From Myxococcota bacterium (GTDB taxonomy: Bacteria > Myxococcota_A > UBA796 > JAJRTE01): 59,834 nucleotides of DNA. The translations under genes were made by a program, and so were the position numbers. Positions 1-59,834 of the stretch are shown here, one piece after another. The DNA lies in contig JAJRTE010000053.1 of assembly GCA_024278455.1 (NCBI GenBank), positions 1 to 59,834 of the forward strand. The letters run 5' to 3'. The notes below the pieces were generated by a model that saw nothing but the letters and a program-made list of their open reading frames with translations, had not been told where the DNA came from and ran no database searches. Each line of letters begins with the position of its first letter. The stretch's first letter is position 1.

Positions 1-3
1 ACC

Positions 4-147
4 ACGTACGGGCGGGTTTCAAACCCGCCCCTACGGCCCGCACCGGCGCCCCGCCAACCCGGGCGGGCGCGGGCGGGCACGACACGCCATTACCACGGCC
101 CGAAACCCGCGCACGTACGGGCGGGTTTCAAACCCGCCCGTACGTGG
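4..147. repeat. Two copies of a palindromic REP-like repeat
   Basis: Two near-identical copies lie at about 4-36 and 113-145. The second is a perfect inverted repeat with arm ACGTACGGGCGGGTTT, one central C, and the reverse-complementary arm. The first copy keeps the GGGCGGGTTT/AAACCCGCCC core but has a diverged right flank. GC-rich partial copies lie between them. They sit at the 3' end of the leftward lipoprotein gene, which reads into the second copy for its last residues. They could fold as hairpins and act as a terminator or a REP/MITE-like dispersed element; no T-run follows, so a dispersed element is more likely. Confidence 0.75.
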
Positions 148-2948
148 AATGACGGCGACACGGCCCCTCCCGCGGCGACGTAGGCGTACACGTGGCCGAA
201 ACTCAGCGCATTGACCGACTCCTTGGATGCCGAGTAGATGAGCGGCGAGCCCAGGTAGAACGGGTTGACCGTCCCGGTCTCGTAGAACCGGCCCCCTGCC
301 TCGAGGAAGCGCGCGGCGTCCTGGTCCTGCCCCTCCTCCAGAGAGAACAGGTACGCCCACGCGCAGGCGTCGGCCAGAAGCAGTGTCCAGTTGTTGATCA
401 TGTCCGGGTCGCTCGGGTCGTTGTTCCCGTCGATGCGGTAGTAGTAGTAGGTCGTCAGCCACCCCTCGGGCTCCTTGACCGCATAGGTGATATGCCAGCG
501 CACGTAGTCGATCACCTGGCGCTTGGCGAACGCGGCGTCCTCCTCCAGGCCCGCAGCCTCGGCAAGCACGGCATAGCGGGCCACCGCGTCGTAGTAGAGT
601 GCGAATATCCAGGTTGGAATGGAAACGTCCGATCCTGGCACGGGTCCATGGATGTATGGCTGGCGCGCGGCGGCGAATTCGGATACTATTGTCTGAATCA
701 AGCGCTGGTACTTCCGGTCTCCGGCCAAACGGTATCCCTCGGTCAGGATGTTCACCAGGTTGCCCGCCTCCCGCGAAGGGGCGAAATCGGGCCGGCTAGA
801 GCTGGAGACATCCTTGTAGAAGTCATACCCATATTCTGCGGCAGACGTCACGAACCGCCCGCTGGGGCGGTACCCGGTGAGGAAGTAATAGAGGCTCGAG
901 CCGCGACTGCCGAAGGCGGTGTCCATCACCGGGCCGAGGTGGTTGCGCACCGAGTTTGCGTTGCCGGTCTCGTTGTGTTGCGAATGGCCGAAGATGGCGT
1001 TCTTCCACCTGGCCACGTCCCAGCCGGTCTCGGTCTCCACCTCGTGGAGCATCAACGCCTCGAGGTGCCTGGTACAGGCCTCGCCCATGGCCCGCCAGCG
1101 GGTGTCTCGAGATCCGAGGAACTGGAGCCAGACGCCGTAGTCCAGGTTGTACTTCACGTCGAACGGCCCGGACATGCCGTCGCCGAACGCTTCCTGCTCG
1201 ATCGGCTGGTTGCCGTACCATGACCATCCGTACATGTCGAAGTAGTCGGTACTCGAGGGGTGTCCCGGGGTGGATTGCCACAGGCTGTGAAACGGGTAGT
1301 AGTAGCCGCCGGTGGCTCCGTACCCCGGGTCGGCGACCAGGGTGCGATCGATGTAGTAGGCGTGCCGAACGAACGGGTCCGGGTCGTTCCACAGGCCCAT
1401 GCGGTCCTCCACGGTGCCCTCGAACGGTTGGAACGGCAAGCCCAGTTCGTCGCTGGCATACTGGTCCGGTTCCGCCAGGGCCCAGAGCGGGTCCAGGAGG
1501 GCGGTCATCCTCGATGCGACGCCGTCCGATGCTGCGTCCTCGAGGTGGAAGTCGAGGACCAGTTCCCAGGTCTTCTCCTCGCCGACCCGGAAGTTGAACA
1601 CCGCCGGGAAGTCGGCGGGGAGCAGGAGTACCGCGACGCCGCCCCGGCCATCCGACTCGAGTCCCATCGGGAAGTTCTGCCAGAAGAAGCGCACACCGGC
1701 CGCCACGCCCTTGTCCTGGTCCGATACGTCGAACCAGCCGGCGTGATGGTCGCCCTGCTCGAGGGTCTCGTCGGCGCAGAACAGGCGGTAGCCGCGAAAG
1801 GTGACATGGCTCTGGAGCCTTGGCTCATTCGTTGCCCGGGCGTAACGGGCCCAGTAGTCGGTCCCGGAGGACTCCTGGTAGGCCAGGTAGCGGCCGGGAC
1901 AGGCAATCGTTCGGCTGCCGGATTCGGGTGCCGTGTCTGCCCCGGGGCCGGTCACCTGTACCGGGCCTCGAGGCGCCGCCAGCTCGAGGCCCAGGCGCAG
2001 GCCCTCGAACGTGACGCTGTTGTGCCCGAAATAGTCGAACACGTCGTAGGTGGACTCCTGGTCGTTGACGGCTGCCTTCGCATGGTTGCCCACGGTCAGG
2101 AGGATCCGCACCGCGCTCGAGCCGGCGAGGAAAGTGAACCAGGCGTCGAAATCGAGGGTGCCGTCGCCAAGGACGAGACAGCCGGCGGCGCGGGCGGTGA
2201 TGCGGAGCGGCCCCGTCTCCTCGATCCACAGGGAGAGGTTCGATTCGTTGCAGACGGAACGGTCTTCTCCCTCACCCTCGATGCACAGGAGTCCTTCCGG
2301 CCTGCCGGCGGCCACGGGCATGCCAGCCACGACCACCTGGGTGAGCAGTGCCGGGTCCGTCGGGTCGAGCGTGAAACGTGCTGCGCCGGTATCCACCTCG
2401 ATGCGCCCCCCCTCGCCGGTGGCGGCGGTGATGCCCGGTGCCGTGTCGTTGCTCCCGGCAGCGATGACCCGGTACTCGACCGCCTCATCCGGCCCGAGGT
2501 CGACCGGGAACGTCGCCCAGGCCCACATGATGGGTCGCTTCTCGTCGGAAGGAGTGCCCCCCCACCGGGAGGCGACACGAAACTGGGACGGCACGTCCTG
2601 TCCGTCGCTGTCGGCGACGCGGAGCTGGCCGGGCTGCGTGACCTGCCAGGCACGGGGAAGCGGTACCCCCGAAGTCACGTAGTCCCCTTGCCGGGCAAAG
2701 CTCGATCTGTTCGACACGGTCAGGAGGATGGTTCGTCCAGGGGCGGGCTGGCGGCTCGAGCCTGGCTCCAGCGCAGGAGTGATGGACGGATAGCCGTCGC
2801 CGTGGCCGTCCCCGATCTGGTTCGTGGTCGTACCGCCGGCGCAGCAGGACAGGGCTATCCACCCGAGAATCAGCGTGATTGTCGTGATGGTGAGCCCGAG
2901 GTGCGACGAGGGTCTTCTCCCACGCGGCTGGGGCATGGAGCGCTGCAT
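90..2948 (-). CDS. Secreted lipoprotein, YetA/PcRGLX-like (putative polysaccharide-active)
   Basis: A 952-residue predicted lipoprotein. The N-terminus has a basic stretch, a hydrophobic segment (about residues 18-35) and a lipobox ending in Ser-Cys-Cys, so it is probably anchored to a membrane facing the periplasm or surface. The region just after it (SGVPLPRAW, then SDGQDVPSQFRV, then an aromatic-rich strand) resembles the N-terminal RIFT-barrel domain of the YetA/exo-rhamnogalacturonan lyase-like family. The C-terminal half is rich in Trp and Tyr and looks alpha/alpha-barrel-like, which fits a sugar-active enzyme. The ATG at 2948 has GAAGGA upstream and is placed to give a clean signal peptide; the frame is open further upstream. 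The last residues are encoded inside a palindromic repeat, so the original stop may have been displaced. The substrate cannot be told from sequence. Confidence 0.6.
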   Translation of the reverse strand: MQRSMPQPRGRRPSSHLGLTITTITLILGWIALSCCAGGTTTNQIGDGHGDGYPSITPALEPGSSRQPAPGRTILLTVSNRSSFARQGDYVTSGVPLPRAWQVTQPGQLRVADSDGQDVPSQFRVASRWGGTPSDEKRPIMWAWATFPVDLGPDEAVEYRVIAAGSNDTAPGITAATGEGGRIEVDTGAARFTLDPTDPALLTQVVVAGMPVAAGRPEGLLCIEGEGEDRSVCNESNLSLWIEETGPLRITARAAGCLVLGDGTLDFDAWFTFLAGSSAVRILLTVGNHAKAAVNDQESTYDVFDYFGHNSVTFEGLRLGLELAAPRGPVQVTGPGADTAPESGSRTIACPGRYLAYQESSGTDYWARYARATNEPRLQSHVTFRGYRLFCADETLEQGDHHAGWFDVSDQDKGVAAGVRFFWQNFPMGLESDGRGGVAVLLLPADFPAVFNFRVGEEKTWELVLDFHLEDAASDGVASRMTALLDPLWALAEPDQYASDELGLPFQPFEGTVEDRMGLWNDPDPFVRHAYYIDRTLVADPGYGATGGYYYPFHSLWQSTPGHPSSTDYFDMYGWSWYGNQPIEQEAFGDGMSGPFDVKYNLDYGVWLQFLGSRDTRWRAMGEACTRHLEALMLHEVETETGWDVARWKNAIFGHSQHNETGNANSVRNHLGPVMDTAFGSRGSSLYYFLTGYRPSGRFVTSAAEYGYDFYKDVSSSSRPDFAPSREAGNLVNILTEGYRLAGDRKYQRLIQTIVSEFAAARQPYIHGPVPGSDVSIPTWIFALYYDAVARYAVLAEAAGLEEDAAFAKRQVIDYVRWHITYAVKEPEGWLTTYYYYRIDGNNDPSDPDMINNWTLLLADACAWAYLFSLEEGQDQDAARFLEAGGRFYETGTVNPFYLGSPLIYSASKESVNALSFGHVYAYVAAGGAVSPSFHVRAGLKPARTCAGFGPW

Positions 2949-3221
2949 CCGTTCCGGTCCTTCGTTGTGATGACCGGGGAACAGGTTCCCGGCCACGAGC
3001 ACCAGCATAGCAGATCCTGTCCCGGCGCGACAGGAATTGCCGAAAGCGGCACGTGCACGCCGCGGCACCCTGGCGTGCCACCGGTGTCGCCATCCGGGAC
3101 TCGATGGCTTTTCAACGACATCCGGGACACTGCGAAAAAGCTTTGGAAATGCGCTAAAGCATGGCTTCCAGTGCCCGATATCCATGGGTGAGACCAACCA
3201 CTCGTTTTCCGGGAGGTGCAG

Positions 3222-6881
<3,660 letters not shown>

Positions 6882-6886
6882 CCCGG

Positions 6887-6961
6887 TGGCGCCGGCTTCC
6901 AGCCGGCGGCCCCCCCCATACTGGAGCAGCCTTTCATGGCGCCCACTTCCAGCCGGCGGCC
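6887..6961. repeat. Pair of GGCTGGAAGCC-type hairpin repeats
   Basis: Two 25-base copies at about 6887-6911 and 6937-6961 differ at two or three bases. Each is built round CCGGCT-TCC-AGCCGG, a 6-bp stem with a 3-base loop in the first copy. They fill the gap between the convergent MopE-type lipoprotein and Pnkp-like genes. The GGCTGGAAGCC core also occurs in the repeats near 12.9 kb, so they may belong to one dispersed family, possibly also working as a two-way terminator. Confidence 0.65.
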
Positions 6962-6977
6962 AGACAGGTGCCTGGCG

Positions 6978-9728
6978 TCACCGGCGCGGGCGCTTGATCG
7001 CGCTTGCGCGCGCGGCGAGAACCGCCAAGGCATAGGGATGATAAGCCGAAAAGGGTTCCCCGCGGGCAAAACGCTCGAGCCCCTCGCTGGCCAGGGCCCA
7101 GTTCCGGATGGCCGTGGCCTGCCGTGCGTGCAAGGCCCGTCCCTTGCTCCGGGAGATATGGTCGGGCGACAGGTAGAGCGGTCCCAGCTCGAGGCGCAAC
7201 GTTTCGCGGCCCCTGACCTTGACCGCGGGGAGTTCCGGCCGTCCTCGAGGCGATGGGAACCAGTCCATGGTGCGCACGACGACCCCGCCTCCGCCCGAGG
7301 AGCTGATCTCCTCCCAGAGCGCCAGGGCGGCGTCTTCGTCACCCTTCCAGGTCACCTGCACCCGCCGCGAAGGAAACAGGACATCCGCTCCGCCCATCCA
7401 ACGTTCGATTTCGGCCCACTGCCAGGCTCGATCCTTGTCGAACAGGGTCCGGGTATCGGTCGCAAGGACCTGATGAGGAACCAGCCGGACATCCTCCGGG
7501 CCGCCCACCGAACGCACGTGCTGCTGCAACAGGTGCAGCGTCCTACGGGCCGCGTCATGGTCGCACAGGGCCGCGTCGCGGAGATGGCGCACCGGCACGC
7601 CCCGCTCGATGGCTCCATCCAGCGCTTCGATGGCTCGAGCCCGCGAGGCCAGCAGGGCGGTCGCGGCAGGAAGGCACTGCCGGGCCACGTAGTCCAGGTT
7701 GCCCAGGTTCCACGGAAGCAAGGCGGCGTCGATAATCAACAACCTGGCCGAAAGCCGCTCGAACGCTCCGGAAGCCTCGAGGACACCGCGAAGCCGGTCG
7801 ATCGTAGTCTCGAGCAGGTGACCGGCGAGGGGAGCCACCCCGATCGTATCGTAGATGACTCCCGGAGCACGAACGCCAAGGCGCTCGGCACAGATGTCGT
7901 CGTCCCTCCCGAGGGCGATGACGACCCGTTTCCCGAGGTGCATTTCCTCGACCATCAGCGGCAACCCGGAGTCACGGTAGTGCCGCAGGACCTCCTCGAG
8001 GTGGTCGACATGGTCCTTGCGCGTGCTCGAGGCGCTCGGGAGGATGGGAGGAGGAATGAAGACCAGCCACCTGGGGTCGACGTTCCCCTTCGCGATCAGG
8101 TCGAGAGCCACGGGGATCTGCTGCGAGCGCACCTTGACCGGGCCCAGCCACGCTGTGGTGAGCGTTCCTCCGCGGAGCAGTGGTCCGAGGTCGGGCAGCA
8201 GCGCGGCGATCCCGGGATTGCCGCTTGCACCGGGTTGGCGCGCCCCACCGTCCGCGTTGGCCGAGGTCGCCGAGGGTGCCGTCACGGGAGCTGGAGGAGA
8301 ACTCGCCGCCTGCGCCGAAGGACCCTGGTCCACATCGGGGTCCAAGCAAGGCGCGACCGGGGCGATCTCCGGCGGCGTCTCGTTGTGGGCTTCGTCGTGC
8401 ACGTCGTGATGTTCCCCGTTGTCGGCGCCGTTCGTGCCGTTGGAGACGACCTCGAGGTCCGGAGCGTCGTCAGGATAGTAGGTGTCCCGGGCGTCCACCT
8501 GGACCACCTGGCGCTCAGGGTAGCGAAGGGCTGTCAGCTTGCCGCCGAACACGCACCCCTGGTCGACGCATACCGTGTTGCCTCGAGTTTCCACCAGGGG
8601 AGTGGGCGTGTGGCCGAAAACGACCAGTGCCTTGCCATGATACGAAGCTGGCCAGTCCGTCTCGCCGCCGGGACGGTCATGGTGCCAGACGGGACGAACG
8701 GCCCCGTACACGGCGCACGCGGTGACGACTCGAGACAACCTGCCGTGCAAGTGCTCGGGCAGTCCGGCGTGAGCCACGACCAGCCGACCTTGATCCAGCA
8801 TGAGATAGGGAGGAAGGCCACGCAGCCACGCGGTGATGTCCTGGACCAGGGCCTTGCGTGCTCCAGGGTCGACAGCCTCGAGTTCGGCGACAGTCAACTC
8901 GAGCCCATGATCGATCCTGACGCGACCGCCGACCAGGTAATTCAGGAGCTTGTTGTCATGGTTGCCCAGGGTGACGAGCGCATTGCCCGCCCGTTTCATG
9001 GTCATGGCGAGTTGCAGGACCGACAGGGAATCCGGGCCACGATCCACCAGGTCGCCGACGAAGATCACGCGCCGGCCCCTCGGGTGCCGATAGCCCTGAA
9101 CCGGGTCCTTGCGATACCCGAGCTTCTCGAGCAGGTCGCGCAGTTCCTGGTAGCACCCGTGGATATCGCCGATGAGATCGTAGGGCGGCGGCACATCACA
9201 TTCCACGCGAAGGGGGCGGATGGCCACCTCGACGCCCGCCAGGCGACCATTCACGGTGACGGCCCGATTCCAGCCTTCCGCGCCGGCGCGCTCGAGCGCT
9301 TTCCGGAACCGGCGGTACTGCCGGCCACGACGCCATCGGCTCGACTGTTTCGCGCCCGAACGGCCGCGTTCCCGCGCGGGTTCGGCATCGAGGTCGATGG
9401 CTATCAAGAAGGCAGGGGCATGGTACTGTCGCGCGAGTTCGAGCATGCGGGCGCGAAACCGGGGATCGAAACCGGGTGTATCGACGACAGTGAGCCGGCC
9501 GAGCCGCGTGCGGGCCGCAACCCAGGTCTCGAGCAGGGCGAGTGCCTCGGCGCTGGCCGAATCGGCACTGGAATCGTCGGCGACCATCTCCCTGCACCGG
9601 TCCACACTCACGATGCTGCCTCGCGGGAACCACTTCCAGGCGAACTCCTTTCGGGCTGCCCCCGAGGGTCCCATCAGCACGACGAGCGCGAAGCGAGGCA
9701 CCGCAATGGTTTGCCGGGCGGGACTCAC
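6978..9728 (-). CDS. Pnkp-family RNA-repair protein; phosphatase intact, kinase and ligase motifs degenerate
   Basis: A 916-residue protein with the full layout of bacterial Pnkp (RNA end-healing and sealing): kinase (about 1-175), metallophosphatase (about 180-415), a low-complexity linker (about 430-510) and a ligase-type nucleotidyltransferase (about 525-916). The phosphatase keeps its expected metal-site motifs: GDIHGC (187-192), GDLVDRGP (225-232), GNHD (255-258), H320, H373 in GHTP and D389. The kinase P-loop, normally GPSGSGKST, reads GPSGAARKE (20-28), so the Gly-Lys-Ser/Thr triad is lost, although the DxxR pair (D43, R46) remains. In the ligase, motif I EKHMGSR reads EMHLGKR (M596 at the nucleotidylated Lys), CELMPW reads AALLPW, and EGMVVK reads GGVVVR; motif V Lys (K837) remains. 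The GTG start overlaps the upstream hen1-like stop by 4 bp, indicating translational coupling. Family is clear; loss of two activities is inferred. Confidence 0.88.
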   Translation of the reverse strand: MSPARQTIAVPRFALVVLMGPSGAARKEFAWKWFPRGSIVSVDRCREMVADDSSADSASAEALALLETWVAARTRLGRLTVVDTPGFDPRFRARMLELARQYHAPAFLIAIDLDAEPARERGRSGAKQSSRWRRGRQYRRFRKALERAGAEGWNRAVTVNGRLAGVEVAIRPLRVECDVPPPYDLIGDIHGCYQELRDLLEKLGYRKDPVQGYRHPRGRRVIFVGDLVDRGPDSLSVLQLAMTMKRAGNALVTLGNHDNKLLNYLVGGRVRIDHGLELTVAELEAVDPGARKALVQDITAWLRGLPPYLMLDQGRLVVAHAGLPEHLHGRLSRVVTACAVYGAVRPVWHHDRPGGETDWPASYHGKALVVFGHTPTPLVETRGNTVCVDQGCVFGGKLTALRYPERQVVQVDARDTYYPDDAPDLEVVSNGTNGADNGEHHDVHDEAHNETPPEIAPVAPCLDPDVDQGPSAQAASSPPAPVTAPSATSANADGGARQPGASGNPGIAALLPDLGPLLRGGTLTTAWLGPVKVRSQQIPVALDLIAKGNVDPRWLVFIPPPILPSASSTRKDHVDHLEEVLRHYRDSGLPLMVEEMHLGKRVVIALGRDDDICAERLGVRAPGVIYDTIGVAPLAGHLLETTIDRLRGVLEASGAFERLSARLLIIDAALLPWNLGNLDYVARQCLPAATALLASRARAIEALDGAIERGVPVRHLRDAALCDHDAARRTLHLLQQHVRSVGGPEDVRLVPHQVLATDTRTLFDKDRAWQWAEIERWMGGADVLFPSRRVQVTWKGDEDAALALWEEISSSGGGGVVVRTMDWFPSPRGRPELPAVKVRGRETLRLELGPLYLSPDHISRSKGRALHARQATAIRNWALASEGLERFARGEPFSAYHPYALAVLAARASAIKRPRR

Positions 9729-11119
9729 GGCTGCCCCTCCCCACGCACGAACGAAATCACGACAAACGGCGACGGCGCATGCTGCTCATCACCCAGACTC
9801 TCCACCGAAGACCGGTACCCGGCACCATCCCCTGCTGTTCGGCACACGTCCACGAGGTCGCCGGCCCGCTCCGAATCGATGCCGTTGCGCCGGCCGTTCC
9901 GATCATGCCCGCGCGCGGCGAAGGCCCGATTCGGTACCGTCATCACGACCTCGAGAGGCCGCCACTGTTCGAATAGCGGTGCCACGGCTCGAGCCACCCG
10001 TTCCGGTGGGATGTGCTCCACGACCCCGGCGAGCAGGGCCACGTCGAATCCCTCCAGGCGCGCATCCCTGTACCCAAGCGCCGACACTTGCATGGCGACG
10101 TTCGTCCGCGGGCCGCTCAAGATGTCCGAGTAGCGGCCCGACCGCTCGATCTTCCGCCTCAGCCTGTCCAGTTGCGCGAGCGACGGATCGACCACCAACA
10201 CCTCGCCGAACAAGTTCGCGCTCACCAGGTCGACGACCAGGCGCGGATCCCGCGCGCCCACGACCAGAAGGCGTGCCCCCCTCCCCTCCCGGCGCATGAA
10301 GAACTTCACCAACTCGTCGGTCCGGTAGGCCTCCGGGGTTATGCGCTGCGGCCTCGGCTCCCCGGAGGCATCGTAGCCGTCTTGCGACACTTCCGCATCC
10401 GTGCCCCGTCGCGCCCGCTGTATGAATGCGTCGATGAGACGGCGATAGAGCAGAAACCGGGATACGATGAACGGACGCTCTGGATGATCGTCCAGCCAGC
10501 CGGCACCCAGGCGGCCCAGCCGTTCGATGTCCTCCTGGGTCATGTATTCGTGGCGGTCCGAATCCATGACCAGGATCATCGCGATAACCTGGCGCAAGGC
10601 TACCTCGACCACCTGCGTGCCATGGAGCGTGATCTCGAACAGGCGCGGGCGCCTCGTGGCCAGGTCCACGTCGACGCCCGGCAATTCCCGCAAAGACACC
10701 TCGTAGCCGAGCGGCTCGAACAGGCCGAGAATGCGGTCCGTCCCCAGGTAGGTGCAAACCGGGCACAGCGCGATCTCGAGATCGTGCGCCCCACCCTGCG
10801 TGCCACCATCCGAACGCCCCCGGGCGCGATGCATGCCAAACGCCACCTCGAGCGCCGAGACGAACAGCGAGTCGATGGCGAACGCGCGGGCAGTCAGGTG
10901 CTCGTTGCGCCCCGGAGAACCCTTGGAAAACCGCCCCGCGGCCCACGGATCGGGCCAATAGATGACAGCGGCCCTGGCCACATCAGGCTGGTAGATGGGA
11001 AAGAACACACGAACCATGCTGCCGTTCACTTCCCATTCGAACAGCCGGTCCGGATTCTTGTCGAGCAGATATGAAAGCTCGCCTGCGCGCTTCCCGCGCA
11101 GCTCGAGATGCATGTACAT
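9725..11119 (-). CDS. Hen1-like protein, 3'-terminal RNA methyltransferase family, degenerate active site
   Basis: A 464-residue relative of bacterial Hen1, the RNA 3'-terminal 2'-O-methyltransferase that pairs with Pnkp and stimulates its ligase. The N-terminal Hen1-specific half is recognisable (ELSYLLDKNPDR at about 14-25; LFEPLGYEV at 133-141; TLHGT, and a DSDRHEY segment near 186-192). The C-terminal Rossmann half is damaged at key places: the SAM-binding loop, usually VLDLGCGEG, reads VVGARDP near 286-292; the metal ligand set ExxEH reads GxxEH (365-369), losing the first Glu; and the expected downstream HxxH-type ligands are replaced by a stretch rich in Asn, Arg and Gly (404-413). ATG at 11119 has GGAG five bases upstream. 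It is first in a tight operon with the Pnkp-like gene. It is probably a structural partner of the Pnkp-like protein. Confidence 0.8.
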   Translation of the reverse strand: MYMHLELRGKRAGELSYLLDKNPDRLFEWEVNGSMVRVFFPIYQPDVARAAVIYWPDPWAAGRFSKGSPGRNEHLTARAFAIDSLFVSALEVAFGMHRARGRSDGGTQGGAHDLEIALCPVCTYLGTDRILGLFEPLGYEVSLRELPGVDVDLATRRPRLFEITLHGTQVVEVALRQVIAMILVMDSDRHEYMTQEDIERLGRLGAGWLDDHPERPFIVSRFLLYRRLIDAFIQRARRGTDAEVSQDGYDASGEPRPQRITPEAYRTDELVKFFMRREGRGARLLVVGARDPRLVVDLVSANLFGEVLVVDPSLAQLDRLRRKIERSGRYSDILSGPRTNVAMQVSALGYRDARLEGFDVALLAGVVEHIPPERVARAVAPLFEQWRPLEVVMTVPNRAFAARGHDRNGRRNGIDSERAGDLVDVCRTAGDGAGYRSSVESLGDEQHAPSPFVVISFVRGEGQP

Positions 11120-11269
11120 GTATGCTCCGCCAGACGGCCGCGGCCGCGCACGCCTGTCCGTGTATCACTGGAAGCTATCATGGAAGTCGAGGAATCGCAA
11201 CCAGAGGGCACGTCGCCATGGGTCGGGCCGCCCCCCTCCCTTACCCGTCGTTCCCCACCCGTTCCGTCC

Positions 11270-12826
11270 CTACTCGGCCGGCCCGTCGATGGGCCCTCGA
11301 GCAGTCCTGCCACCTTCGACAATCTGGTCCAGGCGGTTCATGAGAATGATGATCTGTTGGTAGTTCGGGAAATTGACCGGCTCTCCCTTCACGACATCCA
11401 TGTGGGCGCCGATACCGCCGATGCTGGACTCGAGGGTGAAATCGGTGTCGCTCCTGCGGTCCAGGGCGACGTACCACTCGAGGGTGACACCCTCCGAGAA
11501 GTACTCCGTCACGACGGCGCGGATACGGCGCAGCCGCCCTCCATGCCGCTCGAAGACCACGCTCACCCGCTCTCCGGCGAGGGTACACTGGAAGGTGCCG
11601 TCCCTTTCCCCAGCCGTGGTCGCGAGATTCGCGATGCGGTAGAGGCGCTTCATGCGAATGTGGAGGTTGTTCGCCGAACTGGCTGGCCGGGTCGCGAGGC
11701 CGCCGAACTCCCCACCCTGTTGCGCGCGCAGCATATTCACCTGCCGATAAATGTCGGCGATGAAGGCATCGCGCTCGAGTTCGCCCGGCGACTTTTCGGC
11801 CGTGGCTGGCGCGACCGCTTCCGGGGTAGGCGACGGGACCAGACTGGGATCGGACCGGGGAGGGGGAGGCGTGCTCTTGGCCTCTCGATCGATCCCGGGC
11901 GGGATGTGCCGGTCCGGCAATCCACCATCCAGACGCTCGTCGAGCGCGTCGCCGTACTGCTCGATCGCCAGGGTGAGGACATCGCGCGCCTTGACCAGGA
12001 AGGTCTGCACGCTGGCAAGCGCGTCCATCAGGCCGGACGGGGGCGCGCCGTCGATATCGGACAGGAACGTGTTGCCTGCGGCGATGCCGGCCACGCAGGC
12101 GTCATGGAACGACTCGAGAGTCTCGTAGAGCCGGCGCAGGTCTTCCTGTCGAATGGAGGTGATGGGAACCGTCGTGCGGTCACCGGCCTTTGCCAGGGCG
12201 TCCGTGTACAGCTTCCCGCCGGTGCAATCCAGCCTGGCGCGGATAGCGTCCTCGAGCAGGTCCGCGACGGCGCGGGCGACCACCTTTTCGAGGGGGATAG
12301 CGTCGCGCGGCGGCCGCACGGTGAGCAGGACCTCGCCGCGGGCCCCGAACCGGATACGGGTCATTTCGGCCCGCTGATTGCGCAGGCGGGCCGTGAACAG
12401 TACGAGTTGCTCCAGATCGTAGAGTGCTGAGACCGTCTTGTCGAGGCGGCCGGAGCCGATGTCGTCGCGGGCACGGTCGATGGTGGCCAGCTTGTCGCCG
12501 GCCTTGGCCGGCAGGACGACCGCGGCGTGGTACAGGGCGAGCCTGCGCCTGTCCCCGGCGGCGGTGTCCGGGTTGAGAAGTGCCTCGAGGCGTCGCTCCA
12601 GGAGATTCCGCGCCTGGGACGTCTCCAGGGTTGGGGGGCCACCGGTGGAAGTGCAGGTCCTGCCCACGAGTCCCTCCGGGTCGCTGCCCGCCCAGCGAGC
12701 CCAGAATGGCTCCTGCGCCATCGAACGGGGAAGGAACCACAGCATGGTGGTACACAGCAAAGCCGCCGCCGCGCGCCACGCCACTCGAGACATCGAAATC
12801 CGCGATACGCCGTCCACTCTCAACAT
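11270..12826 (-). CDS. Exported protein of unknown function
   Basis: About 518 residues, not recognised. An N-terminal signal peptide is visible (basic stretch, then AAAALLCTTMLWFLP, then a likely cleavage after SMAQ). The middle is helical and charged, followed by a Pro/Ser-rich linker (about residues 325-350) and a C-terminal part with beta character (FQCTLAGERVSVVFERHGG). The ATG at 12826 has GAGG three bases upstream, which is tight; the ATG at 12793 gives a more compact signal peptide but has no clear ribosome site. It is transcribed leftward, and its stop lies 150 bases before the hen1-like start. Nothing links it to RNA repair beyond position. Confidence 0.7.
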   Translation of the reverse strand: MLRVDGVSRISMSRVAWRAAAALLCTTMLWFLPRSMAQEPFWARWAGSDPEGLVGRTCTSTGGPPTLETSQARNLLERRLEALLNPDTAAGDRRRLALYHAAVVLPAKAGDKLATIDRARDDIGSGRLDKTVSALYDLEQLVLFTARLRNQRAEMTRIRFGARGEVLLTVRPPRDAIPLEKVVARAVADLLEDAIRARLDCTGGKLYTDALAKAGDRTTVPITSIRQEDLRRLYETLESFHDACVAGIAAGNTFLSDIDGAPPSGLMDALASVQTFLVKARDVLTLAIEQYGDALDERLDGGLPDRHIPPGIDREAKSTPPPPRSDPSLVPSPTPEAVAPATAEKSPGELERDAFIADIYRQVNMLRAQQGGEFGGLATRPASSANNLHIRMKRLYRIANLATTAGERDGTFQCTLAGERVSVVFERHGGRLRRIRAVVTEYFSEGVTLEWYVALDRRSDTDFTLESSIGGIGAHMDVVKGEPVNFPNYQQIIILMNRLDQIVEGGRTARGPIDGPAE

Positions 12827-12860
12827 CCACCTCAACACAGCTTCAGGCTGCTACGGGCTA

Positions 12861-13004
12861 CGATGTAGCTGCCGGCAGCAGGCTGGAAGCCTGCTCTACG
12901 GTGTAGGCTGCCGGTAGCAGGCTACGGTGTAGGCTGCCGGCAGCAGGCTGGAAGCCTGCTCTACGATGTAGGCTGCCGGCAGCAGGCTGGAAGCCTGCTC
13001 TACG
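12861..13004. repeat. Structured tandem repeat, about 39 bp x 3 plus a short copy
   Basis: Units run at 12861-12900, 12901-12926 (truncated), 12927-12965 and 12966-13004. Each full unit reads roughly GTAGGCTGCCGGCAGC followed by a hairpin, arm AGCAGGCT, loop GGA, arm AGCCTGCT. The full units are almost identical and there is no spacer between them. The block sits directly after the greB stop, so it will be transcribed as a row of hairpins and may work as a terminator or RNA-stability element. It shares its GGCTGGAAGCC core with the repeats at 6.9 kb. Confidence 0.85.
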
Positions 13005-13005
13005 A

Positions 13006-13497
13006 TCAATCGTCCAGGCGCCGGTATTCGATGCCCAGCACCTCGAGTTCCACGGGCCCGGCCGGGCGATGGACGACCACGACGTCGCCGGTATTCTTGC
13101 CCATCAATGCCCGCCCGACGGGGGACTTGTAGCTGATACGGTTCCTTGGCACGTCGACTTCGTCGATCCCCACGATGTGATAAGTGACCTCCCTGCCATC
13201 CTCATACTCGACCGTGACCGTGGCACCGAACGACACGTCGCGGCGTTTCATCGCTGCCGGGTCGACCTGGACGACGTTCTCGATCCTGTTGGCGAGGTAC
13301 CGGAGGCGCCGGTCGATCTCCCGCAACCGCTTCTTGCCGTAGATGTACTCGGCATTCTCGGACCGGTCTCCCAGGGCGGCGGCGGCAGACACCTCTTCCA
13401 CCACCTTCGGCCGCTCCTCGTGTCGCAGCGTGTCGTACTCGGCCTGCAGGCGCAGCAGGCCACCCGGGGTGATATAGCTTCGTTCTCTTGCATTCAC
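13006..13497 (-). CDS. greB: Transcription elongation factor GreB
   Basis: A 163-residue cleavage factor that rescues backtracked RNA polymerase by inserting an acidic coiled-coil tip into the secondary channel. The N-terminal coiled coil begins ITPGGLLRLQAEYDTL and carries the acidic tip GDRSENAEY; the following YGKKRLREIDRR is typical of GreB rather than GreA. The C-terminal FKBP-like domain ends with SPVGRALMGKNTGD. Length matches the family. The start chosen is GTG at 13497, with GAGG seven bases upstream, which gives a normal GreB N-terminus; the frame is open for 45 more codons upstream but that part is not GreB-like. The hairpin repeat array begins right after the stop. Confidence 0.92.
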   Translation of the reverse strand: MNARERSYITPGGLLRLQAEYDTLRHEERPKVVEEVSAAAALGDRSENAEYIYGKKRLREIDRRLRYLANRIENVVQVDPAAMKRRDVSFGATVTVEYEDGREVTYHIVGIDEVDVPRNRISYKSPVGRALMGKNTGDVVVVHRPAGPVELEVLGIEYRRLDD

Positions 13498-13764
13498 GGA
13501 ATCGCCTCGTGTCAATCGTCCGGCTCGCGCTGGGCGGTAACCGGGACCCGTTGGGCCGGCCTGGCCACATCGTGGCGGGCCGGGGCGGGTTCGCTGTCCT
13601 CTTCTCGTGGTGGCCAGCACAGGTTGACCCATTGTAGCAGACCTACCGCCCGGTGGGTCAAGATCTGGCTTGCCCGGGACTGCGACACGGCTGGTTTTCT
13701 GTTCGCCCGAAGGGTGCGGCAGGAGGCGGGGGCACCGGGGAGGCGGTCAGGGCCGAGGCGCACC

Positions 13765-13792
13765 TTGACTTGCCCATCGCCGGTGGTAGAAT
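13765..13792 (+). promoter_or_regulatory. Sigma-70-type promoter of the Hsp70-vWA operon
   Basis: A -35 box TTGACT (13765-13770) and a -10 box TAGAAT (13787-13792) are 16 bp apart. Transcription would begin near 13799, which argues against the in-frame ATG at 13797 as start of the first gene and in favour of a later start. Confidence 0.7.
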
Positions 13793-13847
13793 CGGGATGT
13801 CCCGGCGCGTGGCGGAAACGGAGCAGCGACAGGCAGGGTCCCCAGCC

Positions 13848-15533
13848 GTGCAACTACCCCTCGATGCGAATCAACTCGGTCGGCTCGCCCGGCGAGACGT
13901 GGAGCGGGCGTGCCGGCAGTTCCTCGAGTGCTGTGCGGGCGACCTGTCTCATGTTCTCGCGGTGCTCCGGACGGACCCGCCCCTCGAGTGGCCCGAGGAT
14001 CTGCTCCCGTTCCTGTCCTGGGTTTCGGCGGTGGTATCGACGGAGAGCACGGCGGCCCCTGGCAACGACAGGCTGTCTCGACTGTTCGACATCGACACCG
14101 TGGTCAGGTCCCCCATGGTCCACACCCAGAAGACTCTGGTGCCGGGGGACGAGGTTTCCGAAACCCTCGCGCGCCGCACGGGGAAGTCCCTGCAGGTCCT
14201 CCCCGGCGAAGGAGATCGGCTGGTCGCATTGGATTCGATGACCCTTGTCATCGGAACGCACCTCGGCTACCTCCGGGGCGACCGCCCCATGCTCCGTGCC
14301 AAGCGCATGACCGCGGAGGAACAGGAGGCCATCCAGCGCGCCTGGGGGCACCTCGAGGCGCTTCGCCGGACCGTGCCGGCCTGCAGCGCGGCAGCCGCTC
14401 TCTTCGAGCACCGCTTCGCCCAGTTGCTCGTCTCTCCGAACCACGACATGCCCGCCACCCTCGAATGGTTGAGGCGCCTGGACACCGATAACCGGCAGGT
14501 GGTGTGGCTCGAGGTTCTTCGTTACCAGCAGCGGGCCGCCTTCCTCCCGGGAAGGGCGCCTTCGCCCATCTCCGTGCGCCACCGGCTCCAGGAACAGGGT
14601 ATCGCGGCGGGCACCGAGCACATCGCGAGGCTCGCACGGCTCGCCGACGAATGGATCCACAGGTTGCAGCCCGATCCGGACGTGGATCGCGGCCTGGTCC
14701 AGACCTGTCTCGAGGAACTCGAGGAGTACCTTTCCTGGGAACCTCGAGCGACCGTTCTTCCTCGACACCTGTCGGAGGAGGGTGTGCGGTTCATCAACGA
14801 CGCGCTGGAACGACTCGCCGGCGGTCTCGGGCTGGCAGGAGGCGACGATCTCCAGGCGGAGTTGATCGAGTTCCGCGAGAGCTACCTGAAGCGGCTTCAC
14901 GCGCGGCCGGTGATGGACCTGGCCAGCCTGGATCCTGCGACGTACATCGAGGCGAAGCTTGCCCGGAATCGTGGCAACGTCTTCCCGGTCATGGGCGATC
15001 CGCAGGCGCTCGTCGCTGCCTGGGACGATCTGGATGCGGCATTGCGCGCGCACCTTCGGCGTGGCCCCGGCCAGCCCGGCGTCGAGCCCGAACCGCTGCC
15101 CGCGCTGCCGGACCTGCCAGAGGTCGTGGAGGCGGACTACGCCAACGTCCAGGAATTTTTCGACATCGACGGCGACGAGTTCCCTAGTATCGACCTCCTC
15201 CCCGGCGATGAAGACGCGAGGCCGGTCGAAGGGACGGCGGCGGAGCGGTCGTCGGCGACCGACGCAACGGCGGAGCTGGAACGGGTGGCCAGGCAGCTCG
15301 AGCGTCTTGCGAGGCGCTCAGATGGGGACCCGGGGCTCGTGCCTCACCGCGGCGGCCCGGGAGGGTGCGGGACGCCTCACGCGGCAGCCGAGACACCCGG
15401 AGACCCGCTGGCCCACGTCCCGGCGGAATCCAAGGAGGGGGAGATCCGGACCCGGGACGCCCGGCAGGCGCTGGGAGAGCAGGTGCCGGATGTCAGCGAC
15501 TGGGAGACGCCTCGAGAGCGTCACGATGATTAG
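13848..15533 (+). CDS. Unknown protein, first gene of the Hsp70-vWA operon
   Basis: About 561 residues with no domain I recognise. There is no signal peptide or membrane segment, so it is probably cytoplasmic. The body (about 1-430) looks mostly helical with many Arg, Leu and Glu residues; about 430-480 is acidic and Pro-rich (a run of Pro-Leu-Glu, then FFDIDGDEFPSIDLLPGDED); the tail is low-complexity with a short helix (ELERVARQLERLARR). The GTG at 13848 is chosen because a good promoter places the transcript start near 13799; AGGCAGGG lies nine bases before it. The ATG at 13797 would only suit a leaderless message. The next gene, an Hsp70-vWA fusion, begins 105 bases downstream, so this protein is probably a client, adaptor or regulator of that chaperone. 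That role is inferred from position only. Confidence 0.65.
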   Translation: MQLPLDANQLGRLARRDVERACRQFLECCAGDLSHVLAVLRTDPPLEWPEDLLPFLSWVSAVVSTESTAAPGNDRLSRLFDIDTVVRSPMVHTQKTLVPGDEVSETLARRTGKSLQVLPGEGDRLVALDSMTLVIGTHLGYLRGDRPMLRAKRMTAEEQEAIQRAWGHLEALRRTVPACSAAAALFEHRFAQLLVSPNHDMPATLEWLRRLDTDNRQVVWLEVLRYQQRAAFLPGRAPSPISVRHRLQEQGIAAGTEHIARLARLADEWIHRLQPDPDVDRGLVQTCLEELEEYLSWEPRATVLPRHLSEEGVRFINDALERLAGGLGLAGGDDLQAELIEFRESYLKRLHARPVMDLASLDPATYIEAKLARNRGNVFPVMGDPQALVAAWDDLDAALRAHLRRGPGQPGVEPEPLPALPDLPEVVEADYANVQEFFDIDGDEFPSIDLLPGDEDARPVEGTAAERSSATDATAELERVARQLERLARRSDGDPGLVPHRGGPGGCGTPHAAAETPGDPLAHVPAESKEGEIRTRDARQALGEQVPDVSDWETPRERHDD

Positions 15534-15638
15534 CGCTCGTCGCACCCGACGCGCGCAGGTCCCGCAGTCGAGGGCGATGAGCCCGTGCTCCGGCCGCCGG
15601 GATCCTGGAAACCGCGAACTGCGGAAAGGAAGTGCACG

Positions 15639-17933
15639 ATGGCGAACAAGCGTCCGCTGGTGGTAGGTGTCGACCTCGGCACGACCTATTGTTCCGTTGC
15701 CTGTATCGACCCGGGCACGGGACGGCCGGCGCTGTTGATGATAGGGGACGACTTCGACGAATACGTCCCGTCGATGGTGGCTGCTCGAGGCGACGAGATC
15801 GTGGCCGGCAAGGCGGCGGCGGACCTGTTTCTGACCGGTGACGAGGTCAACGTTGCCCGGATGTTCAAACGGGACATCGGCAGGGACAGGCCCTACCTGG
15901 GTGTCCCCGGGGGGACATTGGACGCGCAGGCGTGCACGGCGGAGCTGCTCCGGTACCTGAGAACCGGGGCGGAGGCGAACCTGCCGGACACGACGATCAC
16001 CGGCGCGGTGGTCACGGTCCCGGCCAACTTCAACTCGGCGCGGCGCAAGGCGACCCTGCAGGCCGCGGAGGCTGCCGGGCTGCCGGTCATCCGGCTCATC
16101 AACGAGCCAACCGCGGCGCTGCTCGCCCACGCGGAGATGTACAAGGACATCGACATCGACACCCCTGGCCGCTACCTGGTATTCGACTTCGGCGGGGGCA
16201 CCCTGGATGTGACCGCGGCCATCACGGGCCAGACCGGGACCGAGGACGGGACCCCCATCCAGGTCGTCAACAGCCGCGGCCGGGACGTGGGAGGCATGGA
16301 CATCGACCGGGCGCTCACCAAGGCGTTGATCGACCAGTTCAAGGACCGTCACGGGATCGATCCGACCGCCGGTCACCCGGAAGTCTACCACCAGCTCACC
16401 GCCCTGGCCGTCCGGGTCAAGGAAGGGATGTCCCGTTCCGACAAGTTCCCGGTGAGCTGGGCATGGCAGGGCAAGGCGCTCGAGTTCACCCTGTCCCGGC
16501 AACGCTATTTCGAGCTGGTCGAACGGATCCTGGACCGCGCGTTCGGGGCGGTGGAGATGGTGCTCACCGAAGAGTCCTGGTCTTTCACGGACCTCGACCG
16601 GGTGTTCCTCATCGGCGGATCGTGCCTCGTTCCCTTCGTGAGGGAGTACTTCCAGGAGCGGGTCGAAGCGGATCGCGTCTGGCTGCGTCCCCAGGACTGC
16701 CGCAAAATGGTGGCCTACGGTGCGGCGCTCACCCCTGCTCGAGTGGCCTTGGCCGGCGAGAGAGGCCTCCCTCCCGGGGCCCCGCAGCAGGAATCGTCTC
16801 TGATCACTCGAGAACCGGCACCTTACTCCATCGGCATCGTGGCCCTGGACCCGGACACCGGCCAACTCGTCAACTCCCAGATCCTCCCCCGCAAGACGCT
16901 CGTGCCGACTGAAGGGAAGTACAGCAAGACGTTCGCCACCTCGAGCGACGGACAGGACACGCTGGAGCTGGTGGTCCTCCAGGGCGAGAGCCGGAAGCCG
17001 GAGCACAACGTGCTCATCGGGCGCATCCGGTTCGAGGGCCTCACCCCCCGTCCCAAGGGCGGGACCCGGGTCAAGGTCACCATCGACTACGACCTGGATC
17101 ACAACGTGCAGGTCACCGCCGAGGAACTGGACCGGCCGGGTCACAGTGTCGCCCAGACCGTGCTCGCCGAAGGCCTCAACGCAAACCTGAAGGGTATCCT
17201 CGCCGAAATGAGCGGCCAGCTCGACCCGGCCAGGCGCGCGACCGAAACCTCCTCCCTCGACGCCGTGTTCATCTTCGATACCACCGGGAGCATGTTCCCG
17301 TGTATCAGCCGCGTCAAGGAGGCCCTCGGACAGATGCTCGACCGGCTCCAGAAGACCGTGACCGGGTTCCGCCTCGCGCTGATCGGCTACTCGGACCACG
17401 ACCAGGACGAGCCCGAGCCGTTCCTCGTCGAGGTCACCGACTTCTCCCGGGACCACCCGGCACTCCAGGGTGAAATCGCGAGGATGCGGCCCACCTACGG
17501 CGGCGACAATCCCGAGGCCGTCGAGGACGCCCTCCATGCTGCCAACGGTCTGAGCTGGTCTCCCGACTCGAAGCGCGCCATCGTACTGGTCGGAGACGCC
17601 CCGCCCCACGGGGTGGGTGCTCCGGACGACGCCTTCGAAGACGGCTGCCCCCTCGGACACGTGTGGGAGGACGAGGTCGAGGCACTCCTCGAGAAAGGCG
17701 TCGTCTTCTACACCGTCCTGGCCTACGATCGCCAGCCCGACCCGACCGCGAAACGGATCTGGCAGGCACTCGCCGACCGCAGCGGCGGCAAGTACTTCGA
17801 GCTGGACGACATCTCCGACATCGCACTGCTGCTCGAGGCCTGCGTCGCGGTTCGCGCCGGCGTCCTGGATACCTGGCTGACTACCCTTCCGGCCGAAATC
17901 CGCCAGCGCGTGGCATCGAGCGTGGCAAGCTGA
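15639..17933 (+). CDS. Hsp70-like ATPase fused to a C-terminal von Willebrand A domain
   Basis: A 764-residue fusion. Residues 1-380 form an Hsp70 nucleotide-binding domain: VDLGTTYCSV (phosphate 1), MFKRDIGRD with the catalytic-type Lys, INEPTAALL, FDFGGGTLDV (phosphate 2) and LIGGSCLVP (adenosine). About 390-515 resembles the beta-type substrate-binding domain (PYSIGIVALD, then TDEGKYSK-like and VTIDYDLDHNVQV segments). In place of the helical lid there is a vWA domain (about 538-740) starting FIFDTTGSM, a MIDAS-type metal-site motif of the DxTGS kind, with DNPEAVEDAL and IVLVGDAPPHG further on. All key ATPase residues appear present. The ATG at 15639 has AAAGGA eight bases upstream. It is the middle gene of three: 105 bases after the unknown protein, and three bases before the coiled-coil gene. 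A nucleotide-gated, metal-dependent scaffold is a reasonable inference. Confidence 0.85.
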   Translation: MANKRPLVVGVDLGTTYCSVACIDPGTGRPALLMIGDDFDEYVPSMVAARGDEIVAGKAAADLFLTGDEVNVARMFKRDIGRDRPYLGVPGGTLDAQACTAELLRYLRTGAEANLPDTTITGAVVTVPANFNSARRKATLQAAEAAGLPVIRLINEPTAALLAHAEMYKDIDIDTPGRYLVFDFGGGTLDVTAAITGQTGTEDGTPIQVVNSRGRDVGGMDIDRALTKALIDQFKDRHGIDPTAGHPEVYHQLTALAVRVKEGMSRSDKFPVSWAWQGKALEFTLSRQRYFELVERILDRAFGAVEMVLTEESWSFTDLDRVFLIGGSCLVPFVREYFQERVEADRVWLRPQDCRKMVAYGAALTPARVALAGERGLPPGAPQQESSLITREPAPYSIGIVALDPDTGQLVNSQILPRKTLVPTEGKYSKTFATSSDGQDTLELVVLQGESRKPEHNVLIGRIRFEGLTPRPKGGTRVKVTIDYDLDHNVQVTAEELDRPGHSVAQTVLAEGLNANLKGILAEMSGQLDPARRATETSSLDAVFIFDTTGSMFPCISRVKEALGQMLDRLQKTVTGFRLALIGYSDHDQDEPEPFLVEVTDFSRDHPALQGEIARMRPTYGGDNPEAVEDALHAANGLSWSPDSKRAIVLVGDAPPHGVGAPDDAFEDGCPLGHVWEDEVEALLEKGVVFYTVLAYDRQPDPTAKRIWQALADRSGGKYFELDDISDIALLLEACVAVRAGVLDTWLTTLPAEIRQRVASSVAS

Positions 17934-17936
17934 CCC

Positions 17937-20900
17937 ATGTCCCACCTGCTGATCATCGCCTGCATCGTCCTCCTCGTCACCGCCGCTGCGTGGATGGTGA
18001 GACGCCGGAAACGGAAGCAGCTCGAGGCACAATTCCGCAAGCTCGCCGCCCGGGCGGACCGCCCGGTAAACACCCGGCTCGAGCCGCGTCGCGACGAACT
18101 CGTGGAGACGATCGGCAATGTGCTTCGCGGCCTCGAGGACGGCTCGGCCCGACCGGGTGACGTCGCCCGGGTCCTCCCCAAGTTCCACCGGCAGGTCGCT
18201 CGCCTCGACCACGACCAGCAGGCCTACGACGATGTCGAGGCAAGCCGAACGCGGCTACGACAGTGGCTGGACAGGCTCGAGGGCCATCCTCCCGGTTCGG
18301 ACTTCCAGGACCTCAAGGACGTTGCCCGCAAGGCCCACCGGATCGTCTCCACGCTCGTCGAGGAGGGGGACCTGGCGCACGCCATCGACGCCTCGGTCGG
18401 GGCCGAGATCCTCCTCAAGCAGCAGCACGAGGCCCTGCTGGCCCGCAAGACCCGCTTGGACGAGATCGTGGAGCGGATCCGGAAAGGGACCACCCAGGCC
18501 GAACGGTGCAACGCACCCATCCTGGTACGCCCGCGCTGGGAGCGGCTGATGGCCAGCACCGCCGACCTGGACGGCCTGGAGCGCCAGGGCAAGCTCGCCG
18601 GCGCACTTGCGACCGCCAACCGCGTCCTGGCCGACCTCGATGCCCTCACCGCCGACCTTCTTGCCCAGGTCCGGAAACAGGTGGTCGAGCAACAGGCACA
18701 GGCCGCGTCCATTCTGGCTGACCTCCTTCTGTGGCCCCCCGACGAAGACGATCGCCGCACGGAAGTCCACGAGATGCTCGACCAGCTCGAGCAACCCTAC
18801 AGGGGACCGCACGGCGAAGATGGCCCCCCGACCCTCGACACGGCACGCGAGGCGCTCGAGCAGGCCAACACCTGGATCGAACGCGGGGTGGCCCTGGCCG
18901 TCCAGCACAAGGCCCGGTGGCAGGCACACCTGGAAGCATGCCTCGAGCGCCTGGGTGAACGTCCGCTGGACGCGCTCGATACCTTCCCCTCCCTCCCGGA
19001 CAAGGTACGTGCCGCCCGGAAGGACCTCGACAGGAGGAGACAGCGCCTGCACGACCGCCTCCCGCACCGTCCTCCCTGGCACGTCGCGGAGGACACCGAG
19101 GAGATCCTCTCGGCCGAGCGACAAATCCTCGAGGAGGTCGAGGCCATCGTCTCGAAGCTCGAGACACGGCTGGAAGCACTCTCCTCCCGGCCGGCGAGCG
19201 CTGCACGTCTCCTCGCCGCCACCGGAGTCATGTCCGAAACGCCAGGCTGCTTGCAAGAGCGGTTCTCTCTCCTCGAAAAACGGTTGCACCAGCGGGACCT
19301 TGCCACGCTGGAGAAGGATGTCGAGCAGTTCGACGCAGACCTGGAAGCGGCCGTGGAAACCGCGAAACAGGCCGGGCTCGAACAGGCCCAGACGGTCCTC
19401 GAGGCGATGGACCGCGCCCTGGCCGAGTTGGACGGGACCGGTCTGGCGACCCATGCCGGCATGCAGGGCGACGCCTTGCGCAAGGACCGCGCCGCGCTCG
19501 CCGCTCACCTGGAAAAAAAGGACGTGCTGGCCGCGCTCGAGACGGCCGGAACCTGGCGCGACGACGCCCAGGCGCTGGTGCTCCGCGCGAAGAAGAAGCG
19601 AAACGAAACCCGGCTGGCCGCCCTGTTGAAGCTGGTGGAGCCGGGCCCGGCGCTCTCAGGCATCGAGCCTGCCGCCCGCGCAGAGGTGGAAGGAGAGTTC
19701 GCAAGTATCCGCTCCGCCCTCGACGCGCTATCCTCCCGCCTCGAGGACCAGGAAGCCTTCGATACGGGGTGCGACCGGCTCGAGCAACGCCTGGACGCCG
19801 TGCGCCGGCGCATCGAAGAGGCGCTCGAGGGGCGCTTCATCGCGAGTTACGAGCAACATGGCACCGCACTCGCACGGTTGACGAAGAGCACGGTGCAGTT
19901 CTACCTCCCCGACGAGGCCCACGAGGCGCTTGCCGAGGCCCGGAAGCTACGGGAGGCGTGCACCTCCCGCACTGCGTGGCAGGTGGACGAAACCCTCGAG
20001 CACACACGCCGGCTCCTCGAGCAGCGTGGACGGCTCGAGGCGCTGTGGGAGGAAGCGCTCCCTCGTGCGCGCCGGTTCTACAGCCGGCAACTGAACGTCA
20101 TCCGTATCGAACTCGGGGCCGTCGAACCGAAGGATCTCCCCAGCGACATCACGTCCGAGCTGCGAACCCTCGAGAAGGAAGCGAGCCGGCTGGGCGACCT
20201 GCTCGAAACGGAACGTTGGGAAGAGGTGGGCGAGGAGGTGGGCGAGCTGTCCGAGCGAGTGCGGGCACTGGCCGACCGCACGGAGGCTCTTCGCAACCTC
20301 TACTGCTGGCACGGTGCCCGGGCGACGGCAGCCAGGCGGCTCGTCGTTACGCTCGAGTCGGTTGGGTGCGACCGGGAGGCACGTGCGGTTGCGAACGCCT
20401 TGGACGCCTGGGATGCTACCGTGGCCGGCGGCTCCCCGGTGGAGCAACTCAGGCACCTCCGCGCGGAGTTGGAGCAGCTTATCGCCGCTGCAGACACCGC
20501 AGCGCGGCGGGCGGTGGAGGAGATCGAACGGTCGAAGCGCGAGCAGGGGGAACTCGAGGCGTGGCGCCAGGTGTTGGGCCTGCGCAAACGGGACCTCGAC
20601 TGGACCCGATCCAGCCTCAAGCAGGTCCTGGGCCTGGGACCGGAGGGTATCGACCTTCGCCGGGGTCTGGGGATCCTCCAGGCATTCCAGCGCGCCCTGG
20701 ACATCGTGAACCTGGACCTCGAGGCCGCTGCCCGCCACGACCGGCGATTCCAGGAATGGCTAGAGCAGGTGCGTGCCCGGGCCGAGCGGCGTTTCCGCGA
20801 AGACTTCCGGGAGGTGCTCGACGCTCTGCACGAATGCCCGTCCTCCCCGAAGGCCCTGTGCGCCGAGGTACTCACCCACGTGGATTCCGTGCTCTCCGCA

Positions 20901-21092
20901 GGATTCCTGGAGGACGGCGAGCGGGACACCTACGAGCATCTCCAATCCATCGGCGACGACTACCACAAACTCTTCGGGAAGCGATTCTCCTTCGAGCCCC
21001 CGCCCTCCCCCACCAGTACCAGCGCCACGTCCGCAACGTTGGTCCCCGTCGGGCCGGTAATGACCAGGTCTCCCAGCGCCTCGAAAAAATGA
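17937..21092 (+). CDS. Membrane-anchored giant coiled-coil protein
   Basis: A 1051-residue protein. Residues 4-21 are a single membrane segment (LLIIACIVLLVTAAAWMV) followed at once by RRRKRK, predicting a short N-terminus outside and a very large cytoplasmic part. The rest is almost entirely heptad-like helix rich in Leu, Glu, Arg and Ala, so several long coiled coils are likely; I recognise no catalytic motif. The start lies three bases after the Hsp70-vWA stop, indicating co-translation and probably a physical complex. The final 133 bases overlap, tail to tail, the glycerate kinase gene on the other strand, and the last 35 or so residues (Pro/Ser/Thr-rich) look like non-structural read-through. 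It resembles in outline stalk proteins that tether a machine to the inner membrane, but the function is unknown. Confidence 0.85.
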   Translation: MSHLLIIACIVLLVTAAAWMVRRRKRKQLEAQFRKLAARADRPVNTRLEPRRDELVETIGNVLRGLEDGSARPGDVARVLPKFHRQVARLDHDQQAYDDVEASRTRLRQWLDRLEGHPPGSDFQDLKDVARKAHRIVSTLVEEGDLAHAIDASVGAEILLKQQHEALLARKTRLDEIVERIRKGTTQAERCNAPILVRPRWERLMASTADLDGLERQGKLAGALATANRVLADLDALTADLLAQVRKQVVEQQAQAASILADLLLWPPDEDDRRTEVHEMLDQLEQPYRGPHGEDGPPTLDTAREALEQANTWIERGVALAVQHKARWQAHLEACLERLGERPLDALDTFPSLPDKVRAARKDLDRRRQRLHDRLPHRPPWHVAEDTEEILSAERQILEEVEAIVSKLETRLEALSSRPASAARLLAATGVMSETPGCLQERFSLLEKRLHQRDLATLEKDVEQFDADLEAAVETAKQAGLEQAQTVLEAMDRALAELDGTGLATHAGMQGDALRKDRAALAAHLEKKDVLAALETAGTWRDDAQALVLRAKKKRNETRLAALLKLVEPGPALSGIEPAARAEVEGEFASIRSALDALSSRLEDQEAFDTGCDRLEQRLDAVRRRIEEALEGRFIASYEQHGTALARLTKSTVQFYLPDEAHEALAEARKLREACTSRTAWQVDETLEHTRRLLEQRGRLEALWEEALPRARRFYSRQLNVIRIELGAVEPKDLPSDITSELRTLEKEASRLGDLLETERWEEVGEEVGELSERVRALADRTEALRNLYCWHGARATAARRLVVTLESVGCDREARAVANALDAWDATVAGGSPVEQLRHLRAELEQLIAAADTAARRAVEEIERSKREQGELEAWRQVLGLRKRDLDWTRSSLKQVLGLGPEGIDLRRGLGILQAFQRALDIVNLDLEAAARHDRRFQEWLEQVRARAERRFREDFREVLDALHECPSSPKALCAEVLTHVDSVLSAGFLEDGERDTYEHLQSIGDDYHKLFGKRFSFEPPPSPTSTSATSATLVPVGPVMTRSPSASKK

Positions 21093-22342
21093 TAGGCATC
21101 GTTGTTCTCCAGGTACTCCGCTGCCGGCCGGCCCGCGGCATCCGCACGCGCGACCGTCTCCCCGTCGGCCACCGCACCGGCCGCATCCGTCGGCCCGTCG
21201 GTGCCGTCCGTGCCCCCGCTGAAGAGCACGATCCCGTCCCAGCCCGAGATGTCCATGGCCCCGGCAAGCACCAGTTCCTGGTTGCGCCCCCCCTTCCCCG
21301 CTCCACGGACCGTCACCGTGGTCTCTCCGCCCGCTATCACGCACGCCGGCCGCGAAACCGGACGTGGCGACGTCGCGATCTCCTTGGCCACGGCGGCATA
21401 CGCGTGTGCCACCTCCCGCGCTTCCCCCTCCACGCGAGTCGAAAGTACCAGGGTGTGGTATCCCAGGTCCTCCGCGCGCTTCCGTGCGGCTTCCACGGCC
21501 AGCCCGTTGTTCCCCACGAGCAGGTTCTGGCAGCGCCCCAACACCGCGTCCCCCGGCTTGGCCGTGTCGGGAATCTTCCCCTCGACGCCCGCCTCGAAAC
21601 GGCTGCGCACTGCCGCCGGCACACGGTGCAGGAGGTCGTACTTGCCCAGGATCTCCACACACGTCGCGAACGTCGAGGCATCCGGGACCGTCGGCCCCGA
21701 GGCGATCACGTCCAGAGGGTCCCCCACCACGTCCGAGAGTATCAGCGAAACCACCGTGGCCGGAAACGCTGCACGGGCCAGCCCACCTCCCTTCACCCGG
21801 GAAAGGTGTTTCCGCACTGCATTCAACTCGACGATATTCGCCCCGCACGCCAGCAACAGGTCCGTCGTCTCCTGCTTGTCCCGCAGCGTGATACCGTCCA
21901 CCGGCGCCGGCATCAACGCCGACCCCCCGCCCGAAATCAGGCACAGCACCAGGGTCCTCTCGCCCGCGCCCCGCAGGAGGTCCAGGATCCGGTCTGTGCC
22001 CGCGACCCCCGCCTGGTCGGGCACCGGGTGCCCGCATTCGGTTAGCTCGATCCGCCGCAAGGGGACCGAGTGCCCGTACTTGGTATTCATCGCGCCGTCG
22101 GACAGCCGGTCCCCCAGCACGTCCTCCAGCGCCAAGCCCATCCGGGGCGATGCCTTGCCCGCTCCCACGGCCAGCACACGGTCGAACCGCGCCAGGTCAT
22201 GGGCCCGGTCCCCGACCAGAAGCCTCTTCCCCTCCAGCCGCACGAACCGGCGCACACACCGCTCCGGCTCCACCGCCTCCAACCCAGCCTGGAAGATCGA
22301 CGCGGCGTGTTCCCGCATCCTCTCCACCGTGAATCGGCTCAT
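20960..22342 (-). CDS. Glycerate 2-kinase (DUF4147/MOFRL type)
   Basis: A 460-residue cytoplasmic enzyme that phosphorylates D-glycerate to 2-phosphoglycerate, feeding glycolysis. The N-terminal DUF4147 domain shows VGAGKASPRMG, ISGGGSALMPAP and the NAVRKHLSRVKGGGLA segment; the C-terminal MOFRL domain shows CVIAGGETTVTVRG, GKGGRNQELVLA, FSGGTDGTDGPTDAAGA and the final GPTGTNVADVALVLVG. Length is normal. The ATG at 22342 has GGAGGGGG about five bases upstream. Its last 15 or so codons go beyond the conserved MOFRL end and overlap the convergent coiled-coil gene by 133 bp. It sits apart from other sugar genes. Confidence 0.92.
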   Translation of the reverse strand: MSRFTVERMREHAASIFQAGLEAVEPERCVRRFVRLEGKRLLVGDRAHDLARFDRVLAVGAGKASPRMGLALEDVLGDRLSDGAMNTKYGHSVPLRRIELTECGHPVPDQAGVAGTDRILDLLRGAGERTLVLCLISGGGSALMPAPVDGITLRDKQETTDLLLACGANIVELNAVRKHLSRVKGGGLARAAFPATVVSLILSDVVGDPLDVIASGPTVPDASTFATCVEILGKYDLLHRVPAAVRSRFEAGVEGKIPDTAKPGDAVLGRCQNLLVGNNGLAVEAARKRAEDLGYHTLVLSTRVEGEAREVAHAYAAVAKEIATSPRPVSRPACVIAGGETTVTVRGAGKGGRNQELVLAGAMDISGWDGIVLFSGGTDGTDGPTDAAGAVADGETVARADAAGRPAAEYLENNDAYHFFEALGDLVITGPTGTNVADVALVLVGEGGGSKENRFPKSLW

Positions 22343-22706
22343 CTCGCCCCCTCCATCCCTTCGAAGCCACGTCTCCCCGTGCGCCACCAGAACGTAGGGG
22401 TGGGCGCTCAGGGTATCGAAGCCGCGGTCCACCCTTCGCCCCTGTTGCCACCCTGGCATGAGCGCGTGGCGAGGTCAACACGTCGCGCCAGGCAGGCCGA
22501 CCGTTTCGACGAACGCGGTCGACCGCACCAGACCGGCAAGGGGTCGCGACGGCGGCCGGCAGCAGGCGCGCCCTCCCTGCCGGTGCCGATCCGTCCAGGG
22601 AGACGCACGGACGGGCGCTGTCGAGCCCGGATCGAACGGGGGCCCAAGGCCCAGGAGTGCCGCTCGACCCTTCGCGCTGACGGAAGGCCCTGCGTGTCGC
22701 ACAGAC

Positions 22707-22736
22707 TTGACTGGGCGCGTCATGTTCGACTATGCT
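22707..22736 (+). promoter_or_regulatory. Sigma-70-type promoter of the Fe-S membrane protein gene
   Basis: TTGACT (22707-22712), an 18-bp spacer and TATGCT (22731-22736). The predicted transcript start near 22743 falls inside an inverted repeat and leaves a leader of about 90 bases before the gene. Confidence 0.65.
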
Positions 22737-22758
22737 TATATACCACTGTCGGCATATA
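22737..22758. promoter_or_regulatory. Candidate operator, inverted repeat over the transcript start
   Basis: TATATACC (22737-22744), six bases, then GGCATATA (22751-22758): the arms match at 7 of 8 positions. It begins directly after the -10 box, where a bound dimer would block initiation. No regulator gene lies next to it, so the protein that binds it is unknown. Confidence 0.45.
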
Positions 22759-22830
22759 TTACGACCCTAGTGGTGGGCGTGTGAGCTTGTCGCACAACTA
22801 CTCCAAACACTGATGGGGAGAGGGAAGTTC

Positions 22831-23676
22831 GTGAAGAAGAAGCAGCACGGGAAGAAGGCGAAACGACGGGAGCGCAGGCCGATCCAGGACGTTGGCGTGG
22901 CGGCGCCTGACCTGCGGGGCATTGTGCACGGGCAAGCGACGGAGCGCGCCGTCGGGAGGTCGGGTGGTGGCGTCTTGGCGATCGATGGTACCGCGTCTGG
23001 GGGAACGGGTGGCCGTTTTCGCGTGGCAAAGAGCCTTCGCGGGGTCGTTGGAGCGACAGCGACAGGAGGTGCCATTGGAGCCGGTCTCGCCGGGAGTTCC
23101 CTTCCGGGCAATTCGACTGGCAGGAAGCGAAGGCGGGGAGGGAAGTTGCGCCGTTTCATCCACTGGCGGCGCTTCGTGCAAGGGGGTGTGGGTATCGGGA
23201 TCTATGTTTTGGTGGGCCGGTTCAACATCAATCTTTTGTGGGTGATTTTGTTCGGATCCTTGTTCGGGATTGTGCTTGGAAAGGTGTTCTGCCGTTGGAT
23301 GTGCCCGCTAGGATTCATCATGGAAACCCTGATGGGGAGCGGCGACAAGGCCAAGGCCCAGTCCAGCATGTACATGTATTTCAAGGTGGGATGTCCTATT
23401 GCGTGGATAGGTGGGCTTCTCAACAAGGTCAGCTTGCTCCGTGTGAAGCTAGATCCCTCGCGGTGCACCCACTGCGGGGTGTGCGAGTCGGCGTGCTACA
23501 TATCGGAATTCAACGAGACGCACGGGCTGCACCGTCCCGGTCTGGTCAACGCGTCCACGCACTACTCTTGTTCGCGTTGCCTGGCGTGCGTAGAATCCTG
23601 TCCGACCGGAGCGCTTTCCGTGGGGACGGCCTTTCCTGCGAACGTGGCGCGCGAGGTGACGGAGAGAGGCGCATGA
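22831..23676 (+). CDS. NapH/MauN-like 4Fe-4S membrane protein
   Basis: About 281 residues. The first 110 residues are basic and low-complexity (Lys, Arg, Gly-rich), an unusual extension. A membrane segment follows near residues 120-155 (GVGIGIYVLVG and LLWVILFGSLFGIVLG), then the polyferredoxin-type motif FCRWMCPLGF, a further short hydrophobic segment, and two Fe-S motifs: CTHCGVCESAC and CSRCLACVESCP. The second lets it carry electrons across or along the membrane, as in NapH-type proteins that feed periplasmic reductases. The GTG at 22831 follows GGGGAGAGGGAAG, a better ribosome site than that of the ATG at 22813. An MBL-fold hydrolase gene follows after about 90 bases. Its redox partner is not in the window. 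Confidence 0.8.
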   Translation: MKKKQHGKKAKRRERRPIQDVGVAAPDLRGIVHGQATERAVGRSGGGVLAIDGTASGGTGGRFRVAKSLRGVVGATATGGAIGAGLAGSSLPGNSTGRKRRRGGKLRRFIHWRRFVQGGVGIGIYVLVGRFNINLLWVILFGSLFGIVLGKVFCRWMCPLGFIMETLMGSGDKAKAQSSMYMYFKVGCPIAWIGGLLNKVSLLRVKLDPSRCTHCGVCESACYISEFNETHGLHRPGLVNASTHYSCSRCLACVESCPTGALSVGTAFPANVAREVTERGA

Positions 23677-23765
23677 CATGACCTCGTGTGTTGGCACGGT
23701 AGAACGGCCGGTGACGATTTCGCAGATCGGAAGCGTCTGCCGACAATCCATTGTTCGAGGCTGGC

Positions 23766-24503
23766 ATGGTTGACGAACTGCACGACGGTATCTATCTTCT
23801 TGGGCGCTTTGGTCCGGTGGGGTGCGGAGCATGGCTCTTCGTGTCGGACAAGGAGTGTGCACTGTTCGAGGCACCGGAGTACGGTCGAGGGGAAACCTCC
23901 CCGGCGGAGTTGGCAAGGACTATCATCGATGTCAACGGTCTCGCTCTCCGGTATGTACTCATTTCCCATCCACACAAGGATCACGTGGAATCCCTGGGGG
24001 AATACAGGAGCCGTTTTCCCGGTGCGACCTTCATCGCGCACAAGACGGCTTCCTACATACGCAACGGCTCCTGTACGGGCCGCCTCGTCACCGAACCGAA
24101 CCTCTGGAGAGAGGTGGCGGTCTCGGACGCGATGTTCGACACCCTGTACGAGGACAGCGTGGAACTCCCCCTGGGCAGCGATTGGATCCACCAAGTGCAC
24201 GCACCGAAGCACTCCCCGGGCGACACCGTGACATGGTTCCATCAGGCGTTGTTTACCGGAGACTGGTGGCTCTACGAAGGGGATCCAGGAAACTGCCGGG
24301 AAGTCCAGGTCGCAGCCAATGACTCGATCCGACGACTCTTCGACTATCTTGAAGCCCATCGACTGCCCGTCCAACACGTGTTCCCGTCGCATGCCAACAA
24401 CCTGCTCTACCACATCGACATTCGTGACGTGCTCGGCCGAAGCCTCAACCTGCCGGGCATGGCTGCCGCCCGCTGGTGCGAGGAACGGGCGGGGGACTAC
24501 TGA
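23766..24503 (+). CDS. MBL-fold metallo-hydrolase
   Basis: A 245-residue single-domain metallo-beta-lactamase-fold protein, probably cytoplasmic. The two-metal site is complete: HPHKDH (about residues 76-81), a downstream His in the KHSPGDT strand, Asp in FTGDWW and His in FPSHANN. Members include thioesterases, glyoxalase II-like enzymes and persulfide dioxygenases; nothing in the sequence tells which. The ATG at 23766 has GAGG about five bases upstream and opens with MVDELHDGIYLLG, a usual MBL first strand; a TTG 15 bases earlier is less likely. The Fe-S membrane protein upstream and DUF1858 protein downstream hint at a redox context. Confidence 0.85.
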   Translation: MVDELHDGIYLLGRFGPVGCGAWLFVSDKECALFEAPEYGRGETSPAELARTIIDVNGLALRYVLISHPHKDHVESLGEYRSRFPGATFIAHKTASYIRNGSCTGRLVTEPNLWREVAVSDAMFDTLYEDSVELPLGSDWIHQVHAPKHSPGDTVTWFHQALFTGDWWLYEGDPGNCREVQVAANDSIRRLFDYLEAHRLPVQHVFPSHANNLLYHIDIRDVLGRSLNLPGMAAARWCEERAGDY

Positions 24504-24695
24504 CCCGAACGCACTCCCCGCCTCCCTGTTACCCCCATTCTGCCCTGGCGCGGGGCCACGACCCGTGGAATACTGTCCCCGGAAACCTGGTTCACACGAT
24601 GGAGACCGCGCCAGGCCGGGTTTGTGTACGGAGGGGCCGGTGCGAGGCGGACGCCGGCAGTCGAGCGCATGCCAGGATCAAGGAGCCCGAAGGCC

Positions 24696-24893
24696 ATGAC
24701 AGTCACGCCGGAGACAACGATCGAAGAGCTGGTGGAAGAGAAGCCGAAGGCGATCGACTACTTGATGAAAAAAGGGATTCGCTGCATCCGTTGTGGAGAG
24801 CCCATCTGGGGGACCCTCGAGGAGGCGGCGAAGCAGAAGGATTTCTCCGACAGGGACATCGCGCGGTTCGTGGACGACCTCAACGACCTCTGA
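24696..24893 (+). CDS. DUF1858-type small protein
   Basis: A 65-residue protein that matches the DUF1858 pattern: TVTPETTIEELVEEKP, AIDYLMKKGI, then the cysteine pair CIRCGEP and a C-terminal helix. Family proteins are small helical domains often tied to hybrid-cluster or iron-sulfur redox proteins; the CxxC may be a redox disulfide. The ATG at 24696 is chosen because the conserved part begins there; AGGAG lies about ten bases upstream. In-frame starts at 24669 and earlier add only low-complexity sequence. The neighbouring Fe-S and MBL genes fit a small redox group, but function is unknown. Confidence 0.8.
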   Translation: MTVTPETTIEELVEEKPKAIDYLMKKGIRCIRCGEPIWGTLEEAAKQKDFSDRDIARFVDDLNDL

Positions 24894-25012
24894 GGGGTGG
24901 CGACTCTGGAACGCTTCCAGCATGCCGGCTGGTCCCCTTCGAACCGGACGGCGTGCCCTCCGCGCTGTCGCGCCGACTGCCTCGATCCCGGCCAGAGGCA
25001 AACACAATGCCC

Positions 25013-25041
25013 TTGACATGGCTCGAGCGGCTCAATAGGAT
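25013..25041 (+). promoter_or_regulatory. Strong sigma-70-type promoter of zapA
   Basis: A consensus TTGACA (25013-25018), a 17-bp spacer and TAGGAT (25036-25041). The predicted start near 25048 lies 15 bases before the zapA GTG, so the leader is very short and just includes the ribosome site. Confidence 0.8.
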
Positions 25042-25062
25042 GACACACTGGGGGAAGATAAG

Positions 25063-25350
25063 GTGTTCGCATTGAGTCGAAGAGCCGAAATCACCATTCT
25101 CGGTCAAAAATATGTCGTCAAGAGCGACCAGGACGAGGTTCAACTACAGCAAGTGGCGAAGTATGTCGACGCGAAACTGAGAGAACTGCAGCGTGGCGGG
25201 CACGTGAACACGGTCAGAGTCGCCGTGATGGGCGCATTGAACATCGCCAACGAGTACTTCCTGTTTCGCCGTCGCATGGAATACCTTCTCGACCAGATGG
25301 AAGAGCGGACCGACCGGCTTTCGGAACTCCTGGATGAACGTGGTCCGTGA
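25063..25350 (+). CDS. zapA: Cell division protein ZapA
   Basis: A 95-residue ZapA, which crosslinks and stabilises FtsZ filaments at the division ring. It begins with the expected beta-hairpin (ITILGQKYVVKS), then the helix QLQQVAKYVDAKL, the linker, and the long coiled-coil helix that ends near SELLDE. Length is typical. The start is GTG with GGGGGAAG about five bases upstream. As in many proteobacteria, a structured RNA candidate follows directly, and here rny lies beyond it. Confidence 0.88.
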   Translation: MFALSRRAEITILGQKYVVKSDQDEVQLQQVAKYVDAKLRELQRGGHVNTVRVAVMGALNIANEYFLFRRRMEYLLDQMEERTDRLSELLDERGP

Positions 25351-25377
25351 AGGCCGCCGGCTCGAGGCGCTGGTCCC

Positions 25378-25527
25378 GGTGCCACGAGCGGCTCATTCTG
25401 CACACCGGCTTCCCCAGGCATTCACGTGGACGGATCCGGAAGCGTACCGGCCCGGCGTTCCCCTTGCCGGGCGATGCGTCTGTTTCCGGTCGCCCACCTG
25501 CTGCCTTGCGTCAGCCATCGTGGCGAA
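25378..25527 (+). ncRNA. ssrS: Candidate 6S-like regulatory RNA downstream of zapA
   Basis: The 255-base zapA-rny gap can fold into one long irregular hairpin of about 150 nt. Closing stem: GCCACGA (25381-25387) with TCGTGGC (25518-25524), extended by GGCT (25390-25393) with AGCC (25513-25516). A large open middle follows, then CCGGAA (25436-25441) with TTCCGG (25484-25489), and a terminal hairpin GCCCGGC (25450-25456) with GCCGGGC (25466-25472). A closing stem, a central bubble and a terminal stem is the 6S RNA plan, and ssrS next to zapA is well known. Primary sequence similarity to E. coli 6S is not evident, so this rests on structure and position. The ends are approximate. Confidence 0.45.
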
Positions 25528-25606
25528 GAAGCGAGATACCTGTTGACACACCGGAAGTCTACGCCGTTTGTGCGTCCCCGGCGGCCCGGTGTGGGGAGTG
25601 TTCAAC

Positions 25607-27190
25607 TTGGAAACCATCGGGATTGTCGTGGCCGTGCTTGCGGCCCTTGCGGCCGGGTTCGTGATCGGCCATTTGCGGAAGGGCCAGGACCTGGCACAGC
25701 AAACCAAGGCTGCCGAGGCGGAAGCGCAACGTATCGTCGAAAGAGCCCACGCCGAGGCGGAGAGTATCATCAAGCGTGCGGAGTTGGCTTCGCGTGAACA
25801 GACCATCAAGGAGAACGAGAAGTTCGAGTTGGAAGTGAAGCGGGAGAGGAGCCAGCTTCAGGAACGGGACAGCCGGCTGCGCGTCAAGGAAGAGAACCTG
25901 GACAAGCGCGAAGAGAATCTGGACAAGCGCCTGGAAGCCCTCGAGAGACGGGAACGGGACGTGGACGAGCGCGAACGGGCGCTCGTGAAGCAGGAACGGG
26001 TGGTCGAGAAGCAACGGGCCGCGGCGGACGAACTGGTCGGTCGAGCCGAGGCCACGTTGATGGAAATGGCGCAGCTCAACCGCAGCGAGGCGCGCAAGCG
26101 GGTATTCGAGGCTGTCGAGCAGAAACACCGGGTGGAAATCGCCAAGCGGGTCAAGGAACTCGAGGACGATGCCATGGCCCAGGCGGACCGCAAGGCCAAG
26201 AAGATCATCGCCATGGCCGTGCAACGGTATGCCGGGGAATACGTGACGGAGAAGACCGTTTCCGTCGTCAACCTGCCCAACGAGGAGATGAAGGGACGAA
26301 TCATCGGACGCGAGGGACGCAACATTCGAGCGATCGAGGCCGCGACCGGCATCGACCTCATCATCGACGACACGCCGGAGGCGGTCATTCTCTCCGGGTT
26401 CAGCCCAATGCGGCGGGAAATCGCCCGCATCGCCCTCGATCAACTGATTGCCGACGGCCGCATCCACCCCTCTCGTATCGAAGAAGTCGTCGAGAAGGTC
26501 AAGGAGGAGGTGGAGTCATCGGTGCGCGAGTCCGGCGAGGAGGCTACGTTCAAGCTGCAGCTCAACAAGGTGCACCCGGAGATCATCCGTCTCATCGGCC
26601 AACTCAAGTACCGGACCAGTTACGGGCAAAACCAGTACGCCCACTCGATCGAGGTCGGGTTCCTGGCGGGAATGATGGCGTCCGAGCTGGGCCTGAACCC
26701 CAAGCACGCCAAGCGGGCGGGCCTGCTCCACGACATCGGCAAGGTGATCGACCACTCTGTCGAGGGGTCGCATGCCATCATCGGGGCGGAGTTTGCGAAG
26801 CGGTACGGTGAGCACCCGGTCGTGGTCAACGCCATTGCGGCGCACCACGAGGAGGTGCCCATGGAGTCTGTATACTCCGTGCTCGTCCAGGCTGCCGACG
26901 CCCTATCCGGCGCCAGGCCGGGAGCACGGCGCGAGATCCTGGAAAGCTACATCCGCCGCCTCGAGGACCTCGAGCGCATCTCCAACTCGTTCGATGGTGT
27001 CGAGAAATCCTACGCCGTCCAGGCCGGGCGGGAGTTGCGCATCATCGTCTGCAACGATTCCGTGTCCGACGCCGAAGCCGTCGTTCTGTCCCGAAACATC
27101 GCGAGGAAGATCGAATCCGAACTCACCTACCCCGGCCAGATCAAGGTCACCGTGATTCGCGAAACCAGGGCCGTCGAGTACGCGCGCTGA
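25607..27190 (+). CDS. rny: Ribonuclease Y
   Basis: About 527 residues; a membrane-tethered endoribonuclease that starts mRNA decay. Residues 3-23 are a membrane segment ([17 protein letters not shown]), followed by a long charged coiled coil to about 185, a KH domain (about 205-270; [19 protein letters not shown]) and an HD domain (about 320-420; [25 protein letters not shown]). All of the usual catalytic HD residues appear present. The start is probably TTG at 25607, with GGGGAG eight bases upstream; the GTG at 25598 is too close to that site. The gene points toward mreB on the opposite strand, with 72 bases between their stops. A TTGACA at 25543 may be its -35 box, but no good -10 follows. 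Confidence 0.93.
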
Positions 27191-27262
27191 CAGCGCCGCC
27201 GGTGCCGCCACCCGCACGGGGCACGGGATGCGACCGGCCTGGAACCGGTGCCGAACAGGCGG

Positions 27263-28312
<1,050 letters not shown>

Positions 28313-28448
28313 CTACCTCGATCCTGCGTACTCCCGCCGGCGCGCCGTTGCCAGACGCGCCAGCCGGCGCGCCCACCCCGCACACGTCTTCGAGGCTTCA
28401 GGCAGGCGATTCGCACAACAATACGCTGTTGTCGTGGCCGGACGGCCA

Positions 28449-28607
28449 TCAACCCCAGTTGTCGGTGATGTTGAGACTTCCGATGGCCATCGCCAGCAGG
28501 CCTCCGACCATCGCCCAGTAGGTATTGAGGAAGATACCGGTGACCAGGGACACTACGCCCGCCAGGAATAGGGGACCTGCCCCCAGCCTCTTCACCACCT
28601 TGGACAT
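28449..28607 (-). CDS. Small two-helix membrane protein
   Basis: A 52-residue predicted membrane protein with hydrophobic segments at about residues 12-27 (PLFLAGVVSLVTGIFL) and 31-45 (WAMVGGLLAMAIGSL), joined by a short Asn-Thr-Tyr turn. The ATG at 28607 has GGGGG about six bases upstream; a longer frame to 28721 would start upstream of, or inside, the promoter. It lies 148 bases upstream of mreB on the same strand under a recognisable promoter. I do not recognise the family. Confidence 0.65.
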   Translation of the reverse strand: MSKVVKRLGAGPLFLAGVVSLVTGIFLNTYWAMVGGLLAMAIGSLNITDNWG

Positions 28608-28643
28608 CTCGACCCCCGGTCCGAATCCTGGAAACCAATGGTG

Positions 28644-28676
28644 CCATATATATATGGAAAGCCCTGACCTTGGCAA
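28644..28676 (-). promoter_or_regulatory. Promoter with embedded 14-bp AT palindrome, reading toward mreB
   Basis: Reading leftward: TTGCCA (28676-28671), about 16 bp, then TATATA within the perfect palindrome CCATATATATATGG (28657-28644). The palindrome covers the -10 region, which could simply melt easily or be a regulator site. Downstream genes are the 52-residue membrane protein and mreB. Confidence 0.6.
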
Positions 28677-28747
28677 GGACATTCGCGCCCCTCCCCTGCC
28701 TCGCGCACGGACGGACGACACACGGAACGGAGCCTGTGCACACCGCC

Positions 28748-31216
28748 TCAGCCCGACTCATCCTCCTTCTCGCCGGACACCACCGGTGAGGGCATGTCAG
28801 GGGAGAGCCCGATCTCGACAGCGAAATCCCGGACGCCACTCCCGTACAGCCTGCTGTAAACCCAAAGATTCGCCAGCACCTTCCGCACGTAACGCCTCGT
28901 TTCGCTGTAGGAAATCTCCTCGATGAATACGTCGATCGACGCCACCGGCCGCTCCTCCAGCCACCGCTCGACCGCTTCCACTCCAGCGTTGTACGCCGCT
29001 ATCGCCAGCGGCAGCCGGTGGCCGAAATGTTCCATCTGCGACGCCAGGAGCCAGGCGGCATACCTGGCTGCAACGGCCGGGTCGTGCAGCGCCTTCACTG
29101 GTGGGGCAGGCAAGCCTCGAGCTTCGGCAAGAGCTGCCGCGGTCGCCGGCATGAGCTGCAGGGGGCCTCGAGCACCCGCCCGGGAGACCGCCGAGGCATC
29201 GAACAGGCTCTCCTGGCGCATGATCGCGTAGATGAGATTCGCGGGCACGCCGTCCGGCGATGCGAGGTCCCCGATCCGGGACGCGAACGCCCGCGGATAG
29301 GCCAACCGCCACCCGATCCCGGGATCCTGCAGGCGCGGGAACCCGTTGTCGAGCCCCAGCGTGTGGGCGAGCCTGGCGGCGCCGGCGAAATCGCCGACCC
29401 GCTGGTACCAGCGGCCCAGGTCCAGCAGGCCCGCGCGGTCGTGAATGCTCGCCCGAACAGCGGCGACTTCCTCGCGCGCCCACCCCCGGAGACCCAGCCG
29501 GGAGAGGGCTTCGGCCCGTTGGAGCGCCGGAGGGGGTGTCACGTCACTTCCGGCGGACTCCGGCTCCTTCGGCCCCGCCACCGGCTCCTCCACCGAAACG
29601 CCAAGGCCCTCGAGCAGGATGCGCGCAAAGGCCGCATAGGGACTGGGCCGGCCCGGACAGGCCGCTTCCGTGAACAGGGCGATGGCGTCCTGCTTCCGCT
29701 CCTGCGCCAGGGCGATGCGCCCCTGCCAGTACTGTGCTCCGGACACCAGTGTCGAATTGGGAAACCGGCGGATAAACGTGTCGTACCGTGCGACAGCCTC
29801 CTCGAACTTACCCTGCCTGAGCTGGGTCCACGCCAGGTACCACAGCACGTTGCGCGCGGACCCATGCCGCGGAAACCTGTCGAGCACGTGCTGGAACGCC
29901 GTCTCGGCCAGATCGTACTTGCCTTCATCCAGCCGCAACAGACCGATCTTGAACAGGGCGTGTGGCGCAAAGCCGCTGGCCGGGAATGCGCCGGCGAGCG
30001 CCTCGTATCGCTCGATGGCACCCTCGTGGTCTCCGAGACGACCTCGAGTCATGCCCAGCCAGTACAAGGCTTCGGCCCGCTCCCCGCCCGTCTTGCCCCT
30101 GGCCCACTGCTCGAACAGGGCATACGCTTGCGCGTAGGCCTTGGCCTGGAAGTAGGCCTTGCCCAGTTCAAGCGGAAAGGTGCGGGGGAGTTGGCCACGT
30201 ACCTCGGCATCCCCGGCGAGCGACGCCATGGCTTGCACGCCCTCCTCCACCCCGCCGAGAGACAACAGCCGGCGGGCCCGCTCCAGACGTAGAGCCACCG
30301 GGGGACCACGATAAGGGACCGACGGGTTGCCTACCAACGCCTCGAGCGCTACCCCCGCGGCCCGCGCTTCTTCCGACAACGGATCCCCCGCCCACAACGC
30401 CTCGTACCGCGCGATCGCCCCGCGATAGTCCTTCATCGCAACAAGCGCGCCGGCCAGCTCGAGCGCCACGGCACGCCGGACTTCGGAAGACCCGACCTGC
30501 TCCAGCAGCGCCCGCAGCCCGTCGATGGCACGCTCGACGTGACCTCGAGCACGCGTGACCTCAAGCAGCCCCAACCTGGCCCGCGCGGCGGCGGCACCCT
30601 CGGGCAACCCGTCGATAGCACGCTCGAAACGGCGTTCCGCGACTCTCAACCGCCCCGCGGCCAGGTCGATTCCTCCCAGAAGCAGCGCCGCGTAAGGCCG
30701 CAGAATCCCCTCGCCTGCCAGGTAGGTCTCGAGGGGTTCGCGAGCAGCCTCGCCGGCACCGGCACGCCACAACGCATATCCATAGGCGAACAGCAGTTCC
30801 GTCCTCGTTGCCTCCGCCCGCACCAACTCCGGCGCATTCCTCAAAATGACACCCACCACCGCCTCGGGCGCGTCCAGCTCCAGGTCGAATTCGAGCGGCG
30901 GGGGCGGCTCGGGAGGGAGGCGCAGCTCGAGCCGCGCCGGGAGCGGCGGGATAAGCTGGTCAACCGCAGGCTGCACTGCCGGGTCGCGTGGAGGCGAAGC
31001 GGCGGCAAGGAGGGGCTCGAACCCGGCTGCGACCAGAAGCAGACAGGTTGGAAGCCAGACGGCGCGATGGCGGGACGGGCAGGTGCGACGATCCTCGCGC
31101 TCGCGCCGGCTCAGGCTGAATGCCGGCACCCACACCTGCCGATCCCGCCACGGTGGCGCGGCCCGGGCAACGGCCCGGGACGGAACCGGCAGTCTGAAAC
31201 GAACGGAATCGTTCAC
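28748..31216 (-). CDS. Slt-type lytic transglycosylase with TPR-like repeats
   Basis: About 822 residues, periplasmic. A hydrophobic segment (PTCLLLVAAGFEPLLAAA, about residues 56-73) ends a long N-terminus and probably serves as signal. The bulk (about 100-600) is made of helical TPR-like repeats (AEALYWLGMTRGRLGDHEGA and similar), and the C-terminal domain (about 650-800) is a family 1 transglycosylase: AIMRQESLFD with the catalytic Glu, AGARGPLQLMP, AIAAYNAG and YVRKVLANLWVY. It cleaves glycan strands of peptidoglycan to 1,6-anhydro ends. The GTG at 31216 starts 13 bases after the stop of the upstream beta-barrel gene, so the two are likely one operon. A GTG at codon 28 would shorten the long N-terminus. 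Confidence 0.9.
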   Translation of the reverse strand: MNDSVRFRLPVPSRAVARAAPPWRDRQVWVPAFSLSRREREDRRTCPSRHRAVWLPTCLLLVAAGFEPLLAAASPPRDPAVQPAVDQLIPPLPARLELRLPPEPPPPLEFDLELDAPEAVVGVILRNAPELVRAEATRTELLFAYGYALWRAGAGEAAREPLETYLAGEGILRPYAALLLGGIDLAAGRLRVAERRFERAIDGLPEGAAAARARLGLLEVTRARGHVERAIDGLRALLEQVGSSEVRRAVALELAGALVAMKDYRGAIARYEALWAGDPLSEEARAAGVALEALVGNPSVPYRGPPVALRLERARRLLSLGGVEEGVQAMASLAGDAEVRGQLPRTFPLELGKAYFQAKAYAQAYALFEQWARGKTGGERAEALYWLGMTRGRLGDHEGAIERYEALAGAFPASGFAPHALFKIGLLRLDEGKYDLAETAFQHVLDRFPRHGSARNVLWYLAWTQLRQGKFEEAVARYDTFIRRFPNSTLVSGAQYWQGRIALAQERKQDAIALFTEAACPGRPSPYAAFARILLEGLGVSVEEPVAGPKEPESAGSDVTPPPALQRAEALSRLGLRGWAREEVAAVRASIHDRAGLLDLGRWYQRVGDFAGAARLAHTLGLDNGFPRLQDPGIGWRLAYPRAFASRIGDLASPDGVPANLIYAIMRQESLFDASAVSRAGARGPLQLMPATAAALAEARGLPAPPVKALHDPAVAARYAAWLLASQMEHFGHRLPLAIAAYNAGVEAVERWLEERPVASIDVFIEEISYSETRRYVRKVLANLWVYSRLYGSGVRDFAVEIGLSPDMPSPVVSGEKEDESG

Positions 31217-31229
31217 GGCACTCAGGTGG

Positions 31230-31754
31230 TCAGAAGTAGTAGTGAATGCCGAGCGCCCCGAATCCGGCGCCCGTCAGGGAGACGGCCAGGGGGTCGCCCA
31301 TGTCCACGTTGAGGCCAACGGACGTCGTGAATCCCAGGTTCTCGAGTCCGTAGAAGAAGAACTCCACACCTGCCAGCGGCTGTAGACGGACGTATCCGAA
31401 GGTGCTCGGCAAGTCTGCACCGCGCAAGTAGGCGGCGCCCACGCCGAGGAAGACGTTGCAGTTGTCCTCGGCGACGACGGTGTACAGGAATCTCGCGCCC
31501 CCGGTGACGCTGGCCTCGTCGTTCTCGACGACGCCTAGACCAAGCAGGAGTTCCAACTGAATATTGATCGTCTTGTCTGCCGCGGGGAGGGTGTACTTGA
31601 CGGAAAGATTGGCCGGAGAGGGCTCGCCGGCGACGCGAAGGCTCATCTGGCTCTCGATCCCGGCACCGACCCGCTCACGCAAATCCTTCGCCCAGGCCGG
31701 CGACACGACAAGGAGCATCGCGAGAATCACCATTCCCGAAATGAAACGCTGCAT
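31230..31754 (-). CDS. Small outer-membrane beta-barrel protein
   Basis: A 174-residue exported protein. The signal peptide is clear (ISGMVILAMLLVVSPAWA, cleavage before KD). The mature part alternates hydrophobic and polar residues in strands (INIQLELLLGLGV, FLYTVVAEDNCNVFLG, FGYVRLQPLAGVEFFFYG) and ends in Tyr-Tyr-Phe, as outer-membrane barrels do. The ATG at 31754 has GGAGGAG nine bases upstream. It leads into the transglycosylase gene. Function unknown. Confidence 0.78.
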   Translation of the reverse strand: MQRFISGMVILAMLLVVSPAWAKDLRERVGAGIESQMSLRVAGEPSPANLSVKYTLPAADKTINIQLELLLGLGVVENDEASVTGGARFLYTVVAEDNCNVFLGVGAAYLRGADLPSTFGYVRLQPLAGVEFFFYGLENLGFTTSVGLNVDMGDPLAVSLTGAGFGALGIHYYF

Positions 31755-31865
31755 GATGGTCGGACTCCTCCAAGCAGGCAACACGATCGCGCCGCTCATG
31801 GCCCATGACACGCGAATGCTCCTTCGTGTATCGCACCGGCACCGCGATGTCAAGGCGTTTGAGCC

Positions 31866-33131
31866 CTATTCCCGGCGCACTCGGGATCCCCCGGCCAGGA
31901 CGACATCGACCGGGCTGCCGAGGGCGGCGACGTGGGCCGCCAGTTCGTCGAGCGGAGCGATCCTGTCGGCGAGCCCTGCATCGATACACCTGAGGTTGGT
32001 CCGGCCCACGATGGCGTCTCGAGGGTCCAGTACCAGGTTGATCCCCCCCATGGCACGATTGACCTCCAACCCGTCGACGCCATCCCCGTCGAGGCCAGCA
32101 AGAACGACCCCCGCACTGCCCGATCCGTAGATCCTGGCCGTCGCTCGCAACGTGGTGTCGATGCGCGGGACCGCAGGACTGTCGGGCTCCGGGTCCACGA
32201 TACGGCAGAGCGCGCGCGGAATCCGTCCCGTCCGCACGAGCCCCAGGTTCTTGTCGGCGGGAGCGAGCAGCAAGAAACCCGGGGCGACCGGGTCGCCCTC
32301 ACGGGCTACGCGCACGCGGATGGCGCTCGCCTGATCGAGCCTACGAGCCAGCGTGTGCAGCAGTTCGCCGGGAAGCCGCACCACGGCCAGGCCCGCCATC
32401 CTGGGTTCCGCAGGCAACCGCCGCACTATCGTCGAGAATGCGGCGACCCCGCCCTGGCCCACGCCGAAGACGACGACTTCGGCCCTACGCTCCAGGTCCC
32501 GGGCCACCACACCCCACTTCCGCCGGGGCTGCACCAGGTGCCAGCCTCCGGCTGGCTCCAGCGGCGACCTGGGTTGACCGAAACGCCGCCGCACTTCAAG
32601 GCGCTCCGGCAGGCTGCCCAGTTCGCCCTCGGGGGCGACATCGCCGCCCTTGCCGGCACAGCTCCCACGGTGCGGGGCACGGCCCACCTGGTCCAGGGTC
32701 TGGCGGCGCTGGTCCACCAGGCTCCCGGCGGCGTGAAACGCCTTGATACGGGACAAGAGCAGACTCTGAAAGGCCAGAAGCCGAACAGAATCGGGGACGA
32801 CATCGAACACCAACGCCGCTGCGGCTCCGGCCTCGAGGTAGGCCACACGGGCCTCGGGAGTGGCACCCGACGGGGCCACCACGATGACAGGAACACCCAG
32901 GTGTCCGGCAAACAGGTGCACCATCGCGCAGTCATGATGGACCGATGGACCCGTCCCCACCACGACGACATCTGGCCGTTCCCCGGCCCGGGCCACCACC
33001 TCGCCTGGCTCCTGGCCGGAACGGTCGATAGCGTTCAGGCGGGCATCCGCCTCGACGAGCGGGGGCAACGCGGCACGGTCGAAGGCTGTGTGCAAGAGCA
33101 TGACCACCCTGATGCGACCGCTATCCACCAC
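31866..33131 (-). CDS. CheB-like protein with a degenerate active site
   Basis: A 421-residue protein in the layout of CheB: receiver (about 10-125), linker, and methylesterase-fold domain (about 217-405). In the receiver, the usual phospho-acceptor Asp after the third strand is Gly (VVVVGTG, G59), though the fourth strand PVIVVAPSG is kept. In the second domain the serine motif GASTGG reads GVGQGG (about 223-228), losing the nucleophile; the VQHMP histidine reads VVRLP (R252); only the Asp of the DG pair (D350) remains. Thus neither phosphorylation nor methylesterase activity is expected. The GTG at 33131 has GAGGAG five bases upstream. No chemotaxis genes are near. A regulatory or binding role is inferred. 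Confidence 0.75.
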   Translation of the reverse strand: MVDSGRIRVVMLLHTAFDRAALPPLVEADARLNAIDRSGQEPGEVVARAGERPDVVVVGTGPSVHHDCAMVHLFAGHLGVPVIVVAPSGATPEARVAYLEAGAAAALVFDVVPDSVRLLAFQSLLLSRIKAFHAAGSLVDQRRQTLDQVGRAPHRGSCAGKGGDVAPEGELGSLPERLEVRRRFGQPRSPLEPAGGWHLVQPRRKWGVVARDLERRAEVVVFGVGQGGVAAFSTIVRRLPAEPRMAGLAVVRLPGELLHTLARRLDQASAIRVRVAREGDPVAPGFLLLAPADKNLGLVRTGRIPRALCRIVDPEPDSPAVPRIDTTLRATARIYGSGSAGVVLAGLDGDGVDGLEVNRAMGGINLVLDPRDAIVGRTNLRCIDAGLADRIAPLDELAAHVAALGSPVDVVLAGGSRVRRE

Positions 33132-33354
33132 CGCGTCTCCTCGAACCCGAATTGCACAGCATCTGCCTGGCCGGTTGCGCCCCGATGGTGACAGTGTACC
33201 ACGATTCGGCCCGGGCCGAACCCGCCGAATGGCCCCATTCCGCATCCACCATTGGCGTCAATACGCGCGAGGAGGTTGCAACAGGTGTAGTTCAGAGCAC
33301 AACCATGTCGCTGGAGTTCTCAAGCTCGGATGACATGAAAACCGCCTTTCAAGA

Positions 33355-35784
33355 TCATAGTTTCACGCGGTTGAGCCTGAGAGAATTGCTGATCACGGAA
33401 ACTGAGCTGAAGCTCATTGCTGCCGCAGCTATGATTGGTGATAGGAGCAACCCGAAGAACGGATACAACACTCCCGCGGCAATGGGAACGCCCACCGAGT
33501 TGTAGATGAAAGCGAAGAACAGATTCTGCCTGATATTGCGCATGGTGGCTCGGCTCAATCGTATGGCTCTGACGATACCCCGCAAATCACCCTTCACCAG
33601 AGTGACCCCGGCACTCTCCATCGCCACGTCCGTACCTGTCCCCATTGCAATACCGACGTCAGCCTGTGCCAGCGCAGGAGCATCGTTTATGCCATCACCC
33701 GCCATGGCGACGACACGGCCTTCTGCTTGCAGCTTCTTGACAACTTCAGCCTTTTCTTCTGGCAGTACCTCAGCTTCTACGCGATCGATCTCCAGCTTGC
33801 TTGCAACAGCTTCTGCGGTGGCACGGCTATCACCCGTCAGCATGACTATCTTGATACCTTCCGCATGCAGATTGCGAATGGCTTCTGGCGTTGAGTCTTT
33901 GATTGGATCAGCGACACCGATGAAACCTGCTGCCTTCCCATCAACGGCAATCAACATAACGGTTTTGCCATCTGCTCGTTGTTTGTTCGCCTGTTTCGCC
34001 AACTCCCCGGCATTGATGCCCAGGCTTTCCAGCAGCTTCATATTGCCGACCGCCACTACTTGTCCGCCCACATTGCCAGTGATACCCTTTCCCGTGATCG
34101 ACTGGAAGTTGTTGGCCTTGACCAACTCAATCCCCTTCTCCTGGGCTCCACGTACAATGGCCTCCGCCAACGGGTGCTCGCTGGCGCGCTCGAGGCTTGC
34201 AGCGACACGCAGCACTTCATTTTCGGCAAACCCTTCTTGCGCTTGCACGGCGACCAGTTTCGGTTTGCCTTCGGTCAGGGTACCGGTCTTGTCCACGACC
34301 AACGTATCGACTTTTTCCATGACCTCGAGCGCCTCGGCGTTCTTTACCAAGACGCCAGCCATGGCACCACGCCCGGTTCCCACCATGATAGAGATGGGAG
34401 TAGCGAGACCGAGGGCGCACGGACATGCGATGATGAGTACGGCAACTGCATTGACAACGGCATGTGCCAGCCGCGGTTCTGGTCCTACCGCCCACCACAC
34501 AACAAATGCGACGACCGCAATACCCACCACGGCGGGCACGAAGTATCCCGCCACCACATCCGCCACCTTCTGAATGGGCGCCCTCGACCTCTGTGCTTCG
34601 GCCACCATGCTGACAATTCGTGCAAGCAGCGTATCCGCGCCGACCTTTTCTGCTCGCATCAACATGCTTCCAGTGCCGTTGACCGTTGCGCCGATCAGTT
34701 TCTCGCCGGCGGACTTGGCAACCGGAATCGGTTCACCTGTGACCATGGACTCGTCCACGTTGCTTTCACCATCGATGACCGTGCCATCTACAGGTACTTT
34801 CTCACCAGGCCGGACACGCAAGGTATCACCAGGTTGAACCTGATCCAGGGGTATGTCTTCTTCCGTTCCATCCTTTCGCACGACGCGGGCCGTATTCGGG
34901 GCGAGTCCGAGCAACAATTGAATGGCTGCATTGGTTCGTGATCGGGCACGCAGCTCAAGTACCTGCCCCAGCAGCACCAGTGTAGTAATCACGGCTGCTG
35001 CTTCAAAGTAGACATCTACCAGCCCGCCTTCCATTTGCATGATTGGCGGGAATACCTGCGGGGCCAGTAGAGCTACTACACTATAGATCCAAGCTACCGA
35101 AACGCCCAACGCGATCAAGGTAAACATGTTGAGATTCCAAGACTGGATCGATTGCCAGCCTCGAACGAAAAACGGCCACCCCCCCCACAACACGACAGGT
35201 GTTGCTAGCGCAAACTCGACCCACTGAACAGTCTGCATGGAGAGTCCGCTCGGCAACCATGCAGGAAACAGATCAGCAACCATCGCCAGAACAAACACCG
35301 GGACGGCAAGCACGGCGCTGAGCCAGAAACGGCGGCTCATATCGATGAGTTCTTCGTTTTTTTCTTCAGTTCTCGCAGCAACCGGCTCCAGCGCCATCCC
35401 GCACTTGGGGCAATTCCCAGGATGGTCCTGAACCACCTCAGGGTGCATGGGACAGGTGTACCCTGTTTTCGCCGCACCTGCAGGCACTGCCATTGGCTCC
35501 AATGCCATACCGCACTTGGGGCAATTGCCTGGATGATCCTGGACGACTTCAGGGTGCATGGGGCAAGTGTATCTACTTGGCTTGTCTCCTGTTTCATGAG
35601 CTGGGGAGGGTCGCTTGACCAGATACCGTTCTGGGTGCTCTTTGAACTTGCGCAGGCAATGCTCACAGCAGAAATGATAGTTCTTGTCCGCATACTGGTA
35701 ATAGTATTTGGATTCCTTCGAAACCACCATTTGGCAGACAGGGTCTTTTTGTTGCCCCTTTTCTGAATTTGGTTCTGCACTCAT
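33355..35784 (-). CDS. copA: P1B-type copper/silver-exporting ATPase
   Basis: An 809-residue heavy-metal pump. The N-terminus has a YHS domain (about 14-55; [19 protein letters not shown]) and two copies of a short metal-binding domain (YTCPMHPEV then [10 protein letters not shown], about 73-96 and 109-132). Then come eight predicted membrane segments with the CPC signature ([13 protein letters not shown]), the TGEP loop, [11 protein letters not shown] with the phosphorylated Asp, the SEHPLAEA segment and [10 protein letters not shown]. It moves Cu(I) or Ag(I) out of the cytoplasm. The ATG has AAGGAG nine bases upstream and a promoter 110 bases further. Base use is clearly less GC-rich than its neighbours and CTCGAG is almost absent, pointing to acquisition. 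No copper regulator is adjacent. Confidence 0.95.
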
Positions 35785-35896
35785 CTGTCTATTCTCCTTG
35801 TGGGATGCCCGACTTCATTCCCGGCCCTGAATCCCCTTTCCAAGGGCGGTCCTTGGCGGCATCAATCAAACATTCTTTCACCCCAACCCGCTAAAG

Positions 35897-35925
35897 TGTA
35901 TAGTGCCCAATCGGCGTGTTGTCAA
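35897..35925 (-). promoter_or_regulatory. Strong promoter of the copper ATPase gene
   Basis: Reading leftward: TTGACA (35925-35920), a 17-bp spacer and TATACA (35902-35897), close to sigma-70 consensus. The 17-bp spacing and lack of a dyad argue against a CueR/MerR-type promoter, which normally has 19-20 bp. Expression may be constitutive. Confidence 0.75.
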
Positions 35926-35945
35926 GGTTCAGAGGAAACACAGGC

Positions 35946-36533
35946 CTACGAATGCGGTGCGGCGGCAGGCGGGGTTGTTTGAGGGGGTACGGAAAACGTC
36001 ACGCCGCGGACTTCGAACGCACCCAGCGACGCCGCCAGCCGCTCGCGCAATGCCCCGGCCATCGCATCGCCTCCCCGCGCCTCGGTCATGGACAAGGTCG
36101 CGGCCGCTTCCCGCAGGACACTCTCCATCGCCGGCCGGTAGAGGGCGTTCAGCAAGGCTTCGTCCGAGCCTCGCTCACATCCGAGACCGTTCGCGAGTCG
36201 GAGGATGCTCTCGTCGTCATCCCGGACACCGATGGTCACCGTCACCCGGCATGGTTCCGGCGTGCCATCGCCCCACTCGAGCGGGGGGTCGGACAGGTCC
36301 AGTCGGATCTGCTTGTCCCGCATGTCCAGTTAGGACGCCGAGTGGAGTACGGGCAAGAGGATTGTCGCGCCCCGAACGACTCGAGGACCCGCACGCGAAC
36401 GGACGACCAGCACGCACCCGTCCCGGGGGTTCCTGCGGCTCGACCGCACTAGCAATGCGGCGAAACCCAGGTACAACACCGCGCCCACGAAGATCAATGC
36501 GGCTGTGAGCGCTCGAGTGAACTGCATGGCCAT
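35946..36533 (-). pseudogene. Flotillin/SPFH-like gene interrupted by an in-frame TAA
   Basis: Two pieces in the same frame, separated by a single TAA at 36332-36330. The first 67 codons give a membrane segment (ALTAALIFVGAVLYLGFAAL) and the start of a PHB/flotillin domain (GCVLVVRSRAGPRVVRG, ILLPVLH). Directly after the stop the frame goes on with LDMRDKQIRLDLSDPP, VTVTIGVRDDDESILRLA, and the helices and final strand of the PHB domain (SLGAFEVRGVTFSV). Flotillins have a continuous domain here, so one base change from an intact gene is the simplest view. The encoded protein would also be short, without the long flotillin coiled coil. Alternatives are read-through, a true split (an ATG lies two codons after the stop), or a sequencing error. 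Confidence 0.65.
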
Positions 36534-36616
36534 CGCCCAGGAAGGGGCAGCGTGGACTTCGCTGCAACAGGGGGTTCATGCGGAATCCCGCCCGAACGGG
36601 TGCCGCCGGTGCGCGC

Positions 36617-37111
36617 TCAGAAGGGGATGTCGTCGTCGTTCTCGAAGGTGTCGGGAGGCACGTCATCCGGCACGCCGGCCGGCGGTTCGGCGGCGTAGCG
36701 GTCAGGCGCTCGGCCCGCGGCCGGGGTTCCCTGGGGCGTGGGAGGAAGTGGCTGCCCGTAGGGATCCTGCCTCGAACGCGCCTGGGCACTGCCAAGGAAA
36801 ATCACCTGGTGCGCCACGATCTCCGTCGTGTACCGCTTCTGGCCGCTGCGGTCTTCCCAGGCTCGAGTCTGCAACCGTCCCTCGATGTAGACCTGGCGTC
36901 CCTTGTGCAGGTACTGGTTGCACAACTCCGCCAGCTTTTCCCACGCGACGATGCGGTGCCATTCGGTCGCCGGCTCCCTGTCTCGTCCGGCATACTCGGA
37001 AGTGGCCACGTTGAAGCTCGCCACGGCCTTGCCGCTCCCCGTGTATCGCAATTCGGGATCCCCCCCGAGATGACCCAGGAGAATGACCTTGTTGACACTG
37101 TTGCTCGCCAT
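36617..37111 (-). CDS. ssb: Single-stranded DNA-binding protein
   Basis: A 164-residue SSB that coats single-stranded DNA in replication and repair. The OB fold begins [20 protein letters not shown] and includes [19 protein letters not shown], then [19 protein letters not shown] Pro/Gly-rich linker leads to the acidic tip ending DDDIPF, which recruits partner proteins. Length is normal. The ATG at 37111 has AGAGGAG about seven bases upstream. It is divergent from glmU. Confidence 0.95.
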
Positions 37112-37277
37112 CGTTGTCTCCTCTGTCGCCGGTTTATCGACCACGGCGGGCTCGAGCACGCGCCTGGCTTGTGACGGCGCCCCGTTTTCCCGTTTCCACC
37201 CGGCCGCCGGATTATCCTATCACGCTGGAAAAGGCCGTCAAGCCCTTTCCCGGAATCGCCTGCAACCTTCAAACCAC

Positions 37278-37307
37278 TTGACGCTCGTAGGTCGTGGCCG
37301 ATACAAT
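37278..37307 (+). promoter_or_regulatory. Sigma-70-type promoter of glmU-pcrA
   Basis: TTGACG (37278-37283), an 18-bp spacer and TACAAT (37302-37307). The start would lie near 37314, giving a 35-base leader before the glmU ATG at 37349. Confidence 0.75.
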
Positions 37308-37348
37308 AGCGCGCTTTTTCAAGGACTTTACCCCAACAGGAAGGATCC

Positions 37349-38395
37349 ATGGCCCCAAGAGCATGCGCTGGTGTCGTCCTGGCGGCAGGCAGGGGAACCC
37401 GGATGCGGTCGCGCACCCCGAAGGTCCTGCACCCCTTGCTCGGCCGCCCCATCGTGGTCCACGTGGTGGACGCACTCCTGGCCGCCGGCGCCGAACCCGT
37501 CGTCGTGGTGGTCGGCCACGGCGCACGCAAGGTCGCCGCAACGGTCGGGGATCGAGAAGGACGTGTCGTGTTCGTCGAGCAACGAGAACAGCTTGGAACA
37601 GGCCATGCCGCGGCCCAGGCCCGCCACGCACTCGCCGGGTTCTCCGGGGACATCCTCCTGCTCCCAGGCGACACGCCCCTGGTGCGCCCCGAAACCCTCC
37701 AGCGGCTCCTCGAGCACCATCGCGACCACCAGACCCCTCTGACCGTCCTCACCATGACGCTCGAGGAACCCGCCCACTACGGCCGTATCGTCCGAGGTGC
37801 CACGGGCGCGCTCGAGCGGATCGTCGAGGCCAGGGACGCCGGCCCTGCCGTGCTGGCCATCCGCGAAATCAACGCCGGCATCTACGCTACGCGCGCCCCC
37901 TTCCTCTTCTCCGCCCTCGAGCAGCTCCAACCCGACAACGCCCAGTCGGAATACTACCTGACCGACATCGTCGCGGTGGCGCGGGCCGGCGGCCTCGAGC
38001 CTCGAGCCTGGCACCACCCCGACGCCGGAGAACTGGCCGGAGTGAACGATCGCGCAGAACTCGCCGCCGCCCGGCAGCGCTTGCAGCACCGTGTCAACCA
38101 ACGCTGGATGAAGGCAGGCGTGACCCTCGTCGACCCGGCCACCACCACCATCGAACTCGGCGTGACTCTCGCACCGGACGCAATCCTCGAGCCCGGTGTC
38201 CAACTACTCGACGACTGCCATGTCGGCCAGGACGCTCGAGTCGGCACCGGGACCATCGCGACCGGCACGGTCATCGGCGAACAAGCGTACATCGGCCCCT
38301 ACTGCGTGCTCGACCGGGTAGCACTGGACCCGGGGACGGTTCTCCCACCGTTCACGCGCCTGACGTCCAACACAAGGGGCGACGACCATGCCTGA
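37349..38395 (+). CDS. glmU: GlmU-like UDP-GlcNAc pyrophosphorylase, short form
   Basis: A 348-residue enzyme that joins GlcNAc-1-phosphate and UTP to give UDP-GlcNAc for cell-wall synthesis. The N-terminal nucleotidyltransferase domain is complete: LAAGRGTRMRSRTPKVLH, QLGTGHAAAQA, LPGDTPLVRP, ITEAR-like region and the YYLTDIVAVA segment. After about residue 250 only a short left-handed beta-helix follows (ATTTIELGVTLAPDAILEPG). Full GlmU has about 450 residues; the acetyltransferase half with its catalytic His is missing here, so another protein must make GlcNAc-1-phosphate. The ATG has AGGAAGGA about five bases upstream. Its stop overlaps the pcrA start by 8 bp, so the two are coupled. Confidence 0.85.
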   Translation: MAPRACAGVVLAAGRGTRMRSRTPKVLHPLLGRPIVVHVVDALLAAGAEPVVVVVGHGARKVAATVGDREGRVVFVEQREQLGTGHAAAQARHALAGFSGDILLLPGDTPLVRPETLQRLLEHHRDHQTPLTVLTMTLEEPAHYGRIVRGATGALERIVEARDAGPAVLAIREINAGIYATRAPFLFSALEQLQPDNAQSEYYLTDIVAVARAGGLEPRAWHHPDAGELAGVNDRAELAAARQRLQHRVNQRWMKAGVTLVDPATTTIELGVTLAPDAILEPGVQLLDDCHVGQDARVGTGTIATGTVIGEQAYIGPYCVLDRVALDPGTVLPPFTRLTSNTRGDDHA

Positions 38396-40706
38396 CGACC
38401 TTCAGCGACTCCTCGACTCCCTCAACGAGCAGCAGCGCGAAGCGGTGGAAGCCCCACCCGGACCGCTCCTGGTCCTGGCCGGCGCCGGGTCGGGCAAGAC
38501 TCGAGTTCTCACCTGTCGTATCGCCAGCTTCATTCGGTTTCGGCGGATCTCCCCGTGGAACATTCTCGCCGTCACGTTTACCAACAAAGCTGCCGACGAA
38601 ATGGCGGAACGGGTGCGAAGGCTCTTGCCTGGCCGCGACATGGATGTACCGGTGGCCACGTTCCACAGGACCTGCGCCCGGATTCTGCGCAGGCACATCG
38701 ATCGACTGGGTTTCAAGTCGAACTACAGCATCCTGGACGACGCGGACCAGGTCAGGCTGCTCAAGCAGGTCCTGGACTACCTGGGGCTCGAGCGGCGGAT
38801 GGTGGACGCGCGGCTGTTTCGCGCGCTCATCGACCGGGCAAAGAACAGTTTCCAGGGTCCGGACGAGGTAGACGCCCGCGGGCTCGGGGGCGTGGCGAGC
38901 CACCTGCCGGAGGTCTACCGGCGGTACCAGGAGCGACTGAAGCAGATGAACCTCCTGGATTTCGGCGACCTGATCTGTCATACGGTGACGCTCCTGGACA
39001 CCTTCCCGGACGTGCGGGCCTACTACCAGGGCCGGTTCCGTCACCTCATGGTGGACGAGTACCAGGACACCAACCGTGCCCAGTACCGGTTGACCCAGCT
39101 CCTGGTCGACCCGGGTGCGCCGAGCATCTGTGTCGTGGGGGACGAAGATCAGTCCATCTACGGTTTTCGAGGGGCCGATGTGTCCCACATCGTCGAATTC
39201 GAGAAGGACTTTCCCGGTACCAAGGTGATCAAGCTGGAAAAAAACTACCGGTCCACCGGGAAGATCCTGCGTGCAGCCAGCGCGGTGGTGGAAAACAACG
39301 AGTACCGGTTGGGAAAGACGCTCGTCTCGGTGCGCGGGGAGGGGGAGTTCATTCGCTATCTGGATACGCAAAGCGACTACGACGAAGCGTCTCGAGTGGC
39401 CGAGGAGGTCCGGCGGCTGCGCGGGGCCGGCTTTGGCTACGACGACATGGCCGTATTCTATCGAGCCAACTTCCAGTCCAGGCTTCTCGAGGAGACATTC
39501 AGGTTTCAAGAGATCCCTTATCTCCTGGTTGGACAGGGATTCTTCGACCGCAAGGAAATCAAGGACATGCGGGCGTATCTCCAGTTGATATACAACCCCG
39601 CGGACGACGTGGCCCTGGACAGGATCCTGAACGTACCGGCTCGAGGCATCGGCGCCAAGGCTCGATCCCACCTGTTCCGGCGTGCTCGCGCCGAAAACGT
39701 GTCGTGCTACCGCGTGCTGGAGGAGATCGCCCGGGATCCTGCCGCCCACAAGCCGCACGGGGTCAAGCTGCGACGGTTTTTCCAGGTCATGGAGACCTTG
39801 CGGGACCAGTCGGGGACGCTGGAGCTGCCCGAACTGCTCATCAGGGTGCTCGAGGAGACCGGCTACCGGGAGAAGCTTGTGAAGGCCGGGGACATCGAGT
39901 CGGAAGGGCGGCTCGAGAACATTCAAGAGTTCATCAACATGGCCGCGCAACAGCCGATCCCCTCGGGCAGGGACGGACTCCGCACGTTTCTCGAGCACAT
40001 TTCCCTCCATTCCCAGGCCGACGAGGTGGTTTCGCACGACGGGCGGGTGACCCTGATGACCTTGCACAACGCCAAGGGCCTCGAGTTCCCCGTGGTCTTT
40101 ATCGTGGGCATGGAAGATGGCCTGTTTCCTCACGAGAGGACGGTGGCGAGCCAAAAGGAACTCGAGGAGGAGCGCCGGCTATGTTACGTGGGCATGACTC
40201 GAGCCATGGATCGCCTTTTTCTCCTCCGCGCCCGGCGGCGACACATGCAGGGCGAACTCAAGTTGACACGCCCCTCCAGGTTCCTGTTGGAGCTACCGCC
40301 CGAACTGATTCGAGGCAGAACAGGGGTGGCACCCGGACGATTCGCGTGTACACTTACTCCAGGAACTACGAAGGCGTGGGACGCGCATCGAGGTCCGGGA
40401 CGCGCCGGATCCGGCGACGTCGCGGTCGAGGCCGCCAGCCAGGCAGGGGAACGGCGCCCGGACGTCCGGGACGTCGACCCGGTCGACGCGGACGCTTTTC
40501 GGGACTTTCGACCAGGCCAGCGGGTATCTCATCCCAGCTTCGGAGATGGCATCATCATGCGGCGATTTGGCGCGTCCGACAACCCCCGCCTGGTGATCGA
40601 TTTCGACGCCACGGGGGTGAAACGTATTGCGGCCCGGTACGCCGGCCTCGAGCCGCTGTACGGCCAGGCCGATGGGGGGATGTTCAACGACCGGCGGAAT
40701 CGGTGA
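38388..40706 (+). CDS. pcrA: PcrA/UvrD-type DNA helicase
   Basis: A 772-residue superfamily 1A helicase that unwinds DNA 3' to 5' in repair and replication. Motifs in order: LNEQQREAV (Q motif), AGAGSGKTRVL (Walker A), VTFTNKAADEM (Ia), DEYQDTN (II), GDEDQSIYGFRGAD (III), NYRSTGKIL (IV), VTLMTLHNAKGLEFPVVF (V) and EERRLCYVGMTRAMDRL (VI). The C-terminal tail (about 705-765; GQRVSHPSFGDGIIM, VIDFDATGVKRI) matches the RNA-polymerase-binding Tudor-like tail of PcrA. A variable linker (about 640-700) precedes it. The ATG at 38388 lies within the end of glmU, with AAGGGG about eight bases upstream. Confidence 0.95.
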   Translation: MPDDLQRLLDSLNEQQREAVEAPPGPLLVLAGAGSGKTRVLTCRIASFIRFRRISPWNILAVTFTNKAADEMAERVRRLLPGRDMDVPVATFHRTCARILRRHIDRLGFKSNYSILDDADQVRLLKQVLDYLGLERRMVDARLFRALIDRAKNSFQGPDEVDARGLGGVASHLPEVYRRYQERLKQMNLLDFGDLICHTVTLLDTFPDVRAYYQGRFRHLMVDEYQDTNRAQYRLTQLLVDPGAPSICVVGDEDQSIYGFRGADVSHIVEFEKDFPGTKVIKLEKNYRSTGKILRAASAVVENNEYRLGKTLVSVRGEGEFIRYLDTQSDYDEASRVAEEVRRLRGAGFGYDDMAVFYRANFQSRLLEETFRFQEIPYLLVGQGFFDRKEIKDMRAYLQLIYNPADDVALDRILNVPARGIGAKARSHLFRRARAENVSCYRVLEEIARDPAAHKPHGVKLRRFFQVMETLRDQSGTLELPELLIRVLEETGYREKLVKAGDIESEGRLENIQEFINMAAQQPIPSGRDGLRTFLEHISLHSQADEVVSHDGRVTLMTLHNAKGLEFPVVFIVGMEDGLFPHERTVASQKELEEERRLCYVGMTRAMDRLFLLRARRRHMQGELKLTRPSRFLLELPPELIRGRTGVAPGRFACTLTPGTTKAWDAHRGPGRAGSGDVAVEAASQAGERRPDVRDVDPVDADAFRDFRPGQRVSHPSFGDGIIMRRFGASDNPRLVIDFDATGVKRIAARYAGLEPLYGQADGGMFNDRRNR

Positions 40707-40852
40707 GTTTCGGAAGTGCCTTTTGTGGCCGTGCGTGGTACACTCGTTGCGGTTCGTGGAAGCGGCTGCGCAAGGCGGAGACGGGCGGATGGCTCCGGCG
40801 TTCCAGCGCGGGTACGCCGGGACCTGTCCGGCAATAGAGAGATTGATCAGTC

Positions 40853-42760
40853 ATGCTCTTGAAGGTCAAGTGCGACAAGTGCAACACGAAGTACAAACTC
40901 GATGACTCGAGGATCCAGGGCAAGGGCGCCAAGATCACGTGCCCGAGGTGCCGGAATGTCTTCGTGGTGATGAAGCCCGTGACAGGCCTCGGTGCCGCGG
41001 TCGACAGCGACGACCCGGCGGAAACCGCGACGGTGAGCATGCAGCACGCGGCGAGGGAGTTACTGCGGGGAGGCCTTGGCAGCAAGCCGTTAGAGAGCGG
41101 CGGCGTGTCCGGTTCGCGGTTCCCAGCGGCGCGGGCGGCGGGGGCCGGCAGCGCCGAGCCGGGCGGACCGCTTGCCGGGCGAGGTCCGAAGCCGGATGCG
41201 TCCAGGCGCAAGTCTCCCGACAAGTCCGTGTCCGCGCTGCTCAAGACCACCGGCCCCCTGGCCAAGTTCGTCAAGCGCCCGTCGAACGCGAACGAACTCG
41301 ACTGGAAGGAGGTCGGCATAACGACCTTCAAGGTCAAGGTGGGAATCGGGCTCGTCTACGATTTCAGTGATGTGGCCACGCTCAAGAAGTACATTGCGGA
41401 GAACCGCGTGGTGGAGACGGACCGTGTGTCTTTCGACGGCAAGGTCTGGACGGTACTCAAGGACATCAACAGTGTAGATGAGTTCTTTATCGACCAGTGG
41501 GTGGCTCTCAAGCTCGAGCGCATGCTGGAAGAGGAGCGGGAGGCCGAGGAGGCGGGGTTGCCCTCGCCACTGGCGGGGCTGACCGCCCAGCCGACCGGCC
41601 CTCCGGGCGATGGCACGCCGATACTCGGCACGCAACCCGCGTTGGGGGACACCAGGCCATCGACGATCAGGCTGGTCCCGGAGCCGAGCGGTGCTTCCGG
41701 TGGTCCTCGTGATGGTTCCGGAGACTCGATGCGCCTGGACGGGGGGGTAGCGGTACGGCCGCCGGAGTCCAGCAGTCCGCCTCCTCCACCGCCGGCACGC
41801 GCGTCGACGGCCGGGGACGTGGCGGGCGGCGAGGTTCCGAACGGGTTATCCGCCAAGGATCTCTTCGCGGACGTACAGGTACCGGAGGAGCCATCGCTTG
41901 CGAACGTTCCCGTGGATGTTCCGGCCAATCGGCCGGCGCCAGCGCCGAGCCGGACGCCGGTGGCGAGAGCGAAGTCGATGCGGGCTGTTGCCGGTCGCTC
42001 CTCGATGGTCCTGGCCCGTCTTTTCGATGCGCTGGTCGTGCTTCTGTTGGCGCTGGTCGCTGGCTACCTGGGCTGGAAGTACTATGCCGAGAGCCAGCGT
42101 CTGGGCAGCGCGCGCGTCGAGCAGGTCGACCCGCGGGAGGGGATGGATGAGTTGGAGCGGCTGATTGCGGAGCGGTTTCCCGTGGCCTACGCGGCATCGA
42201 CGGGTGAGGTCCAGGGTCCGGCGCTGGGTGTGCAGCCCGGGGAGGAGACACCGACACCTGTCCCGGTCCGCGCGACACCGCGCCCCCATCGCCCCCCGCG
42301 TGCGATCGAGAAGAAGCCATCGGTGCATCGAGGCGCGAAGACCCGGCAGTCGAACGAGGGCAAACCCGTGGGAGACCGGAAGTCCAACGTCGTCGTCAGC
42401 AACATCACGGCGGAGGACCTGTACCAGGTGGCGATACAGGCCTTGGACATGAACAACCACCAGATGGCGATCGAATCGATGAAGAACGCTGTCCGGATGA
42501 AACCGCAGAGCGCGAAATACCGGTACATGTTGGGATACGCCTACTATCGTGGACGCAGGTACGAGGAGGCGATAGCGGCCTTCCAGGAGACGCTGGCGCT
42601 GAAGAAAGCTCCGAACACAACACACAAGTGGCTGGGTGAGATCTATGCCGCGCAGGGGAAGAAGGAGGCAGCCATTTCTGCCTTCGAGAGATACTTGAAG
42701 GGTTCGCCGAACGACGCCGACGCCATCAAGAAGAAGATCGCAACGCTTTCCAACTCGTGA
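40853..42760 (+). CDS. MJ0042-finger / GYF-like / TPR membrane protein
   Basis: A 635-residue protein. Residues 1-40 form an MJ0042-type zinc finger (CDKC, then CPRC, ending FVVMKP). About 155-225 is a GYF_2-like domain (TFKVKVGIGLVYDF, VSFDGKVWTVL). A Pro-rich linker leads to one membrane segment near 385-402 (ALVVLLLALVAGYLGW), after which a second linker and a C-terminal TPR block (about 520-630; YRYMLGYAYYRGRRYEEA) follow. The finger would be cytoplasmic and the TPR part periplasmic. Proteins with this order are characteristic of Myxococcota and of unknown function. It lies nine bases before a paralogue with the same plan, so the pair is one operon. Confidence 0.82.
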   Translation: MLLKVKCDKCNTKYKLDDSRIQGKGAKITCPRCRNVFVVMKPVTGLGAAVDSDDPAETATVSMQHAARELLRGGLGSKPLESGGVSGSRFPAARAAGAGSAEPGGPLAGRGPKPDASRRKSPDKSVSALLKTTGPLAKFVKRPSNANELDWKEVGITTFKVKVGIGLVYDFSDVATLKKYIAENRVVETDRVSFDGKVWTVLKDINSVDEFFIDQWVALKLERMLEEEREAEEAGLPSPLAGLTAQPTGPPGDGTPILGTQPALGDTRPSTIRLVPEPSGASGGPRDGSGDSMRLDGGVAVRPPESSSPPPPPPARASTAGDVAGGEVPNGLSAKDLFADVQVPEEPSLANVPVDVPANRPAPAPSRTPVARAKSMRAVAGRSSMVLARLFDALVVLLLALVAGYLGWKYYAESQRLGSARVEQVDPREGMDELERLIAERFPVAYAASTGEVQGPALGVQPGEETPTPVPVRATPRPHRPPRAIEKKPSVHRGAKTRQSNEGKPVGDRKSNVVVSNITAEDLYQVAIQALDMNNHQMAIESMKNAVRMKPQSAKYRYMLGYAYYRGRRYEEAIAAFQETLALKKAPNTTHKWLGEIYAAQGKKEAAISAFERYLKGSPNDADAIKKKIATLSNS

Positions 42761-42769
42761 GGTGGCACC

Positions 42770-44434
42770 TTGAACATCGTTTGCGAAAAGTGCGCCACGG
42801 TCTATCGAATCGACGCTTCCCGGATTCCGGCGGAAGGCAAGAAGGTCAAGTGCAGCAAGTGCGGTCACATCTTCGTGGCGCGCGCGGGCCTGGAGCAGGA
42901 TGACGTGCCCACTGCAGAGCAGGGACAGGATCTTGCCGCGGAGCTATCCGAGGATGTCGACGACCTGGAGTCCGTGCAAACCGATCCTGGCACCGAGAGG
43001 ACCGCCGAGCGCAAGCGCCTCCTGCTGCGGCAAGACGGAACGCGCTACGCCGTGAGCGATCTGGCCACGCTTCAGAGGTGGATCGTCGAACGTCGCGTGT
43101 CCCGCAATGCGGAGTTGTCCGAGGACGGCGAGGTTTGGGAGCGGGTCGGTGAGCGGATGGACCTGCTGCCGTTCTTTGGGATCGTGGAGCGCACGCGAAA
43201 GAACCGGGCGGCGAGGCGACGGCGGATGGCTGGGAGGCATGAGGAGGCAGAGGATGCGGCTCGTCTGGAAGCGTCGCCGAGTGCAGGCGACCTGAGCGAC
43301 GCGCCGACCGTCGTGCAGAGACGTGGGGGGTCGGGGGAATCGATCACCGGGGAACAGGAGGCGCCAGAGACGGTGGCGGGCGGCGGCGGCGCCCGGGACG
43401 GCACGCCCACACGGCATCGAGAGGCCGAATCACCCCCTTCCGCGGCAAAGCCGGAAACCGAAGCCTCGGCCTCCTCGCCCAGACCAGGCGGAGCCGCGGC
43501 CGGCGCTGCCCCGGGGAGTCCTCTCAAGGCCCTTGCCGCCATCGTGTTCATCGTGGTTCTCGTCGTCGGGGCATTCGTGGTCAAGGTGCGCTACATCGAC
43601 ACGACACGGTCCGCAAGACCGGTCGTGTCTCTGCCCCGTGGGACCGCCCCCCCTCCTGCCGTTACGCGGCCCCCTGGTCACGAGGGTGCGGGGGAATCCT
43701 CGGGCCACCTGGCCCCTGCGGAGACGACGCCCGCGCTTCCGGCTGCCCCGCGATCCACGCCGGCGCCGGGCGAAGCGAGCCTTCCGGCAGCGACGGCGCC
43801 ATCAACGGGTGTTCAGGGCAAGACCGGCCGGGAAACCGGGGCGGCAAGGCCACCGGTGGTCTCCCGGGCCGGGCAGTCCCAAGGCACCCCGACGACGGCG
43901 GGCGGGTCGACACCGCCACCCGTTGGCGCGGCGGGGGCGGCGACCACGACAGCGAAGGCAGCCACACCCAGGCCGCAGCCCCGGAAGCCGCGCCCTGCCC
44001 CTCCCTCCTCGCCATCCGGAACCAGCTCGAGCCGGCTGATTGCCATCGGGCAAGCGCACCTGCGCAACCACCGATTCGATCAAGCCGTCGAAGCGTTTCG
44101 CGAGGCGGTGAGAAAGAGCCCCAACAGTCCCAGGACCCACAAGGAACTCGGTCTAGGGCTCCTCAACCTGGCGGATGTCCGGTACGGCAAGCGGACCGCG
44201 TACCTGGAGGAGGCTGCCGGGGAGTTCTCCCAGACCATAAGGCTCGACAGCGGATATGCGGAGGGCTACCATCTTCTCGGCGTCACCTACATGCAGCTCG
44301 GCCGGAAGGCCGAAGCCGCCGAAAACTTCCGGCTCGCCCTGGCTCACGGCCTCTCCGGCGACGACGCCACCGAGGCGAGGGTGTTCCTCCAGAACCTCGT
44401 CGACGAACTGGCCAGCGAAGCAGAAGGACCCTAG
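42770..44434 (+). CDS. MJ0042-finger / TPR membrane protein, paralogue of the preceding gene
   Basis: A 554-residue protein with the same plan as its upstream neighbour: MJ0042 zinc finger (about 4-37; CEKC, CSKC, FVARAG), a shorter GYF-like domain (about 85-135; RYAVSDLATLQRWIVE), a membrane segment near 257-273 (AAIVFIVVLVVGAFVVK), a long Pro/Ala/Thr-rich stretch and a TPR block (about 420-545; IGQAHLRNHRFDQAVEAF). The start is TTG, with GAGGTGG about five bases upstream, only nine bases after the previous stop. The pair probably arose by duplication and may work as two subunits of one envelope complex. Confidence 0.8.
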   Translation: MNIVCEKCATVYRIDASRIPAEGKKVKCSKCGHIFVARAGLEQDDVPTAEQGQDLAAELSEDVDDLESVQTDPGTERTAERKRLLLRQDGTRYAVSDLATLQRWIVERRVSRNAELSEDGEVWERVGERMDLLPFFGIVERTRKNRAARRRRMAGRHEEAEDAARLEASPSAGDLSDAPTVVQRRGGSGESITGEQEAPETVAGGGGARDGTPTRHREAESPPSAAKPETEASASSPRPGGAAAGAAPGSPLKALAAIVFIVVLVVGAFVVKVRYIDTTRSARPVVSLPRGTAPPPAVTRPPGHEGAGESSGHLAPAETTPALPAAPRSTPAPGEASLPAATAPSTGVQGKTGRETGAARPPVVSRAGQSQGTPTTAGGSTPPPVGAAGAATTTAKAATPRPQPRKPRPAPPSSPSGTSSSRLIAIGQAHLRNHRFDQAVEAFREAVRKSPNSPRTHKELGLGLLNLADVRYGKRTAYLEEAAGEFSQTIRLDSGYAEGYHLLGVTYMQLGRKAEAAENFRLALAHGLSGDDATEARVFLQNLVDELASEAEGP

Positions 44435-44587
44435 TCGGCGATCCGTTTCGACTCCCGGAGGGCCGGTGCCGCTCTCGACGACGGAAGTCGAGGAACGCGC
44501 CATCCTGGCCCGCCCGGAGCGCACCTGGCCAGATGTGCAGGCGTACACCGCCCGTTCGACCGGGTGGCTGAAGAGAGAGGATAGGAC

Positions 44588-45046
44588 ATGCGAGCGGTGG
44601 TGCAGCGGGTTTCGCGTGCTCGAGTCGAGGTCGGTGGCGAGACGGTTGGGGAGATAGGCCCGGGGTTTCTCATTCTGCTCGCCGTGTGCCGGGAGGACGG
44701 AGAGCGGGAGGCAGCGGTGCTGGCCGCCAAGGTCTCCGTGCTGCGGGTCTTCCCGGATGAGCATGGCAAGATGAACCTTTCGGTTCTGGACACTGGCGGC
44801 GAAGCTCTGGTCGTGAGCCAGTTCACCCTGTACGGGGACGTGCGGAAAGGAAGGCGTCCCTCCTTTGTGCGGGCGGCCCCGCCCGAGCAGGCGGATGCCC
44901 TCTACCGGCGGTTCACCGGCGAACTGGCACGGCTCGGCGTGCGTGTGCAGACGGGCAGGTTCCAGGCCATGATGGAGGTGCACCTGGTCAACAACGGGCC
45001 TGTCACGATGATACTGGACACCGATGACCTGCTGCGGAAACGATAG
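44588..45046 (+). CDS. dtd: D-aminoacyl-tRNA deacylase
   Basis: A 152-residue enzyme that removes D-amino acids (and glycine mis-attached to tRNA-Ala) from tRNA. The family motifs are intact: [13 protein letters not shown] at the start, SQFTLYGD (the -SQFTL- active-site motif) and [10 protein letters not shown] (the NxGPVT motif). Length is typical. The ATG has GAGAGG about seven bases upstream. It follows the zinc-finger pair after about 150 bases with no obvious promoter, and leads on to the inositol monophosphatase-like gene. Confidence 0.95.
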
Positions 45047-45106
45047 GCATCCGCCAGTCGTGCCGGAGGCCGTCTCCGGATCTCCCGGCGGGAAGGACAG
45101 CGAAAC

Positions 45107-45928
45107 ATGGAGAGGCATGAGATGACCGCGCGAGGGTCCACTGAAGAGGCACGAGACGTTGCCATCGATGCCGCCTTGCAGGCCGGGGCATACATCCGGG
45201 CACAGTATCACCAGGCCAGGCGTGTCACCCACAAGGGGGTCGTGGACCTGGTGACCCAGGTGGACGTCGAGGCCGAACGTCTCATCGTGTCCCGCCTACG
45301 CGCGTCCTTTCCGGACCACGGCATCCTGGCCGAAGAATCCCCGGGGGCCTTCGCAATGGCGCCGGCGCGCTGGATCGTGGATCCCCTCGATGGAACGACG
45401 AACTTCGTGCATGGCGTGCCTCACGTAGCCGTATCGATCGGTCTCGAGGTTTCGGGGCGTCTGGAGGTGGGAGTCATCTACGATCCGCACCGTGACGAAT
45501 TGTTCGTGGCCGCACGAGGTGAGGGGGCGTATCTCAACGGGCGGCGTATCCGGGTTGCCCAGCCCGTTCCCCTGGCGGAAGCCCTTCTCGCCACGGGCTT
45601 CCCCTATGACCGGCGGGTCCACGCCGCGGCCTATCTCGCGCACGTGCAGGCATTCATGGAGCATGGCCAGGGGATTCGGCGGATGGGCGCAGCAGCACTC
45701 GACCTGGCCTGGGTGGCCTGCGGGCGCTACAACGGCTTCTGGGAGTTCAAGCTCAAGCCGTGGGACATTGCGGCAGGCATCGTGCTCGTGGAGGAAGCAG
45801 GCGGCGTTGTCTCGAGGCGTGACGGCAATGCGGTGCGCCTGGACGGCGGAGAGATTGTCGCCGGACACGCGGACGTGGTGGCACAGATGCTTCCGGTCAT
45901 GGTCGCCTTGCCGGATCCCTTGCATTGA
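45107..45928 (+). CDS. Inositol monophosphatase family protein (SuhB-like)
   Basis: A 273-residue Mg-dependent phosphatase. The metal-site motifs are complete: GILAEES, DPLDGTTNFVHG and KPWDIAAG. Members act on myo-inositol-1-phosphate and related sugars such as fructose-1,6-bisphosphate; SuhB also takes part in ribosomal RNA transcription. The sequence does not tell which. Two starts are plausible, ATG at 45107 (AAGGA eight bases upstream) and ATG at 45122 (GAGAGG seven bases upstream). It lies 60 bases after dtd, likely cotranscribed. Confidence 0.92.
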   Translation: MERHEMTARGSTEEARDVAIDAALQAGAYIRAQYHQARRVTHKGVVDLVTQVDVEAERLIVSRLRASFPDHGILAEESPGAFAMAPARWIVDPLDGTTNFVHGVPHVAVSIGLEVSGRLEVGVIYDPHRDELFVAARGEGAYLNGRRIRVAQPVPLAEALLATGFPYDRRVHAAAYLAHVQAFMEHGQGIRRMGAAALDLAWVACGRYNGFWEFKLKPWDIAAGIVLVEEAGGVVSRRDGNAVRLDGGEIVAGHADVVAQMLPVMVALPDPLH

Positions 45929-45953
45929 GCGCGGGGGAACCCGGCGATTCCCT

Positions 45954-45984
45954 TTGACAGCCCTGCCGCACATCGACTATTTTT
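45954..45984 (+). promoter_or_regulatory. Promoter of the lidless Hsp70 gene
   Basis: A consensus TTGACA (45954-45959) is followed by an AT-rich tract with CTATTT at 17 bp and TATTTT at 19 bp. The -35 box is strong; the -10 is uncertain. No sigma-32-type heat-shock boxes are visible. Confidence 0.5.
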
Positions 45985-46068
45985 CATGACGAGGAACATG
46001 GTCGTGGCATGCTGCGTTCGCGGTCGGCTTCCGCTGGACGTTGTGATCGCACAGGTGGGTGTGAGCGG

Positions 46069-47640
46069 ATGAGCAGAGCGGTAGGCATCGATCTTGGCAC
46101 ATCGAATTCCGTCGTGGCCGTTGTTGAGAATGGGAAGGCGCAGGTTGTTCCCGACGCCGAGGGCAACCGAATCCAGCCGTCGGTGGTGACGTTCGGCTTC
46201 GGCAACCAGGTGCTGGTGGGGGCGAGGGCGAAGCGCCAGGTAGGCAGTCACCCCGAGAACACGGTCTATTCGGCCAAGCGCCTGATCGGCCGGAAGTACT
46301 TCTCCCACGAGGTGACTCGAGCGCGGGAAACAGTGCCGTACCAGATAGTGGAAGGCCCGGAGCACGATGTCCGGATCCGGGTGCACGAGCGGGATTTCAC
46401 TTTGCAGGAGATCTCGGCGCACGTCCTGCTCAAGATGAAGACGATTGCCGAGGAGCAGCTCGGAGAGGAGATCGACAAGGCGGTCATCACGGTTCCCGCC
46501 TATTTCAACGACGCCCAACGCCAGGCCACGCGGGACGCGGGGATCATCGCCGGGCTGGACGTGTTGAGAATCATCAACGAACCCACCGCGGCCGCCCTGG
46601 CGTATGGCTACCAGCAGCAGCATGACAAGCGGCTCGCCGTGTATGACCTGGGTGGCGGGACGTTCGACATTTCGATCTTGCAGGTGTCCGGCGACGTGTT
46701 CGAGGTCATCTCCACGGCTGGCGACACCTTCCTCGGCGGCGACGACATCGACTCCATGATGGTGAACTACTTCGCCGGCCGCTTCCACTCCGCTCACGGC
46801 ATCGATCTCCGCCGCAGCAAGGTGGCATTGCAGAAGCTCCGGGAGGCATCGGAGGCGTGCAAGAAACGCCTGTCCAGGGAGTCCGAGGTCGAGTTCAGCA
46901 TACCGAGTATCATCAAGGACCCGGACGGCAAGTCCATCGATCTCCAGGACAGCATCACGCGCCCGCGCTTCAACGAGATGATCTATCCTCTCATCCAGAG
47001 GTCCTTCAAGGTCGTCGACGAGGCGCTCCAGGCCGCACGCCTGACCACTCTGGACATCGATGGCATCATCATGGTCGGAGGAACGACTCGAGTCCCCCTG
47101 GTCCGGGAGTCGGTCGAGCGTTATTTCCGGCGCCAACCCGAGTTCGACGTGAATCCCGATGAAGTGGTGGCGCTGGGTGCAGCTATCCAGGCGGACACGC
47201 TGGCCAACGCCACCGGCGCATCGAACGAGGTGGGCGCCCTGCTCATCGATGTCACCCCGCAGTCGCTCGGCATTGCCACCGCCGGCGGCTTCGTGGAGAA
47301 GCTCCTGGTCAGGAATTCGCCGATCCCCACCGAACAGACGCGGACGTTCGTCACCGGGACGGACAACCAGACATCCGTCAAGATCGCGGTGTACCAGGGT
47401 GAATCCAAGCTCGAAGTCGACAACGAGGTGCTCGCGGAGTTCATCATGGACGGATTGCGCCCGGCGCCTCGAGGCGAGACCCGGATCGACGTGACGTTCG
47501 AGATCGATGCCAACGGGATTCTCCAGGTTCAGGCCAAGGACAAGGAGACCGGCGTGAGTCATTCCGTGAAGATCCAGGCATCCGGCGGGCTCTCTCCGGA
47601 GACGGTGGAAGAGTTGAAGTTCGACAACCTGGGGTTCTGA
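46069..47640 (+). CDS. Short Hsp70 (DnaK-like) without the helical lid
   Basis: A 523-residue Hsp70. The nucleotide-binding domain (1-375) is complete: [21 protein letters not shown] with the catalytic Lys, [23 protein letters not shown] and [10 protein letters not shown]. The substrate-binding beta domain (about 385-505) includes [14 protein letters not shown] and [16 protein letters not shown]. It stops soon after that, at [17 protein letters not shown], where DnaK (about 638 residues) would begin its helical lid. Without a lid, peptide release should be fast. ATG at 46069 is chosen because the domain starts there; its ribosome site is weak. A J-domain protein gene follows after 52 bases and is the likely partner. 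No grpE is near. Confidence 0.9.
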
Positions 47641-47692
47641 TAGTCCGAAACCGCACCGGACCCGTTGCCACGTGCCCCGGAGGAACGACATC

Positions 47693-48259
47693 ATGACCGT
47701 GGACGCCAGGTTCAGGACCGAAGTCGAGACCGTCGTCACGCTGCTGGACCACTTGAACTACTACCAGTTGCTCAAGGTGGACCCGGCAACACACCACCAG
47801 GACGTTCAGGCCGCCTTTTTCCGGGAATCGAGGCGGTTCCATCCCGATCGATACTTCGGCGTCGACGACCCCGCTTTCAAGGCCGCGGTCCTGACCATCT
47901 ACAAGCGTATCGCGGAAGCCTACGGCATCCTCAAGGAACCCGAACTCCGCAAGGCATACGACGCGCAGATCGCCGCGGGCGGCTCCGTGCGTTTCGACCG
48001 TGCCGAGTACGAGCAGGCGTCCCGCAAGGTGAGTGGACCAGGCGGCGATGCCCGGACTTCCCGCGGGCGCAAGTTCCTGCTGCTCGGGCTCGATCGATTG
48101 CGCAGGAAGGACTATGCGGGCGCCGTGATGAACTTCCAGTTTGCCGCAAACACGGAACCGGACAACGATGCGCTCAAGGCACACCTGGAGAAGGCTCGAG
48201 CCGCCCTGGCCGAGCACACCGAGGGCACGCCCTCCCAGGGCTATCGCCTGCGGTTTTGA
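47693..48259 (+). CDS. J-domain co-chaperone
   Basis: A 188-residue protein. The J domain (about 20-95) reads NYYQLLKVDPATHHQDVQ, then FHPDRY with the essential HPD, then AEAYGILKEPELRKAYD. The remainder is helical with one TPR-like pair (LLLGLDRLRRKDYAGAVMNF). There is no Gly/Phe region or zinc centre, so it is not DnaJ proper. ATG at 47693 has GGAGGA about nine bases upstream. It lies 52 bases after the lidless Hsp70 and most likely stimulates that ATPase and brings it clients. Confidence 0.88.
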   Translation: MTVDARFRTEVETVVTLLDHLNYYQLLKVDPATHHQDVQAAFFRESRRFHPDRYFGVDDPAFKAAVLTIYKRIAEAYGILKEPELRKAYDAQIAAGGSVRFDRAEYEQASRKVSGPGGDARTSRGRKFLLLGLDRLRRKDYAGAVMNFQFAANTEPDNDALKAHLEKARAALAEHTEGTPSQGYRLRF

Positions 48260-48550
48260 TGGCCGGTTCTCGCGCTTCTTCCCGCGGCCGGGCTCCTCCA
48301 CCCGGGGAGCCGCGCGGGCCGCTGAACCCCGGAAGACCCCGACGTTCTGATCCCCCCCGGGTTACACTGTCACCTTCGCAGCTACACTTCTCGATGGGAG
48401 GAACGCCCTCCTTCCCGCGGTTGCCTGGTACTCGAGCCTGGCACGCCACTTGACAACAACCAACCCTTGAGAGCGCTGGCCATCACCGGCGCCGTCAAAG
48501 GGTAGCAACACGTGGACGGACGGTTCACATTCAACGAGAGGAGTGTCGTC

Positions 48551-49081
48551 ATGGTGAGGAATCTTGGTTTCGCAGTGCTTTTCGCCGGCCTGATTGGAGC
48601 ATGCAGCTCGAACACGGATCCGTTCGAACAACAGGTGGACGCCTACACGACCACCCTTCAGCAAATGGAATCGCTCGAAAAGACCCATGCCACCGCTGTG
48701 CAGGGCAGCGAGGACCTCGACGAAGCACAGGCGGAAGAGCAATCATTCTACGACTCGATGGTGGCGATGATGGAGGACATGATGGGCACCTCGAGCATGC
48801 TCGAGCAGTGTGGCGATCTGTCCATGATGGGGATGAGCGACATGATGACCGACATGGAACAGGAAGTCGAGTCACACTACACGGCCATGATGGGGGCCGA
48901 CACGCACGCGGCGGCGCTGGATGAAGAATCGCGCCACCAGGAGAGCATGGGGAGCATGTTCACCGAGATGGACTCGATGGGCTCGCAAATGATGGGCATG
49001 ATGGACATGGGCATGGACTGCCCGGCCGACATGGGCGATGGGCAGGACTCCGACGGGATGTCGGGAGGATCGGGCATGTGA
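48551..49081 (+). CDS. Methionine-rich lipoprotein
   Basis: A 176-residue predicted lipoprotein, lipobox LIGAC near residue 18. About 29 of 176 residues are Met, clustered as MM pairs (MVAMMEDMM, LSMMGMSDMMTDM, QMMGMMDMGMDC), with His and Asp around them. Such clusters are known to bind Cu(I) or Ag(I), so periplasmic metal binding is possible but not shown. The predicted fold is helical. ATG at 48551 has GAGAGGAG about eight bases upstream. I recognise no family. A TTGACA lies at 48450 but lacks a good -10. Confidence 0.75.
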   Translation: MVRNLGFAVLFAGLIGACSSNTDPFEQQVDAYTTTLQQMESLEKTHATAVQGSEDLDEAQAEEQSFYDSMVAMMEDMMGTSSMLEQCGDLSMMGMSDMMTDMEQEVESHYTAMMGADTHAAALDEESRHQESMGSMFTEMDSMGSQMMGMMDMGMDCPADMGDGQDSDGMSGGSGM

Positions 49082-49262
49082 CCGTCCGGTCGATTTCCCC
49101 TGTCCGCCACGAGGGATCGAGGCGATCGCGCCGTTTCCGAACCGGCCTGTCCGCACCCCCCTCCCGTCGCGGTTGCCGGCCTCCCGCTGCTGGCCCGGGC
49201 TTGCCCCAGAGCCCCATGGCCTCCGTCTCCCCCTGAGAGAACCGCGAAGCGCACATCCCCCC

Positions 49263-49291
49263 TTGACAACCGCGGCGCGATGTGCCACGTT
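49263..49291 (+). promoter_or_regulatory. Possible promoter of the 181-residue lipoprotein gene
   Basis: Consensus TTGACA (49263-49268), 17 bp, then CACGTT (49286-49291), a poor -10. It is placed about 40 bases before the gene. Confidence 0.4.
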
Positions 49292-49332
49292 AGGAGCGCG
49301 GAGCGTATGGAAACGACCCGTTCACGAGACCG

Positions 49333-49878
49333 ATGCACATGCCTCGACTCCAGATCATTGCCGTCGCCCTGTTCGTCATCCCTTGCGTATGGGGATGTGG
49401 TACCGAAGACGCCCCTTCGCAAGTTCCCCTTCGAACGGATTCCGACGGAGCACTGTCGGCTATCGTCCGTGTCGGCGACGGCGACCCCGTGCCCTTCGTA
49501 GCGGACGAGGTGGTCGCCAGTCTCAACCCGACCGACCGGGAGCGCGAGCTGGTCATCTACGCGAGGACCTACGATCTTTCCGAGACACTGGCATTCGTGA
49601 TCGATCTCGACAACGCGAGCGTGCCTGGCCTCGTGGATCTCTCCGCTCATGGCGTGTTGTACCTCGAGCCGGGCTTCGGCCTTGGCGGGGCCGACCTCAT
49701 TTTCGATGGGGTCCCCGACGGGGCGCTGGAACTCGAGGGCTCTCCGGTGCCAGGCGGCACCTTGACCGGCCGTTTCGTGGTATCGGTTCCGGGCTACGAC
49801 ACCGCCCGGCCATCGGAGGAACTGCTGGCCGTCCTCGAGGGCTCCCTGGTGATTCCCGTCGAATCCATCCAACCCTAG
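49333..49878 (+). CDS. Small lipoprotein of unknown function
   Basis: A 181-residue predicted lipoprotein: hydrophobic segment IIAVALFVIPCVWGC with the lipid Cys near residue 22. The mature part is acidic and strand-rich (LVIYARTYDLSE, GVLYLEPGFGLGGADLIF), probably a beta-sandwich. Two close starts exist (ATG at 49333 and 49339); neither has a strong ribosome site. An FHA-domain gene follows 36 bases on, likely cotranscribed. Not recognised. Confidence 0.72.
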   Translation: MHMPRLQIIAVALFVIPCVWGCGTEDAPSQVPLRTDSDGALSAIVRVGDGDPVPFVADEVVASLNPTDRERELVIYARTYDLSETLAFVIDLDNASVPGLVDLSAHGVLYLEPGFGLGGADLIFDGVPDGALELEGSPVPGGTLTGRFVVSVPGYDTARPSEELLAVLEGSLVIPVESIQP

Positions 49879-49914
49879 CCTCTCAGGCGCCAGGTCCCCA
49901 AGGAGTGTACGTCG

Positions 49915-50274
49915 ATGGCGAGATTGGACTTCTACCAGAACGGCCAACTGTTTCTGAAGCTGAGACTCGACGACCGCCCTTACCTCATCGGCCGCGGCAA
50001 CGACTGCGACATCATGCTGCCGGACCCCAAGGTCTCTCGTATGCACGCGCGGCTCGAGCCTTCCGAACACGGGTGGGTCCTCGAGAACCGGGGCAAGAAC
50101 GGGACCCGGGTAAACGCCGAACTGGTGAGCGAGCGCCGCAATCTCGACTACGGGGACCGGATCTACATCGAGTCCTACATCGTGATCCTCGCCCAGGATG
50201 ACGCGGTGGATGCCTTTTCCGTCCTCGAGCAGACCGGAACGGCCCACCGGATTCCGCCGATTCGCCGCAAGTAG
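49915..50274 (+). CDS. FHA-domain protein
   Basis: A 119-residue protein that is essentially one FHA domain, which binds phosphothreonine. The hallmark residues are there: YLIGRGNDCDIML (Gly-Arg), VSRMHARLE (Ser-x-x-His) and NRGKNGTRVN (Asn-Gly-Thr). ATG has AAGGAG nine bases upstream. A Hanks-type kinase is encoded about 7 kb away and could phosphorylate a partner, though this link is only inferred. Confidence 0.92.
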   Translation: MARLDFYQNGQLFLKLRLDDRPYLIGRGNDCDIMLPDPKVSRMHARLEPSEHGWVLENRGKNGTRVNAELVSERRNLDYGDRIYIESYIVILAQDDAVDAFSVLEQTGTAHRIPPIRRK

Positions 50275-50371
50275 CGAGCAGACGGCCGGCGCGGCCCGGA
50301 TGCTGCCAGCGCCCCGCCCCCTTTCCACGCCGCCCGCCGGCGAGGGGCCTGCCCCAGGATACGCTCCCCGA

Positions 50372-51556
50372 TCATCGCCGGGGGCTTGCCAACGGCAGGA
50401 TGTCCAACACCTTGCCAGTGGATCGCCCCATCGGGAGCGTTTCCCATTCCTGGCGTGCCACCCACCGATATGCCTGGTAGGCCACATCGAACGGACCCGG
50501 AGAGCATCCGGCCACGGCGCCTTCCCTCGAGTCGCCCGGGCCGGCGTCGGCCGTGGAAAGGTGCGGGGGGACTTCCCGGCAAATGGCGACATCGAGTGAC
50601 AATCTCAGGTGGGTAAACACGTGCACGACTCGTTCGGGCAGGGCTTGCGGGTGGAGGTCCATCCCGAAACGCCGCAGGGCGACTCGACGTGCAGCCTCTT
50701 CCACAGGCTCTTCCCAGCGAGCACCTCCGGTCGGCAGTTCCCACATGCCGCCAAGCAGACCTCGAGGTGGCCGCCGTCCGAACAGGAGAGCGTCGCTCGC
50801 CGGGTCGTGGATGACAAGGCTGACCGCGCGAATCTCCGGACGCACGCGCTTTCGCGGGCGCACCGGCAGCACCCCCGGATCGGGCAGCCTGGTGGCATCG
50901 CACAGGGGCTCCAGGGGACAGCGAGAGCAGTCCGGGCGGCGGCGGACGCAGACGAGGGCGCCGAGTTCCATCATTGCCTGGTTGAACGTCCCCGGGTCCT
51001 GCTCTGGAACCAGTATCCCCGCCCAACGCCACAACCGTTTCTTCACCTGGTACGACGTGGGATCCTCGTCGAGTCCGAACAGGCGACAGAGGACCCGGAT
51101 GACGTTGCCATCCACCACCGGGACCGGCACCCCGAAGGCCATGCTGGATATGGCGCCGCACGTGTACGGGCCTATCCCCGGCAGGCGCAGGAGTTCCGCC
51201 GGGTCGGCCGGGAGCCGTCCCCGGTACCTCCGGCACGCCTCTATCGCGCCTCGATGCAGATTTCGGGCGCGCCCGTAGTACCCGAGACCTTTCCACAGCG
51301 ACAGCACTTCTTCCAGCGGGGCCGCGGCGAGCGATTCGATGGTCGGAAAGCGGGTCATGAACCGGTCGAAATAGGGAATGACCGCCCGCACCTGCGTCTG
51401 TTGGAGCATGATTTCCGACACCCAGATCGCGTATGGGTCCCCGGCGTCACGCCACGGCAATGTTCGGCGGGCTTCCCGGTACCATTCGAGCAGGTGTTTC
51501 CGGATCGCGCGCCGCCGGGAGCGGACCGGTCCGTCGATGTCATGCTTTACTGCCAT
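50372..51556 (-). CDS. mutY: Adenine DNA glycosylase MutY
   Basis: A 394-residue repair enzyme that removes adenine mispaired with 8-oxoguanine. The HhH-GPD domain shows SEIMLQQTQV with the catalytic Glu, LPGIGPYTCGAI (helix-hairpin-helix) and VDGNVIRVL with the catalytic Asp. The 4Fe-4S ligands are spaced C-x6-C-x2-C-x5-C (CVRRRPDCSRCPLEPLC). A NUDIX-like C-terminal domain (about 240-385; FGRRPPRGLLGGMWELP) recognises oxoG. ATG at 51556 has GAGG about five bases upstream; the frame is open for 25 codons further but those are not MutY-like. Confidence 0.95.
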   Translation of the reverse strand: MAVKHDIDGPVRSRRRAIRKHLLEWYREARRTLPWRDAGDPYAIWVSEIMLQQTQVRAVIPYFDRFMTRFPTIESLAAAPLEEVLSLWKGLGYYGRARNLHRGAIEACRRYRGRLPADPAELLRLPGIGPYTCGAISSMAFGVPVPVVDGNVIRVLCRLFGLDEDPTSYQVKKRLWRWAGILVPEQDPGTFNQAMMELGALVCVRRRPDCSRCPLEPLCDATRLPDPGVLPVRPRKRVRPEIRAVSLVIHDPASDALLFGRRPPRGLLGGMWELPTGGARWEEPVEEAARRVALRRFGMDLHPQALPERVVHVFTHLRLSLDVAICREVPPHLSTADAGPGDSREGAVAGCSPGPFDVAYQAYRWVARQEWETLPMGRSTGKVLDILPLASPRR

Positions 51557-51720
51557 CGCGACCTCGCCTCGAGGGTCCGACGCTTGCGCCGAGACCCCGT
51601 GGGATGTTTCGGCCGTTGCGCCTCCGGGCACTGCGGCTGGAGGTTGACCATATCCAGATTACCTCGCAATCTCAACAAGATAGAACGCAAGCAGACCACC
51701 GCGAGAAAAAAAGGGAAGAC

Positions 51721-51737
51721 AGGCGCACATTGCGCCT
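51721..51737. promoter_or_regulatory. Hairpin between mutY and the Tyr/Ser-rich lipoprotein gene
   Basis: AGGCGCACATTGCGCCT is a perfect 7-bp inverted repeat round a 3-base loop, in an A-rich and less GC-rich stretch (about 51660-51780). It could be an operator or the base of a leader structure for the gene that starts at 51852. Confidence 0.35.
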
Positions 51738-51851
51738 AAACTTCGTCTTCGCTTCTGCCGAACTAAGAGGACAGAAGAATCCGGGGTGGAGGCGATCATG
51801 CTTGACTGGCCTGCACGATGCTGGGAACCAACAATCTTGAGGAGAGATTCC

Positions 51852-52823
51852 ATGAAGTTCTTCGATACCCGAATCACCGCGCTTGCAGCATCCGTTTCCT
51901 CATTGGCCCTGTGTGCAGCCCTGGCCGGCTGCGATCCGGGGGCCCAAACCGAGATGTCCAACAAGGGCGAGACCGCCGCCCAGCCCATGCCCGAGGTCCA
52001 GATGCCAGGCGACCTGGTCATGCCGCAATTCTTGAAGCCGCCCCACACCTGGGGCAAGAGCCCGGACGCCCTGGCGAAGATCTCGAGCGGGTACCGCTAT
52101 GCCCAGGGCATGTTCGACGAAAGTGTCTATTATGGCATCTATTCCTATGTCGACGAGTCCTGGAGCTACGTTTCCACGTCCATCTGGGATAACAGCAGCA
52201 ACTCGATGAGCAACGGCATGGACATCAGTGCCGACGGCGAAACCTGGCTCCAGAGCGGTTCCTACTACATCGACATCGACGGGGTCGCCTATGGTGACTA
52301 TGCCACGAGCTACGTGGACCGCGACGGCATTGGGACCCAGTACCTGACCGACTTCGAGTCCAGCGCCAACGCTGCCAGCTACCGCTCGACCATCGACATG
52401 AGCAACACCCAGGCTTCGCCCGACTGCCTCTATCTCAGCGACTGGATGTCCGACCATTCCAGTTCCCACCAGAGCTGCACTCGTGACGACGGCACGTTCT
52501 GGTCCTGCGACTACTCCTACAGCTACGAACCATCCTACGACGCGGACGGCGTTGTCGTCGAGGTCGTGTACCGGTCGACCCAGGTCTGCGACGATTCGGC
52601 AACCTCGGCTTCGCCCGACTATCAGTACGAAGACGTGATGACCTGGAACTACCAGACCGGCGCCTACTCCGACTCTGCGCAAATGAGCTGCTTCGAGGAT
52701 AGCGGCGCCGCCAGGACGTTCAGCTACGAGTATTCAGACGGCTCGGGTGGCTGGTTCGACGAAAGCAGCAACCCCATCGACGCGCCGACTTGCGGTTGGT
52801 CGCAGGGCGGAAGCAACCTGTAG
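51852..52823 (+). CDS. Tyr/Ser/Asp-rich secreted lipoprotein
   Basis: A 323-residue predicted lipoprotein, lipobox LAGC near residue 24. The mature part is very rich in Tyr, Ser, Asp and Trp with short repeated-looking strands (YYGIYSYVDESWSYVSTSIW, CSYSYSYEPSYD-like segments) and a few Cys, suggesting a disulfide-held beta-structure on the cell surface. No family recognised. ATG at 51852 has GAGGAGA about six bases upstream. It stands alone; a TTGACT lies at 51802 but no matching -10. Confidence 0.78.
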   Translation: MKFFDTRITALAASVSSLALCAALAGCDPGAQTEMSNKGETAAQPMPEVQMPGDLVMPQFLKPPHTWGKSPDALAKISSGYRYAQGMFDESVYYGIYSYVDESWSYVSTSIWDNSSNSMSNGMDISADGETWLQSGSYYIDIDGVAYGDYATSYVDRDGIGTQYLTDFESSANAASYRSTIDMSNTQASPDCLYLSDWMSDHSSSHQSCTRDDGTFWSCDYSYSYEPSYDADGVVVEVVYRSTQVCDDSATSASPDYQYEDVMTWNYQTGAYSDSAQMSCFEDSGAARTFSYEYSDGSGGWFDESSNPIDAPTCGWSQGGSNL

Positions 52824-52995
52824 CCGCGCGTTACTCGGTTCGACCCACTCGACAGACTGAACGCGGGGACCGGCTGCCGGTCCCCGTTGTCGCTTTTCCT
52901 TCCCCCCGGCTCGAGCTATCATGGAGCCGTTCCCTCGTCTCGCTGCCACCGGCGAGGCGCCGCCGCTGTATCCTCTGAAGAGGCAGGCTGGTACG

Positions 52996-54714
52996 ATGGC
53001 CAGAGGTTTCCCGGAGCGGGCAGGCAGTCTGCCGGCGCTCGACAATCTGAAAGATCACCTGCCCCCACCCCTGTTGTCGGAACTCGAGGAATTCATCCGG
53101 CAGCTCGTGTCATCGCGTCGAGCCCTGCAGGCGGAGTGCGAGCGGTGCCGGCACGAACGGGACCGTTTCCGAACCGCGCTGCTGGGAGCCCTGGACATCG
53201 ACGGGGAGGACAAGCTGCAACCGTTCTTGCGGCGAGCGCTCGAACTCGTCGCGCACCTTTGCGGCGCCGACGTGGCGGCCGTTTTCTTGGAGCCGGAGGC
53301 AGAGTGCGACAACACCGGGGCCATCCTCGTGACGCGGCACTGTACCGACACCGACCTAGCGTTCGTCAAGCAGGAGTTGTATTCCGAGAACGGCCTGTTG
53401 TATCGGGCCCGCCTGTCCGGATCGCCGGCAATGTTCCAGGCGGAGGAGGCTCAGTCCGAACGGATCGAGCGGGAATTCGGGCGGCGTCACGCGAAGTCAG
53501 CCGTCGCCCTCCCGTTTCTTGGTGACCCGGGCAAGCCTGCTCGAGGCGTTCTCTACCTGGAACACATGTCCCGCGAACACGCTTTCGACGACGACATGGG
53601 CCTTGTGCGCGCCTGCCTGGACTTCATGTCGGGTGGGGTTACCGCGAGAGAACGGCACGACGAGCTGCTCAGGAGATGCGACCACACGGCGCCATACCGG
53701 GAGAGCGGCCGGTACGCGCACCTGGCCGGGAGGAGCCGGGCTTTCGCCAGGGTCCTGGCCCGTCTCGAGCTGCTCCGAACGTCTGAGGTGGAGGCCCCGG
53801 TGCTGTTCGTCGGGCAGCCGGGAACGGGCAAGCGAACGCTGGCGCAAACCGCTCACGAGTTCAGCCGTCGCGCCCGCGGGCCGTTCCTGGTCGTAGACTG
53901 CCAGGAGACGGCCCCCGAGGAGCAGGCTGCCCGGTTGTTCGGGACCGCGACCCGCCACGCCCGCACTGCCGATCCCACGACTCGAGGCGCCTTCACAACG
54001 GCTCGAGGCGGATCGGTCTATCTCGAGAACGTGCATTGCCTGGCGGAGAGCATGCAGGACAGCCTCCTGCGAGCCCTGGAGACGCGATGCTACGCCCCCG
54101 AGGGGGCCGAACTCCCCTCAACGCTCGACGCCCGGCTGTTCTGCTCGAGCCCCGAATCCTTGCGGGCACTGGCCGCGCGCGGGGTCTTTTCCGCGGCGCT
54201 TGCCGAGAGGCTTTCCCTGTTCCAGGTGTCGCTTCCCCCGCTGCGCGATCGCCGGGAAGACATCATCCCGCTCGCAGAACATTTCCTTCAAAAGGCGAAC
54301 CAGGCCGGCGGTCGTTCCGGCCCGGTATTTTCGGCCGCGGCGCTGCGCGAACTGGAACGTCAGGCGTGGCCCGGCAATCTCGACGAACTACGGAATCGAG
54401 TCGAGCGGGCTGCATCGGCGTGCGTCGGAAACGTCGTCGACATCCACCGCGTCGTCGGAGCGGCCACGCATCACGGAACGCCCGAAGCACGCATCGGTGA
54501 CTGGAAGAGCGAACTCAACGCATTCCAGTGCCGGCTGATACGGAAGGCGATGGCACGTTCCGGTGGAAGCGTACCCAGGGCCGCCGCGCTGCTGAACATC
54601 TCCCGGCAGTACCTCAACAGCCGTCTCAAGCTCCTTGGCCTCGAGTCCCTCCGGGGCACGGGCCAGGCCGGCCAGGAGGAGCCTGGGGCGGCAGATTCTT
54701 GCGGCGGGCGGTGA
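52996..54714 (+). CDS. Degenerate sigma-54 enhancer-binding-protein relative (GAF-AAA-HTH)
   Basis: About 572 residues: a GAF domain (about 75-215), an AAA+ domain (about 240-480) and a Fis-type helix-turn-helix at the end (GGSVPRAAALLNISRQYLN). It differs from active sigma-54 activators in two ways. The GAFTGA loop, which contacts sigma-54, is missing: after LFGTAT comes a different stretch, and the apparent GAFTTARGG aligns with the later GRFELADGG strand. Walker B reads YLENV in place of FLDEI, losing the catalytic acidic pair. Walker A (GQPGTGKR) and the LRDRREDI arginine remain. It may thus be a DNA-binding regulator without remodelling activity. Start ATG 52996 is preferred to ATG 52921, which has no ribosome site. 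Confidence 0.82.
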   Translation: MARGFPERAGSLPALDNLKDHLPPPLLSELEEFIRQLVSSRRALQAECERCRHERDRFRTALLGALDIDGEDKLQPFLRRALELVAHLCGADVAAVFLEPEAECDNTGAILVTRHCTDTDLAFVKQELYSENGLLYRARLSGSPAMFQAEEAQSERIEREFGRRHAKSAVALPFLGDPGKPARGVLYLEHMSREHAFDDDMGLVRACLDFMSGGVTARERHDELLRRCDHTAPYRESGRYAHLAGRSRAFARVLARLELLRTSEVEAPVLFVGQPGTGKRTLAQTAHEFSRRARGPFLVVDCQETAPEEQAARLFGTATRHARTADPTTRGAFTTARGGSVYLENVHCLAESMQDSLLRALETRCYAPEGAELPSTLDARLFCSSPESLRALAARGVFSAALAERLSLFQVSLPPLRDRREDIIPLAEHFLQKANQAGGRSGPVFSAAALRELERQAWPGNLDELRNRVERAASACVGNVVDIHRVVGAATHHGTPEARIGDWKSELNAFQCRLIRKAMARSGGSVPRAAALLNISRQYLNSRLKLLGLESLRGTGQAGQEEPGAADSCGGR

Positions 54715-54835
54715 CAGGTTCCCGACCATCTGCGTGCTGGCCGGGGCGTTCGAATCGTGGTTGGGGTGCCACGACACTGGGATTCCGGGCGAGCCGCCCC
54801 GCGCTGCCCCTCGAGGCCCATCCCATCGCCTCGAG

Positions 54836-56695
54836 TCACCGGCCGCCGGGCTCCAGCTTCACGTCATAGGAGAGATTGGCACCGGCTTTCGCTTCGAACT
54901 CCCGCACCCATGTCTTGTACCGGGGACTCGACACCTCGAGGCGGTGTTTTCCGACCGGGATCGCGACATCGGCTATGGGTGGGCTGGCCCACATTCTCCT
55001 GCCGTCGAGGCGCACCACGATATCGACATCCGGTTCGACCACGAGGTTGAGGCGGGGGGACCTCGACAGCACGATGGTGTCGTTCACCGTCGCGTTGGGG
55101 TCTACCCACAACTCCTTGCGGAACGGCTCGTACCCCTCGCGATACACCAGGACCACCTGGCGTCCGGGCGGCACGCTGAGGCCCTCGACCTTGCCGTCCG
55201 GAATCAGGCTGCCGTTGAGATAAAGCTCGAGGTTGTCCGGGGGTACGATCTCGATGGACAATTCGCCCGGTGGTCCCTGTGGGCGCTCGGCCGGGTCGGG
55301 GATATCCGGATCGCGGGTGGCTGCCGCCATGGTTGGCTCGAGCGCAGGTGTCCCTGTCTCGAGGCCCCCTGTCTCGGCGGTTGGGCTCTCGTCCAGGGAC
55401 CGGGGCGTCTCGGGATACAGCCACCAGACGAGCACGGCCAGGCCTCCCGCTGCCACCGGCGCCACCCACCTGACCCCGGGACCTCGTGACAACCAGAGGA
55501 ACGCCGCGCGCACATCCCGTCCAGGCGGGGCACCTGCACCGGCGGCGAGACGTGACGGCGCAGGCGGCTGTTGGCCACGCCCTGGCCCAGGCTTGCCGGT
55601 CCATGGGCGCCCGGCGCGGGCCGCGACGGGAGCCTCCTCGCCCCCGCCAGCAGGTGCAGCCTGGCCGACACGTGGCCTCCGCTCGAACGCCGGTTCGGCT
55701 TCGGGACGACGCTTGGACCTCGGGGACACTCCCGTGTCGCGCCGCATGCCAGCCTGGCCGGGACGCGACGTATCGACCAGATCCTTCCTGTCCGAACCGG
55801 CTACACCTCGCCCCGGAGAGGTCCAGGTCGCCTCGCCGGGGGGGGACCGATACCATCGATCCACCGTGTCGTCCGCTGCCTCGGTGCCGGTCGGGACCTC
55901 CTCGAACGTCAGCCGCCACGGCCCTGGTGCACCTCGCGCAGCCACCTGCCCGGGGTCACGACCCCTTCTCGAGTCCCTGGACGGGCGTGGCACCGGGCTC
56001 TTGTCGGGTTCCCACGACACGGGATCGACCGTTTCGTGCTCCGCGTCGCCCGAGCGGTTCGAGGCGGCAAGGAGATAGGCCACCGCGGCCCCTGAAGCGC
56101 CCTCCCGCTCGAGGATCGGAAGAACGCCTGCCGCCAGGCTCGAGATGCCCTCGGAAATCATCTCACGGCACAACACGAGCGCGGCGTCCAGGTTGCCCGT
56201 GGCGACCAGCGCCTGCAGCTCCTGCTCCTTGTGCGCACGGATGACGTTCAGGGACCGTTCACGAAGCCGGCCCAGTTCCTCCCGGACCTGCTGGAAGCCA
56301 CGCTCAGCGCCGAGTTCCGGCTCGAAGAGGGACAGCACGCGCTCGAGGGCGCCACAGGCAGTCGCGGCGTCGTGCCCGGGCACGGCCAGGCGAAGAATGC
56401 GCTCGAGCTTGCCCAGGAAAGCCACGAAGAACGGGTGGCCTCGCGGAAACAGGCTGCCCATGTGCTGGTAGACCCGCACGAGCGTGCCTGCGGAGCCCAG
56501 GTCGTCATGCAGCCCTTCGACGAACGCCACCACGAGCGTTCCGGCTTGCTCGAAGGATGCAGCGTCTTCCTCTCTGGCGATCTCACTGACGGCGCGCCCG
56601 GCCGCATCGAACGCACCATCCTCCAGGAGTGCTCCTAGCACGCCCAGCTTTCCGGTTGCGCCTCCGGGGTTGGTGTTGTCGCTCGATTCCGTCAA
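54836..56695 (-). CDS. PEGA-domain membrane protein
   Basis: About 619 residues. The N-terminal 190 residues are helical and charged, followed by a long low-complexity Arg/Pro/Gly-rich linker, one membrane segment (about 425-440; VAPVAAGGLAVLVWWLY) and a C-terminal pair of PEGA-type domains (about 490-615; LYLNGSLIPDGKVEGLSVPPG, then RRMWASPPIADVAIPVG). PEGA domains are surface or periplasmic beta-sandwiches. The frame is open to 56803 but no start there has a ribosome site; TTG at 56695 has AGGGTGA seven bases upstream and is the best guess. It lies 285 bases downstream of the kinase gene on the same strand. Confidence 0.72.
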   Translation of the reverse strand: MTESSDNTNPGGATGKLGVLGALLEDGAFDAAGRAVSEIAREEDAASFEQAGTLVVAFVEGLHDDLGSAGTLVRVYQHMGSLFPRGHPFFVAFLGKLERILRLAVPGHDAATACGALERVLSLFEPELGAERGFQQVREELGRLRERSLNVIRAHKEQELQALVATGNLDAALVLCREMISEGISSLAAGVLPILEREGASGAAVAYLLAASNRSGDAEHETVDPVSWEPDKSPVPRPSRDSRRGRDPGQVAARGAPGPWRLTFEEVPTGTEAADDTVDRWYRSPPGEATWTSPGRGVAGSDRKDLVDTSRPGQAGMRRDTGVSPRSKRRPEAEPAFERRPRVGQAAPAGGGEEAPVAARAGRPWTGKPGPGRGQQPPAPSRLAAGAGAPPGRDVRAAFLWLSRGPGVRWVAPVAAGGLAVLVWWLYPETPRSLDESPTAETGGLETGTPALEPTMAAATRDPDIPDPAERPQGPPGELSIEIVPPDNLELYLNGSLIPDGKVEGLSVPPGRQVVLVYREGYEPFRKELWVDPNATVNDTIVLSRSPRLNLVVEPDVDIVVRLDGRRMWASPPIADVAIPVGKHRLEVSSPRYKTWVREFEAKAGANLSYDVKLEPGGR

Positions 56696-56980
56696 CTGCT
56701 TGTCACCCTGTTCCGCCGGCTGGAGCGAGACCGCCGCCACGCACCCGCGCGCGAGGACAGACCATGCAGTTCGACCCCGTCTCGCACCTGGAAGCCCCGC
56801 CACGCACCCACGACGAAACGGCGATCGGCAACCTGGTCACTGGAGCCACGTGGTCGCCCGCAGGCACTGGCGGCGCCTCCGCGGCCCAGCCGCCCCGCGT
56901 TTCCTGGCAGGCAGCATGGCCGCGAAATCCGCCGCGCCGGCCCTGGTTACCCAGGCTTCTCCTCCTGGTATCCGGGGATT

Positions 56981-58966
56981 CTACCCGCCGTTCAGCTCCC
57001 GGCAAACCACTTTCGACTGGCTGAACAGCGCCGTGCACGTGATCCTCGCCCCCTCGGCGACGAACACGTGGTGCAGCAACTGTTCGCCGGCTTCGGTGGT
57101 GAACACGATCGTGTGTTCGCCTGGAGAGACGGTCATGTCCCGGACCGGAAACCCGGCCAGGGAGACGTGGTCCAACATGATGCGCGACCTTGGGCTCGAA
57201 TTCAGCGACAGGATTCCCTTCCTGGAGGCGGCCGCGGACGGCGACGAACTCCCGTGGGCCGCCGTCGATCCGCCCGAGCGGCGTCCGGTTCCGGCCTTTC
57301 CGCCTTTGTTCTCCACGCTCCGACTCCCCGGGAGGGGGCGAAGACCTGTACCTGCGTTGGCCCCGGCCGACTCGCTGCCGGAGGCATGGCCGGGTGGTGC
57401 CGTTGCTGCCGGGACATCCGGCTCAGCACCACCCGGAGGCGTCCCGGCCAACAGGTCCACACTTTCGATCGCGGAGCCGTCCGTCCTCCGGCCGGCGTCC
57501 TCGAGACGAGTCCCTGTCGCCACGTCTTTCACGCCCTGGTCCCCAGGCCTGGTATCGCGTTTCGATGCCGGACCAGCCAGGAACCACCATACGACGGTGC
57601 CGAGGAGCAGGAGGGAGACGAGCGCTGCGAGCAGCAGGCGGCTCCCGCCGAACCTGGTCGCCGCTCCCCGCCGGTAGACCTCGATGACGTCGCGCGTCGC
57701 GCCCGCGCTGGCTGTCGCGCGGGGGTCCGGTGTACCGAATGGTCCCTGCCCGCTTTCCGGCCTCATCACCACCGTGGGCTCGCGCTGAAGGCTCGAGCGC
57801 TGGCTGCCGCGACCTGGCGGGTCCCCCGCGCGGCTCTCCTTCCCGGCACCGCCCCGCGACGGGTCCCCGGCGAGCGTCTCGGGTCCGGATGGTCCCGGGG
57901 CAGAGGCAGCCGGGGTCGAGGTCTCCGCGAAGTTCGTCCACGCGGCATCGCCGCCGCCCGGCGGGAACAGGATCCTGGCCGGTACCGCGTCGATACCGGG
58001 GAGCGCTCGCCAGTCCGGCCCGAGAGTGGCCAGCCATCGACGCAGCGAGCCTGTGGCGGCAACCGTTGCCCGGAGAGCCTCCAGGGCATCGGCCATCTCA
58101 TCTCCCGTCTGGTAGCGCTCATCCGGATTCTTGGCGAGGGCTCGAGACAACAACTCGATGAGGGCGTCGCGGTGAGGCGATGGCGGAATCCGGACGAACC
58201 TGGGCACCACGTCGGCGTCCTGGGCCTGGCGCAAGGCCACTTCGATGGTCCGGCCTTCGTACAGGAAGTCCAGGGCAAGCAGTTCGAACAGGATGATACC
58301 TGCCGAAAATAGGTCGGACCGGTGATCGAGGTCTGAGCTGCCCCAGGCCTGTTCTGGCGACATGTAGGGGCCGGTACCCTTGATATAGCGGTTCGTGACG
58401 GTGCGCAAAACGTTCGTCTCGGCCCGCGCCACGCCGAAATCGGCAATCTTGGTCACACCGTGCAGGTTGACGAGCACGTTGGAGGGTTTCAGATCCCGGT
58501 GCACGAGGCGCAACGGCCGGCCCTCCAGGTCTGTCGCACGGTGAGCGTATCCCAATCCTCGGCATACCTGTGCCAGCATCTCCAGTACCACACCCACCGG
58601 TATCCGGGCCCGCTGCTTCCGCTGATACCGGATCACCTGGGACAGCGTGGGGCCATCGACATACTCCATGGCCAGGTAGAATCGGCCCTGCTCCTTCCCG
58701 TAGTCCAGGATCTCCACGATGTTCGGATGGGACAGGACACCTCCAAGCCGGGCCTCGCTCACGCACTGGCCCATGAGTCCTGCGTCACGGGAAAAGTCGC
58801 CGTGGATCAGCTTGAGCGCCACCATCTTGGAAAAGCCGTCCGGCCCCTCCATCAGCGCCCGGTAGACCACGGCCATCCCACCTTCGCCCAGCTCGTCAAG
58901 GAGCCGGTACCGGCCGAACCGAATGCCGGCCGGGGGAGGGACATTGCTTTGCTCGTGAACGTCCAC
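56981..58966 (-). CDS. Hanks-type Ser/Thr protein kinase, membrane-anchored
   Basis: A 661-residue receptor-like kinase. The cytoplasmic kinase domain (about 18-285) is complete: LGEGGMAVVY (Gly loop), VALKLI with the ATP-site Lys, VHRDLKPSN (catalytic loop), DFGVA, and YMSPEQ in the activation segment. A linker rich in Pro, Ser and Gly leads to one membrane segment (about 430-450; LLLAALVSLLLLGTVVWWF) and a C-terminal outer part with one PEGA-like domain (about 580-650; GILSLNSSPRSRIMLDH). The GTG start is taken because it opens ahead of FGRYRLLDELG; its ribosome site is weak. It probably works with the PEGA protein encoded downstream and perhaps with the FHA protein. Confidence 0.93.
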   Translation of the reverse strand: MDVHEQSNVPPPAGIRFGRYRLLDELGEGGMAVVYRALMEGPDGFSKMVALKLIHGDFSRDAGLMGQCVSEARLGGVLSHPNIVEILDYGKEQGRFYLAMEYVDGPTLSQVIRYQRKQRARIPVGVVLEMLAQVCRGLGYAHRATDLEGRPLRLVHRDLKPSNVLVNLHGVTKIADFGVARAETNVLRTVTNRYIKGTGPYMSPEQAWGSSDLDHRSDLFSAGIILFELLALDFLYEGRTIEVALRQAQDADVVPRFVRIPPSPHRDALIELLSRALAKNPDERYQTGDEMADALEALRATVAATGSLRRWLATLGPDWRALPGIDAVPARILFPPGGGDAAWTNFAETSTPAASAPGPSGPETLAGDPSRGGAGKESRAGDPPGRGSQRSSLQREPTVVMRPESGQGPFGTPDPRATASAGATRDVIEVYRRGAATRFGGSRLLLAALVSLLLLGTVVWWFLAGPASKRDTRPGDQGVKDVATGTRLEDAGRRTDGSAIESVDLLAGTPPGGAEPDVPAATAPPGHASGSESAGANAGTGLRPLPGSRSVENKGGKAGTGRRSGGSTAAHGSSSPSAAASRKGILSLNSSPRSRIMLDHVSLAGFPVRDMTVSPGEHTIVFTTEAGEQLLHHVFVAEGARITCTALFSQSKVVCRELNGG

Positions 58967-59099
58967 AGTCTATCGCCCGAGCGCGGCGCTCGCACCTCGA
59001 GCCCGCGATTCGTCATGTGCTGTCGAGCACGGTCCAACCCACCGAATCCTGCCAGAGTCTGTCATACTGGACGGTCGATTTCCAGTGAATTCGGACCGG

Positions 59100-59834
59100 T
59101 CAAAGCGTGGCGCCCACGCCGGCGAGCACGCCGACCGGGAAGCCGAGCACGCGCTCCCCTCCGGCCTGGCCGGTCAGCGCTCCGGCCGAGAGGTCCACGA
59201 AAGCGTCGAGCGCCACGACGCCGTCGAGAACGGTGTAGTTCGTGCGAAGGCGGGCCGTGGGACCTGCCATCCAGGCGTCGATCACGAAGTACCCCCCGGG
59301 CGCGTCCTGGCCGGGAAGGACCACCAGCGTGTTGGGCAGGTGGGCGATGCCCAGCTCGAGGGACGGGGCGAGCGTCACGCGGGAGACAGGATACCACGAC
59401 ACTCCCAGGTACGCGCCGGCACCGAACAGAGCGCGGTCAGCGAGCGTCGCCGCGGCACAATCGACCTGGGCCTCCGTGGCCTCACCCGCATCGGGGGGCC
59501 CGCAATCGCCCATCGTTGGCGACCGAGTGACGCGAGGGAACCATCTGGCCCGGATACCGGCGATCAGGAGCGACGGTAGCCGCACCTCGAGGCCGATGGC
59601 ATACCCGAGCGCATGACCGTTCGCCGCGTAGGTGGCGGGATTTCCGAGCACCGCCTGGGAGGAGACGCCTGCATCGATACGAAGGGTGGGCCTGCTTCCA
59701 CGCCCGGACCTGCCGACTCCCCGGCCAGCTCCAACCATGGACTCGTCGTCTGAACCCGCTGCGACCGGCCCCGGTCCGGCCACGAGAGTGCAAGCAGCGG
59801 CGACCTCCTGGAGCACCGTTTCATCGACATCGGT
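59100..59834 (-). CDS. Beta-barrel-like outer-membrane protein, 5' end outside the window
   Basis: The last 244 codons of a leftward gene; the frame is open to the window edge, so the start is not seen. The visible part begins TDVDETVLQEVAAAC, has a Gly/Ser-rich linker, then alternating strands (GYAIGLEVRLPSLLIAGI, GAGAYLGVSWYPVSRVTLAP, GYFVIDAWMAGPTARLRTNY) and ends with GVGATL. This looks like a C-terminal outer-membrane barrel joined to something upstream. Function unknown. It lies upstream of the kinase gene on the same strand. Confidence 0.65.
   Translation of the reverse strand, partial: TDVDETVLQEVAAACTLVAGPGPVAAGSDDESMVGAGRGVGRSGRGSRPTLRIDAGVSSQAVLGNPATYAANGHALGYAIGLEVRLPSLLIAGIRARWFPRVTRSPTMGDCGPPDAGEATEAQVDCAAATLADRALFGAGAYLGVSWYPVSRVTLAPSLELGIAHLPNTLVVLPGQDAPGGYFVIDAWMAGPTARLRTNYTVLDGVVALDAFVDLSAGALTGQAGGERVLGFPVGVLAGVGATL

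Follow-up and report, generated by a model that had tools for sequence, protein, structure and literature searches.

A Pnkp-Hen1 gene pair of a Myxococcota bacterium that appears to keep only the phosphatase centre of the RNA repair complex

The window analysed here, a stretch of 59,834 nucleotides from contig JAJRTE010000053.1 of a Myxococcota bacterium, carries overlapping genes of the Pnkp and Hen1 families in which, as judged from sequence, three of the four repair activities (kinase, ligase and methyltransferase) look dead across two frames that are both open. The fourth centre, that of the phosphatase, has all nine of its core residues. These losses, together with the intact frames, suggest a repair machine turned into a trimmer of broken ends, and our preferred reading, to which we give a probability of about 0.45, is that the pair descends from the Pnkp-Hen1 complex and has been reduced to its phosphatase, which would take 2',3'-cyclic or 3' phosphates off broken RNA without sealing it. 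This catalytically reduced Pnkp-Hen1 is represented by a single draft genome. The features of the two genes are the following:

6978 to 9728, minus strand: Pnkp-family gene, 916 amino acids, with kinase and ligase centres lost and phosphatase centre kept
9213 to 9728, minus strand: kinase domain (residues 1-172), matched by AAA_33, active site degenerate
9642 to 9671, minus strand: degenerate P-loop GPSGAARKEF (residues 20-29), from MAFFT alignments
8469 to 9197, minus strand: metallophosphoesterase domain (residues 178-420), nine core residues all present
8193 to 8468, minus strand: extended linker (residues 421-512), exceeding that of aligned relatives
6981 to 8192, minus strand: PNKP ligase-like domain (residues 513-916), PF16542 at 231.5 bits, catalytically degenerate
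7926 to 7949, minus strand: ligase motif I, EEMHLGKR replacing E-x-KHMGSR, from phmmer and MAFFT
7710 to 7736, minus strand: ligase motif III region IIDAALLPW (E669A), from alignments
7272 to 7295, minus strand: ligase motif IV region GGGGVVVR (E814G, K819R), from alignments
9725 to 11119, minus strand: Hen1-family gene, 464 amino acids, PF12623 at 117.7 bits and TIGR04074 at 191.9 bits
10430 to 11119, minus strand: Hen1_L, the ligase-binding N-terminal domain (PF12623, residues 1-227), surviving as a family match
10235 to 10270, minus strand: degenerate SAM-binding loop LLVVGARDPRLV (D286V, C289A, G290R, G292P), from alignments
10013 to 10027, minus strand: degenerate Hen1 metal motif GVVEH replacing EVIEH (E365G), from alignments

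The Pnkp frame opens with GTG, and the stop codon of the Hen1 gene, its next upstream neighbour on the same strand, overlaps this start as GTGA. Kinase, phosphatase and ligase domains follow one another in one chain, which is the architecture of TIGR04075, the bacterial Pnkp equivalog model, and the protein scores 611.2 bits against this model, below its cut-off of 750. Pfam places AAA_33 on residues 15-124, Metallophos on residues 185-377 and PNKP_ligase on residues 541-906. Among solved chains, the protein matches 4gp6 (kinase), 4j6o (phosphatase), 4drf and 3ty8 (both ligase), which we take to be chains of C. thermocellum Pnkp.

The preliminary description, made from the sequence alone, had reported that the P-loop and three ligase motifs were altered and that every phosphatase motif was intact, and alignments bear this out. 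The changes are in register: phmmer sets EQKHMGSR of the solved Pnkp ligase chains over EEMHLGKR, giving K596M in motif I, and MAFFT sets GxSGxGKS/T-F over GPSGAARKEF (G25A, K26R), DAELMPW over DAALLPW (E669A) and GGEGMVVK over GGGGVVVR (E814G, K819R). Further kinase-site residues have gone as well (S42V, A84T, T85P, N86G, R125G). A register-shifted lysine was considered as substitute nucleophile, either K27 (one position off) or K600 (four off), the nearest to the two lost ones; both were judged improbable, because they lie off the aligned columns, where no intact lysine was found, and because other catalytic residues have also been lost. The phosphatase core is complete (D188, H190, D226, R230, N256, H257, H320, H373 and D389), residues which we take to be the catalytic and metal set of this enzyme family.

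The contrast with other Pnkp genes is sharp. The P-loop lysine is present in all 49 of those covering the region, the ligase lysine in 35/35 relatives that cover 70% or more of its region, and each of 52 relatives spanning the phosphatase core has all nine residues; L087 was excluded from these motif tables. Four further Pnkp genes all agree in P-loop lysine, ligase lysine and five phosphatase motifs, as seen by motif patterns, which cover these five motifs and not the nine residues. Among the rows examined, this locus is the only one that is missing both lysines and the Hen1 glutamate, and a search for close relatives sharing the substitutions, as had been proposed, found the same catalytic losses in none of the Pnkp genes examined. 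A Paenibacillus eucommiae locus (L004) was at first suspected of the opposite loss, that of the phosphatase (GDVMSRGP, SNHG), but its nine core residues proved to be intact.

The Hen1 partner had been taken for a normal one, and this view has to be revised, since the methyltransferase centre also looks dead. Hen1_L is clearly present (117.7 bits against a cut-off of 23), and the score against TIGR04074, the bacterial Hen1 model, is below the cut-off of 340. The SAM-binding loop reads VVGARDP where relatives have DLGCGEG, the HxDHRFEW block is missing, and E365G breaks the E..EH motif, presumably metal-binding, which is intact in 34/34 Hen1 relatives and has the form EVxEH in four out of four more by pattern.

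To what extent each domain has been maintained can be read from near-invariant columns, defined at 95% among 25 full-length relatives for Pnkp and at 90% among 26 relatives for Hen1. The phosphatase retains 58/72, the kinase 19/29 and the ligase 42/88, and in Hen1 the corresponding counts are 29/54 for Hen1_L and 20/40 for the methyltransferase; the 25 rows of the Pnkp count omit L004, L086 and those without the ligase lysine, a choice that makes K596 circular in it. Phosphatase retention exceeds that of the other four domains pooled (110/211; Fisher one-sided p = 1.2e-5), and against the kinase alone the difference is not significant (p = 0.09). The phosphatase is therefore the best-kept domain, yet it is fast-evolving as well: 14 of its 72 near-invariant columns have changed, several of them within 338-356 and also T390Q, and its mean identity to relatives is 0.46, compared with 0.60 among the relatives themselves and a lowest relative mean of 0.527.

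Open frames argue that both proteins are still in use. With 115 changed near-invariant sites (10+14+46+25+20) and nonsense:missense ratios of 0.0395 and 0.0365 (about 0.038), some 4.4 stop codons would be expected without constraint, and the 1,380 codons contain none (Poisson chance about 0.01); GC3 also stays at 0.77-0.82 across all segments. We regard the open frames as moderate, not strong, evidence of continued use. An assembly error is unlikely as the origin of the pattern, given the many separate changes, the open frames and the steady GC3.

If the preferred reading is correct, Pnkp and Hen1 would still pair, with Hen1_L on the ligase-like domain, and the complex would still bind broken RNA. 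This pairing may be gone, because in both domains roughly every second near-invariant column has changed. The sole chemistry left would be removal of 2',3'-cyclic, 2' or 3' phosphates to give 3'-OH ends. RtcB joins 3' ends that bear a phosphate and needs such an end, so an active phosphatase would oppose it. A single RtcB is encoded in the same genome and is the only other type of RNA ligase found there (RtcB and PF09414 were looked for, and PF09414 gave no match). As 3'-OH ends would be unsealable by RtcB and exposed to 3' exonucleases, the effect would be to remove damaged RNA, or to prevent its re-joining or sensing, in place of mending it. In Salmonella, according to PMC7790460, cyclic-phosphate tRNA fragments signal to the RtcB repair operon. 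Clearance of broken RNA, or its withdrawal from sealing, is favoured here because the phosphatase would counter RtcB and would erase the cyclic-phosphate tRNA ends. It had been proposed that this protein blocks or finishes repair by others; these others would not be a further Pnkp-Hen1 of this genome, as none was found in it. In its fullest form, the idea is that the whole repair complex was converted to an anti-repair or RNA-clearance machine, which would have kept the RNA-handling scaffold but given up methylation, sealing and 5' phosphorylation, and whose phosphatase would direct cleaved RNA towards decay or conceal it from RtcB; we hold this to be doubtful.

A first alternative is that the operon is dying: the cell gave up this repair, constraint was relaxed in every domain, and the phosphatase residues are left over by unfinished loss or luck. 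Both proteins have indeed evolved fast in every domain including the phosphatase, with ratios of the terminal branch to the median of the others of 3.6 (phosphatase), 4.4 (kinase), 4.7 (ligase), 4.7 (Hen1_L) and 7.2 (methyltransferase), calculated on the 25 rows common to all segments, the median being taken without this locus and without L004. The system also seems dispensable, since most of the genomes searched are without a Pnkp: within the class, 9 of 71 genomes have a match (E 1e-20), and matches occur in 31 of 282 drawn from the phylum (E 1e-25), and in 16/57 and 6/116 genomes of two other classes (E 1e-30), in four sets that overlap and of which the class and phylum sets contain the genome studied. 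It also speaks for this account that the reduced state was found in no relative examined. The genome is the only one returned for its order, and a pattern-based scan of contigs, which may omit records near this genome, gave 63 loci of which three are full-length (L002-L004), the best of these being 39% identical. In phages there were 115 records with a match, none with a single place covering more than 80% of the query (the 15 listed span 24-43%), viral contigs gave one match, to the phosphatase part only, and 13 of the 15 plasmid matches listed were used (H2 and H3 were left out).

Against a dying operon stand the frames of 916 and 464 codons, stop-free where about 4.4 nonsense changes were expected, and the high GC3 in each domain. 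If the phosphatase residues had been retained only as often as columns in the other domains, all nine would survive with a chance of 0.003, a rough figure, as the sites are non-independent and more constrained than average. We therefore consider decay unlikely, in keeping with the preliminary description, which had argued from the intact frame and motif spacing that this is not simple decay.

A second alternative concerns the substrate. The phosphatase might act on dinucleoside polyphosphates or other nucleotides, in the manner of PrpE or ApaH, with the other domains as mere scaffold. The NCBIfam PrpE model NF010148 does match residues 183-417, and stand-alone Bacillota phosphatases are about 35-46% identical to the domain, similar to its mean of 46% to Pnkp phosphatases. 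In a phosphatase-domain tree (FastTree, midpoint rooted), this locus lies on a long branch outside both the Pnkp and the PrpE-like sequences, the latter being 17 of the non-full-length loci, labelled as PrpE by the analyst and not by a model. In another tree, which does not contain these sequences, its neighbours are ligase-free Pnkp together with a second divergent group (99/94), again on a long branch; the full-length tree was a quick build. However, the NF010148 score of 204.1 bits is far below the cut-off of 340, among solved structures the top score goes to a Pnkp phosphatase (4j6o, 221.1 bits), and the domain is still fused in a full Pnkp coupled to Hen1, so that a nucleotide-directed enzyme appears quite improbable to us. 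Of the earlier proposal that the protein can only remove 2',3'-cyclic or 3' phosphates, the sequence supports that the phosphatase is the sole centre kept; RNA ends are its putative substrate, with the domain ambiguously placed between Pnkp phosphatases and PrpE-like enzymes.

It could also be that binding is what matters, and that the complex acts as a sensor, decoy or inhibitor on RNA ends, competing with RtcB for 2',3'-cyclic phosphate ends while the phosphatase resets the bound RNA. The persistence of three dead domains as open frames with family-level matches would fit such a role, as would the RtcB in the same genome and the signalling by tRNA fragments mentioned above. On the other hand, the RtcB gene overlaps a TPR/glycosyltransferase-like gene, neither Archease nor RtcR was found among the three proteins scanned at that locus, and there is no link of any kind between it and the Pnkp-Hen1 locus; we rate this role, too, as improbable. 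Regulation of a second, intact Pnkp or Hen1 is unlikely, as the genome (7.03 Mb in 315 contigs) showed no such copy, the search having returned only two weak extra Pnkp matches (23.1 and 20.8 bits) and no second Hen1_L, an absence that is less than certain because the assembly is 94.24% complete.

In the known complex, as described in PMC4411300, repair consists of dephosphorylation of the 2',3'-cyclic phosphate end, methylation of the 2'-OH by Hen1, 5' phosphorylation by the kinase and sealing by the ligase, which the N-terminal domain of Hen1 activates. The present pair resembles the type of C. thermocellum and Anabaena in the hen1-pnkp order with overlap, in the order of the kinase, phosphatase and ligase domains, in Hen1_L and in an intact metallophosphoesterase centre, and differs from it in the loss of the kinase P-loop, of ligase motifs I, III and IV and of the Hen1 SAM and metal sites, in the scores of both proteins under the NCBIfam equivalog cut-offs and in a longer linker. 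The Pnkp1-Rnl-Hen1 system of Capnocytophaga gingivalis is likewise an RNA repair assembly, with the same four activities rearranged among proteins and, according to PMC4411300, a phosphatase of another superfamily; here, by comparison, the phosphatase is of the Pnkp type, three activities are missing, and PF09414, whose reach to the Capnocytophaga Rnl is uncertain, finds no RNA ligase. Ligase-free Pnkp genes of the same phylum (for example L084, L085, L092, L094 and L095) also combine a Pnkp phosphatase with the lack of a working ligase, but they have the P-loop lysine and frames without an aligned ligase domain, whereas here the ligase-family domain is present and neither nucleophile is. PrpE-type bis(5'-nucleosyl)-tetraphosphatases belong to the same metallophosphoesterase family at similar identity, and, unlike the fused domain described here, which misses the PrpE model cut-off, they are stand-alone enzymes. 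A literature search by titles and openings of abstracts, with most subscription papers outside its reach, found no published catalytically reduced Pnkp-Hen1.

Pnkp-Hen1 has been regarded as an all-in-one machine that passes broken RNA through four active sites in turn. If the phosphatase-only reading is true, the 3' end-healing step would have a use of its own, and this Pnkp would be a natural separation-of-function protein, raising the questions of whether the remaining folds, though without catalysis, still bind one another and RNA, and of how a cell that has RtcB would profit from the removal of 2',3'-cyclic phosphate ends. Were it only late decay, the locus would still show clearly how three centres of two coupled genes can be lost in a correlated way.

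AlphaFold2 models built from 4-row alignments (mean pLDDT 47.0 for Pnkp and 53.2 for Hen1) were too poor, and a structural reading of the two proteins was dropped. PADLOC families gave no match to Pnkp, Hen1 or the next gene, and a scan for promoters and terminators found nothing exceeding shuffled sequences. Upstream on the strand of the pair lie a 522-amino-acid gene without a match and a GreA/GreB factor, and the Hen1-Pnkp pair converges with a gene for a MopE-repeat beta-helix protein (3216-6881).

The Pnkp-Hen1 pair (the RNA-repair protein and its methyltransferase partner) of Paenibacillus eucommiae is strongly divergent, and its phosphatase motifs are unusual (GDVMSRGP, SNHG and GHDP); despite this, all nine core phosphatase residues (D188, H190, D226, R230, N256, H257, H320, H373 and D389 in the window protein) hold. 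In one phosphatase-domain tree this domain adjoins a stand-alone phosphatase of Brevibacillus (L041). This pair and the genes found at three other loci are:

L004:6868-9567, divergent Pnkp-Hen1 pair, P. eucommiae
L112:755-2460, pair of nucleotidyltransferase-domain genes with hen1 on one side and pnkp on the other, Deinococcus gobiensis plasmid
L136:4525-6314, pair of nucleotidyltransferase-domain genes directly following pnkp, Asticcacaulis plasmid
L143:4438-8153, (-), RtcB gene and overlapping gene, window's own genome

The gene overlapping that of the RtcB ligase encodes a TPR protein, its match to the PMT_2 glycosyltransferase family being weak.

Eight same-phylum Pnkp relatives (L084, L085, L092, L094, L095, L098, L107 and L081) have kinase and phosphatase domains without an aligned ligase domain; their open frames are of 424-601 aa, and the P-loop Lys is retained in the alignment.

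Other genes in the window include:

11270-12838, (-), 522-aa gene directly upstream of hen1
15585-17933, (+), Hsp70 (DnaK-like) protein with C-terminal von Willebrand factor A domain
3216-6881, (+), 1221-aa MopE-repeat/beta-helix protein

The 522-aa product, which matched no Pfam or PADLOC family, has a signal-like N terminus, and the 1221-aa protein contains eight matches to the MopE metal-binding repeat followed by a right-handed beta helix.
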